Assembly (NCBI GenBank): GCA_024278695.1
Contig: JAJRSR010000131.1
Span: forward strand, 1-41,338
Length of the DNA: 41,338 bases
DNA from: Planctomycetota bacterium
GTDB lineage: Bacteria > Planctomycetota > Phycisphaerae > UBA1845
Direction of reading: 5' to 3'
Below are positions 1 to 41,338 of this stretch, piece after piece. The translations under genes were made by a program, and so were the position numbers. Position 1 is the stretch's first letter. Every line of letters starts with the position of its first letter. The notes under the pieces are model-generated. The model worked only from the letters and a program-made list of their open reading frames with translations. It did no database searches and was not told the origin of the DNA.

Positions 1-1
1 C

Positions 2-1144
2 GACGCGTTCGAGCAGCTTCGCATGATCGGCAATCTCGAGGCCGATGACGCCAAGCTCCTACAAATTGTCATCGTGGGGCAGCCCGAGCTTCAGCAACGT
101 TTTGCCTCACCCAAGTTCTGCCAATTGCGGCAGCGCATCTTCCGTAACTTCCATCTCTCCGCGATGAACCGCGAAACGACCGAAGGATACATCCACCACC
201 GGCTGTCGGTGGCTGGCGCGGAGAATCTTTCGCACATCACGGACGACGCGATGGACCGCATCTTTGAGTTTTCGCGCGGGGTGCCGCGTATCATCAACAC
301 ACTCTGCGACAACGCCATGTTGAGCGCGTATTCCGCAGACCGCAGCGAAATCGACGGCGATTCGATCCGATCCGTGGTCGAGCAGATGATGGTCACCCAG
401 CCGACGACAGACGATACATCGCACGCGTTTGCCGCCGCCGATCGTACCTCCCCGGCAGCGCCGCCGGCACCGCTTCCTACGGCACCATCGCAGACACCGG
501 CATCGACCGCGTTGCGCGCCGTCGCCGCCGGTCCTGCCAACCCGCCCCAGCAAGCAGCGCCGAGACCTCGACCACGTCTGGCCAAACAGTTCGCGCGTCG
601 TCGCCCGGCTCCCGCTGTCGCACCCTGGCCAGCGGCGTTGTCCGCGCAGCAGGACCGTGTGAACGCGGAGAGTGCTTCACTGCTATCCAAGGCCAAGTGC
701 GCGCGGGCGGAGCTTGAACCACTCGTGCGAAGGGCCGAGTCCCTCGTGACTCGGGCTCAGTTGGCCGTCGATGATCTGGCGCGGCGCGAGGAGCGGCTTC
801 GCAGTGTGGATCGAACCGTGTCCGTCGTCGTTCGTGAGCTTCGGAGCCTGCTCGAACGGGCGCAGCGCACGACGTCAGCACGTATGCCTCGGATTCGTAG
901 CACGCCTCAAGCCCCGTCGCCCAAAACGGAATCAACCCAAACAGGGTCATCCGGACAGCCACGTGACGAACGAATACTCAAATCGGTCGAGGCGAGCCGA
1001 GAGCGAGTCGAAGGTTTTCAGCGACGGGCCGCGCAACTTCGCGGACTGTTGGATACTGCACGCCAAGGCTTAGCCAATACGGACAGGGCTGAGGCCACAC
1101 ATGATGCCGATGCGGTGCAACCGGACAAGGTGAACGCAGTCTAA
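2..1144 (+). CDS. GspA/ExeA-like AAA+ ATPase, C-terminal part (cut by window start)
   Basis: The reading frame is open from base 2, so the gene begins outside the window; an internal ATG at 23 is not the real start. The first visible residues, DAFEQLRMIGNLE followed by LLQIVIVGQPEL, match the region after Walker B and the sensor-1 strand of GspA/ExeA-type ATPases, including those linked to exopolysaccharide/exosortase loci. FSRGVPRIINTLCDNA is the sensor-2/lid region of that family. After about residue 125 the chain becomes a long Pro/Ala/Arg-rich linker, then a predicted coiled coil rich in Glu, Arg and Leu, and a low-complexity tail with no recognisable peptidoglycan-binding domain. In this family the ATPase energises assembly of envelope machinery. 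The Walker A part cannot be seen, and the exact role here is unknown. It converges with the RidA-like gene. Confidence 0.8.
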   Translation, partial: DAFEQLRMIGNLEADDAKLLQIVIVGQPELQQRFASPKFCQLRQRIFRNFHLSAMNRETTEGYIHHRLSVAGAENLSHITDDAMDRIFEFSRGVPRIINTLCDNAMLSAYSADRSEIDGDSIRSVVEQMMVTQPTTDDTSHAFAAADRTSPAAPPAPLPTAPSQTPASTALRAVAAGPANPPQQAAPRPRPRLAKQFARRRPAPAVAPWPAALSAQQDRVNAESASLLSKAKCARAELEPLVRRAESLVTRAQLAVDDLARREERLRSVDRTVSVVVRELRSLLERAQRTTSARMPRIRSTPQAPSPKTESTQTGSSGQPRDERILKSVEASRERVEGFQRRAAQLRGLLDTARQGLANTDRAEATHDADAVQPDKVNAV

Positions 1145-1203
1145 CGCGCCTCCAATCCAACCACGCTCCAGCGATCGACATCAACGCGCACGGGCCAGGA
1201 ACC

Positions 1204-1599
1204 TCATGACGCCTTCATCACAACCGCATCGATCTCAATCTCAATCAACATGGCCGGGTCGATGAGCGACTTGACCTCAACCATACTCGTCGCGGGCGGC
1301 GCACCACCAAGGAACTCCTTGTGAGCGCGGCCGTAATCCTCCCATAAACTAATATCCGTGACGAACATCCGCGAGCGTACGACGTTTTCCATCGACGCCC
1401 CGAGCTGACCGAGCGCCTTCGCAATGATCTCGAAACAACGGCGAGCCTGAACATACCCATCGCCAACGCCAACCACGCCGCCATCCTCGCCAACCGGAGC
1501 GGTTCCCGTCACATAGATGCAGTCCCCTGCGCGCACGGCCCGACAATAACCCACCCGCTGTTCCCACACGGTATTCGTGAAGACTCGCTCGAACGGCAT
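1204..1599 (-). CDS. RidA/YjgF/UK114-family protein
   Basis: This 131-residue protein has the length and pattern of the Rid family: VYVTGTAPV-type strand (here IYVTGTAPVG), QARRCFEIIAKALGQLGAS, VVRSRMFVTDIS and a C-terminal IEIEIDAVV strand. Archetypal RidA hydrolyses reactive enamine/imine intermediates from PLP enzymes in the cytoplasm. The usual PARS/PART motif carrying the imine-deaminating arginine reads PPATSMVEV, so that Arg is absent; this is a divergent Rid subgroup whose activity should not be assumed. I chose the ATG at 1599 because a strong GGAGGAG lies 6 bases upstream; a TTG at 1617 would sit inside or before that site. It follows the phosphatase gene by about 21 bases and is probably its operon partner. 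Confidence 0.85.
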   Translation of the reverse strand: MPFERVFTNTVWEQRVGYCRAVRAGDCIYVTGTAPVGEDGGVVGVGDGYVQARRCFEIIAKALGQLGASMENVVRSRMFVTDISLWEDYGRAHKEFLGGAPPATSMVEVKSLIDPAMLIEIEIDAVVMKAS

Positions 1600-1605
1600 T
1601 AGGAA

Positions 1606-1612
1606 CTCCTCC
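1606..1612 (-). promoter_or_regulatory. Ribosome-binding site GGAGGAG of RidA-like gene
   Basis: GGAGGAG is read on the minus strand 6 bases before ATG 1599. It decides the start over the upstream in-frame TTG. Confidence 0.75.
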
Positions 1613-1620
1613 GGCAATGG

Positions 1621-3246
1621 CTACGGTTTCGGCGCTGTCGCCTTCAACCCTAGCGCGTCAACACAAATATGAAAGATCACATTTTGCTCGATCACGCCGC
1701 GAAACAGATGAGCAGCCGGACCGTCCGCATAGAGCGGCACGTCTTCACCGCCGTGCGTCTCGTCGAACAACGGCACCATAGATTCCTGAAGATAGTCCGG
1801 CGACGTGGTATCGACCGTAGAAAGATCAGATCGCGACCCCGCAGGATCAAATCGTGTGCCACGATGCGGCATGTGTTTCGGGCCTTCCGGCTGCACATCG
1901 GATGCCCCTGCGTACCCCGGACCGTTCGCATAAGACAACGTCGTAAACGGCAGGCCGGTCGCATCGCGACCCACTTGCCCCGGCGCAGCGACCGCCTTTG
2001 CGTTGGTCGTCTTACCAAGAATAGCGTGCCCCCGGGCGGCGTAACCGGAGATTGTCATCACATGGCTATGGTCTGCGGTGACGACAATCAACGTATCTTC
2101 CCGGCGGGTCATGTCGCGTGCCGCTTTGACGGCATTCGCAAACTCGATCGTCTCGGTCAATGCCCGGTGCGCATTGGTAGCATGATGGGCATGGTCGATC
2201 CGACCGCCTTCCACCATCAGAAAAAATCCCCGTTCGCGCCGCGATAGGATTTCAACCGCCTTGGCGGTCATCTGACTAAGCGACGGTTCCCCGGCTCGGT
2301 CCAAAGCCCGGTCGTGCTCAAAACGCATGTGCCGCCGCTCGAACAACCCGAGCAAGTGCCCGACCTTATCCACCTTGACCTCCGCAAACTGCTTTTCATT
2401 CCACACAAACGCCGCGTTCGGTTTGGTGAGCCACGCTTTGACGAGATCACGACCATCGAGCCGGGCACCGGTCAACTCAGCATATTCCGGATCCTGTTGC
2501 GACGCCGGCAGAAGATGCTGCCGACCGCCGCCCAAGACCACCTCGATCCCATCGCCGACGTCGAACTCGATTAGCTGAGCCGCGATGTCAGGAAACCCCG
2601 TAAAACGGGCCGAAAACGACAACCAGCTATCGTCTTCCCACCAACGCTCGGCCGCATGGGCATAACAAGCGGCCGGTGTCGCGTGCGTGACCGAGGTGGT
2701 CGTTACGATCCCGGTAGCCAAGCCAGCGCGCTCGGCCAACTCCAAAATCGTCGTGAGCTTGTGCCCGGCCACACTAACGGCACCGCGCTCCGGCGTCTGG
2801 TCCACAGAGAGAAACCCGGCCCGTGTCTTCACGCCGGTCACCATCGCCGTCATCGTGCCGGCCGAGTCGGGTGTTTGAAGATCGGTATTGTAGGTCTTGA
2901 CCAACGCGGTGTAGGGAAACGTCTCAAAAAACAGAAGGTTCTCCTCGCCCGGTTCGCCGCGAAGCTGACCCTCAAGAATACGAGCGGCCGTCACCGTGGC
3001 TACGCCCATGCCATCGCCGACGAACAGGATCAGGTTCTTCGCGCGACCACCCACCGGCGTCAGTTTCTTCGTACGTGCAACGTGCTCAGCGCCATCACGA
3101 AACCACTGCCCCGGTGACTCCACACGTTTCGGTTTTTCTTGCAGAGGCTCTGCACAGGCTCTGAAACCCGCAAAGTGGCTCACACCAAAGAACCAACACA
3201 CAAGCCCACCCACAAACGCCGCTCGATAGGAGGAGGGTGCGGCCAT
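1621..3246 (-). CDS. Alkaline phosphatase (PhoA superfamily), exported
   Basis: The protein is a 541-residue phosphomonoesterase acting outside the cytoplasm. Visible family motifs: metal-binding GDGMG near residues 77-81 (Asp78), the nucleophile in PDSAGT (Ser128), VEGGRIDHAHH, TADHSH, and a late ETHGGED with the zinc-ligand His. The N-terminus (residues 1-31) has a hydrophobic stretch ending FRACA, a plausible signal peptide. I start at ATG 3246 because it overlaps the rnhA stop as TAATG, implying coupled translation. A longer reading from 3288 would run into rnhA. It probably releases phosphate from organic phosphates; no Pho-box was identified, so phosphate control is only a possibility. 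Confidence 0.93.
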   Translation of the reverse strand: MAAPSSYRAAFVGGLVCWFFGVSHFAGFRACAEPLQEKPKRVESPGQWFRDGAEHVARTKKLTPVGGRAKNLILFVGDGMGVATVTAARILEGQLRGEPGEENLLFFETFPYTALVKTYNTDLQTPDSAGTMTAMVTGVKTRAGFLSVDQTPERGAVSVAGHKLTTILELAERAGLATGIVTTTSVTHATPAACYAHAAERWWEDDSWLSFSARFTGFPDIAAQLIEFDVGDGIEVVLGGGRQHLLPASQQDPEYAELTGARLDGRDLVKAWLTKPNAAFVWNEKQFAEVKVDKVGHLLGLFERRHMRFEHDRALDRAGEPSLSQMTAKAVEILSRRERGFFLMVEGGRIDHAHHATNAHRALTETIEFANAVKAARDMTRREDTLIVVTADHSHVMTISGYAARGHAILGKTTNAKAVAAPGQVGRDATGLPFTTLSYANGPGYAGASDVQPEGPKHMPHRGTRFDPAGSRSDLSTVDTTSPDYLQESMVPLFDETHGGEDVPLYADGPAAHLFRGVIEQNVIFHICVDALGLKATAPKP

Positions 3247-3710
3247 TATCGATACGCCTCTATCGCCGCGACGGCCAACCGGTCGCACGCCTCGTTTTCC
3301 GGATGCCCACTGTGCCCGCGAACATATTCATAGGACATATCAAAACGGGAGGCCAGTTCATGCAGCGTTTTCCAGAGATCAACGTTTTTAACCGGGGGGG
3401 CATTGGCTTTTTTCCCGCGCCGCCAGTCGTTGGCGATCCACCCGTGAATCCACTCCGTCAGCCCTTTGATGACGTACTGGCTGTCGCTCACCAGACGAAC
3501 CGCGATCTTTGACTCCGATTTCAATGATCGAAGCCCTTCGATCGCGGCCATCATCTCCATGCGGTTGTTTGTCGTGTCGGCCTCCCCACCGGACAGTTCC
3601 TTGACGCTGCCCGTACTCGGGTGTTTGAGGATTGCCGCCCAGCCTCCGGGGCCGGGGTTCCCGCTACAGGCACCATCGGTAAACAGAATCACATCAGGTT
3701 GCTCAGGCAT
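3246..3710 (-). CDS. rnhA: Ribonuclease HI
   Basis: At 154 residues the protein matches the usual RNase HI length. It degrades the RNA strand of RNA-DNA hybrids. The catalytic set is visible: Asp12 in FTDGACSGNPGPGG, Glu52 in NNRMEMMAA, Asp76 in VSDSQYV, and Asp143 in NEACDRLA, with His133 in YVRGHSG. It is the first gene of a leftward group whose next gene, the alkaline phosphatase, begins on the rnhA stop codon. It is divergent from lysA across a 94-base spacer. Confidence 0.96.
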   Translation of the reverse strand: MPEQPDVILFTDGACSGNPGPGGWAAILKHPSTGSVKELSGGEADTTNNRMEMMAAIEGLRSLKSESKIAVRLVSDSQYVIKGLTEWIHGWIANDWRRGKKANAPPVKNVDLWKTLHELASRFDMSYEYVRGHSGHPENEACDRLAVAAIEAYR

Positions 3711-3742
3711 CGCTTGCGTTACTCCTTCGGGCGTGCAGTCTC

Positions 3743-3779
3743 AGCCCGTGCCGCTAGTATATACCCGGTGGCTCGGGCT
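3743..3779. promoter_or_regulatory. Inverted repeat around a TATATA box between rnhA and lysA
   Basis: AGCCCGTGCC (3743-3752) and GGCTCGGGCT (3770-3779) are inverted with 9 of 10 positions complementary. The 17-base loop contains TAGTATATA, an AT-rich island in GC-rich DNA, 25-50 bases before the lysA ATG and just upstream of rnhA. It looks like an operator or overlapping promoter for the divergent pair; no regulator is identified. Confidence 0.35.
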
Positions 3780-3804
3780 ACCACACCGGTGCCGCGAGAT
3801 TGAC

Positions 3805-5085
3805 ATGGACCATTTTCAATATATCGACGGGCAGTTGCACTGCGAGGACGTTCCGATGACGCGCCTTGCGGAAGCCTTTGGTACGCCGCTCTACGTCTAT
3901 TCCAACCGAACACTAACCGACCACTACGTGCGAATCGACAAAGCCTTCGCACCGCTGAACGCGGAGGTATGCTTCTCAATCAAAAGTTGCCAAAACCTTT
4001 CGATCCTACGTTTACTAAAAGGGTGCGGGGCCGCCTTCGATGTGGTCAGCGGCGGTGAGATTTCCAGGGCACTCGAAGTCGGCGCCGACCCGAACCGCAT
4101 CGTCTTCGCGGGCGTGGGCAAGTCGGATGAGGAAATCCGCTTCGCACTGGAAAGCGGCGTCGGCTGGTTTAATGTCGAATCGGAAGCGGAACTCGATAAC
4201 ATCGCGACCATCGCCTCGGGGCTCAACAAGACCGCGCGGTGCGCGCTACGCGTCAACCCGGATGTAGACCCGCACACGCACGTCTACACGACAACCGGCA
4301 AGCGCGAGACGAAGTTCGGCGTTGATCTCGAACGGGCCAGAAGGGTATTTCGTGATTGTTCCAGTCGCCGAGGTCTCGACCTCTGCGGCATCCACCTGCA
4401 CATCGGGTCACCGGTCAACACGATCGAGCCATACGTACAATCGATCACCAAAGGCATCGCGCTCATCGAAGCACTGCGCCGCGAGGGGTTCAGCATCACG
4501 GCCATCAACCTCGGCGGCGGATACGGCGCACATTACGACGGGGATGAGGCACCGTCCGCAGCCGCGTACGCCGAACGCATCATCCCGCTGCTCAGCGAAC
4601 GCGACCTTGACGTCTTGATCGAGCCCGGAAGAAGCATCGCGGCCAACGCCGGGGCGCTGCTCATGAAGACCCACTACACCAAGTCTTCCGGCGAGAAGCA
4701 ATTTATCATCGTTGACGCCGCAATCACCGACATGCTCCGTCCGGCCCTGTACGGTTCGTTTCATTTTGCCTGGCCAGTGGCGCCGCACGGCGGTTTGGTC
4801 CCTGCCGTGCGTACGGCCGACACCCGATTAGAAGGCACCGCCCTCGCAGATATTGTCGGTCCGGTGTGCGAGAGTGGTGATTTCCTGGCGAAGGATCGAT
4901 ACCTGCCACCTATTCGGCGCGGTGATCTGATCGCCCTGTTCTCGGCCGGTGCCTACGGCTTCGTGATGAGCAGCCAGTACAACTCGCGTCCCAGAGCAGC
5001 GGAAGTGCTCGTGAGCGGAAGCGATATGACGTTAATCCGACGGAGAGAAACCTACGCCGACCTTGTGGCAGCCGAACGGCTCTAG
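3805..5085 (+). CDS. lysA: Diaminopimelate decarboxylase
   Basis: A 426-residue PLP enzyme of fold type III that converts meso-diaminopimelate to L-lysine, the last lysine step. PLP lysine: Lys60 in EVCFSIKSCQN, a variant of the common YAVKAN. The C-terminal motif GPVCESGDFL has Cys355, contributed to the partner active site in DAP decarboxylases, and INLGGGYGAHY is the phosphate-binding glycine motif. The ATG at 3805 gives the family length; the frame is open much further upstream, but that stretch has no similarity and overlaps rnhA. The short leader leaves no room for a lysine riboswitch. It ends 118 bases before the convergent methyltransferase, with a hairpin repeat between. Confidence 0.93.
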   Translation: MDHFQYIDGQLHCEDVPMTRLAEAFGTPLYVYSNRTLTDHYVRIDKAFAPLNAEVCFSIKSCQNLSILRLLKGCGAAFDVVSGGEISRALEVGADPNRIVFAGVGKSDEEIRFALESGVGWFNVESEAELDNIATIASGLNKTARCALRVNPDVDPHTHVYTTTGKRETKFGVDLERARRVFRDCSSRRGLDLCGIHLHIGSPVNTIEPYVQSITKGIALIEALRREGFSITAINLGGGYGAHYDGDEAPSAAAYAERIIPLLSERDLDVLIEPGRSIAANAGALLMKTHYTKSSGEKQFIIVDAAITDMLRPALYGSFHFAWPVAPHGGLVPAVRTADTRLEGTALADIVGPVCESGDFLAKDRYLPPIRRGDLIALFSAGAYGFVMSSQYNSRPRAAEVLVSGSDMTLIRRRETYADLVAAERL

Positions 5086-5115
5086 CGACTCAACACGGAC
5101 GACGACCCGATGGAC

Positions 5116-5180
5116 GGGTGGCCGTGGCCTTAGCTGTAGGGGACACGAACGGAAAACCGTTCCAGTCCCACCCCTCTGAA
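5116..5180. repeat. REP-like hairpin repeat, copy 1
   Basis: This copy starts GGGTGGCCGTGGCCTTAGC and continues with GGGGACACGAAC, matching the flanks of copies at 20475 and 37961. It is followed by the small hairpin GAACGGaaaaCCGTTC. It lies between the convergent lysA and methyltransferase stops. The core stem is the least intact of the set. Confidence 0.55.
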
Positions 5181-5203
5181 AACACAAGCCACCGTCCCAC
5201 CAA

Positions 5204-5869
5204 TCACGCAGCCTGAAAACTTGCGGCGTCTTGAAAGCGAAGATGGCGCGCGTGGGCTGGCGGGAAGTTGGTCAAAACCGTCGTACGGTCAAACTCATGC
5301 GCTCGGATCGCTTTGTTGAGGAACGACGACACCGATCGAACACGGCTCCGCTTCTTACCCCACGACAGGGCGGCCGACGTCTTGCGCAACCCCACATACT
5401 CGAAATAGCTGAACACGCCGCCGGGCTTGAGGTAGCGTTGGATGATCTCAAATATCTCTGCGACATCCTTGAGCTCGAACGCGGTGAACGGCAGACCCGA
5501 AACGATATAGTCGTACGCCTCGGTCGGAGCAATCTCCTGCACGGGCTGGCGCAGCAGCCGCACACGACCGCTCGCCACCGGCTCACGGTAGTTACGATGG
5601 GACAGCACATCCCGTTCGAGAATATCGCCGAAGTCGGGATTGATTTCGCAAATGTCCAACTTATCATCCGGACCGAGAAGCCGACCGAGCTGCCTCGTCA
5701 CCGAACCGGTGCCAGCACCCACCTCCAAGACGCGAACCGCACGGTTGCACCGGCGGTACTGCTCACAGAGCGCCAAGGACAAACCGCTGGAACTAGGTGC
5801 GATCGCCCCCACGGAACGGGGGTTGCGAAGGTACCTCTGGAAGAACTGTATAGAATGTGAGAGGTTCAA
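5204..5869 (-). CDS. SAM-dependent phospholipid N-methyltransferase-like protein (PmtA type)
   Basis: A 221-residue class I methyltransferase. The N-terminus FFQRYLRNPRSVGAIAPSSSGL is typical of Rhodobacter-type PmtA phosphatidylethanolamine N-methyltransferases. Motif I follows as LEVGAGTGSVTR (Gly51-Gly55), then LDICEINPDF (motif II) and YDYIVSGLPFTAF (motif IV region, like the NLPF of the related KsgA/PmtA fold). It probably acts at the membrane surface on a phospholipid head group, but substrates in this family vary and some members have other lipid targets. It is alone on the minus strand, divergent from rimO. Confidence 0.78.
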   Translation of the reverse strand: MNLSHSIQFFQRYLRNPRSVGAIAPSSSGLSLALCEQYRRCNRAVRVLEVGAGTGSVTRQLGRLLGPDDKLDICEINPDFGDILERDVLSHRNYREPVASGRVRLLRQPVQEIAPTEAYDYIVSGLPFTAFELKDVAEIFEIIQRYLKPGGVFSYFEYVGLRKTSAALSWGKKRSRVRSVSSFLNKAIRAHEFDRTTVLTNFPPAHARHLRFQDAASFQAA

Positions 5870-6066
5870 GAGCTACTCCTCTGTGGCACCATCCGGATGA
5901 ATCGTTACACTGCCATCGGATTCGCGCGACCACGCGTCGATAATTTCAGCCGGGCATTCTAGCAGATGAAAGATTATCTGACTAGAAGCCAAACGCCCCC
6001 TTCCAAGCGGGCTGATTCCTGATAAACTCATTGTTCTCAAGCGGTTGGCCGAAATGCGAGTACCCC

Positions 6067-7425
6067 ATGAATCAACAACGACAAGTCGCGTTCGTCTCCC
6101 TCGGTTGTGCCAAGAACCTCGTGGACTCCGAGAAGATGCTCGGTCAGTTGGCCGAGGCGGGCGTCATCATCACCACGGAAGACCAAGCTGACACCGTCGT
6201 CATCAACACCTGCGGCTTCCTGGAGGCCTCACGCACCGAGGCCGACGAGATCATCCGCGAGCTCATCGAACGTAAGAACGCCGGCGAGATCAACCGGGTC
6301 GTGGTGGCCGGCTGCCTCGTCCAGCGTGACAAGCAGCGTATGCTCGACCGGATCGAGGGGATCGACGCGTTGGTCGGCGTTAACAACCGCGACGATATCG
6401 TCCGGGCGGTCGCCGGCACCGGCTCGGCCGCGACGCGCGATACCGACATCTACCTGGCCGACTACCACCCGTGTGTTCAACTGGATACGTCGCGCCTGCG
6501 GCTAACGCCCCAACATTACGCCTACCTCCGCATCAGCGAGGGGTGCGATCAGAAATGCACGTTTTGCACGATCCCGGCCATTCGCGGCGACATGCACTGT
6601 AAACCGATCCAGGTTATCGAGGCTGAAGCGCTGGAGCTCATCAGCGACGGCGTACGAGAAATCAGCCTGATTGGGCAGGACACCACCAGCTACGGACTCG
6701 GCGACGGATCCATCAACGGCGGGCTGGCGAACCTGCTGCGGCGGCTCAACGGGCTGCCTGACATGGGTTGGCTCCGTCTGATGTACGTCTATCCGTCCAT
6801 CATGACCGATGACATCATCGACGCGATCGCGACGTGCGAGCATGTGTGCAACTACATCGACATGCCGCTCCAGCACATCAACGACCGGATGCTCAAGGCC
6901 ATGCACCGCCGCGTGGACCGCGATACGACCGTTCGGCTGCTGGACCGCATCCGCGAGCGAATCCCCGGCGTTTCCCTTCGGACGACGCTGATCGCCGGCT
7001 TCCCCGGTGAGACGGAGGCCGAGTTCGAGGAGCTGCGAGGCTTCATTGAGGACTATCAGTTTGACGCACTGGGCGTGTTTCCGTATTCGTTGGAGCCTGA
7101 CACTCCGGCTGGTCGAATGAAAAACCAGATCCCGGATGAGGTGAAGACCGACCGCGTGGACGCCCTGATGCAGACCCAGCAAGACGTCGCGTTTGGGCTG
7201 GCCGACGCACGCTCTGGCACCACTTTTGAGGTCCTCGTGGACGAGCCGACCGAGGATGGCCAGGTGATCGCGCGGCACGAGGGCCAAGCGCCCTCGGTCG
7301 ATAGTGTGACGATCGTCGATCACTGTGACATGGCTCCAGGGGAGTTTTTGACGGTTCGTTGTCACGGGCGAAACGGGTATGATCTCATGGCGAAGCCGAT
7401 CGTAACGGCGCTCCCCGTGCTTTAG
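6067..7425 (+). CDS. rimO: Ribosomal protein S12 methylthiotransferase
   Basis: A 452-residue radical-SAM enzyme that methylthiolates an Asp of ribosomal protein S12. The N-terminal cluster cysteines are Cys14 (SLGCAKNLVDSE), Cys49 (NTCGF) and Cys83 (AGCLVQ). The radical-SAM triad is CDQKCTFC, Cys160-164-167, in the CX3CX2C spacing. The C-terminal ~65 residues have the TRAM-like beta domain. SLGCAKNLVDSE favours RimO over MiaB. I start at ATG 6067 rather than an in-frame start at 6031, since family proteins begin a few residues before this motif. Its stop is directly followed by the pgsA start codon. Confidence 0.95.
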   Translation: MNQQRQVAFVSLGCAKNLVDSEKMLGQLAEAGVIITTEDQADTVVINTCGFLEASRTEADEIIRELIERKNAGEINRVVVAGCLVQRDKQRMLDRIEGIDALVGVNNRDDIVRAVAGTGSAATRDTDIYLADYHPCVQLDTSRLRLTPQHYAYLRISEGCDQKCTFCTIPAIRGDMHCKPIQVIEAEALELISDGVREISLIGQDTTSYGLGDGSINGGLANLLRRLNGLPDMGWLRLMYVYPSIMTDDIIDAIATCEHVCNYIDMPLQHINDRMLKAMHRRVDRDTTVRLLDRIRERIPGVSLRTTLIAGFPGETEAEFEELRGFIEDYQFDALGVFPYSLEPDTPAGRMKNQIPDEVKTDRVDALMQTQQDVAFGLADARSGTTFEVLVDEPTEDGQVIARHEGQAPSVDSVTIVDHCDMAPGEFLTVRCHGRNGYDLMAKPIVTALPVL

Positions 7426-8052
7426 GTGTGGTCGAAGAATCTCTTGAATCTGCCTAATCAGATTACCGTAGCCCGACTTGGGCTCTCCATTATCTTCTTC
7501 GTGCTGCTGGGACAGTACGAGCACCGTCATCCGCAGACGTGGATGCTGGACGCGGCGTGGATCTTGTTCGCTGTGGCCGCTGGTACTGATTTTCTCGATG
7601 GCTACATCGCGCGCAAATTCAAGCTCGTCACGCCGCTCGGGCGAATCCTGGACCCGCTTGTCGACAAAGTCCTGGTCTGCGGTGCGTTCATATTGTTTGT
7701 GGGTCCGGCCTTCGTAGACGAATCCGGGCACAATGTCACCTGCGTGGCCCCCTGGATGGTGGTGGTGATCGTGGGGCGTGAGCTGCTGGTGACCGGTCTT
7801 CGCGGGTTTAACGAATCACGCGGCATCTCATTCGGCGCATCTATTCATGGCAAGATCAAGATGTGGATCCAAAGCATCTCCGCACCGACGATCCTCTGCA
7901 TCATCGCTCGCGAGACGCAGGGCTGGTCCGGCGATTTGCCCGGCACGCTCAAGCTCGTTCTCGCATGGGCTACGGTCGGCGCGACGGCGCTGTCGGCGGT
8001 TCAATACCTAGCGCAATCGCGCTACATCCTCGACGAAAGCATACCCGAGTGA
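7426..8052 (+). CDS. pgsA: CDP-diacylglycerol-glycerol-3-phosphate 3-phosphatidyltransferase
   Basis: A 208-residue integral membrane enzyme making phosphatidylglycerol phosphate, the precursor of phosphatidylglycerol and cardiolipin. The full CDP-alcohol phosphotransferase signature is present: Asp55, Asp58-Gly59, Ala62-Arg63, Gly72, Asp76 and Asp80. NLPNQITVARL at the N-terminus is typical of PgsA. It starts with GTG immediately after the rimO TAG and its TGA overlaps the uppP GTG, so the three genes are almost certainly one transcript. CDP-alcohol transferases can be re-specialised, so the substrate rests on similarity. Confidence 0.9.
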   Translation: MWSKNLLNLPNQITVARLGLSIIFFVLLGQYEHRHPQTWMLDAAWILFAVAAGTDFLDGYIARKFKLVTPLGRILDPLVDKVLVCGAFILFVGPAFVDESGHNVTCVAPWMVVVIVGRELLVTGLRGFNESRGISFGASIHGKIKMWIQSISAPTILCIIARETQGWSGDLPGTLKLVLAWATVGATALSAVQYLAQSRYILDESIPE

Positions 8053-8876
8053 GTCCGCTCGATTACGTCCAAGCCGTGGTGCTCGGTATGGTTCAGGGGT
8101 TGACCGAGTTTCTTCCGGTCAGCAGCAGCGCCCATCTCGCGATCGTGCAGCACTATTTTCGGCTCGAGCCGGAAGGTGCCGTCATGCTGCTCTTCGATGT
8201 CTTCGCTCATCTCGGCACGCTGGTCGCTGTGGGGCTCGTGTTCACCAAACCCATCGCCCGATTCGCGACGCGGCTTATCGCAGAAACATCTTTCTCTTGG
8301 CGACGCCCACGCTACGCGTGGCGCATCGCGATGCTTGCGTTTGCGGCGTCTGTCCCCACCGCCATCATCGGACTCAATTTCCAGTCAACTTTCGAAGCCG
8401 CATTTAGCAAGCCGCGATGGATCGGTACAGCGCTGGTCTTGACGGGTATCATGCTCGCATTATTGGCAAAAGTGCCACGCGGACGGCTCGGCTGGAAGCG
8501 TTTCACCTGGTGGCATGCCGCCTTGGTCGGTTTGGCACAAGGGTTGGCCGTGTTTCCGGGAATATCCCGAAGCGGCGCAACCATCTGCTTCGCGTCGTAT
8601 TTGGGGCTTCGTCGTCGCTGGGCAGCGGAGTTTAGCTTCTTGATCGCGGCACCGGCCATCCTCGGCGGCACGCTCCTTAAACTCCGCGATACGTTCCAGC
8701 TTCCGAGTGAAACGATTGACGCCATCCCCATAGGACCGGTCGCAGTGGGCAGCATCGTATCCTTCGTCGTTGGGATCGGTGCGCTGCTTCTGTTGCTCGG
8801 TGCGGTGCGTCGCGCGAAGCTGCATTATTTCTCGGCGTATTGCTTAGCGGTCGGCGCACTGATGATGCTGGCCTAA
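8049..8876 (+). CDS. uppP: Undecaprenyl-diphosphatase
   Basis: A 275-residue multi-spanning membrane phosphatase that recycles undecaprenyl diphosphate to the monophosphate carrier for cell-wall and polysaccharide synthesis. Signature regions: the Q16-x3-E20 motif with VSSSAHL at residues 15-30 (QGLTEFLPVSSSAH), and PGISRSGAT, which holds the catalytic-site arginine. The GTG at 8049 gives the normal BacA/UppP length and overlaps the pgsA stop as GTGA, indicating translational coupling. A much longer upstream frame lies wholly inside pgsA and is not used. Confidence 0.94.
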   Translation: MSPLDYVQAVVLGMVQGLTEFLPVSSSAHLAIVQHYFRLEPEGAVMLLFDVFAHLGTLVAVGLVFTKPIARFATRLIAETSFSWRRPRYAWRIAMLAFAASVPTAIIGLNFQSTFEAAFSKPRWIGTALVLTGIMLALLAKVPRGRLGWKRFTWWHAALVGLAQGLAVFPGISRSGATICFASYLGLRRRWAAEFSFLIAAPAILGGTLLKLRDTFQLPSETIDAIPIGPVAVGSIVSFVVGIGALLLLLGAVRRAKLHYFSAYCLAVGALMMLA

Positions 8877-8909
8877 TCGAATGTCAGCATAGTGGCACCC
8901 ACGCAGCAG

Positions 8910-9076
8910 GGGTGCCCCATTCTTCGGGTACGCCCGAAGGGTGGGGGACGGGGTTCAACGTGATTCAGGCAGGCGAGCGACAAAGCTGATTCGCTCGGTC
9001 CTTCGCCCACCCTTCGCCGCGCGAAGCCTGGGGCACCCGCGAACGCCTCCGAGCCGCGTGGCTTTAGCCCACGCGG
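8910..9076. repeat. REP-like hairpin repeat cluster, copy 4 (composite)
   Basis: Three hairpin modules lie between the convergent uppP and ferritin-like genes. At 8910-8949, GGGTGCCCCAT and GTGGGGGAC frame a perfect 7-bp stem, CTTCGGG tacg CCCGAAG. At 9005-9038 the same kind of unit is inverted (GGGTGCCCCA on the minus strand) with CTTCGC/GCGAAG. At 9054-9076, CCGCGTGG and CCACGCGG enclose CTTTAGC, the GGCTTTAGCC core of the other copies. The paired inverted arrangement resembles a BIME. Confidence 0.6.
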
Positions 9077-9123
9077 TACCGCAGTCGCCAACCGACACCC
9101 ACTATGAGAATAATGAAACCGCT

Positions 9124-9558
9124 CTAGGAAGGGACTTTCGTCGCGCCCAAGGTGGCGAGCGCATCAAGTTCTCTTTCGTGGGCTAACAGGAAACGGCTCA
9201 CCATCTCGGCCGTCTCAGTGTCGTCGCTAACACGCTCGCCCGCGGCACGGTATTTGGCCACCAGACGCTCATGATCGGCCATCAGTCGCGGTAACACGCG
9301 GTGCAATTCCTGAAAGTGCAAATCGGCAGACTCGAGACTACCACAACGCAACCGTGGCTCACCGCCAAGACGACTCACCCGCCCTGCCAACGCCCGCTGG
9401 CACGTTGTCGATTGTGCCAACATCTGATCCGCCAACTGTGCCATAACCACCGACGGACTCGACACATAGACGATAGACTCAAACAAACGGGGCGCAATCG
9501 CTCGCTGCTCGGCCGCGAGCAACTCGTTAAGCACAGCCAGGACGGTCTGTTGGCTCAT
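9124..9558 (-). CDS. Ferritin-like four-helix protein, last gene of the nuo operon
   Basis: A 144-residue, all-helical protein. LLAAEQRAIAPRLFES, LMADHERLVAKY and FLLAHERELDAL resemble ferritin-like/rubrerythrin helices with Glu and His at ligand-like spacing. The second helix reads QMLAQSTTCQRAL, where a canonical ExxH pair is missing, so a normal di-iron site may be incomplete. Its ATG overlaps the nuoN TGA (ATGA), so it is co-translated with complex I. It might handle iron or peroxide near the complex, but this is an inference; the family assignment is from pattern only. Confidence 0.55.
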   Translation of the reverse strand: MSQQTVLAVLNELLAAEQRAIAPRLFESIVYVSSPSVVMAQLADQMLAQSTTCQRALAGRVSRLGGEPRLRCGSLESADLHFQELHRVLPRLMADHERLVAKYRAAGERVSDDTETAEMVSRFLLAHERELDALATLGATKVPS

Positions 9559-11183
9559 TGCCCCGCCTCCTGGTCAGCAACCGCAAGCGACTCATGCGAG
9601 ACCGGCGACGTAACCGTAACGGAATACAAGCTGGTCGAAAAACCCGCAACCCGTTCCTTAAACGGGCCTGCCGCGAAGAACAGCACGAGCAGCACGACCG
9701 CACAAACGTTGACCAAGGCAAGCCCGGACAACGGCGAACTGAAAGCGGGGCGCCTGCCGGAATCACGTATCCCCATCTGCACGACGATCCGCATGTAGTA
9801 GTAAAGACTGATAAGCGTGTTCACCGAAGCGACGACCACGAGCGACCAACCGAGCAACGTACCCGTCTGCCCCAGCGCGACCAGAATCCACCACTTGCCG
9901 ATGAAGCCGGCCATCGGCGGCATGCCGATCAGCGACATCAACGCGATGACCATCGGCACCGCCAAGAGCGGCGAGCGACGGATCAACCCATTGAACCCCT
10001 CAATATCGTCCGTACCCGCCTCCCAAGAGACCATTGCCGTGACGCCAAACGCACAAAGATTCATGAACATGTAGATCACGATGTACATGAGCATCGCCGA
10101 CATACCCGCCCCTGCGCCTGAGGCGCTGGGGTGAATAAAAACGGCCGTCGCCATCATCATATAGCCGGCATGCGCGATCGACGAGTAGGCCAGCATCCGT
10201 TTGACGCTTTGCTGCTTGTAAGCGGCGAAGTTTCCGACCGTTGCGGTAACTGCGGCAAGGACGCCGATTACCCAAGCGAGCGGTGTCAGCAGATTCATAT
10301 TGAGCTCAGACGGCACGGCCGCACACATCATCGACATGAAACGCGCCAGCATGACCAAGCCGGCCGCCTTGCTCGCGACACTGAGCCATGTGGTCACTTC
10401 GATCTTGGCACCCTGGAACGCATCCGGGCACCAGAAGTGAAACGGCACAGCCGAAATCTTGAACGCGATGCCCACGAACACGCAGGAGAGCGCCACACCG
10501 AGCAGGGTCACGTTTGCGCCGCCGCTCATCTGTGCCACCGTAAAGGCGGCGATCTCCGTCATGCTCAGACTGCCGACCAAACCGTAAACCAAACTCGTAC
10601 CGTAGAGCATGATCGCCGCACACACCGCACCGAAAATCATATACTTCAGCGACGCCTCAGCACCGACGCGATCACGCTTGTCGAAGCCGACAATGGCATA
10701 ACTGGGAATGGATGCCATTTCAATGGCGATCACCATCGTCAAAAGGTTGGCCGAACTGACCATGAGCGACATGCCCAGGGCGCTGCCTATCAGTAAAATG
10801 AAAAACTCCGGGGCATTGCGCTCGGTCCGGGCGGAACCCATCAACCACAGCAGACTCACACCCGCGAGAAAGACCATGAGCAGTAGCTGAAAACCGACGG
10901 AGAGCTTGTCCGCAACCAGTAAACCGAGAAACGGCTCTGCGGAGAACCCGCTCACCGCCGCATCGCCGACCGTACCCATCACCCGCCACGCCAGGAAAAA
11001 CGTGACCGCAATGCCGAAGGAAGCCGCGACCGAAATGGTCCTGGTACCGCGACCGATGACAATCGGACACGCCACGATCAGGAGCATCGTGCAGACCATC
11101 GCGATCATCGGCGAGAACAGAAACAAGTCCCTGCCGACGTCAAACGCTTCCCACAAATTGGTTTGTCCCAAGAGGCTGTTCAT
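9555..11183 (-). CDS. nuoN: NADH-quinone oxidoreductase subunit N
   Basis: A 542-residue antiporter-like membrane subunit of complex I, one of three proton-pumping modules. Family marks: IEMASIPSYAIVGF with the conserved Glu, KISAVPFHFWCPDAFQGA around the discontinuous helix, VKRMLAYSSIAHAGYMMM, and a late MPPMAGFIGKWW containing the lysine-bearing helix. ATG 11183 lies 19 bases after nuoM. A downstream ferritin-like gene overlaps its stop. Numerous hydrophobic segments fit about 14 helices. Confidence 0.95.
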   Translation of the reverse strand: MNSLLGQTNLWEAFDVGRDLFLFSPMIAMVCTMLLIVACPIVIGRGTRTISVAASFGIAVTFFLAWRVMGTVGDAAVSGFSAEPFLGLLVADKLSVGFQLLLMVFLAGVSLLWLMGSARTERNAPEFFILLIGSALGMSLMVSSANLLTMVIAIEMASIPSYAIVGFDKRDRVGAEASLKYMIFGAVCAAIMLYGTSLVYGLVGSLSMTEIAAFTVAQMSGGANVTLLGVALSCVFVGIAFKISAVPFHFWCPDAFQGAKIEVTTWLSVASKAAGLVMLARFMSMMCAAVPSELNMNLLTPLAWVIGVLAAVTATVGNFAAYKQQSVKRMLAYSSIAHAGYMMMATAVFIHPSASGAGAGMSAMLMYIVIYMFMNLCAFGVTAMVSWEAGTDDIEGFNGLIRRSPLLAVPMVIALMSLIGMPPMAGFIGKWWILVALGQTGTLLGWSLVVVASVNTLISLYYYMRIVVQMGIRDSGRRPAFSSPLSGLALVNVCAVVLLVLFFAAGPFKERVAGFSTSLYSVTVTSPVSHESLAVADQEAGQ

Positions 11184-11202
11184 TACTGCTGATTCACTTC
11201 CA

Positions 11203-12879
11203 CTAGCCGATCAATCCGCCGCTCACCGCCGACTGCGACACCATCGCGATCGCGTTGGTTACTTGTTGCAGCATCAGGTCCAAGGTGCCGTTGGTGAAGT
11301 TAAACACCGTCTGCGTGGGGAAGATCCCCAACGCAATGCAAAGTACCGCGAGTGATGCGAGAATAAAGGTCTCGCGTCCCGACACGTCCAAATAGCCTTT
11401 GTATTCCTCGCGTTCCTTGCCGAGGTAGACCCGGCGGATGAGCCACAAAATATACGCCGCCGTCAAGATCACACTGGCGGCCGCGATGATCGCCAAGGGG
11501 TAGGCCCACGGGTACTTCGCACCGGCGTCGAACGTACCAAGTAGCACCCACACCTCACCAATGAACCCGCACATGCCGGGCAAACCAAGCGACGCGAAGA
11601 ATCCGATCGTGGCCATCGTGCCATAGCGCGGCATCGTCAGCCAGAGCCCGCCAAAACGGTTGATCTCACGGTGGTGGGCACGGTCATAGATCACACCGAC
11701 CAAGAAGAAGCACATCGGTGAGCTGATCCCGTGGGCGATCATCTGAAACATCGCCCCCTGGAAGCCGGCCTTGGTCATCACCGCAATCCCCAGCAGCACG
11801 AACCCCATGTGCGACACGGAACTGTAGGCCACCAGCCGCTTGAAGTCCGTCTGCGCCAAAGCGCACAACCCGCCATAGATAATGCTGATAACACCGACGC
11901 AGGCCAAGACGTACGCCCACACCTCTCCGCCGGTAGGAAAAATCGGATAGCAGAGCCGTAGAAAACCATACCCGCCCATCTTCAGGAGCACGCCCGCAAG
12001 GATCATACTCACCGGCGTGGGGGCCTGGACGTGAGCGTCCGGCAGCCAGGTGTGGAACGGGAAAATCGGCAGCTTGATCGCAAAACCGATGAACAAGAAC
12101 ATGAACATCACAGTCGCAAACTTCATCCCCAGAAACAACGTGGACCCGGAGGCGAAGTAGGACTGAATCGTCGGGCAGGTCGCCAACTCGATCAGATCAA
12201 ACGTGCCGTGTTGCAGCATCACGCCTTCGAGGTAGCCGCTGGCGACCGATCCACCAGCCGCCGCGATCGCATCCCCGCTGTAGAAGAACATGGCCACCAA
12301 CGCCACGAGCATGAGTACGGAACCGGCCAACGTGAACAAGAAAAACTTGATCGCGGCGTACTCCTTCCGCTCGCCACCCCACACGCCGATGAGAAAATAC
12401 ATCGGCAGCAGCATCACTTCCCAGAAAATGTAGAACAGGAAGAAATCCAGCGCGACAAATACGCCGAGCATGCCCGTCTCAAGCAGCAAGAACAGGAAGA
12501 AATAAGCCCGGATGCCCTTGTTCACCTTCCAACTGTTAAAGTTCCAACTCGCGAGGCACGCGAGAAACGACACGAGCGTCGTCAGCACGACAAGCGGGAA
12601 CGCCAGACCGTCCACCCCGAGGAAGAACTCAATCGAAAAGCTATCGCCCATGATCCACGGCAAGCGGATCACATGGTGCAGCGTGCCGTAGCTGGTGCCG
12701 AAGATCGCTGTGGCATCACTGCCGCCGCCCCCCAAAAACGTCGGGAACAGCCAGAGCGATAGCCCGAGCGTCGCCGCCGAACTAAGCACGGCCACCTGCC
12801 GCACCAAGTTCTTGGGCACCACCAAGCACGCCACGGCGCCGAGCATCGGAAGGAACACAATGGCCGTTAACAGATTCAT
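11203..12879 (-). CDS. nuoM: NADH-quinone oxidoreductase subunit M
   Basis: A 558-residue antiporter-like pump subunit. Visible motifs: FYIFWEVMLLPMYFLIG with the key Glu in helix 5, AIKLPIFPFHTWLPDAHVQAP with the central Lys, VAYSSVSHMGFVLLG, and MCGFIGEVWV, where the distal residue is Glu as in other NuoM. I use ATG 12879 (MNLLTAIVFLPMLGAV), preceded by an AAGGGTGG-like site; the frame continues upstream to 12936 without similarity. It lies 84 bases after nuoL and 19 before nuoN. Confidence 0.95.
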   Translation of the reverse strand: MNLLTAIVFLPMLGAVACLVVPKNLVRQVAVLSSAATLGLSLWLFPTFLGGGGSDATAIFGTSYGTLHHVIRLPWIMGDSFSIEFFLGVDGLAFPLVVLTTLVSFLACLASWNFNSWKVNKGIRAYFFLFLLLETGMLGVFVALDFFLFYIFWEVMLLPMYFLIGVWGGERKEYAAIKFFLFTLAGSVLMLVALVAMFFYSGDAIAAAGGSVASGYLEGVMLQHGTFDLIELATCPTIQSYFASGSTLFLGMKFATVMFMFLFIGFAIKLPIFPFHTWLPDAHVQAPTPVSMILAGVLLKMGGYGFLRLCYPIFPTGGEVWAYVLACVGVISIIYGGLCALAQTDFKRLVAYSSVSHMGFVLLGIAVMTKAGFQGAMFQMIAHGISSPMCFFLVGVIYDRAHHREINRFGGLWLTMPRYGTMATIGFFASLGLPGMCGFIGEVWVLLGTFDAGAKYPWAYPLAIIAAASVILTAAYILWLIRRVYLGKEREEYKGYLDVSGRETFILASLAVLCIALGIFPTQTVFNFTNGTLDLMLQQVTNAIAMVSQSAVSGGLIG

Positions 12880-12963
12880 CCCAAAACCACCCTTGTGACA
12901 GAACCACCTAGCCGCAGCACTGCGTTCTCGCAGCACCGCCTTCTTACGCCAAAGCCCAACAAC

Positions 12964-15330
12964 CTACCCACCTAACGAGGCAACCGAGGGAATCAGGAGC
13001 CGATGGCTCGGCTCGGGCTTGAACACTAAAATCAAAATGACCACCGCAGCAACCATCGCGGCGAACATGACATAACTGCGAATGCGCCCCGTCTGCGGGC
13101 TACGAACCACATCGGAAACATCCAGCGACGTTTTCGAGATACCGTTCACGATGCCATCGACACCGTGCACATCCACAAACCGACCAATGAACACCGCGAA
13201 CCGCTCCGTCGCGCTGCCGAGCAGGTTGTACGCGAGATCGAGCACCCAGGTGTCAAAAAACCGCGCGACCGTGGCCACGACCAAACAGCCCTTGATCCAC
13301 ACCAAGTGGTACAGTTCGTCAATAAAGTACTTCTTTTCCAACAACGTATGCAGCGGGCCGGCCGTCCGCTTGATCTTTTCTGCCACATCCAAACCGCGAC
13401 CGTAGATCCCGATCGCCAACGCAAAACCCGCAACGAACGAGCCGCCCACAGCATAAACAAGGTAGCTGTGCGCGGCGCTCATGGCCGGGGTATGGGTGGT
13501 GCCATCAATCGCCAACACCATCGCTGCGTCCGTCGCATCAGGTGCAGCGTGAGCAAAAAGATCACGAAATACGAAATAACTGGCGAAGGCCGTACCACCA
13601 GCGAGAACCGCAAGCGGGATATACATCATCGGCGTCTCGTGCGCGTGGTCGTACACGTGCTGATCGCGGGGCTTGCCCATGAATGTCATCCACCACGCCC
13701 GCATCATGTAAAACGGCGTGATGTATGCGGTAGCCAATGCCAGATAGAACATCCATTTCGGCAGCGGCGGCGTGTTCTCGAAGATAGCCGCCTTACCCGT
13801 AGCGTGCGATCCGCCGTGAGCGCTGGCCCCATGCGCGGTTGAACCGTGACCAGAATCACCGTGAGCCGGATCAGAAGCGAGAATCACACGTGACGCTCCA
13901 ACCTTGACCGCAGACGCGTGCTCATCGGAACCGTGCCCACCGCCGTGGCCTTCCTCTACGCGTTCGTATGACGTCCATTCATGCGAACGCACATAGGCGA
14001 CGGCCAGAATCTCGTCTTTACTGAAAAATCCGCCAAGCCCAATGCCCGCACCACCAACCTTCACACCCGCAATACCCGCGCCGGAAATCGCCAGCACGCC
14101 GATGAAAAACGTCCAACACGTTACGGGCATTTTCTTGCGAAGCCCGCCCATCCGGCGCATGTCCTGCACATGGTGGCAGCCTTCGATCACCTGTCCGCTG
14201 CCGAGGAACAACATCGCCTTGAAGAACGCGTGCGTCACAAGATGAAACAGCGCAGCGACCCAGGCACCGCAGCCCATACCGAAAATCATGTAGCCAAGCT
14301 GCGAGAGCGTCGAGTACGCCAGACATTTCTTGATATCAACTTGCACCAGCGCGATCAGCGCCATCAACGTGAGCGTGATGCAGCCGATGGCCGCGACGAA
14401 CATCAACGCCTCCGGCGTCATCAATCTAAAAACCCGCGCGACGAGATAAACACCAGCCGCCACCATCGTAGCGGCGTGGATCAGCGCACTCACCGGGGTG
14501 GGGCCGGCCATCGCGTCCGGAAGCCATACATGCAACGGGAACTGAGCGCTCTTGCCCATCGCCCCGCAGAACAGCCCGATGCCGAGAATCGTCGCAAGGC
14601 TCCAGCCGAACATGGTGAAACCGCTGGCGAAGATACCTGAGCCCGCAGCGTACTGCTCGCCAAAAACCACAGCGGCCTGATCGAGATCGAGCGTCTTGAG
14701 ATGGAAGAACACCAGCATCATGCCGATCAAGAAACCGAAGTCACCCACACGGTTGGTGACAAACGCCTTGATCTGAGCGTACTGCGGCGTCGGCTCGTGG
14801 AAGTAGAAACCGATCAGCAGGTAACTGCACAGACCCACTAGCTCCCAAAAGATAAACAAGAACAGCAAGTTGCTGCTCACAACAAGCCCGAGCATGGAAA
14901 ACGCGAACAGCGACAGATACGCGAAGAACCGCCAGTACTTTCGCTTACCATCCACCTCATCACTGTGCCCGGACATGTAGCCGATGCTGAAAAAGAAAAT
15001 CCAAAACGCGATGAACGTCACCATGAAGAACATGGCAATCGTGAGTGAATCAAGCTTGATGCCGATGTCAATACTCACGCCGCCGATCGTCGCCCAGTGG
15101 AACCGCGCGGCGTTCTCAGTCAGCGCGGCGCGCGTGGCATCATCCACCCTGAGCCAACAGAGGAGCACATAGGTGGCCAGCACCAGCGGCACGCCCATAC
15201 CGGTCACCAGCGCAAACCAGCCGGCCCCAGGCTTGCCCAAGACGCGTCCCCCAAAGACCAGCAACCAAAAGCCGATCATGGGCGACAGCACGCCGAGCGC
15301 CAAACAGATTTCGTAAGTGTGTCCCGTCAT
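12964..15330 (-). CDS. nuoL: NADH-quinone oxidoreductase subunit L with a His-rich insertion
   Basis: A 788-residue distal pump subunit, far longer than the roughly 610-660 usual for NuoL. Functional residues are in place: Glu163 in FWELVGLCSY, Lys260 in MGKSAQFPLHVWLPDAMAGP, and Lys438 in GFFSKDEIL. The extra length is mostly a loop at residues ~450-515 rich in His, Gly, Ser and Ala, just before the helix starting WMFYLALATAY. The C-terminus has the long amphipathic-helix region and final membrane anchor. Start ATG 15330 (MTGHTYEICL) leaves a 14-base gap to nuoK; an in-frame start at 15411 would overlap nuoK. Confidence 0.94.
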   Translation of the reverse strand: MTGHTYEICLALGVLSPMIGFWLLVFGGRVLGKPGAGWFALVTGMGVPLVLATYVLLCWLRVDDATRAALTENAARFHWATIGGVSIDIGIKLDSLTIAMFFMVTFIAFWIFFFSIGYMSGHSDEVDGKRKYWRFFAYLSLFAFSMLGLVVSSNLLFLFIFWELVGLCSYLLIGFYFHEPTPQYAQIKAFVTNRVGDFGFLIGMMLVFFHLKTLDLDQAAVVFGEQYAAGSGIFASGFTMFGWSLATILGIGLFCGAMGKSAQFPLHVWLPDAMAGPTPVSALIHAATMVAAGVYLVARVFRLMTPEALMFVAAIGCITLTLMALIALVQVDIKKCLAYSTLSQLGYMIFGMGCGAWVAALFHLVTHAFFKAMLFLGSGQVIEGCHHVQDMRRMGGLRKKMPVTCWTFFIGVLAISGAGIAGVKVGGAGIGLGGFFSKDEILAVAYVRSHEWTSYERVEEGHGGGHGSDEHASAVKVGASRVILASDPAHGDSGHGSTAHGASAHGGSHATGKAAIFENTPPLPKWMFYLALATAYITPFYMMRAWWMTFMGKPRDQHVYDHAHETPMMYIPLAVLAGGTAFASYFVFRDLFAHAAPDATDAAMVLAIDGTTHTPAMSAAHSYLVYAVGGSFVAGFALAIGIYGRGLDVAEKIKRTAGPLHTLLEKKYFIDELYHLVWIKGCLVVATVARFFDTWVLDLAYNLLGSATERFAVFIGRFVDVHGVDGIVNGISKTSLDVSDVVRSPQTGRIRSYVMFAAMVAAVVILILVFKPEPSHRLLIPSVASLGG

Positions 15331-15344
15331 ACGTCGCTTTCGCG

Positions 15345-15659
15345 CTAGCCTTGAAGCCTCGAAGCCCGGTCCACGTCGACCGTGCCCAGGTTTGAATATA
15401 CGTTGATGCAAATCCCGACGGCAATCGCCGCCTCAGCGGCGGCCAACACGATCACGAACAGCGCCGTGATCTGTCCGTCCAGCTTCTGCCCGCCCAAGTA
15501 ACGATCAAACGCGACCAGATTGACGGTCGCACTGTTAAGCACAAGCTCCACGCCGATCAAAATCCCGATCGCGTTCCGCTTGGTCATCATGGTGTACAGC
15601 CCGGCGCAAAACAGCACGACGGCCACGATGAGATAATGAGTTAAACCAATCGTCAACAT
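15345..15659 (-). CDS. nuoK: NADH-quinone oxidoreductase subunit K
   Basis: A 104-residue three-helix membrane subunit. The two conserved membrane glutamates are visible, in LIGVELVLNSATVNLVAF (Glu38) and AAAEAAIAVG (about residue 74), which relay protons between the quinone site and the pumps. The start lies 3 bases after the nuoJ stop, so translation is coupled. Confidence 0.95.
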   Translation of the reverse strand: MLTIGLTHYLIVAVVLFCAGLYTMMTKRNAIGILIGVELVLNSATVNLVAFDRYLGGQKLDGQITALFVIVLAAAEAAIAVGICINVYSNLGTVDVDRASRLQG

Positions 15660-15662
15660 GGT

Positions 15663-16271
15663 TCAGTTCTTTTCCTGACGCGCCAAATGCGCCGCCCCGA
15701 CCATCACCACCATCAACAACACACCCGCAACCTCAAACGGCACGAGGTACGTCGTGAGCAGCGTCTTGCCAAGTTGATCCATCGTAGCACCGGCGACGAC
15801 GCCCTCCGCGCTGTGCCATTCGGTCCGCATCAGCACGACACACAAACTCACCGCAAGCGTGAGCGCCACCGCAGCGGCGGCCGCCAACTCCAACTTCGGC
15901 ACATCAAACCGCGCCCAAGGGGATTTACTGGTCAGCATGACACCGAACACGAGCAGCACGAGCGTACCGCCCGCGTAAACAATCAACTGCACCGCACCGA
16001 GGAAGTTGGACGCGAGCAGGAAGTACGTCATGGCCACCCCGCCGAGCGTCACGAAAAGCCAGACGGCCATCCGCACGATGTTCTTGCTGAAGCAAACACC
16101 CAACGCCGAGCCGCACACCAAAAACGCGACCGCGTAGAACACCAACGCCTCAAGAAGCCCGCCCGGAGCCTGCGCTTCAGTCACACCGGCTGGCGTCTGA
16201 GCCAACGCCGGCACCGCCAGCAGCAACGAGGCCGCCGTGAACGCTGGAAATAATTTCTTAGGCAAAAACAT
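15663..16271 (-). CDS. nuoJ: NADH-quinone oxidoreductase subunit J with a signal-peptide-like N-terminus
   Basis: A 202-residue membrane subunit next to NuoK. FYAVAFLVCGSALGVCFSKNIVRMAVWLF and FLGAVQLIVYAGGTLVLLVFGVML are the family core, including the helix with the pi-bulge region. The first ~24 residues read like a Sec signal peptide: basic start, hydrophobic core AASLLLAV, then PALA before Gln25. This is followed by a linker before the canonical first helix. Such a presequence is not part of textbook NuoJ; it might be an extra helix or be cleaved. Confidence 0.93.
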   Translation of the reverse strand: MFLPKKLFPAFTAASLLLAVPALAQTPAGVTEAQAPGGLLEALVFYAVAFLVCGSALGVCFSKNIVRMAVWLFVTLGGVAMTYFLLASNFLGAVQLIVYAGGTLVLLVFGVMLTSKSPWARFDVPKLELAAAAAVALTLAVSLCVVLMRTEWHSAEGVVAGATMDQLGKTLLTTYLVPFEVAGVLLMVVMVGAAHLARQEKN

Positions 16272-16318
16272 TTTTCAAAACCAACCACGCGGCACGTAAC
16301 CGCCCAAGTTCAACGTCA

Positions 16319-17893
16319 CTACGAGCCCGGCAGCGCATCCACCACAAGATTACCCACCAGACTTCGACGGTGATAAAAACCATACGCCGCGATGGCCGGG
16401 AACATGAGCGCAAAGCCCATCCCGACAAGCCCGACGACCACATTGCAAACCAACGCAAACGTCGCCCACGCGCCGCTATCCGACATCGAAGCGAGCACCC
16501 ACGCCGCGTTACCCAACAACAACACCATCGTCAGCGGCAACAGCACCTGCACACACGCATAGAGCACCTGATCGATGCGAACACGCGGCAGCGTCCACCG
16601 CAACCAAATCTGAACGAACAAAAAGAAGACGCACTTGCTCACAAACCAGATCGGACCGCTAAACAGCAGGCCCCGCACGCCATCCATGTACCACGCGTCG
16701 CCCCACGACGCCCCCCAAGCCGAGGGCAGCGGGGAGTTCCAACCGCCGAGGAACATAATCACCGCAAGCCCGCTCACCACGAACATGCCCGCGTATTCCG
16801 CAAAGAAAAACAAACTCCAACGGAAGCCGGAGTATTCGGTATGAAAGCCGGCCACCAGCTCGCTCTCAGCCTCGGGAAGATCAAACGGGGCACGCTTGCT
16901 GCTAGCCAACGACGCAATGAAGTAGGCAACAAAAGCGAGAAACGTGAACGGATTGCGAAACGCGATCCAGGTGAACCATCCGCCGGCCTGAGCCTCACCA
17001 ATGTTCTTGAGACTAATTGAACCCACGCAGAGCACGGGAATGAGCAACGCCATACCCATCGGAATCTCATACGAGACCATCTGGCAGGCCTCGCGCATCG
17101 CGCCGTAGATACTCCACTTGTTGTTCGACGCCCAGCCGGACAGGATCACCGCGAACACCTCGATCCCCAGCACGCCGAGGATGAACAGCAGCGCCACGTC
17201 CAACTCGCGAAACATGTACGTCGCCCCGAGCGGGAACGCAATGAACGACAGCAGCACAGGGATGATCGCAAAGTACGGTGCCACGCGGAACAGCTTATCG
17301 TCCGCGTCATCCGGGATCAGATCCTCTTTGAGCAGCAGCTTGATGCCGTCGGCCGGCGACTGCGACCAGCCATGCCATCCGCCCACACGCATCGGCCCCA
17401 GCCGCGACTGGATGCGACCGGCCACCTTTCGCTCCAACCAAATCGTAAACACGGGAATCAGGTTGAACAGACCGATCAAACCGCCCATGCCGATCACATC
17501 CCTAACGATGCGAAACTGCAACGGCCAGAGGAGAAACTTCAGCACACCGGTGGCCATGCCGTCAGCGGCCTGCAACCGCGATTCAACCACCGAAGGCGGA
17601 ACACCCCACGTCACCGGTGACATATACTCAAACTCGACACCCGTGATACGCGTCCCGGCCGAAAGAACCACGTCGTCCACATAATGAAACACGATCGAGT
17701 GTGCCCAAACGGCCAAGCACACCGTCACCACCGCACCGATCATAATCATGCCGGAAAACCGGCTGACGATCGGCGCACCGATGGCGTACACCATCTTGGC
17801 GATACCGACGATGATGCCCGCGAAGAACCCGAACTGCGTCGGACGCTTCTCCTGCCAGGGCACCCAAAACTGATTCACCGCACCGTTACTCAT
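16319..17893 (-). CDS. nuoH: NADH-quinone oxidoreductase subunit H with a long N-terminal extension
   Basis: A 524-residue membrane subunit that forms the quinone chamber with NuoB and NuoD. The family core begins near residue 135: WLERKVAGRIQSRLGPMRVG (152-171), QSPADGIKLLLKEDLIP, and further on SNNKWSIYGAMREACQMVSYE and FDLPEAESELVAGFHTEYSG, all highly conserved. About 115 residues precede it, with at least two additional hydrophobic segments (roughly 24-45 and 48-70). The ATG at 17893 is used; later Mets would still leave a long extension. It is placed 50 bases after nuoD. Confidence 0.95.
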   Translation of the reverse strand: MSNGAVNQFWVPWQEKRPTQFGFFAGIIVGIAKMVYAIGAPIVSRFSGMIMIGAVVTVCLAVWAHSIVFHYVDDVVLSAGTRITGVEFEYMSPVTWGVPPSVVESRLQAADGMATGVLKFLLWPLQFRIVRDVIGMGGLIGLFNLIPVFTIWLERKVAGRIQSRLGPMRVGGWHGWSQSPADGIKLLLKEDLIPDDADDKLFRVAPYFAIIPVLLSFIAFPLGATYMFRELDVALLFILGVLGIEVFAVILSGWASNNKWSIYGAMREACQMVSYEIPMGMALLIPVLCVGSISLKNIGEAQAGGWFTWIAFRNPFTFLAFVAYFIASLASSKRAPFDLPEAESELVAGFHTEYSGFRWSLFFFAEYAGMFVVSGLAVIMFLGGWNSPLPSAWGASWGDAWYMDGVRGLLFSGPIWFVSKCVFFLFVQIWLRWTLPRVRIDQVLYACVQVLLPLTMVLLLGNAAWVLASMSDSGAWATFALVCNVVVGLVGMGFALMFPAIAAYGFYHRRSLVGNLVVDALPGS

Positions 17894-17943
17894 GTCTCAC
17901 TCTTGGTTGCTGCTCGTCACGAGCACACTACACGCACGTTTCG

Positions 17944-19143
17944 CTAACGATCCACTTCGCCCATCACCACGTCGATACTACCGATGATGGCCGGCACATC
18001 CGCAAGCAGCACGTTCTTAGCGCAGTGCTGCGTAATACACAGATTCGAAAAACTCGGACCGCGTGCCTTTACGCGGTACGGGATCGCCGAGCCGTCGCCG
18101 CGCACATAGAAGCCCAGTTGGCCTCGCGGGTTTTCCACCTCGACGTAGATTTCATCGTCCGGAAGTTTGACGGTCGTGCCCTTCTTCGCACGAAACTCAC
18201 CGTCCGGAAGCTGATCCATCGCCTGACGCATGATGCGCACGGACTGCGTCATCTCCAACACGCGAACGAAGTACCGGCTCCAGCAATCACCAACCTCAAC
18301 CCCCTGCGGGATGACACCCGTACCCGGCGGCTCGGCGATGGGGATTTCAAAATCGTATTTTTCGTAGCCGTCGTACGGCAGCGCTTTTCGCAGATCAAAC
18401 CGAATCCCCGATCCGCGAAGCGGGGGACCGGTCAAACCAAACGCGATGGCCTCCTCCTTGCTGATCACGCCGACACGCCCGGTTCGCTTGATGAAAATAT
18501 GGTTGAACGACAACAGGTTGTTGTAGTCGTCGATCTTCGTCTCGAAATAGTCCAAGAACTCACGACAACGATCGATCCAACCATCCGGCACATCATCATG
18601 CACGCCGCCGATGGTGATGTAGCTGTAGGTGAGCCGGGCACCGCAAGCGGCCTCGAACAGATCGAGGATCATCTCGCGTTCACGGAAGCAATAAAGAAAC
18701 GGCGTGAACGCGCCCATGTCCAGCCCGTATGTCCCGAGCGACACGAGGTGCGACGCAATGCGGTTCAGCTCTGCGAAGATCACCCGCAGCGCTTGCCCGC
18801 GCGGCGGAACTTCCATCCCCGCGAGCCGCTCCACCGCAATCGAAAACGCCTGGTTGTTGTTCATCCCGGCCAGGTAGTCCATCCGGTCGGTGTACGGAAT
18901 GTATTGATACGGCTGAACCGCCTCTCCGATTTTCTCAGCACAACGATGCAGATACCCGATATGCGGCACGGCCTCCAGCACCATCTCGCCATCGGTGCGA
19001 AGCACGATCCGCAACACGCCGTGCGTCGATGGGTGCTGCGGTCCCATATTGACCAGCATTTCCTCGGTGCGCAGATCACCCTGCTCGACCCGATCATGGT
19101 CGATCAACACGTCTGGTTGAGATTCGAGAACTACATCGCTCAT
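17944..19143 (-). CDS. nuoD: NADH-quinone oxidoreductase subunit D (49-kDa type)
   Basis: A 399-residue peripheral-arm subunit related to [NiFe]-hydrogenase large subunits that lines the quinone pocket. Motifs: VNMGPQHPSTHGVLRIVLRT with the quinone-site His, PHIGYLHRCAEKIGE, MDYLAGMNNN, ELNRIASHL, and the C-terminal SIDVVMGEVDR. Hydrogenase nickel cysteines are absent, as expected. NuoD is a separate gene rather than a NuoCD fusion. Two non-complex-I genes separate it from nuoC; the nearer one ends 36 bases upstream. Confidence 0.96.
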   Translation of the reverse strand: MSDVVLESQPDVLIDHDRVEQGDLRTEEMLVNMGPQHPSTHGVLRIVLRTDGEMVLEAVPHIGYLHRCAEKIGEAVQPYQYIPYTDRMDYLAGMNNNQAFSIAVERLAGMEVPPRGQALRVIFAELNRIASHLVSLGTYGLDMGAFTPFLYCFREREMILDLFEAACGARLTYSYITIGGVHDDVPDGWIDRCREFLDYFETKIDDYNNLLSFNHIFIKRTGRVGVISKEEAIAFGLTGPPLRGSGIRFDLRKALPYDGYEKYDFEIPIAEPPGTGVIPQGVEVGDCWSRYFVRVLEMTQSVRIMRQAMDQLPDGEFRAKKGTTVKLPDDEIYVEVENPRGQLGFYVRGDGSAIPYRVKARGPSFSNLCITQHCAKNVLLADVPAIIGSIDVVMGEVDR

Positions 19144-19179
19144 GCCGTCAAGTCCGCCATTCGGGCAAAGCCCCGTAAC

Positions 19180-19467
19180 TCATACTTCCCGTACGTTTCG
19201 ATCGTATTCGTCGAGCTCCATCGGATGTACAGCCATGAGAAACAGGAGCGATTCTTTCGTCACATGCTCCTGCAGGTACGACCATATCATTTTCTGACGC
19301 GCCGACAGTCCAATGTCGCGAAAGCCATCACTGCCAATCAACGCACGAAGGTGCTGCCACTCAGTTTCATACACAAAAACCTTAGTAACAGCGCCGCCAG
19401 CGACGAACCCATCAAGCGCAGCCTCTATCTCTCGCTTGGCTGTTAGGATATTGCTTTTGACAACCAT
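19180..19467 (-). CDS. Small BolA-like protein, partner of the HEPN protein
   Basis: A 95-residue protein from ATG 19467, which lies inside the end of the HEPN gene (25-base overlap), so the two are co-translated; an in-frame start at 19500 is possible. I do not recognise it with certainty. Its pattern resembles BolA: a first helix KREIEAALDGF, a strand region HLRALIGSDGFRD, then LSARQKMIWSYLQEHV (compare the BolA helix after F-x-G with RHRxVYxxL) and a final PMELDEYDR helix. BolA proteins usually bind iron-sulfur clusters or DNA; the usual BolA cluster ligand is not evident, so this may be only the fold. It lies between nuoC and nuoD, and the role is unknown. Confidence 0.6.
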   Translation of the reverse strand: MVVKSNILTAKREIEAALDGFVAGGAVTKVFVYETEWQHLRALIGSDGFRDIGLSARQKMIWSYLQEHVTKESLLFLMAVHPMELDEYDRNVREV

Positions 19468-19889
19468 GGGATCACGCCCTCCGGCACGCCAACGAGACAA
19501 TCCAAAAAGTCCCTTGCCGTTGGTTCGTCAATTACTCTTGGATCCTGGTACCGAATCGAGGGATTCCCGTCACCATCACTCCACAGTCCAACGACCTGCT
19601 TAAAGTTTAACCAAACCAACAAATCGTCCTTCAACCGCTTCTCCAACCCGGTGTAGAGCAACAAGCTCTCCAGGTTATGCGTCTTAAACGTCGCCAGCAG
19701 CGATCCCCAATCAAGCCGCACACAAATCGCTGCCTTTAGATAGCACTCGACCGCATACCCCGCCAGGTAAACGGCTCCAGCGTATTCACCAACCTCAAGC
19801 AGTGCTTTCGCCTCACGCAAACGAGCCTCACCAATTCGCTCCAACGTCTCGCGAGGAATGATCGGCTTTGTCTGAAGCGTGGGTGCCAT
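19443..19889 (-). CDS. HEPN-domain protein inserted in the nuo operon
   Basis: A 148-residue helical protein. LEVGEYAGAVYLAGYAVECYLKAAI (29-55) is the HEPN second-helix signature (A-x(n)-YAVE-x2-LKA), and KTHNLESLL (69-77) is the conserved T-H-x-L helix. HEPN proteins often form toxin-antitoxin pairs, mostly with MNT nucleotidyltransferases, and many toxins are RNases with an R-x4-6-H motif. No such motif is visible here, so RNase activity is doubtful. It begins 7 bases after the nuoC stop and its end overlaps the small BolA-like gene. Its role could be toxin, scaffold or complex I accessory factor; only the domain call is firm. Confidence 0.8.
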   Translation of the reverse strand: MAPTLQTKPIIPRETLERIGEARLREAKALLEVGEYAGAVYLAGYAVECYLKAAICVRLDWGSLLATFKTHNLESLLLYTGLEKRLKDDLLVWLNFKQVVGLWSDGDGNPSIRYQDPRVIDEPTARDFLDCLVGVPEGVIPWLSKAIS

Positions 19890-19896
19890 GGTTCAT

Positions 19897-20430
19897 CTAG
19901 TGCCGTGGGTTCGTCAGTTCAAACTCCGTTGTCGCCGGGATCCCGTGGTACTCCAACGGGAAATCGTAATCCTTCCGTAGCGGGTAGCCCTCCCAATCAT
20001 CCGGGCAGAGTATCCGCCGCAAGTCGGGATGATCCGTAAACACAATCCCGAACATGTCATACGCCTCGCGCTCGTGCCAATCGGCGGCGGGCCACACGTG
20101 TGACACGGTGGGCATGACGGGATCATTCCGATCCACCGTCACCCGAACGGCGAACTCGCTCGTCTCCCTAATCAACACCGTTGGCGTATCCAAACACACG
20201 GTCATCAGGTCATACACGCACGCCAGCTTGTCGTCCGCGAGTAGGTCCAGCCCACTAATACTGCGTAGCAGGTTCATGCGTAACCGCGAGTCATCCCGCA
20301 AGAACGTCGCGACATCAGGCCAGCGCTGCGGCGCGATCTCCGCGTAGGGGTGGCACCCCTCGACGACCATCTTCACGACGTCGTCGCCGAACTCGCTGAC
20401 CAATAGTTTGCCGATCTCTTCAGGTGCCAC
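19897..20430 (-). CDS. nuoC: NADH-quinone oxidoreductase subunit C (30-kDa type)
   Basis: A 177-residue peripheral subunit that braces NuoD and NuoB. The C-terminal signature is [19 protein letters not shown] followed by [18 protein letters not shown], and the N-terminal half has the [16 protein letters not shown] region. It starts with GTG at 20430 and has a weak ribosome-binding site (AAAAGAG). The 144-base gap to nuoB contains a hairpin repeat, which may uncouple the two genes. The HEPN gene follows after 7 bases. Confidence 0.94.
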
Positions 20431-20474
20431 TTACGACTCTTTTTTCGTTTCTAGTTCCGTCGCTCACGCATATT

Positions 20475-20556
20475 GGGTGGCCCATGGCTTTAGCCTTGGG
20501 GGACACGAATCCGCCAACCAATTCGAGCCCCCCACCTCTAAAGAGATGGGGCACCC
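20475..20556. repeat. REP-like hairpin repeat, copy 2, inside the nuo operon
   Basis: GGGTGGCCCATGGCTTTAGC at 20475 continues CTTGGGGGACACGAAT. The core CCCAtGGC-TTTA-GCCtTGGG is an imperfect hairpin. The far end GGGGCACCC is nearly complementary to the opening GGGTGGCCC, so the whole element can fold on itself. It occupies the nuoB-nuoC gap. Confidence 0.65.
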
Positions 20557-20574
20557 ACTGCTTTCCATTTACCG

Positions 20575-21093
20575 CTACGCCAGTGCGACCTCTTTCGCCT
20601 TAGTCACGAGACTCTTGGCTCGCGTCTGGTGACGAATCTTGTCTTGCAGCCGCATCAGCCCTTCAAGCAGCGCCTCCGGACGCGGCGGACACCCAGGGAT
20701 ATAAATATCCACGGGGACGACTAGGTCCACGCCCTTCACCACGTGGTACCCGTGCTTGAAGTAGGGGCCGCCGCCAACCGTACACGCGCCCATCGCCATC
20801 ACATATTTCGGATCCGGCATCTGGTTGTAGAGCCGCTTGAGCCGTGACGCCATCTTATACGTCACCGTGCCCGCGACGATCATCAGATCACTCTGGCGCG
20901 GCGTGGCCCGGAACGCCCCAGCACCAAACCGGTCAATATCAAAACGAGACGCACCGACGGCCATCATCTCGATCGCGCAGCACGCCAAGCCGAACGTCAT
21001 GGGCCAAATGCTGCTGCTGCGTCCCCAGTTGATCGCCCAGTCGAGCGATGTCACGATCAGACCCTCTTCGAATCGGTTTTCGATCCAACTCAT
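20575..21093 (-). CDS. nuoB: NADH-quinone oxidoreductase subunit B (PSST type)
   Basis: A 172-residue subunit that carries cluster N2, the last electron donor to quinone. Ligand motifs are complete: the tandem Cys in [11 protein letters not shown], then [10 protein letters not shown], and [16 protein letters not shown] 21093 is preceded by GGAG at a 7-base spacing; an in-frame start at 21114 is less well placed. It sits 45 bases downstream of nuoA. Confidence 0.96.
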
Positions 21094-21138
21094 ACGCTCA
21101 CTCCGATTCGCCAATCGCGCCGCAGGCGCACCCGATCA

Positions 21139-21705
21139 TCACGACCCCGCCCCAGCCGGCTCCGGCACGGTCGTCTCCACAACCGGGTCACTGGCACACG
21201 CGGGCGCTGGAACTGGCAACAGCGCTTCCGCATCTTCCTGAGCGTCACTCGATCGCACCCAGTTCAAATAACCCGACTTCCATTCGTACATGAACGGTAT
21301 CGCGATCAGCACGAAAAACACGAAAAACGCCCAAAAACCCGGAGCGCCGAGATCCTTAAACGCCACGGCCCAAGGCCAAAGCAGCGCAACCTCAACATCA
21401 AACACGATGAACACCAACGCCACCGTGTAAAACCGCAAATCAAACTGCACCCAGCTATCGCCGATCGCCGGCTCACCGCACTCATAAGCAGCGCCCTTTT
21501 CCGGATGCGGTAGCTTCGGCCTAGCCAAACTTCCGAGCGTCAACCCAACGAACACAATACCAAAACCGGCCGCACAAAACATGAGCATACCCAGCACCAA
21601 CATCACGTTGCTGTTACTGCCGGCGGGTCCAGTCTGCGCAACAACCGACTGCGCACCGAACACCGTCGCTACGCTCTGAGTTGCCAAGATGCCGACCGTT
21701 GCCAT
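21139..21705 (-). CDS. nuoA: NADH-quinone oxidoreductase subunit A with N- and C-terminal extensions
   Basis: A 188-residue membrane subunit, versus about 120-150 in most bacteria. Core motifs: PHPEKGAAYECGEPAIGDSW, with the loop Cys that senses the active/deactive state in mitochondria, and FYTVALVFIVFDVEVALLWPW with membrane acidic residues. About 30 extra residues come first (Ala/Val-rich, ending VVAQTGPAG, presequence-like), and a tail of ~40 residues rich in Ala, Pro and Glu follows. GTG 21708 directly precedes ATG 21705; I use the ATG. Confidence 0.94.
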   Translation of the reverse strand: MATVGILATQSVATVFGAQSVVAQTGPAGSNSNVMLVLGMLMFCAAGFGIVFVGLTLGSLARPKLPHPEKGAAYECGEPAIGDSWVQFDLRFYTVALVFIVFDVEVALLWPWAVAFKDLGAPGFWAFFVFFVLIAIPFMYEWKSGYLNWVRSSDAQEDAEALLPVPAPACASDPVVETTVPEPAGAGS

Positions 21706-21762
21706 CACTGTGCGTATCTCACCAATCGAAACCGGCCAATCAAGACCAGCAGGCCAAAACCA

Positions 21763-22383
21763 CTAAGCGTTGTCCGCCAACGCATCCCCCATCGCTACCC
21801 TGCGAGCCTCACGATCGTGCGACATTTTATCGTTTGAATTCGCGAACTCGGTCCATTCCTTCTTCCGCGTCGCCGCCCATTCAGGCAGTTTTTCCTTAGT
21901 CATCCAGAGCGGTTGCGGCGTCTGCAAGCCGTCCTTCGCAAGCTCGGTAAACTCGACGATCATGCTCTCACGGTTGAAGCCCGACATATCGTGAATGTTG
22001 CCCATGTGGATACAATCCGTGGGACACGGGTCCACGCACAGCGCACAAAACATACACTTGGCGTAGTCGATCGCGTAACGCGTCATGAGCCCGCCAGCCG
22101 CGATCCCCGAAACTTTGTCGAGTTTGCGCGGCCCGGTCTTTTCGATATAGATACAATCCACCGGGCACGCCTTTGCGCACAGGTCGCAGGCGATGCACTT
22201 TTCGATTTCGTAAAAATGGAAGCCGCGGTACCTCGGCTGAAGCGCCGGCGCGACATCCGGATACTGAAGCGTCACCGTCTTAGCGAAGCAATACTTCAGC
22301 GAAATCCGCATCCCGATCAGAATCGTAGATACGGTCTGCCAGATATTGTGAAAGTATTCGCGAACCGGACTCATCTGATTCAT
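21763..22383 (-). CDS. nuoI: NADH-quinone oxidoreductase subunit I (TYKY type), first gene of the operon
   Basis: A 206-residue ferredoxin-like subunit with two [4Fe-4S] clusters (N6a/N6b) passing electrons to NuoB. The cluster motifs CIACDLCAKACPVDC and CMFCALCVDPCPTDC are both complete. A long hydrophilic C-terminal tail follows. I start at ATG 22383 (MNQMSPVREYF); the frame extends to 22440 without similarity. Unusually nuoI leads the operon rather than following nuoH, and nuoE, nuoF and nuoG are not present in the window. Confidence 0.95.
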   Translation of the reverse strand: MNQMSPVREYFHNIWQTVSTILIGMRISLKYCFAKTVTLQYPDVAPALQPRYRGFHFYEIEKCIACDLCAKACPVDCIYIEKTGPRKLDKVSGIAAGGLMTRYAIDYAKCMFCALCVDPCPTDCIHMGNIHDMSGFNRESMIVEFTELAKDGLQTPQPLWMTKEKLPEWAATRKKEWTEFANSNDKMSHDREARRVAMGDALADNA

Positions 22384-22455
22384 CTTGCCACCCGAAAAAG
22401 AGCCTGTTGGCGTTGCCCGCACACCGCCGACGCTCCACAACTCAATCGCGGGCGG

Positions 22456-22484
22456 ATTCTAGCGCAACCGCACGACAAGTACAA
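22456..22484 (-). promoter_or_regulatory. Candidate promoter of the nuo operon
   Basis: On the minus strand TTGTAC (22479-22484) is followed after 17 bases by TAGAAT (22456-22461), one mismatch from the sigma-70 -10 consensus. It lies about 72 bases before nuoI and in the 144-base spacer after cinA, the right place for an operon promoter. The -35 match is weak (3 of 6). Confidence 0.4.
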
Positions 22485-22527
22485 TGGCACCGGGGCACTT
22501 TTGCGCTTGTTTCGTGCGATCGTCTCG

Positions 22528-23775
22528 TTAGCAGGCGGGCCTCAGCAACCGGAGCCGCAACATATCCAGCGCCACGTTGACCGCACGACCCCGAATCTCA
22601 CAGCGCGAAAGGTGGTCCCCAAACAGACACCGCCGCACGTCACACCCGGATTCCGTGGCCAGGGCGATAAAGACCAAACCCACGGGTTTTTCAGGGGAAA
22701 GCCCCCCATCCGGACCCGCGATTCCGGTGATCGCCAACGCATAATCACTCCGCGCCGAGCTCCGACAGCCCACGCCCATCGACCGGGCCACCGCCTCCGA
22801 AACTGCCCCTTCCGATTCGATCAACCCTGCCGGCACGCCCAGAAGATCAACCTTGGCCTGATTCGCATAGGAAATGGCCCCGCTTAGGAAAAAAGCACTG
22901 CTACCGGGCACATCCGTGAGACGCTTGGCCAGCAGCCCCCCGGTACAGGACTCGGCCGTCGCCAGCGTCTGACCGCTCTCAAGCAGCAGCTTCGCGACCG
23001 CGTCTTCCAACCCGTCAGCCCCGGAACCGAACACCCGCTCAGCGATCCGGGTCCGAATCTCGTCCAAATCGGCGTCGATCAGCCGACGCGCCTCGATTCC
23101 GGAACACCCCGTCGCCTTGGCACGAACCGTGAGAATCGCACCGGAGGCCGTCACGCCGATGAGCGGGTTCCGGGTTCGCACCATCATATCAGCCAGCCGG
23201 TCTCCGAGATCGGCCTCTGAGAGCCCAAAACACCGGACGGCAGCACTGATAGTGACGCTTCCGGTCCCGCTCAGCCCAGGAGCCACGTGCCGTTCAAACA
23301 TCGGTTTCATCTCAGACGGCACACCCGGCAGCACGAAAACGCGGCACGCAGGACCATCGAAATAGATCCCCGGTGCCGTGCCTCTGGCGTTTTCCAGCAC
23401 GGTGCAACCGAGCGGCATCCGAGCTTGCCCCAAGTTGGAATCCCGAAAACGCTTTCCCCACCGCTCAAAAAACGCTCTGATCTGCGCTTCGGCCACTTCT
23501 GAATGCTCCAGGGTAACGCCGAGCGCCTTGGCCAGCGCCTCACGGGTGAGATCATCCGGCGTCGGCCCAAGCCCGCCGGTGGCGATCACCAGATCGGTAC
23601 CGACCATGGATTCACGGAACGCGGCCTCGATGGCTTCGAGATCATCCGCGACCGTCAGGTGGCGCGTCACGGTGAGACCCAGCGCGATCAACGACTGCGA
23701 AAGCCAGGCGGAATTGGTGTCAACGCACTGCCCGCTGGTGAGTTCCTCGCCGATACTAAGGATTGCCGCCTTCAT
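22528..23775 (-). CDS. cinA: CinA: competence/damage-inducible protein with NMN deamidase domain
   Basis: A 415-residue two-domain protein of normal CinA length. The N-terminal MoaB/MogA-like (COG1058) half has ATGGLGPTPDDLTREALAKALG and LPGVPSEMKPMF, linked in other bacteria to ADP-ribose pyrophosphatase activity. The C-terminal PncC domain has TAESCTGGLLAKRLTDVPGS and ITGIAGPDGG, for nicotinamide-mononucleotide amidohydrolase in NAD salvage. ATG 23775 (MKAAILSIGEEL) is the family start; the frame is open to 24132 only by chance and overlaps the divergent gene. It follows the same direction as nuo but has its own leader. Confidence 0.94.
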   Translation of the reverse strand: MKAAILSIGEELTSGQCVDTNSAWLSQSLIALGLTVTRHLTVADDLEAIEAAFRESMVGTDLVIATGGLGPTPDDLTREALAKALGVTLEHSEVAEAQIRAFFERWGKRFRDSNLGQARMPLGCTVLENARGTAPGIYFDGPACRVFVLPGVPSEMKPMFERHVAPGLSGTGSVTISAAVRCFGLSEADLGDRLADMMVRTRNPLIGVTASGAILTVRAKATGCSGIEARRLIDADLDEIRTRIAERVFGSGADGLEDAVAKLLLESGQTLATAESCTGGLLAKRLTDVPGSSAFFLSGAISYANQAKVDLLGVPAGLIESEGAVSEAVARSMGVGCRSSARSDYALAITGIAGPDGGLSPEKPVGLVFIALATESGCDVRRCLFGDHLSRCEIRGRAVNVALDMLRLRLLRPAC

Positions 23776-23891
23776 CGCCGCCAAGCGTAGCACACCCGGC
23801 CAAGGCGACAAGCGAGCGGCGGCTACCGACGCGCCAGTGGCGACGACACGGTGAACGCTATATATAACGAGGTCGAAAGGGATTGGACCGA

Positions 23892-24947
23892 GTGGGCAAC
23901 AAGCGACCAACAACGACCAAAGGCAGCACCGGCGGAACACCGCAGCCCAAATTGCGCGTGCTCTTTTCGTGCGTGGGGCGACGCGTGGAGTTGATCCGCG
24001 CGTTTCGCCGGGCCGGAGCGGCGCTCGGCATCGGGCTTGAGGTCCACGGTGCCGACACGTCCCGCATGACACCTGCGGGCCAGCATGTGGATCAGTGCCA
24101 CGCGATTGCACCCATCTCGAGCCGCCACGCATCCAATCTTCTCGCGATTGTCAAACGTGCCAAGATTGATCTTCTCGTACCGCTGATCGACTCGGAACTC
24201 CAACTGATCGCCGATGCCGCAGAGACCTTTCGCGGCGTCGGTTGCACGCCGCTGATTTCCTCTCCGGAGGTGGTGCGTGTGTGCCGTGACAAACTTGCGA
24301 CCTTCGAGATGTTAACGAAAGCAAAGATTGACACGCCGAAAACTTGGTCGCTGCAAGAGACGCTCGCCCGCAAGCGTCACCGTTTCCCCTATTTTCTAAA
24401 ACCGCGCGCGGGTAGCGCCGCGATGGGCAACTACAAAGTCGATACCCTCGATGAATTGAAAGTGTTCGAACGCAGGGTACCCGATGCCATCGTGCAGGAG
24501 TTTATCACCGGCGTGGAGCACACGCTTGATGTCTACACGGGGCTAAGCGGCAAGCCGCAGTGCGCGGTGCCGCGCCGCCGAATCGAAGTCCGCTCCGGCG
24601 AAGTGAGCAAGGCACTGATCGTCAAGAATGCCAAGATCATGGACATCGGCATGCGCGTCGCCGCGGCGTTGGGTGATTGCCGCGGCGTCATCACGGTACA
24701 GTGCATCGTAACCCCGCGCGGGCGCATCCGCGTGATTGAGATCAACCCCCGCTTCGGCGGCGGCGTACCGCTGGCCATCCACGCGGGTGCAGATTTTCCA
24801 AAGTGGATTCTTAGTGAACGGCTTGGCAGAAAGCCGCGTATCAAAGCGGCCGGCTTTCGCGACGACGTGGCCATGCTGCGTTTTGATGACTCCGTGTTCT
24901 TGCCACGCGCGTCACGCCTGATGGATCGAAAGCCGAGTCGCCGATGA
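23892..24947 (+). CDS. ATP-grasp protein (CarB-like)
   Basis: A 351-residue ATP-grasp enzyme. A Rossmann-like N-terminus (LRVLFSCVGRRVELIRAFRRAG) precedes the ATP-grasp fold; the ATP-binding lysine is in FPYFLKPRAGSAAMG, VQEFITGVEHTLDVY is next, and IRVIEINPRFGGGVPLAI carries the Glu/Asn metal ligands. The family forms acyl-phosphate and ligates an amine or thiol; I cannot name the substrate. Similar proteins occur in surface-polysaccharide loci paired with HAD phosphatases. Start is uncertain: GTG 23892 (AAGGG 11 bases upstream) or TTG 23883. Its stop overlaps the HAD start as ATGA. A TATATATAA stretch at about 23859-23867 may be its promoter -10. Confidence 0.82.
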   Translation: MGNKRPTTTKGSTGGTPQPKLRVLFSCVGRRVELIRAFRRAGAALGIGLEVHGADTSRMTPAGQHVDQCHAIAPISSRHASNLLAIVKRAKIDLLVPLIDSELQLIADAAETFRGVGCTPLISSPEVVRVCRDKLATFEMLTKAKIDTPKTWSLQETLARKRHRFPYFLKPRAGSAAMGNYKVDTLDELKVFERRVPDAIVQEFITGVEHTLDVYTGLSGKPQCAVPRRRIEVRSGEVSKALIVKNAKIMDIGMRVAAALGDCRGVITVQCIVTPRGRIRVIEINPRFGGGVPLAIHAGADFPKWILSERLGRKPRIKAAGFRDDVAMLRFDDSVFLPRASRLMDRKPSRR

Positions 24948-25612
24948 AGGCGCTCGTCTTCGATCTTGATGACACGCTCTACGCCGAACGCACCTATGCT
25001 TATAGCGGTTTCGTGGCCGTCGCCACGTCGTTTGCCAAGCCCCTGGGAGACCCGGCGGTGAGCGCTGCGATCATGCGCGGGCTTTTCGATTCAGCCCACC
25101 GCCCGCGCGTGTTCAATGAAATCCTAAAGCAACAGAACCTAAGCGGTGAGGCCCAGTTGCTCGCCGACATGATCGATACGTTCCGCAAGCACCCACCCCA
25201 CATCTCGCTACTCGCTGACGCCGACGCCGCGCTAACCCGATTCAAGCCGACGCACAAGCTGGGGATCATCACCGACGGTCCGACCGTGCAGCAGTCCGCC
25301 AAGGTCAAGGCGCTGCGGCTCACCGGGCGCGTTGACGAGATCATCCTCACCGACGAGCTCGGGCAGGGGTTTGGCAAACCGCACCCCAAAGCCTTTGAAA
25401 CCATAGCCAAGCGGCTCGGGATGGCACACGATGAGTGTGCTTACATCGCCGACAACCTCGCGAAAGACTTCGTAGCCCCCAACGCACTGGGCTGGACGAC
25501 CGTACATATTGTTCGAGCCGATGGAATCTATCGCGATGCGCCCGTCGCCGACGGCGGCGTGCCGCAGCATGTCATCGAATCACTAGATGAACTCGATACG
25601 TTGCTGCCGTAA
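24944..25612 (+). CDS. HAD-family phosphatase, coupled to the ATP-grasp gene
   Basis: A 222-residue haloacid-dehalogenase hydrolase, class with an alpha-helical cap. Motif I is FDLDDTLY with nucleophile Asp7 and Asp9, motif II is in LGIITDGP, motif III is the Lys in GFGKPHPKAFE, and motif IV is YIADNLAKDF. It removes phosphate from a small molecule; substrate unknown. The ATG overlaps the ATP-grasp stop, so the pair probably works in one pathway, with the ATP-grasp enzyme using ATP to join two parts and the phosphatase finishing or proofreading. It converges with the TolC-family gene. Confidence 0.88.
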   Translation: MKALVFDLDDTLYAERTYAYSGFVAVATSFAKPLGDPAVSAAIMRGLFDSAHRPRVFNEILKQQNLSGEAQLLADMIDTFRKHPPHISLLADADAALTRFKPTHKLGIITDGPTVQQSAKVKALRLTGRVDEIILTDELGQGFGKPHPKAFETIAKRLGMAHDECAYIADNLAKDFVAPNALGWTTVHIVRADGIYRDAPVADGGVPQHVIESLDELDTLLP

Positions 25613-25801
25613 TCGCGAAGGGTTGCACTTAAGCCTGGATCCTGCGGCGAACGACATGGCGCTATGCCACAAGTAATCAAGAACATGGGCACGAGCACGA
25701 AAAACTCATCTATGTGGGAAAGCGGTCTTTGTGCTTTGTACCGGTAGAACCGGAAGCCGGGTGCCGTTGAAGCAGCCTCGAGGGATCATCATCCCTTCGG
25801 G
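25613..25801. other. Convergent intergenic spacer
   Basis: The 189 bases between the HAD and TolC-family stops show no convincing reading frame or RNA gene. Only the hairpin AGGGAT-catc-ATCCCT near the right end stands out. Confidence 0.5.
25781..25796 (-). terminator. Possible hairpin terminator of the RND operon
   Basis: A 6-bp perfect stem (AGGGAT/ATCCCT, 4-base loop) begins 5 bases after the TolC-family stop. No run of T follows on the minus strand, so intrinsic termination is weak at best. Confidence 0.3.
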
Positions 25802-27487
25802 CTAGTTGTCTGAGGCATCTTGCGCTGGCTCGTGACCGCTTGGCTCATCAACCGTCGCCCCGTAGCCTGAAGCCGCTGCGGCGTTCAGGTCGGTCCACGC
25901 TTGCCGCAGCCTGATCCGGGCCAGCGCCAAGTCCGCATCGGCGTTGATGAAATCACGCTGAGACTCATTCAAACGTGTGAGCGGTTTTCGACCGGCCAGG
26001 TAGGCGGCGCGGATGATACGCCGGTTCTCGCGAGAAGTCTCAAGATTCTCCCGCTGCAGCAGGATCTGCTCCCGCGCGTTGATGATATCGATCACGGCCG
26101 ACCGCACGTCGGAGTGGATCGCCAGTTTGACACGGTTCAGATTAGCCTGCGCTTCGGCCACGGCGGCCTCGGCGGCGCGCACGCTAGCCCTTCGCGACCC
26201 ACCCACGTACAGATCCCAACGCACATCCAAGGCACCGGCGGAGGATTGATCCACCTTGCCGTAGTTCCAGTTGGACCGACGATCGTAACCCCAAGTGCCA
26301 CTAATTGACACTGACGGCAGGAATAGCCCCTTGGCCGCCAGCACGTTCTGACGCTCGGTTTCGAGCAAAGCCTCAAACTGCCGCACGTCCGGCCGGCGCG
26401 CCTTGGCGCGAAGAATCCACGCCTCCACATCCGGCAGCGTCATCTCAGCTTCGGTTTCATCGGTCAGTGCGGACAGGGCCAACCCCGGCGGAAGATCGCC
26501 CGTAGGTAGCCCGATCAATTCAGCCAGCAACACGCGCCCAAGATCGCGCTGCCCAACGGCGGCCGTCACATTCGCTTGGGCTGCCGTAGCGCGCACGCGA
26601 AAGTTGTTCACGTCTGACTCGGTCGCACGGTTGGCGGCCATCAGCTTCAGGGTTTCATCGAGTTGCTCACGGCTGAATACGTCATCTGCACGGGCAATGC
26701 GCAACCGCTCCTCAGCAAGTTGCACCCGATAATAGGCCGAGTCAACAGCCTGGATAATCAACCGCCGCGCGTCACGAAAGGAATCGGCTGACGCCGCCTG
26801 TACGGACTTCGCAGCAAGAAGTTGAGCATTCCGTATGTACCCATCAAAAAGAACCCACGCCCCCGTGATCGAAGTCGAATGCTCACTAAACGGACTGGTG
26901 TTGGGCTCCGCACGAGCCGACGCGCCAAGTTGCGGCAAACGAATGACACTGAGAAGCACCGTCGTGGCCGGATCATCCGTGTCGATCACCCCCTGCGGTG
27001 TCGTGGGCAGTTGCAGAAGTGAACTCAACCGATTGCGGCTGACCGGCGTCTGAAACGTACGCGCATCACTGTGTGAGAAGGACACGCTTGGGAGAAAACG
27101 CGATATGGCCTGCTGGATCTGCGCGGTCGCGACCATGAGACGGGCCTGCGCAGCGTGGAGATCCGGATTGGACCGCACCGAGATCCGGCGCGCGTCCTCG
27201 ATAGTCAACACATCCTCCGGCAACAGCGATTCCACCTCGGCCGGCTCAACCGGCGCCTCTTCATGACGGAGCACGCTGAGACGCCCCACCGGCAGCGTCA
27301 TCAACGCTTGATTCTGACGCCGAACGACGGCTTCCACACGATCCGCCATCGGCCGACAACCAACGCCGGCTATGGCTGGAAACAACGTGGCCAGTGCGAG
27401 TAACCACACAGACCAACCGCATCTCACCGGCCCGGACGAAGCAGAAACAATAGTTACATCTTTTCGGACGAATATACGGCTCATCAT
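25802..27487 (-). CDS. TolC/OprM-family outer-membrane efflux lipoprotein
   Basis: A 561-residue channel component of a tripartite efflux pump. It has the repeated long-helix pattern of outer-membrane factors (PDLHAAQARLMVATAQIQQAIS; later ARRPDVRQFEALLETERQNVLAAKGLFLPSVSISG), and a hydrophobic N-terminal segment ending AIAGVGC with Cys44 as the probable lipobox cysteine, so it would be lipid-anchored. The N-terminal region before the hydrophobic core is long (~25 residues). ATG 27487 overlaps the RND pump stop (ATGA). The last ~30 residues are hydrophilic and probably disordered. Confidence 0.88.
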   Translation of the reverse strand: MMSRIFVRKDVTIVSASSGPVRCGWSVWLLALATLFPAIAGVGCRPMADRVEAVVRRQNQALMTLPVGRLSVLRHEEAPVEPAEVESLLPEDVLTIEDARRISVRSNPDLHAAQARLMVATAQIQQAISRFLPSVSFSHSDARTFQTPVSRNRLSSLLQLPTTPQGVIDTDDPATTVLLSVIRLPQLGASARAEPNTSPFSEHSTSITGAWVLFDGYIRNAQLLAAKSVQAASADSFRDARRLIIQAVDSAYYRVQLAEERLRIARADDVFSREQLDETLKLMAANRATESDVNNFRVRATAAQANVTAAVGQRDLGRVLLAELIGLPTGDLPPGLALSALTDETEAEMTLPDVEAWILRAKARRPDVRQFEALLETERQNVLAAKGLFLPSVSISGTWGYDRRSNWNYGKVDQSSAGALDVRWDLYVGGSRRASVRAAEAAVAEAQANLNRVKLAIHSDVRSAVIDIINAREQILLQRENLETSRENRRIIRAAYLAGRKPLTRLNESQRDFINADADLALARIRLRQAWTDLNAAAASGYGATVDEPSGHEPAQDASDN

Positions 27488-30400
27488 GGTTCCACGTTCA
27501 CGGGTTGCATGTTCGCGGCCTCTTCGACGGCTTCCTGGCTGGGATAGTTTCCACCGAAACGAAGCCAAACGATCACACGCCGCGCGTCATTCAATAGCAG
27601 GTACAGCGCCGGCACGACGACCAGCGTCAATACCGTAGCGAAGATAATGCCAAAAGATAGCGAGGTGGCCATCGGGATCACCGACTGCGCCTGACTGCTA
27701 CGCTCGAGAAGCAGCGGCAAAAGCCCGCCAACCGTTGTCATCGAGGTTAGCACCACCGCGCGGAACCGCAGCTCACCAGCAGCGAGCACGGCCTCGTACA
27801 CCGACCGCCCCTCACCCACGCGACGGTTGATCGCATCGAGCAATACCAGAGAATCGTTCACAACAACCCCCGACAGTGCCACGATACCGAACAAGCTCAT
27901 CATCGTAAGATCAAGCCCGAGGATCGCGTGACCCGCAACCGCACCGATGAGACCGAACGGCACGGCCGCCACGATCACGAACGGCTGCACATAGGATCGA
28001 AGCATGGACGCCAAGACGGCATAGATCGCCATCATGGCCATGATGTAACCGCGCGACAAGCTGGTGAGGGATTCGTTCAAACGCTCGCGATCGCCGCCGA
28101 ACTCCCAACTCAGGCCGTTGTAGTCGGCCACGACATCGTCAAGAAAACCGGCTTCAAGCCTCTCCATGATCTGCTCGGCATTCGCGAGCCGCTGATCCAC
28201 GTCGGCCAACACACGCACGCGACGCTTCGCGTCTTGGTGCATGATGTTGGCGTAACCGCTGGCCCAGTGTACGTCGGCCACTTCAGTAAAGGGAATCTCG
28301 CGCCCCTGTACCGTCTTGATACGCAATGATTCGAGATCGGCCACGCTGCGCCGCTCGGCGTCGGGGTACCGCACGCGAACCTTGACCTCATCACGACCAC
28401 GATACAACCGGACGGCCTCACCGCCGTAGAAACCATTGCGAAGCTGCTCCGCCACGTCAAAGAGCGTCAGCCCCAGCGCTCGTGCCGACGGCTTTAGCGT
28501 AACGCGCATCTCGCGTTTCCCGGTAATCAAATCATCCGAGACGTTGGTCACCCCCTCGAACTCACTGAGTTTTTCTTTGATACGATCGGACGCGTCGGCC
28601 ATCGCATCGAGATCAAAGCCGAGCAGCCGGACTTCAATCGGTCGATCGGTGGGTCCGAATTGTTGGTGCGTCATACGAAACTCGGTCGCATCATGGACGG
28701 GGCCAATAGCCTCGCGCCACTTGGCCATGATGATGTCGTCGCGAATCTTCCGCTTCTCGGCGGCCATCAGTTCGATCCGCGTTTCGCAAAGATTGCTACC
28801 ACGCACCGGCAGAAAATCTGCAAACTCACCCACAATGGAATAAACCTGCTGCACAAGCGGTTCACCCGTGGGCGTTTGCAGGTCCGGGTCGTCATTGAGC
28901 GACAGAGCCGCAGCCTCCACGATATCCATCGTGCGTTTCGCTACCGACGCGGGGGCACCCTCGGGAAACCGCACACGCACGCGAAGCCGGTTGCTATCTT
29001 CTTTCGGAAGCAACACCAGCGGCGTTCGACCGCCAGCCACCAATCCCACCACCAACAGCAACGCGAAAACCGTCAGCGAAAGCGTGACCATTCGAAACTC
29101 GATCGCCAACCGGTAGACCGGCCGGTACCACCGCGTCACAACGTGTTCGATGGTCCGCTCGATTCGAACACGCGCCGGATGCGGTTTCTTCTCGCGTTTG
29201 ACAGCACCGAGCGGTGTACGATGATTGAGGTGCGTCGGCAGAATCACAAACGCTTCGATAGCCGACGCCGCAACCGCTCCGATCACCACAACCGGCAGGA
29301 CATGAATGAACCGCCCCATCACCCCAACAACGTACAACAGCGGGACAAACGCGATAATCGTCGTAACGGATGCACCAAGAACCGGTAGCGCCATTTCGAG
29401 CGTACCGTTGACAGATGCCAATGCCGGTTCCTCCCCGCGGCGACGGCGTGCGTGAACGGCTTCGGCAATCACAATGGCATCATCCACGATGATGCCGGAC
29501 ACCATAATCAATGCGAACAGGCTGATCATGTTGACCGTCGCACCGGACCAACCCATCACGAGCAACGCACCAGCGAAGGAAGTCGGAATACCTACGACCA
29601 CCCAAAACGAAAGACGCACATCAATAAAAATAGCCAAGATTATGAACACGAGCACGATGCCCATCGCGCCGTTTTCGATGAGCATACCGATCCGGCTGTC
29701 GATCTCGCGCGAGCCGTCGGCCCAGACGGCCATGTCGAGCCTGTCGGGGAGACCAGCCTGCCTCGACGCCACATAGTCGCGCACGATTTTTGCGATGGTC
29801 GTCGCGTCTTCGGTCGGGGTCTTAAAAACCTGCACCACCACCGCAGGCCGACCCTCAAACCGACCGTGCACAACACCTTCCTCGAAGCCCTCACGGACCG
29901 TGGCGATATCTCCCAAACGGACGGCCGCATCACCCTGTTCGAGCACGACGAGGTCTTCATAGTCCGTCGCGTGGTAACGCTGTCCGGTCACCCGAAGCGT
30001 CACTTCCTCGTTGGCGGTTCGGATAACACCGGCCGGAAGGTCCATACTACTTTGAGCGACAACGGCCATCACCTGCGAAATGGAGAGGTTGTACGCCAGC
30101 AGCGCATCCTCAGACACCTCGATGATAATCTCATCCTCCCGCACGCCGGAGAGCGACACCTGCGAGATTTCCGGGTGAGCCGTCAGATCCGACTCGACCT
30201 CCTGCGCGGTTCGCTTGAGCGTACGCTCAGAGGCTTCACCAAAAACGGCCACGTTGACGACAGGCGTGCGGAAGAAAACTTCGGAGATCGCAGGTTTCTC
30301 GGCTTGGGCAGGCCAATCGGTAATAAGATCCACGCGATCTTTGACTTCTTGCAGTGCAAGCTGTGGGTCACGTCCGCCTGTGCGCAACCCCACCCATACC

Positions 30401-30681
30401 GTACCGAAATTCTCATTAGCTGATGAAGATATCTTGCGGACACCGCGAACACCGCGCAACGCTTCCTCAATCGGAGTGCAGATCGACTGTTCGATATCCA
30501 GCGCACTGGCACCGGGATACACAACCTCCACGGCAATATGATCGAGTGAGGCTTCGGGGTAGGACTCGCGTACCATGCCACGAGCGGAAAGCCAACCGCC
30601 CACGAGCATGCATACCATGAGCAGGTTGACGAGTACGGGATTGCGAACCCCTCCCGCGATGAGACCGCGGAGAAGCTGCAT
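27484..30681 (-). CDS. RND-family efflux pump inner-membrane subunit
   Basis: A 1065-residue AcrB/HAE1-like proton-driven exporter with 12 predicted helices and two large periplasmic loops. GIIVDDAIVIAEAVHARRRRGEEPALASV in the fourth helix keeps the two proton-relay aspartates typical of AcrB-type and CzcA-type pumps. The repeated second half has GVVVNDSLVLLDAINRR. CzcA-type metal residues are not obvious, so drug or lipid export is as likely. It lies between adaptor and TolC-family channel, all leftward with a 1-base gap and an ATGA overlap, a complete tripartite operon. Substrate unknown. Confidence 0.92.
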   Translation of the reverse strand: MQLLRGLIAGGVRNPVLVNLLMVCMLVGGWLSARGMVRESYPEASLDHIAVEVVYPGASALDIEQSICTPIEEALRGVRGVRKISSSANENFGTVWVGLRTGGRDPQLALQEVKDRVDLITDWPAQAEKPAISEVFFRTPVVNVAVFGEASERTLKRTAQEVESDLTAHPEISQVSLSGVREDEIIIEVSEDALLAYNLSISQVMAVVAQSSMDLPAGVIRTANEEVTLRVTGQRYHATDYEDLVVLEQGDAAVRLGDIATVREGFEEGVVHGRFEGRPAVVVQVFKTPTEDATTIAKIVRDYVASRQAGLPDRLDMAVWADGSREIDSRIGMLIENGAMGIVLVFIILAIFIDVRLSFWVVVGIPTSFAGALLVMGWSGATVNMISLFALIMVSGIIVDDAIVIAEAVHARRRRGEEPALASVNGTLEMALPVLGASVTTIIAFVPLLYVVGVMGRFIHVLPVVVIGAVAASAIEAFVILPTHLNHRTPLGAVKREKKPHPARVRIERTIEHVVTRWYRPVYRLAIEFRMVTLSLTVFALLLVVGLVAGGRTPLVLLPKEDSNRLRVRVRFPEGAPASVAKRTMDIVEAAALSLNDDPDLQTPTGEPLVQQVYSIVGEFADFLPVRGSNLCETRIELMAAEKRKIRDDIIMAKWREAIGPVHDATEFRMTHQQFGPTDRPIEVRLLGFDLDAMADASDRIKEKLSEFEGVTNVSDDLITGKREMRVTLKPSARALGLTLFDVAEQLRNGFYGGEAVRLYRGRDEVKVRVRYPDAERRSVADLESLRIKTVQGREIPFTEVADVHWASGYANIMHQDAKRRVRVLADVDQRLANAEQIMERLEAGFLDDVVADYNGLSWEFGGDRERLNESLTSLSRGYIMAMMAIYAVLASMLRSYVQPFVIVAAVPFGLIGAVAGHAILGLDLTMMSLFGIVALSGVVVNDSLVLLDAINRRVGEGRSVYEAVLAAGELRFRAVVLTSMTTVGGLLPLLLERSSQAQSVIPMATSLSFGIIFATVLTLVVVPALYLLLNDARRVIVWLRFGGNYPSQEAVEEAANMQPVNVEP

Positions 30682-30682
30682 G

Positions 30683-32164
30683 CTATCCGCCTCCGTGCCG
30701 CGACACAGAACCCTTTGCGAGCACCACGCGCCGCAGAGGAGAAGGCTTGGCCGTCAAGACAACCTCGGACGCAGTAGCTGGCACCAGTGAGGTTGTACGC
30801 TCATCGCGTAGGCGAACGCGCATGCCCACGATCGGCTTGAGAAGACGTGATGTCACGATCAGATCACCCGCCGCCAGCTCACACAATTCCGTACCGGCGC
30901 GACCATCGTAATCGACCAGCACCTCATCCCCGATCGAACGAAGCATCGGCACACTACGACGTGCGAGATGCCCCACAAGAGGATCACCGCCGGAGGGATC
31001 GGGCTCGAACACATAGACCCAGTGGTTGTCGTACACGGCATGCCGCGGCGCAAGCAACGCCCCTTCGAGCGGACGGGCGGGCAGCTCGGTGCTGCAAAAC
31101 ATGCCTATCGACAACGCGGGGCCTACCTGACCCTCGCCATCGACCACCACACCGACCATATCAACATCACGAATCTCAACCACCATCCGCGCGGTCCGCG
31201 TGGCCTCATCCATTCGCTCAAACCGTGATACGATACCCTGCCAGGAATACTCCTGACCGCGAAGCGACCAGCGAACCGTCACCCGCGGCGCGGATTCCAG
31301 ATTACCCTGCGTCAAAGCATCCGGGCGGACCGACTCGTCCAGCCAAACCAGATCGCGCGGATCAAGGGCGACAGACACCTCAAAGGCGCTCATATCCGTA
31401 ATTCGCGCCATTGAAAAATGCGCCGTAACGACCTGCGACTCGTTGGCTTGAACCAACTCGACGCGGGCCTTGAACGGGCAGAAAATCTTCGTGTTCTTGA
31501 GATCCTGCTTCGCACGAGTCAACTTGGCGCGCGACGCGTCGAGCTTGGCCTGCGTGTCCAGCTTCAGATGCGGGATCATCGCCTTGCGATTCTCCAGCTC
31601 CGTCACCACATCCTTCTGTAGCAGGAACTTCTGCATCGACACATCCACATCGCGCGAGGTGCCAACTTGATCCACCTCGTAGAGCCGGCGCGACGTCTCC
31701 AAGTCGCGTTTCTCGATCTCCAACATCTTTCGCGCGTTGGCGATGCGACCCTCGATGTTCGTCAGCTCCTGGGCATGACGATCCAGCGCCGCGTTAAGGG
31801 CGCGTGTTTCCGCCTCAACCTGGCGAACACGCGTCTCGTACACCGTCGCCTCGATCTCAAAGAGCAGATCGCCTTTTGGAATGACTTTGCCCTGCTGCAA
31901 GTCGGGATGGACGCGCAACAGCTTGCCGGTGACCTGGGGAACGACGTCGATTTGCTTCTTCGGTCGAACAGATCCGTGGCCTATGATGGGTGCCCGCTCA
32001 GTCCGCGCTATGACCGGCGTCACCGCCACCTCAAGCACGCGGACCGTGCGTTCCCGCGTCGGCGGAGCCGGCTTGGTCCAGATCAGCCCCACGCAAACAC
32101 CCACCCCGCCCAAGAGAAGCGCAGAGGTCAACGCCAGATTGATTCGTCGCCGCATTCGTTCCAT
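30683..32164 (-). CDS. RND efflux periplasmic adaptor (HlyD/MFP family)
   Basis: A 493-residue membrane-fusion protein, longer than the usual ~380. An N-terminal hydrophobic segment (LALTSALLLGGVGVCVGLIW) anchors it. VVPQVTGKLLRVHPDLQQGKVIPKGDLLFEIE is the first half of the lipoyl domain; a long alpha-hairpin follows (residues ~110-210, rich in Glu, Arg, Lys and Ala) and the second lipoyl half reads TKIFCPFKARVELVQANESQVV. ATG 32164 is chosen; ATG 32155 is a possible alternative. It links pump and channel. First gene of the operon. Confidence 0.88.
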   Translation of the reverse strand: MERMRRRINLALTSALLLGGVGVCVGLIWTKPAPPTRERTVRVLEVAVTPVIARTERAPIIGHGSVRPKKQIDVVPQVTGKLLRVHPDLQQGKVIPKGDLLFEIEATVYETRVRQVEAETRALNAALDRHAQELTNIEGRIANARKMLEIEKRDLETSRRLYEVDQVGTSRDVDVSMQKFLLQKDVVTELENRKAMIPHLKLDTQAKLDASRAKLTRAKQDLKNTKIFCPFKARVELVQANESQVVTAHFSMARITDMSAFEVSVALDPRDLVWLDESVRPDALTQGNLESAPRVTVRWSLRGQEYSWQGIVSRFERMDEATRTARMVVEIRDVDMVGVVVDGEGQVGPALSIGMFCSTELPARPLEGALLAPRHAVYDNHWVYVFEPDPSGGDPLVGHLARRSVPMLRSIGDEVLVDYDGRAGTELCELAAGDLIVTSRLLKPIVGMRVRLRDERTTSLVPATASEVVLTAKPSPLRRVVLAKGSVSRHGGG

Positions 32165-32336
32165 ACCACACCCATCAGAATCCGCACCGCAAACCAACCA
32201 CGGATAGCCGAAGCCCCAAAATAGCCAATAAAGCCGCGTCCGGCACCCCCATGATAACGACAGGAATCCCGGATCGCGCCGCAGTTGTCCGTGCCGCGGC
32301 CGGATTTGTCAATCGCTACGCCACGGCAAGTAAATC

Positions 32337-32531
32337 CTAGTTCAGATATCGTCCCCACAACATCATATTGGCCAACCCAACCGGCAGGACGGCACCTCCC
32401 CAGGATTGTCGATCAACGCCATTTAGTCCTATAATAATCAGCGTAAATTCGCCGATAGTGCAGATAATAAAGAAAACAGGTCTCAAGGTCTCACCGAAAT
32501 CGTGCTGGTATGATTTGTTTCGGCACACCAT
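32337..32531 (-). CDS. Possible small membrane protein (64 aa)
   Basis: An open frame with a hydrophobic core PVFFIICTIGEFTLIIIGLNG then a turn (VDRQSWGG) and a second hydrophobic stretch VLPVGLANMMLW, compatible with two membrane helices. Codon composition is AT-richer than neighbours, and no clear ribosome-binding site precedes ATG 32531. It could be a real orphan gene, perhaps acquired, or chance. It lies in the 541-base gap between the efflux operon and the sulfotransferase. The remaining sequence there shows no other credible gene. Confidence 0.35.
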   Translation of the reverse strand: MVCRNKSYQHDFGETLRPVFFIICTIGEFTLIIIGLNGVDRQSWGGAVLPVGLANMMLWGRYLN

Positions 32532-32585
32532 GCCGCCGGTCACGACGTCGTGATACCGCTTCGCCCCCTCCTGGCCGGTCGGGCG

Positions 32586-32613
32586 TTGTATTTTTTGACG
32601 CCCCACCTATAAA
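32586..32613 (+). promoter_or_regulatory. Candidate promoter upstream of the sulfotransferase gene
   Basis: TTGTAT (32586-32591) is 16 bases from TATAAA (32608-32613). TATAAAT is flanked by complementary CACC/GGTG. The ATG is 93 bases further on. Confidence 0.4.
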
Positions 32614-32705
32614 TGGTGCGAGCGTGGGTTTGAGATTCCAAAGCGGCAACCGGCAGACACCCGGTCGCGGTTTGCCCGCACACAACCTCGGTAACACTGA
32701 TAGCC

Positions 32706-33614
32706 ATGGGCAGTACAGACACGATCAACAAAGGCGGCGAGCCCGGCTCGCGACCCCAACCGCTGGCCGGAACCGCACCGAAAGAAGCGACGGGCATCGC
32801 GGCCTCCTACGCCATCGGACTGCCGCGTGCTGGCACCACGCTGCTCGGGAATCTCCTGGCCGGGGGTGACAACCAGCTCTCCCTCAGTGAGCCGTACCTC
32901 GCCTTTGATATCCTGGGCCGCTGGCGCTTGCCCATCTTTTTCAATCGTCTGGCAAAGAAAGCCGGGCTCAAACCGCTCCGCGTTCCAACGGGTCACGACG
33001 AACGGGCCTTTGCCGATTACTTGTTGAAGCTCGCATCGCTCAACAACCTGCGACACGTCGTCATCAAGGAGACATACCGCGACAGTCAGGATTGGGCCAA
33101 CGCAGACCTGCTCACACGGCTCACCGCACCGCCCGCCGGTGCGGTGGCTATCCACCGCCACCCGTATGACATCGCCGTGTCAACCATTCGGTTCTGCAAG
33201 TATTGGCGTGGGATCACCGGGCACCTGATTCGACTTTGGATCCCGAGGCTGCCGCTGTTTGCGACTGACCGTCACATCGTGGAACACGTTGCCTCAGACT
33301 GGCAAAGTTTTTTCCATTGGTGTGAGAAGCACAAGATCCCGACCATCCGCTATGAAGATCTCGTCAAAGATCCGGAAGTCACGCTCCGCAAGGCCTGCGA
33401 AGCCTGCCGAATTGAGTATCAACCGCAGATGATCGACCACACCCACGCACGCGGCGCGTTCGGCGGTATCGGCGCGCCTGAAGTCATGAACCGACCGCCC
33501 CGTGCCATCAACACGCAATCGGTCGGAAGGAAAAAGTTACTCGATCCGGAGTTCTGGACGATCATGACAGAGCGCTGCGGGGAAGAGGCAAACCTGATGG
33601 GTTACGACATGTAG
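32706..33614 (+). CDS. Sulfotransferase-family protein
   Basis: A 302-residue protein with the PAPS-dependent sulfotransferase fold. The 5'-phosphosulfate loop is YAIGLPRAGTTLLGNLLAGG (residues ~38-57; family PRSGTTLL), and the 3'-phosphate motif is VAIHRHPYDIAVSTIRF. It would move sulfate from PAPS to a hydroxyl or amine, often on glycans or lipids. IRYEDLVKDPEVTLRKACE is the usual downstream helix-strand pattern. Sulfotransferases are abundant in planctomycetes. No partner gene indicates the acceptor. ATG 32706 has only a weak ribosome-binding site. Confidence 0.85.
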   Translation: MGSTDTINKGGEPGSRPQPLAGTAPKEATGIAASYAIGLPRAGTTLLGNLLAGGDNQLSLSEPYLAFDILGRWRLPIFFNRLAKKAGLKPLRVPTGHDERAFADYLLKLASLNNLRHVVIKETYRDSQDWANADLLTRLTAPPAGAVAIHRHPYDIAVSTIRFCKYWRGITGHLIRLWIPRLPLFATDRHIVEHVASDWQSFFHWCEKHKIPTIRYEDLVKDPEVTLRKACEACRIEYQPQMIDHTHARGAFGGIGAPEVMNRPPRAINTQSVGRKKLLDPEFWTIMTERCGEEANLMGYDM

Positions 33615-33696
33615 CGGTCCGACCAGCGGTTCAACCTAACACGCAACGGCGTGACCTCCCATCGAGTCAAGCACTTGAAATACCTTGGAACACACA

Positions 33697-34920
33697 ATGA
33701 ACACCTACGTCTCACACCTCGAAGCGGCCATCGACGGAACGCGTTTGGACGCCGACAAGATTCAGACGCTCCACGCCGACCGACCGTTGTGGGTCCGTTA
33801 CGATCTCGGCGCGATCGGCCAGGCCGTGACACGCGACGATCTTCGCGACCGACCGCCAACGCTGTGGCGCTATCGCGAGTTGCTTCCGCTGCCGTTCGAT
33901 CATGAACCGGTTACGCTGGGCGAGGGGATGTCGCCGGTGCTACGGGCCGAACGCCTGGGACAATCCCTCGGCGTCGCGGATTTGTGGATCAAAGATGAAT
34001 CCCAACTACCCACCGGCTCGTTCAAGAGCCGCGGGCTCTGCATGGCCATCAGCATGGCAAAGCGCTTCGGCGTGACGCGGGTGGCCATCCCCACCGCGGG
34101 CAACGCCGGCGGCGCGATGGCGGCGTACGCCGCTCGAGCGGGAATGGAGGCGTATGTCTTCATGCCCAAGGACACGCCGGTCATTAACCAACTGGAGTGC
34201 GCACTCGCGGGCGCTAAGGTGTTCCTCGTCAACGGGCTGATCAACGACTGCGGCGGCATCGTCAAACGCGGCAAAGAACCAATGAGCTGGTTCGATTGCT
34301 CCACGCTGAAAGAGCCCTACCGGATCGAGGGAAAAAAGACGATGGGCCTGGAGCTCGCCGAACAGTTCGATTGGAAGCTGCCGGATGTCATCGTCTACCC
34401 CACCGGCGGCGGCACCGGGCTCATCGGAATGTGGAAAGCGTTTCACGAACTACGCGCTCTGGGGTGGCTTGATTCCGACAAAATGCCGCGTATGGTCAGC
34501 GTGCAGAGCGATGGATGCGCACCAATCGCGAGGGCGTTTGACGCTGACGAGCGGTTCGCTTCGCCCTGGGAAAACGCGGCCACCTGCGCGAGCGGGCTAC
34601 GCGTACCAGGTGCCGTGGGTGATTTCATGATTCTCGACGCCGCGAGAGAATCCGGCGGCTGCGCGATCGCCGTACCCGAGGGACAAATCAAAAGCACCAT
34701 GGAGCGGGCCGTCTCTTCTGAAGGGATCGCTGTCTGCCCGGAGGCGGCCGCATGCGTCCTCGGCGTGGAACGCCTTGTTCGAGAAGCACGCATCAAACCA
34801 GACGAACGCGTCGTCATCTTCAACACCGGAGCGGCCAACAAATACATCGAGGCTTTTCCGCTCGACCTGCCGGTCATCACCGACCCGGCTTCGCTGGATT
34901 TCGCGACGATCGCCCGATAA
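33697..34920 (+). CDS. thrC: Threonine synthase
   Basis: A 407-residue PLP enzyme (fold type II) converting O-phospho-L-homoserine to threonine. The PLP lysine is Lys110 in LPTGSFKSRG, and PTGGGTGLIGMWKAF is the phosphate-cradling glycine loop. The order VTLGEGMSPVLRAERLG, IPTAGNAGGAMAAYAARAG matches bacterial ThrC of the shorter type, although related type II enzymes (threonine dehydratase) share motifs. ATG 33697 has GGA 7 bases upstream; TTG 33685 is also in frame. The spacer of 82 bases after the sulfotransferase is too small for a riboswitch. Confidence 0.88.
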   Translation: MNTYVSHLEAAIDGTRLDADKIQTLHADRPLWVRYDLGAIGQAVTRDDLRDRPPTLWRYRELLPLPFDHEPVTLGEGMSPVLRAERLGQSLGVADLWIKDESQLPTGSFKSRGLCMAISMAKRFGVTRVAIPTAGNAGGAMAAYAARAGMEAYVFMPKDTPVINQLECALAGAKVFLVNGLINDCGGIVKRGKEPMSWFDCSTLKEPYRIEGKKTMGLELAEQFDWKLPDVIVYPTGGGTGLIGMWKAFHELRALGWLDSDKMPRMVSVQSDGCAPIARAFDADERFASPWENAATCASGLRVPGAVGDFMILDAARESGGCAIAVPEGQIKSTMERAVSSEGIAVCPEAAACVLGVERLVREARIKPDERVVIFNTGAANKYIEAFPLDLPVITDPASLDFATIAR

Positions 34921-35125
34921 ACGGCGCACCATAGCCCTGAACCACCAATACCGAACACCGCAAGACATCTTGACCCGCAGCGTATGGCCCCTACTACGCA
35001 GGCCACGTCGCTGGGTCCGGTATTTCCAACGATCATAGCACCGCAACCGCACTTTCCGCGCGCCCGCTGCCGACATGCCACACACTGGCATTCCCATACC
35101 CCCGCCGCCCCAACGAATCGTAGAG

Positions 35126-35176
35126 TTCTCCTTGGAGGGGAAGCAGCGCGTACAGAGAAACTAATTCCAAGGAGAA
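35126..35176 (+). promoter_or_regulatory. Hairpin that hides the ribosome-binding site of the lipoprotein gene
   Basis: TTCTCCTTGGA (35126-35136) is perfectly complementary over 11 bp to TCCAAGGAGAA (35166-35176), with a 29-base loop. The second arm contains AAGGAG, the ribosome-binding site of the gene starting at 35184. Folding would block translation, so this may be a translational switch or thermosensor; the effect is inferred. Confidence 0.55.
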
Positions 35177-35183
35177 GAGTCCG

Positions 35184-35804
35184 ATGTCGAACTGCGTTCC
35201 TACAAAGCGTTTTATTGTTGTGACGGCCGCCCTGGCGGTCGTGGGTCTTGTCGGGTGCGGCGGTGGCGCTACGGGCTTGCCCCAGTCCGTCACGATCGAG
35301 CTACCCGACGGCACGACCACCGAAGCCACACTCGGTGCCGGCGTCATCTCGCTGGCCGACTCCACCTGGGCCTTTAGTCAGAGCTTTGAGGGCGGCGGTA
35401 CCGCTTCCGTACCATTCGTCACGCTCAAGTTCGGCCCCGAGGGTGAGCTCGCGTCGTTTGAGGATAACACGTTCTCCCCTGAGATTTTCGGAGACACAAT
35501 TATTTTCGACGGTACAACGCGCAACACCTCGCAGGCGGGTTTGACCTATGCGGCCGCCACGTTTGGCGCAGAAACCTCAGACGCCACCGGATTCGCCTTC
35601 GTCGGTGAACTCAACGCCTTCGCGCCGATCCTCGGCACCGTAGCCAACGCGACGGCCACCGCAAGCGGCGAGTTTGACGCGGAGGATGCCGACGTGATGA
35701 CGGGATCCTTCTCGTTTATCGCTAACATCCTGGTCGAGCTACCCGGCGTCCCCACGGACACCATCGAGCAGACACTCAACTTCCGGGCCACGCGCATCGA
35801 CTAG
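35184..35804 (+). CDS. Predicted secreted lipoprotein, unknown function
   Basis: A 206-residue protein. Residues 1-25 form a lipoprotein signal peptide: KRFIVVTAALAVVGLVGC with lipobox LVGC, Cys25. The mature part is acidic, rich in Thr, Ala, Gly and Phe with alternating beta-type strands (TIELPDGTTTEATLGAG, FETFGAETSDATGF-like repeats), suggesting a beta-rich domain. I recognise no family. AAGGAG lies 9 bases before ATG 35184 and is part of a hairpin. The gene stands alone and ends in a strong terminator, so it may be a well-controlled transcript. Confidence 0.75.
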   Translation: MSNCVPTKRFIVVTAALAVVGLVGCGGGATGLPQSVTIELPDGTTTEATLGAGVISLADSTWAFSQSFEGGGTASVPFVTLKFGPEGELASFEDNTFSPEIFGDTIIFDGTTRNTSQAGLTYAAATFGAETSDATGFAFVGELNAFAPILGTVANATATASGEFDAEDADVMTGSFSFIANILVELPGVPTDTIEQTLNFRATRID

Positions 35805-35856
35805 CGCAGCCGAGACAATCCAACCTACAAACGGTTGGGCCAACGAACGGTCGGTG

Positions 35857-35896
35857 CCGGGGGTTCCTACGCTGTAGGGATCCCCGGTTTCTTATT
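35857..35896. terminator. Bidirectional-looking terminator
   Basis: CCGGGGGTTCCTAC (35857-35870), a 3-base loop, then GTAGGGATCCCCGG (35874-35887) form a near-complete 14-bp stem, followed by TTTCTTATT. It lies 50 bases after the lipoprotein stop and before the convergent cysteine desulfurase end. Confidence 0.75.
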
Positions 35897-35899
35897 GCG

Positions 35900-37027
35900 C
35901 TACGCAGTGGAAACTTGGCTCGCAGCGGCAGCCAGCATTTCAATGGCCTGATCGACCTCGGCCTCTGTGGAAAAACGCCCAACGCTGAACCGAACCGCAC
36001 CAAACGCGATTACCTCCGGCACGTTCATCGCAGTCATCACATCGGAGCGTTTGCGCTGCGACGCATGACAAGCGGCCCCCGTGCTGGCGCAAAGCTCCGG
36101 ACAGGCGGCCAACACCTCCGCACCGATCCGTCCGCGAAATCCCACGGTAAGTGTATTCGGCAGGCGCTGTTCCGCATGACCGATCAAGACCACATCCTCA
36201 CCCCACGCCTCTTTCAACCCGGCGTGCAGCCGGTCGCGCAGACGCTCGGTCTCAGAATGATCCGTAGGTGCCGCGGCGATTTCCGCGCCCTTGCCCAGTG
36301 CGACCACACCCGCCACGGGCTCCGTACCTGCGCGTCTTCCGCTTTCATGTCCGGCCCCGTGGTGCAGCGGCTCAATCTCAATGCCGTGGCGAATGTACAA
36401 CGCGCCGATGCCCTTCGGCACGCACAGCTTGTGCCCGGCTATGGAGAGAAAATCGACACCGAGATCATCGACCCGCGTCGAGACCTTACCGCATGACTGC
36501 GCCGCATCGGTGTGCATCCACACGCCGGCCTCGCGCGCGTATTCTGAAATCTCCGCGATCGGCTGCATCGTACCGACCTCATTTTGCGCGTGCATGATCG
36601 ATATCAAAATCGTGTCCGGACGAATCTCGTGACCCACCGCGGCCGCATCAACCATCCCCGTCGCATCGCACGGGACGTAAGTGATTTCATAGCCGTATGC
36701 TTCAAGAAAGCGGCACGGATTCATCGTGGCCGGATGCTCTACGGTGGACGTGATGATATGCTTGCCGCGATCGCGAAGCGTATGCGCGACACCCTTGATC
36801 ACATGGTTGTTCGCCTCCGTGCCGCCGGACGTGAAAACCACTTCCGACGGCTGACACCCCCACAAGCCCGCGACCTGCGCACGCGCCCGGTCCACGGCTT
36901 CACGCTCATGCCGACCGATGCTGTGGCTGCTGGAGGGGTTGCCGAAATACCGCTCGATATGGGGTTTCATGGCTTCGGCGACGGCCGGATCAACCGGCGT
37001 GGAGGCGTTGTAATCCAGATAGATCAT
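35900..37027 (-). CDS. Cysteine desulfurase (NifS/IscS type)
   Basis: A 375-residue PLP enzyme that removes sulfur from cysteine for iron-sulfur clusters and tRNA thiolation. The Schiff-base lysine is Lys200 in SIAGHKLCVPKGIG, the stacking His98 is in TVEHPA, and the persulfide cysteine is Cys320 in CASTGAACHA. The N-terminus MIYLDYNASTP is typical of the NifS/IscS group. No iscU, iscR or nifU gene is adjacent. It converges with the lipoprotein and is divergent from the 181-residue protein. Confidence 0.92.
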   Translation of the reverse strand: MIYLDYNASTPVDPAVAEAMKPHIERYFGNPSSSHSIGRHEREAVDRARAQVAGLWGCQPSEVVFTSGGTEANNHVIKGVAHTLRDRGKHIITSTVEHPATMNPCRFLEAYGYEITYVPCDATGMVDAAAVGHEIRPDTILISIMHAQNEVGTMQPIAEISEYAREAGVWMHTDAAQSCGKVSTRVDDLGVDFLSIAGHKLCVPKGIGALYIRHGIEIEPLHHGAGHESGRRAGTEPVAGVVALGKGAEIAAAPTDHSETERLRDRLHAGLKEAWGEDVVLIGHAEQRLPNTLTVGFRGRIGAEVLAACPELCASTGAACHASQRKRSDVMTAMNVPEVIAFGAVRFSVGRFSTEAEVDQAIEMLAAAASQVSTA

Positions 37028-37294
37028 GCTTCAAAACTCCGCGTGTGCCCGATAATCAAACGGCGCTACCCCGCCATTCTATCCGCAAGCCAACCGCGCG
37101 CCGAGCGTCACCAACGATAGCCGTCGCGTTTCGAACAGGTCAGGGCAGCCCGATAATCCATACATCATCCGCAACGCCCCAGACCGCCCATGTGAAGGCA
37201 TCGTAGAACACACGAACGTCCGGTATGCCCTATCAAATGACCACAAGATTTGCTTAACCGGCCATTGCCGATCGTCGATCATCCGTGTGCCTAC
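37028..37294. other. Spacer upstream of the 181-aa gene
   Basis: The 336 bases between the desulfurase and the 181-residue protein gene contain no credible frame. The first 267 bases hold no feature I can name; the rest is a structured leader listed separately. Confidence 0.5.
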
Positions 37295-37337
37295 GGTGAA
37301 CCGCCAGCCACCGATCGAAATCGGGAGCCGGTTCACC
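37295..37337 (+). promoter_or_regulatory. Two-tier hairpin in the leader of the 181-aa gene
   Basis: Outer arms GGTGAACCG (37295-37303) and CGGTTCACC (37329-37337) are perfectly complementary over 9 bp. Inside them CCGAT (37311-37315), loop CGAA, then ATCGG (37320-37324) make a second stem. It ends 26 bases before the ATG, just before the ribosome-binding site. Confidence 0.5.
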
Positions 37338-37352
37338 GCCAACGACACCTAC

Positions 37353-37357
37353 GGAGG
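37353..37357 (+). promoter_or_regulatory. Ribosome-binding site GGAGG of the 181-aa gene
   Basis: GGAGG is 6 bases before ATG 37364 and fixes that start over the upstream in-frame codons. Confidence 0.7.
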
Positions 37358-37363
37358 CACCCG

Positions 37364-37909
37364 ATGCCGACTACGACTGCCAACCAGCTAACCGACACCT
37401 TCAACGCACTCAAAGAGGCGGCCGACGGCGCACTGGCAAGCCAGACGACCGATGACTTCGTACGGTTTGAGAAATACCTCAACGAAGTCGAAACGTTCAC
37501 GCGTGAAACGCAGCAGTCGATGTGGGCCAAGGAAGCCGCACAAACCATCAAAGGCCTGGAGAAGGGCGATCCGCTCACCGAAGCGGACAAAGACCTGATC
37601 CGTACGTTCCTCGTGTCCGACGCCGAGCACTACCTGGCCGTGGAAAACAACTACGGCGATTGGCTGAACGAACTGAAACGCCTCACCGCAGACTTGCAAA
37701 CCCGCGCTGGCACCGCCGACCGCCACTCGATCGGCGAACTCCGCGGCATCCTCAAAGACGCCATGCGGCTCGTGCCGGACATCCGCAACTACCTCGATGA
37801 AAAGCAGCGCGTGGAAAAACTATCCACCGCGCTCCAAGCTCTGGACCAACCCTCGCGCAACATGCTCGCCAAGCTGCTCCGCGACCAACTTAGCAGCGAA
37901 AAACGGTAG
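37364..37909 (+). CDS. Hypothetical helical protein, 181 aa
   Basis: A cytoplasmic-looking protein with no signal or membrane segment. It is rich in Glu, Leu, Lys and Ala, almost wholly helical, with heptad-like runs such as LNEVETFTRETQQSMWAKEAAQTIKGL and WLNELKRLTADLQTRAG, so a coiled-coil or helical bundle is likely. I recognise no family. A strong ribosome-binding site and a structured leader suggest real expression. A repeat follows its stop, then the lipoprotein pair on the other strand. Confidence 0.7.
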   Translation: MPTTTANQLTDTFNALKEAADGALASQTTDDFVRFEKYLNEVETFTRETQQSMWAKEAAQTIKGLEKGDPLTEADKDLIRTFLVSDAEHYLAVENNYGDWLNELKRLTADLQTRAGTADRHSIGELRGILKDAMRLVPDIRNYLDEKQRVEKLSTALQALDQPSRNMLAKLLRDQLSSEKR

Positions 37910-37960
37910 CCAAGCACCGTACCAAACACCCACAGGGTCGCCGCACAGCGGGCGGGTAAC

Positions 37961-38019
37961 GGGTGGCCCATGGCTTCAGCCGCGGGGGACGCGAATCGGA
38001 AACCGCGCTATCCCCCAGG
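37961..38019. repeat. REP-like hairpin repeat, copy 3
   Basis: GGGTGGCCCATGGCTTCAGC at 37961 continues CGCGGGGGACGCGAATCGG. The core CCCatGGC-TTCA-GCCgcGGG forms a hairpin whose arm sequence differs from copy 2 in places, though ends pair. It lies between the convergent helical protein and lipoprotein genes. Confidence 0.65.
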
Positions 38020-38032
38020 ACTCAATCAAACC

Positions 38033-38548
38033 CTACTCCCCACATGGCGACACGAGCACCGGTTCCGTTAGCGTGTAGATGTCCGTTGACGCATCGTCGT
38101 CGCTGTCGTTCTCGTCGTAAATGGCCGACTCTGCCGTGAACTCGATCGTAATCTCCTCCGTACAATTCCCACGAAGAATCGTCAATATCACCAGATCCGG
38201 CATCGGAAAAACGGCACGGGCAGGACACGGCGCAACAAACGAAGCGCCTTGGGCCGTGAAATTGCCATCTTCGTCGGGAAGCGGATGATTCGGTGAACCG
38301 TTCCCCCTCAAAGCTGGTTCGCCACCTAAGAGTTCTCCAGCTAGGAAGGTTCGTACCCCAAAGACGACGTCCGAAGCCGGTTCAAGCGTCACAGAATCGA
38401 CGAACCGCCCATGAATCGATAGCGATGCAGAACAGTCACCCCTCAGCAGTAAAAAGTATGAACATCCGGAAGATGGAACCAAAACAACAAACAGGACTAT
38501 ACAGAACTTGAATACTCGGGCGTTCTGCCTGATTGTTCGGACATTCAT
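38033..38548 (-). CDS. Predicted lipoprotein, paralogue 1
   Basis: A 171-residue lipoprotein. Signal segment FKFCIVLFVVLVPSSGC, lipobox SSGC. The mature start has GRFVDSVTLEPASDVVFGVR, resembling the first strand of carboxypeptidase-regulatory/peptidase-associated beta-sandwich domains (G-x-V-x-D-x(n)-P-x-x-D-V). It ends TLTEPVLVSPCGE. The next gene upstream encodes a paralogue with a matching middle (LPxxDGxF, PDxVxLxIxRGxCxEEI) and end. ATG 38548 follows GGAG at 7 bases. No function can be assigned. Confidence 0.75.
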   Translation of the reverse strand: MNVRTIRQNARVFKFCIVLFVVLVPSSGCSYFLLLRGDCSASLSIHGRFVDSVTLEPASDVVFGVRTFLAGELLGGEPALRGNGSPNHPLPDEDGNFTAQGASFVAPCPARAVFPMPDLVILTILRGNCTEEITIEFTAESAIYDENDSDDDASTDIYTLTEPVLVSPCGE

Positions 38549-38589
38549 GGCTTCGCTCCACTGCATTGGTCCCTGAACCAACCGCTGAT
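38545..38589 (-). pseudogene. 15-codon relic of the Cys-rich secreted protein's C-terminus
   Basis: Reads ISGWFRDQCSGAKP then stop, identical in protein to the last 14 residues of the gene ending at 39134. At the four differing codons the differences are synonymous (GGG/GGT, GAT/GAC, TCA/AGT, GGT/GGA). It directly precedes paralogue 1, with its stop overlapping the paralogue ATG, as in the intact copy. It lacks any upstream coding sequence. Confidence 0.7.
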
Positions 38590-38600
38590 CTGGCATGACC

Positions 38601-39137
38601 CTACTCCTCACACGGCGACACGAGAATCGGTTCCGTGATGGTAATGGTTTCCGTGCGCAACACGGATTCCTCCAGCACCACCGTACGAACGACCGACTCG
38701 TTGGCGATATCCAACACAATTTCCTCGGAACAGGCACCGCGCACGATAAGCAACGTCACGATGTCTGGGTCTGGAACACTGGACGTCGGCGGGCAGCCAC
38801 CACTTTGCGAGTCGAGAAAAAAGCTGAAGCCGCCGTCCGCTTCGGGTAGAGGATTTGTGGGTTCTCCGGCTTCCGTCGTTGGGCTGCTAAATCGTATCAC
38901 TTTGCCATCGCGTTCGGCCCGAATACCAAGAAAAACATCGGTGGCCGGCGCAAGCGTGACCGCGTCAACAACCCGCCCTTCAATCGGAAGTTGTGACCAA
39001 CAATGGCCACCCTCAAACGGGAGGAGAAAAAACAAGCACCCTGAAAGCGGCAACAATACAAATAACACTAAACCACCTAACCGGACAAACCACTGTCGCC
39101 GCAGGGTGGGCATTCTTTTCTTAATTGGATACTTCAT
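38601..39137 (-). CDS. Predicted lipoprotein, paralogue 2
   Basis: A 178-residue lipoprotein. Signal: RRQWFVRLGGLVLFVLLPLSGC with lipobox LSGC. The mature protein has GRVVDAVTLAPATDVFLGIR, NPLPEADGGF, PDIVTLLIVRGACSEEI and ends TITEPILVSPCEE, parallel to paralogue 1. The beta-rich pattern suggests a carboxypeptidase-regulatory-like domain. ATG 39137 overlaps the TGA of the Cys-rich secreted gene (ATGA), so they are co-translated and perhaps work together at the cell surface. Confidence 0.75.
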   Translation of the reverse strand: MKYPIKKRMPTLRRQWFVRLGGLVLFVLLPLSGCLFFLLPFEGGHCWSQLPIEGRVVDAVTLAPATDVFLGIRAERDGKVIRFSSPTTEAGEPTNPLPEADGGFSFFLDSQSGGCPPTSSVPDPDIVTLLIVRGACSEEIVLDIANESVVRTVVLEESVLRTETITITEPILVSPCEE

Positions 39138-40537
39138 GGCTTCGCACCTGAGCATTGATCCCTGAACCACCCGCTAATCGCACACGAGGCGTCACCGCTA
39201 ACACACTGGAAACCATTGGTGTAATACTGAGCGGTATGCAGCGCCCCACACGAATGAGCCATCTCCTGAAAGACGGTATTGGCACAACTACAAGGATCTA
39301 GGCTGGCTCCCTCGCAATACCAGTTTCTCGTGCCACCTAGGCTACAACCACCGGCGTTGCCGCAAAACCCGCAATCGCTTCCACTCTCACAGGTAATCCG
39401 CGTACGCGAAAAGGATGATCCACTGCACCCACAGCGTCCTTTCATGCACTTCCTAAATCCGATGGAGACGTTCGGGATGTCGCCGATCATCTGGCAAAGA
39501 TCCACCAATTGATCGCTGCACGAGATGCGGTCGTTTTCGCAGGACTGACCCGTGCCGTCTGGGATGCTCGGACCGAGGCAAGTGACCGGCGGCGTGTAGG
39601 GTCTTGGGATGTCAAGAATGTAATTGATCAGAAGCTGTCCCACGTTCCCGATGAAGGAGATGATGGTCCCGAAAAAACTCGAATGTCCGGCCACGGCACC
39701 GCCGCTGGTGTCCAGGTTGAACATGTTCCCCACCGCCTCCTGAAACCCCGCCTCCGAGGCCGGGTCCGGCAGCGGACCGGTCGCGTCGGAATAGGTCCAG
39801 CCGCCCGTGTAAACCGTCGTGGCCCCCAAAGCCACCACATGGGTCATGACACCGTCAAGATGCAACGTATCACCCTCTTGCCACAGGTTCATCACCAGCG
39901 TCCATCCCTGAGTGACGCCGCCCACTAACGGATCCCCGTCGGTCACGTCAAACGTCATCGAGACGCTATCCGCCCCCGTCCCGCACGCCACGGAACTCGA
40001 ACCCGAACGCACCGTAGCTGTGTCGCCGAAAACAAGCAGCGCAGAATCCCCGCCGGTGGCGCTGGGAACGGGCATGCCGATTTGCAAATTCGCGCCAAGA
40101 CCCTCCGCCTCGACAAACGCGAGCAGCCCCTCCTGCATGTCGGCCAGCGCCGTCGCGATCGAGCCGTCGCAACAGGCACCACCTATCGGCGCAAAGAAGC
40201 AGGCACCGTAGCTACAGCTATCGGCCGTACACGGATCACCATCGTCGCACACAACGCCCTCGCACGAACCCGGCGGCGGCTCCCCGTCATCACAAGGCAC
40301 GCAGAACACCAACCCGCCGGCGATCGCCACCAGATCGTTCGCCTTAACGCCGCTACCCGGTGCGACCGGAAACGACACGCTAACCGGTCCGGAACCGGCG
40401 AAAGCTGCTTGAGCGCCGGTGCAACTACCGGGAACGCAAGCAGCGGCCTGCATGAAGGACGCATCCGGGTGATGCGGTAGGTTGCTGTTGGGGTAGGCAC
40501 GGGCGAGCCTCCCGATCGCCTGGCGCGTGGCCGGCAC
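39134..40537 (-). CDS. C-terminal segment of the Cys-rich secreted protein (frame C)
   Basis: The longest uninterrupted piece of the broken gene, 467 residues from a GTG at 40537. Cysteines cluster at residues ~79-126 (including CDDGDPCTADSC) and in the last ~140 residues, consistent with an extracellular, disulfide-rich protein. The GTG is not a natural start: the frame remains meaningful upstream, to about 40600. The middle part is Gly/Thr-rich (VACGTGADSVSMTFDVTDG) and looks like a beta-rich domain. Confidence 0.55.
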   Translation of the reverse strand: MPATRQAIGRLARAYPNSNLPHHPDASFMQAAACVPGSCTGAQAAFAGSGPVSVSFPVAPGSGVKANDLVAIAGGLVFCVPCDDGEPPPGSCEGVVCDDGDPCTADSCSYGACFFAPIGGACCDGSIATALADMQEGLLAFVEAEGLGANLQIGMPVPSATGGDSALLVFGDTATVRSGSSSVACGTGADSVSMTFDVTDGDPLVGGVTQGWTLVMNLWQEGDTLHLDGVMTHVVALGATTVYTGGWTYSDATGPLPDPASEAGFQEAVGNMFNLDTSGGAVAGHSSFFGTIISFIGNVGQLLINYILDIPRPYTPPVTCLGPSIPDGTGQSCENDRISCSDQLVDLCQMIGDIPNVSIGFRKCMKGRCGCSGSSFSRTRITCESGSDCGFCGNAGGCSLGGTRNWYCEGASLDPCSCANTVFQEMAHSCGALHTAQYYTNGFQCVSGDASCAISGWFRDQCSGAKP

Positions 40538-40882
40538 CCAGCGACCACCCCCAATCGCCCATCCAACCTTCGCCCATCCCGCATTTGCGACGAAGGCGCT
40601 GCGGTCATGGCGTCGGCGAACGGCGCGTGGGCCTGAAGCATCGCGTCAATAGCCACGTCGAACTGACTTTCCAGAGCAATCAACATCTGCGCGGCATCAT
40701 TCGACTTCGTTAGAAAGTGCGTGAGAAGAAACAGTTGCTGTTGAGACTGGTCCCACCAAAGGGCGAACAAGGGCGCTTCACCGTTGAAGCTGGAATCGGC
40801 AGCATTGAGATCGACAACACCTGCGGGTTGCGCGAACGCCTCATACAATAAGAGCGTCCCCTGCGGGGCTATGATACGAACG

Positions 40883-40893
40883 CCCCCCCCCCC
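40883..40893 (-). repeat. 11-base poly-G tract in the secreted-protein gene
   Basis: Eleven C on the plus strand (G on the coding strand) sit ~104 bases after the start, where the reading frame breaks. Such tracts slip in replication and sequencing. Confidence 0.9.
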
Positions 40894-41028
40894 GCAATGG
40901 CCACATCGGCAGCGCGCACCTGCGTTGTCGATCCGGCCGAGATTGCGGCGAAAGCCGCGACCAGCGATACACATCCACGTCGTTTGGTCATACTCATCAA
41001 AGCAGCTCCTTCGTTGAAAGCAGACACG

Positions 41029-41046
41029 ATTGGGTCGAAACCCAAT
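41029..41046 (-). promoter_or_regulatory. UUCG-loop hairpin before the secreted gene start
   Basis: ATTGGGT-TTCG-ACCCAAT on the minus strand is a perfect 7-bp stem with a UUCG tetraloop, about 32 bases before ATG 40997. Confidence 0.5.
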
Positions 41047-41134
41047 ACCTTGACACCCAGCACCGCCGCGAAACCAGCGACCTGACTCACGATAGACTCG
41101 AATTCGCGGCGACCCAACAAACACTTGTGCCCCC

Positions 41135-41164
41135 ATGATACGCGCACGGCCTACTGTCTTGCAA
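41135..41164 (-). promoter_or_regulatory. Candidate promoter of the Cys-rich secreted gene
   Basis: Minus-strand TTGCAA (41159-41164), 18 bases, TATCAT (41135-41140): 4 of 6 and 5 of 6 matches to sigma-70. About 137 bases before ATG 40997. Confidence 0.4.
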
Positions 41165-41229
41165 GGATTATTTTCAAGAAAACATACGCGGCCGTGGGCC
41201 AGACAGAAACGGCGGATGGGTGGCATGGA

Positions 41230-41261
41230 CAAACGCCGCAAGATCCGGCTTGCGGCGTTTG
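41230..41261. terminator. Perfect 13-bp inverted repeat, terminator-like
   Basis: CAAACGCCGCAAG and CTTGCGGCGTTTG enclose ATCCGG. There is no T run. It may terminate a gene beyond the right end or insulate the leftward secreted gene. Confidence 0.45.
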
Positions 41262-41338
41262 CCCGTGATGATCCAACAGGGGAAAACACGGGCAAGCGTC
41301 GCCTCGAAAGCCTTTTCTGAATTCGCAAGACCATGGCC

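Follow-up and report, generated by a model that had tools for sequence, protein, structure and literature searches.

A HEPN-domain protein and a BolA-fold partner as a recurrent gene pair in planctomycete housekeeping operons: a candidate toxin-antitoxin-type module

Among effectors that attack RNA, HEPN-domain proteins are some of the most common, and the partners known from their two-gene systems are mainly nucleotidyltransferases. The function of the BolA family is still debated, and BolA-glutaredoxin pairs help to load iron-sulfur clusters. The described system closest to the locus presented here is MNT-HEPN (MntA-HepT, a type VII toxin-antitoxin system), which likewise consists of two small adjacent genes, one of them for a HEPN protein, has a patchy distribution, and occurs as an insertion in operons. 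MNT-HEPN modules have been seen inserted in operons of near relatives, and the lysine operon of Thermus thermophilus HB8, not that of HB27, carries one (PMC2701414). MNT is almost always encoded at the 5' position (PMC3710099). The mannitol-operon repressor MtlR also has a HEPN fold, is encoded in an operon, and often has no catalytic motif; HEPN proteins without this motif can be toxic (PMC3710099). BolA proteins carry a totally conserved histidine that ligates iron-sulfur clusters (PMC7538681).

Here, we describe a HEPN gene and a small BolA-like gene in the genome of an uncultured planctomycete (GenBank assembly GCA_024278695.1). The window, which is the whole stretch of DNA analysed, is 41,338 nucleotides of contig JAJRSR010000131.1. 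An earlier note on this DNA had claimed that two genes foreign to complex I lie inside its operon, and this was borne out. The features are as follows.

9555..22440, minus strand: host nuo operon, I-A-B-C-[pair]-D-H-J-K-L-M-N, from the ORF layout
19897..20430, minus strand: nuoC, complex I 30 kDa subunit, upstream flank (PF00329, 141 bits)
19890..19896, minus strand: gap of 7 bp between nuoC and the HEPN gene
19443..19889, minus strand: HEPN-domain protein of 148 aa, candidate effector (PF05168)
19180..19467, minus strand: BolA-fold small protein of 95 aa, candidate inhibitor or partner (ATG at 19467)
17944..19143, minus strand: nuoD, complex I 49 kDa subunit, downstream flank (PF00346, 316 bits)

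The spacing that the note had given is exact to the base: 7 bp after nuoC, an overlap of 25 bp between the end of the HEPN gene and the start of the small gene, and 36 bp from the small gene to nuoD. nuoC and nuoD were named by Pfam, and the other nuo genes by inspection and from their similarity to relatives. Neither a sigma-70-like promoter nor a terminator was found in 19000-20500, from which we infer that the pair is co-transcribed and expressed from the nuo transcript. The source genome contains one HEPN match of this kind and no canonical BolA match. Elsewhere in the window, at 38033-39170 on the minus strand, there are two adjacent, similar lipoprotein-like ORFs, apparently a tandem duplicate.

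The larger protein falls in the four-helix HEPN superfamily, with a score of 29.7 bits for Pfam PF05168, above the cut-off of 22. Its AlphaFold model (pLDDT 94.1) finds solved HEPN proteins at the top of the Foldseek list (1ufb, 1wol, 2hsb; the top six are all HEPN), with a TM of 0.67/0.80 against 1wol. The YAVE-x2-LKA signature is present as YAVECYLKA, and the R-x4-6-H motif is missing, both as first read. Across 118 distinct HEPN relatives, no position of an R-x4-6-H motif is conserved. An E...K / H / RY pattern occurs in 115 of these 118, and Y41, E48, K52, H71, R113, and Y114 are invariant among 29 aligned members.

The small protein had been called BolA-like, which is weak from the single sequence and firm by family profile and structure model. 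Against Pfam PF01722, it scores 17.3 bits and its best near relative scores 20.8 bits, both below the cut-off of 25.7. Single-sequence searches of the PDB with the HEPN and small proteins gave nothing useful. When a profile of 32 partners is compared with the PDB, BolA entries lead (1v60 at 8e-7, E. coli BolA 2dhm at 2e-4). The AlphaFold model (pLDDT 91.3) has the helix-strand-strand-helix-helix-strand-helix order of BolA, and Foldseek ranks 1-9 are all BolA with a probability of 1.00, at E-values that stay above 0.001. Besides the fold and the strand-helix core, the protein shares with the BolA/YrbA family the conserved core phenylalanine F49 (F in 26 and W in 6 of the 32 partners). However, the position of the histidine ligand, where strand 3 begins, is F76 in the window protein, and just 3 of 32 members keep a histidine there. 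Judging from the model, the protein has a BolA fold, yet it is not a canonical BolA, since this histidine is lost. It further differs from the BolA/YrbA family in being encoded with a HEPN protein, and no link to glutaredoxin was seen. Stray Pfam matches of the partner, including the restriction endonuclease RE_NgoFVII, did not recur and were dropped.

These comparisons also agree with the note in that the partner is not an MNT. It is very improbable that the partner is a degenerate MNT nucleotidyltransferase and the pair an ordinary, decayed MNT-HEPN system. A nucleotidyltransferase structure, 2rff, does appear at Foldseek rank 29 (TMq 0.59), but all nine leading ranks and the leading PDB profile matches are BolA, and Pfam gives no nucleotidyltransferase match. 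Compared with MNT-HEPN, the pair has a BolA-fold partner in place of the nucleotidyltransferase, the HEPN gene comes first, and R-x4-6-H is absent. MtlR differs from the pair as a single gene, found in one operon, with no BolA partner.

The pair is not a one-off and recurs in many relatives. It lies at nuoC-nuoD or nuoB-nuoC on ten contigs from nine species or genomes of the planctomycete family, the window included; several loci represent the same genome from two collections, and these ten contigs and nine genomes are the distinct set. The HEPN and small genes lie between nuoC and nuoD at L033/L201, L045/L200, L052-L056, and L197, and between nuoB and nuoC at L058/L195. At L192, the pair is directly 3' of nuoC, and the nuoD end of the contig is missing. 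A diverged pair directly follows nuoJ in four genomes (L178, L198, L199, and L200). Since the same arrangement is present in independent genomes, it is not the product of chance or of an assembly artefact. In most of the 30 nuoD loci read in detail, nuoC and nuoD are 5-160 bp apart.

Other genes are also found at these sites. In one relative (L023), the same nuoC-nuoD site holds an ORF of 206 aa for a transposase of RAYT-like (Y1_Tnp-type) character. L034 and L195 have a Uma2-like protein between nuoC and nuoD, and L195 also has the HEPN pair at nuoB-nuoC; an insert of this kind beside the HEPN pair indicates that more than one type of insert has settled in the nuo operon. L192 and L191, both from genome G454, are each the end of a nuo operon with a HEPN pair of its own, which reflects either a second nuo copy or contamination of the bin.

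The two genes are coupled in occurrence and in sequence, which upholds their proposed association. None of the outcomes that the note had listed as refutations came about: the pair turns up repeatedly, the small protein has a predicted BolA fold, and the genes co-occur. In 114 genomes of the order, there are 58 HEPN and 60 partner matches, and 47 of the 58 HEPN genes are immediately followed, in the same orientation, by a BolA-like gene. The remaining 11 mostly carry another small partner, called type O here, and two have a larger downstream gene. The order is fixed, with the HEPN gene first and the partner second, overlapping or nearly touching. Distances among HEPN proteins correlate with those among partners (r = 0.75, p = 2e-4, 33 pairs; r = 0.77 in the nuo set). 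The corresponding values are r = 0.26 (p = 0.11, nine pairs only) for HEPN against NuoD and r = 0.37 (p = 0.03) for the partner against NuoD.

No HEPN gene without a neighbouring partner-like gene was seen among the 58 matches in 114 genomes. Partners without a detected HEPN gene number 13, of which three, all at known pair sites, are informative, so that this asymmetry is drawn from few clear cases. After nuoJ in L267, a locus of another family (f104), the HEPN gene is a remnant that has lost its middle part, including E48, K52, and H71, by an in-frame deletion, and the BolA-like gene is intact. In L196 (8740-8900), also after nuoJ, a REP-like palindromic hairpin repeat (GTGGCCCA...TGGGCCAC) occupies the place of the HEPN gene of relatives, upstream of an intact BolA-like gene. 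In L259, the partner stands alone after an acyl-CoA dehydrogenase gene. The other HEPN-less partners are probably distant BolA relatives or lie at contig edges; the one at L266 looks like a true BolA.

The presence of the pair is patchy. HEPN occurs in 18 of 51 family genomes, whereas NuoD-like genes were found in 60 of 60 relatives. On the NuoD tree, pair-bearing genomes are scattered among pair-less ones, and presence flips between congeners (G451/G422, G457/G419, and G423/G392). The junctions at G451/G422 and G457/G419 are clean and intergenic. When occupied and unoccupied sites of close relatives are compared, the difference is confined to intergenic DNA, and neither a target duplication nor mobility genes are visible. 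The scatter on the NuoD tree, together with the absence of detectable tracking between HEPN and NuoD, led us to reject the idea of a purely vertical complex I gene.

The pair is also found outside nuo operons, in many cases within or next to other housekeeping operons. With a BolA-like partner, it lies between atpG and atpD (L217), between etfA and an EtfD-like gene (L173 and L175), between the genes for acyl-CoA dehydrogenase and 3-hydroxybutyryl-CoA dehydrogenase (L177 and L190), after groEL (L221), before dnaJ (L222), before ndk (L224), and after citrate synthase (L012). With the other partner type, HEPN is found between ftsH and fusA (L206), after hutU (L174), after a DnaK/HscA-like gene (L205), and after an etfA-like gene (L182). 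At L212, HEPN and an unassigned downstream gene of 144 aa follow gcvP. These contexts were read from short flanks; most flanking gene names were checked with NCBIfam, and the EtfD-like gene, which has no NCBIfam match, was named by eye.

The earlier note had left open whether the two genes form a toxin-antitoxin-type pair or a pair for complex I assembly or regulation. The genomic pattern favours the former, since no HEPN was seen without a partner-like gene, the partner is kept after deletion of HEPN, presence is patchy, and the module hops between host operons. A dedicated role in complex I is unsupported because the module also resides at atp, etf, acyl-CoA dehydrogenase, groEL, dnaJ, and ndk genes and HEPN does not detectably follow NuoD. 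The note had further suggested that the pair shares regulation with respiration; this holds at most by position in this genome. One form of the complex I role is that the BolA-like protein helps to load iron-sulfur clusters during assembly, with HEPN as its adaptor. The BolA fold and the location in nuo and etf operons would suit this, but the loss of the conserved histidine weakens it, the window protein has no cysteine, the module also occurs at atpG-atpD, groEL, and ndk, and most relatives with nuo have no pair. We regard such iron-sulfur delivery as highly doubtful.

The distribution across nuo sites bears on a second regulatory explanation, in which HEPN and the KH-like BolA protein bind or process their own polycistronic mRNA and thereby tune nuo (or etf, or atp) expression, a mode of action that has been proposed for MtlR. 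Of the 28 HEPN matches in the family, nuo operons account for 14, which occupy three positions (B-C, C-D, and after J), although this operon makes up well under 1% of a genome; the 14 are not independent events, as descent or exchange has led to shared sites. Both partner types occur at the etfA site (L175 and L182), and MtlR provides a precedent for a HEPN-family operon regulator (PMC3710099). However, the same module adjoins groEL, dnaJ, and ndk and sits between atpG and atpD, most family genomes do without the pair, presence flips within genera, and HEPN does not detectably track NuoD. We regard a cis-acting post-transcriptional regulator as unlikely.

A role in phage defence was also considered. 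The PADLOC candidate-defence model PDC-M28A matches 9 of 11 HEPN members in its HEPN component; the BolA-like partner is unmatched by it. IMG/VR viral contigs include HEPN proteins of the same family together with the other partner type, and AbiV (9bj6) is, according to its PDB title, a HEPN RNase of a two-component antiphage system. In this explanation, the partner or HEPN senses infection, HEPN attacks RNA to cause abortive infection, and lodging in operons serves expression only. However, PDC-M28A is an unvalidated candidate, and the partners have no convincing PADLOC match, only a weak one to JetB. The genomic context weakens the idea further, because the pairs looked at sit among housekeeping genes and not in recognisable defence islands. 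Altogether, we judge antiphage defence to be quite unlikely.

We consider it somewhat probable that the pair is a self-contained conflict module of the toxin-antitoxin type, lodged in expressed housekeeping operons, and that complex I is merely its host here. Besides the genomic pattern, the PDC-M28A matches to 9 of 11 HEPN members speak for this, as do the published insertions of MNT-HEPN modules in operons (PMC2701414) and the toxicity that HEPN proteins can have without the catalytic motif (PMC3710099). A more specific version is put forward tentatively. The pair may represent a new toxin-antitoxin class, in which a HEPN protein with an alternative active site (E48-K52-H71-R113-Y114) is held by a BolA/KH-fold protein that has lost its iron-sulfur role, and which persists by lodging between the genes of operons that are essential (nuo, atp, etf, and groEL), where deletion would be costly and expression is free. 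HEPN would act on RNA, either cutting it via the non-canonical site formed by these residues or attaching to it so that translation is blocked. The overlapping gene would supply the KH-like partner that binds and restrains HEPN, and the pair would use the transcript of its host operon, having no detected promoter of its own. As a guess, spread may occur by homologous recombination through the conserved flanking genes, which fits the clean junctions without mobility genes. Several points count against the toxin-antitoxin reading. The HEPN gene is first in the operon, where the antitoxin gene usually precedes the toxin gene, and the canonical HEPN active site is missing from the pair. Further points are the small number of clear cases behind the asymmetry of unpaired genes, the nine points of the HEPN-NuoD comparison, and the failure to find a window-type relative among plasmid or phage records.

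If the BolA-fold partner is truly an inhibitor of this kind, it would tie the BolA family to RNA-level conflict, and it may hint at a use of the BolA fold without iron. For the question of how small modules persist in genomes, a patchy, fast-evolving pair lodged near nuo, atp, etf, and groEL genes is an accessible example, with expression, hostage-taking, and recombination through conserved flanks as candidate routes. It also cautions against assuming that a gene works for the essential operon in which it lies. A search of an open-access library found no earlier report of a HEPN protein with a BolA partner, and the pairing provisionally looks undescribed.

HEPN genes with BolA-like partners are found elsewhere in the phylum (L003, L010, L012-L015, L018, and L019) and in a few genomes that bear the labels Planctomycetaceae, Verrucomicrobiaceae, and Spartobacteria (L097, L100, and L104). 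No window-type relative was found by tblastn in plasmid and phage records. Most of the other HEPN matches across bacterial phyla carry the type O partner, which usually starts about 22 bp inside the HEPN gene. Type O is an uncharacterised protein of about 130 aa that ends in DAYIYR (for example, HEPN at L138:3995-4411 with the gene downstream; also among L052-L162), and its combination with the same HEPN family is spread over many phyla and also appears in IMG/VR viral contigs. It has no match in Pfam or PADLOC. The combination shares with the pair the HEPN family, the gene order, the overlap (typically about 22 bp), and the etfA site (L182). Unlike the small protein, type O is not BolA by profile, and a relation between type O and BolA is only hinted at by hhalign (E 0.0025, probability 12%). 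In L270 and L272, the HEPN gene is followed by a protein of about 480 aa and an ATPase-like gene, possibly a three-gene system with a related HEPN. At L263:1812-2438, L264:1570-2124, and L265:1233-1799, a larger protein (about 185-210 aa) is BolA-like in its N-terminal half and has no HEPN gene next to it; in L265, its gene lies upstream of a tgt-like gene.

Follow-up and report, generated by a model that had tools for sequence, protein, structure and literature searches.

A probable displaced toxin-type 3' stub before a lipoprotein gene in a planctomycete gene array

The short sequence between two lipoprotein genes of a Planctomycetota bacterium (Phycisphaerae; UBA1845) is, as the original prediction held, a true remnant of a second Cys-rich gene. 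It is probably a displaced toxin-type 3' stub that stayed behind, before a retained and probably immunity-type lipoprotein gene, when the toxin tip was replaced in an array of the polymorphic-toxin type; such an origin has been proposed for CDI/Rhs immunity strings. The remnant is homologous to the end of the intact Cys-rich gene, its lost parent was constrained at the protein level and was lost recently, the two lipoproteins are sisters, and stubs of this kind recur in other genera. The toxin and immunity functions, and the tip replacement as an event, are what we infer.

The window is the whole stretch of DNA that was analysed, positions 1-41,338 of contig JAJRSR010000131.1 (assembly GCA_024278695.1, a genome of 3.55 Mb). 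The genes are all on the minus strand, in the order Cys-rich ORF, lipoprotein 1, relic and lipoprotein 2. The features are as follows.

39135..40537, minus strand: Cys-rich secreted protein ORF (P0001), with a C-terminal zincin-like, probable toxin domain.
39236..39268, minus strand: QEMAHSCGALH, aligned with the zinc motif HExxHxxGxxD of the close relatives (from alignments, with coordinates computed from P0001 residues 424-434).
39134..39187, minus strand: intact tail of the parent type, SCAISGWFRDQCSGAKP followed by TGA; it overlaps the ATG of lipoprotein 1.
38601..39137, minus strand: lipoprotein 1 (P0002), lipobox PLSGC, a predicted TTR-like beta-sandwich and probable immunity protein of the current toxin.
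38545..38598, minus strand: relic or stub SCQISGWFRDQCSGAKP plus TGA, the 3' tip of a probably displaced second Cys-rich gene.
38033..38548, minus strand: lipoprotein 2 (P0003), lipobox PSSGC, sister of lipoprotein 1 and probable orphan immunity protein.

The 14-residue C-terminus ISGWFRDQCSGAKP followed by TGA was predicted to occur twice, each time overlapping a lipoprotein ATG, and it is indeed found at 39137-39178, the 3' end of P0001, and at 38548-38589, the 14 certain codons of the relic. Both TGA codons overlap the ATG of the next lipoprotein gene (CC-ATGA), and the relic directly follows the stop of lipoprotein 1 (TAG, 38603-38601). Within the 14 codons there are seven nucleotide differences, and all seven are synonymous, including the predicted Ser TCA/AGT change; seven randomly placed changes give zero amino-acid change in 2.5e-5 of trials. 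The match of 14 residues stands, but its extent had been set slightly short, as the homology reaches 17 codons with 16/17 residues identical and 11/51 nucleotides different. The added upstream match is SC-x (TCATGC/TCGTGT), and the tail similarity stops sharply upstream of TCATGC. The single non-synonymous codon of the 17 (GCG/CAG, A to Q) is located at the junction, which may itself account for the change. In the other two frames no more than 10/17 and 9/17 residues are kept, and therefore the Cys-rich frame is the constrained one. No ATG, GTG or TTG is present in the relic frame downstream of its upstream TGA. The sequence GGAGTAGGGT, at or after the stop, is common to lipoproteins 1 and 2, and the junction is therefore placed within the next few bases.

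The search of the genome and its relatives proposed together with the prediction was carried out; in the 3.55-Mb genome, a degenerate pattern and a protein search gave only two matches to ISGWFRDQCSGAKP and no third copy of the tail. Gene conversion and a short dispersed repeat, named beforehand as explanations opposed to the prediction, were both looked for and neither was found: the repeat is ruled out by the presence of two copies only in the genome, and recent conversion by the saturated synonymous differences.

Selection at the protein level on the parent, also predicted, is borne out by the Nei-Gojobori values. The tail has dS 1.54 and dN 0.11, against dS 1.75 and dN 0.61 for lipoprotein 1 versus lipoprotein 2, where dS is a lower bound on age only, as synonymous sites are near saturation. 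The synonymous proportions of tail and lipoproteins are alike and the non-synonymous ones differ (Fisher p = 3e-5, rounded counts). With dS values so close and dN values so different, the parent that was lost must have been constrained at the protein level during almost the whole divergence. Zero amino-acid change in 14 codons leaves room for at most 1-2 neutral changes, so that the loss was recent and the copy became a relic late. The 16 identical tail residues of 17, beside lipoproteins that are 41% identical, exceed what would be expected from the ratio between genera (an expectation of 60% gives P about 0.002), which hints at extra constraint or at an earlier conversion of the tail.

The two lipoproteins are paralogous and are sisters in the tree (support 100/98), and therefore the tail and the lipoprotein belong to one unit. 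A signal peptide and a lipobox are present in the family, with the lipobox Cys34 invariant in 12/12 aligned members. The lipoprotein model (pLDDT 82) has a beta-sandwich like those of TTR, carboxypeptidase-regulatory and intradiol-dioxygenase domains; the fold comparison gave Z of at most 7.8, and it is therefore a common arrangement only, with no function indicated. No Pfam or NCBIfam family was matched by the lipoproteins above cut-off, and matches to Imm45 and CarboxypepD_reg were below significance and were rejected. By guilt by association, the lipoprotein is probably an exported immunity protein. Published immunity proteins are mostly cytoplasmic, and the fact that the partners here are lipoproteins counts against this assignment.

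The Cys-rich proteins have a common C-terminal domain with the core CMKGRCGCGGS. The zinc motif HExxHxxGxx(H/D) is found in six close relatives as HExxHxCGxxD, but not in the window copy, where QEMAHSCGALH has Gln for the first His and His for the Asp; to judge by these substitutions the window copy may be catalytically dead. No Pfam or NCBIfam family was matched by the domain above cut-off. Its low-confidence model, built from seven sequences (pLDDT 67, lower in the motif region), matched no solved fold, and the best match of the profile against the PDB was a metzincin, a weak one with E 0.31. The domain occurs behind different N-terminal regions, as in polymorphic toxins, and the Rhs core is among them: Rhs_assc_core (TIGR03696) precedes it with 53.6 and 37.9 bits in genomes G010 and G066 (cut-off 32.5), and in both the next gene codes for a lipoprotein of the same family. 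The Cys-rich proteins of G021 and G012 had no Rhs match. In G109, from another family of the same order, YD repeats are followed by the C-terminus HEMSHNCGTLD, with the Rhs core below cut-off. By guilt by association, the Cys-rich domain is probably a metallopeptidase tip of a polymorphic toxin, probably antibacterial.

Several further observations were made on these genes. The upstream parts of P0001, to about 40997, are located in other frames; the gene is apparently frameshifted twice 5' of its conserved domain (window 40880-40997 and about 40607, minus strand), near 40886 and near 40607, the first in a run of 11 G. Real decay, phase variation or assembly error may be the cause. A similar frame change is present 5' of the Cys-rich domain in G024. 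The YD-repeat protein of G109 (L096:669-3213) is followed by an unrelated lipobox-bearing protein, and the two may make up another pair of toxin and exported immunity lipoprotein. In G030 (L085:6161-6241), an isolated piece from the middle of the Cys-rich domain (DECSCGGSNHKRSRITCDTPDDCGPCG) is found in a 40-aa open frame and is apparently a dead copy.

With the Cys-rich domain and the lipoproteins as queries, the pair of Cys-rich protein and lipoprotein turned up in about ten members of the family to which the source genome belongs (Phycisphaerae/Planctomycetota MAGs) and hardly outside it; a phylum-wide sample of 392 genomes gave no further members outside the source genome itself. In all adequately assembled loci (9/9) a lipoprotein of the family lies 3' of the Cys-rich gene, which is the toxin-immunity order. 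Strings of lipoprotein genes are present, with two here, three in G009, three in G061, two in G071 and at least four in G021. The G021 contigs C95 and C312 possibly adjoin each other within a single array, but they showed no overlap and were not treated as adjacent.

The recurrence of such stubs in other genera, and the probable toxin-immunity nature of the locus, go beyond what the original prediction saw. Further Cys-rich tails are located between lipoproteins in two other genera, ending in ...EEACRIGDWFEDQCMEKPK (G021a), ...CGKFDDPDCVPTSGCPSPDPDLFTGSCRIGYWFNDQCCGDDK (G021b) and ...SRWFDEQFGERNPNIECVL (G071). With a profile built from seven intact tails, the E values were 3.5e-11 for G021b, 3.7e-8 for G021a and 5.1e-8 for the window stub (0.0025 once its own tail was left out of the profile), with a weak 0.08 for G071; the same profile found no stubs in the spacers between lipoproteins of G009 and G061. 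Every stub sits 3' of one lipoprotein stop and 5' of the next lipoprotein, but the point of the tail at which the stub starts differs from one to another (about 17, 26, 43 and 20-30 codons). They are 14-43 codons long and have no HExxH motif, short of the usable toxin length of an orphan CT/immunity module. The window, G021b and G071 stubs have no start codon and the lipoprotein genes downstream are open, as in displaced fragments. Stub b of G021 scores 119 against the tail of G024 and 42 against the tail of its own genome, and in the tree the lipoprotein that follows this stub joins those of G024 and G009, with weak support (58/89). The G071 stub, identical at 33/54 nucleotides and 10/19 residue positions, has no protein constraint. 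In addition, the G021a stub (L029:11830-11925) is a 31-codon ORF with ATGA overlaps with both neighbouring lipoprotein genes, and in G071 (L084, about 500-700) an extra inverted repeat (CAAGATCCCGCCCAACTGCGGGATCTTG) is located between the Cys-rich gene and the first lipoprotein gene and is absent 5' of the second.

Under tip replacement, a second, diverged toxin tip would once have been a functional 3' end 5' of lipoprotein 2. A new toxin tip together with lipoprotein 1 would have arrived via recombination or unequal crossing-over, within the toxin gene or close to it, displacing the old tip; alternatively, the old tip could have been deleted after duplication of the module. What was left would be the last 14-17 codons, abutting the stop of lipoprotein 1 and overlapping the start of the retained lipoprotein 2. 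The original prediction called for two intact two-gene modules in tandem. Such modules are possible and fit the data, but they are not required: no searched genome of the order has more than one intact copy, and a 3' tip with its lipoprotein, replacing the tip of one gene and pushing the old stub and lipoprotein downstream, gives the same sequence. Both histories fit, and the pattern in the family agrees better with tip replacement. Full tandem duplication of the unit of Cys-rich gene and lipoprotein, with both copies long intact and selected and the body of the second recently deleted just after the stop of lipoprotein 1, is a rather unlikely explanation that still carries some weight. It accommodates the same constraint data and the sister relationship of the genome's own lipoproteins, and the occurrence of GGAGTAGGGT after both lipoprotein stops fits duplication of a unit. 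However, two intact Cys-rich genes were found in no genome searched, the deletion endpoint would have to land repeatedly just after a lipoprotein stop, and the toxin lineage behind stub b of G021 differs from that of the toxin retained in the genome.

A partial tandem duplication of the last ~17 codons and the lipoprotein would account for the junction in one step, the stub never having been part of an intact second gene and being neutral from birth. The unconstrained G071 stub would suit such an origin. It is nevertheless very improbable for the window stub, with its saturated synonymous and almost absent non-synonymous divergence, as neutral drift over dS 1.75 would scramble the peptide; nor are the G021 stubs most like the tail of their own genome. 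A functional element, either a mini-ORF or an extension of the upstream lipoprotein by frameshifting, maintained because its peptide or translational coupling matters, is just as hard to credit. The G021a ORF with overlaps on both sides would agree with it, and the window copy retains both the stop-start overlap and the peptide. However, the window, G021b and G071 stubs have no start codon, the G071 stub is unconstrained, and the frame relative to the upstream lipoprotein varies (-1, -1, +1, +1) with no slippery site seen. A translated mini-ORF or programmed frameshift was rejected for the absence of starts and the inconsistent frames.

Where immunity genes form strings downstream of a polymorphic toxin, they have so far been read as remnants of tip replacement mostly from gene order. 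In the present arrays the scars are visible in the DNA, where the starts of retained genes still carry stubs of earlier tips, and this is physical evidence for the proposal that toxin tips are swapped while the old immunity genes are kept. The synonymous and non-synonymous changes in the window stub show that selection acted on the displaced tip until a recent time. A broader proposal is that one planctomycete lineage has a family of Cys-rich zincin toxin tips, not described before, whose immunity partners are exported lipoproteins, and that 3'-tip stubs of earlier toxins can still be read in its loci; in our estimate this proposal is about evenly balanced. If the functional reading is true, a metallopeptidase-type tip would be paired with an exported lipoprotein partner, neutralisation would take place elsewhere than in the usual cytoplasm, and past replacements of toxin tips would be preserved in the arrays as in a fossil record.

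Displaced orphan CT/immunity modules and their arrays have been described (PMC4927057, PMC3967940), and for polymorphic-toxin loci the displacement of an old tip by an incoming one has already been published (PMC3482391, PMC4927057). Like the present stubs and lipoprotein genes, orphan rhs-CT/rhsI and cdiA-CT/cdiI modules (PMC3967940, PMC4927057) consist of a toxin 3' fragment without start signals and a retained immunity-type gene, located 3' of the main toxin gene in the same orientation and in tandem arrays. Unlike those modules, the stubs here, of 14-43 codons, are too short for reuse as a toxin, the intervening DNA had no transposase or integrase that was noted, the partners are lipoproteins and most host proteins are neither Rhs nor CdiA. 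Zincin domains at the C-terminus of Rhs proteins have been described as a toxin class, Tox-MPTase (PMC3482391). Tox-MPTase1-5 of RHS proteins (PMC3482391) also have an HExxH C-terminal domain after the Rhs core, as in G010 and G066 and, divergently, G109. The present domain apparently differs in the Cys-rich core CMKGRCGCGGS with HExxHxCGxxD, and it matched no curated family model. The toxin-immunity gene order, and strings of immunity genes as leftovers of tip replacement, were described in 2012 (PMC3482391), where several paralogous genes also lie downstream of each toxin in that order and tip replacement was proposed. In the present arrays, unlike those strings, the DNA at the start of the retained genes still shows what is left of the replaced tips.
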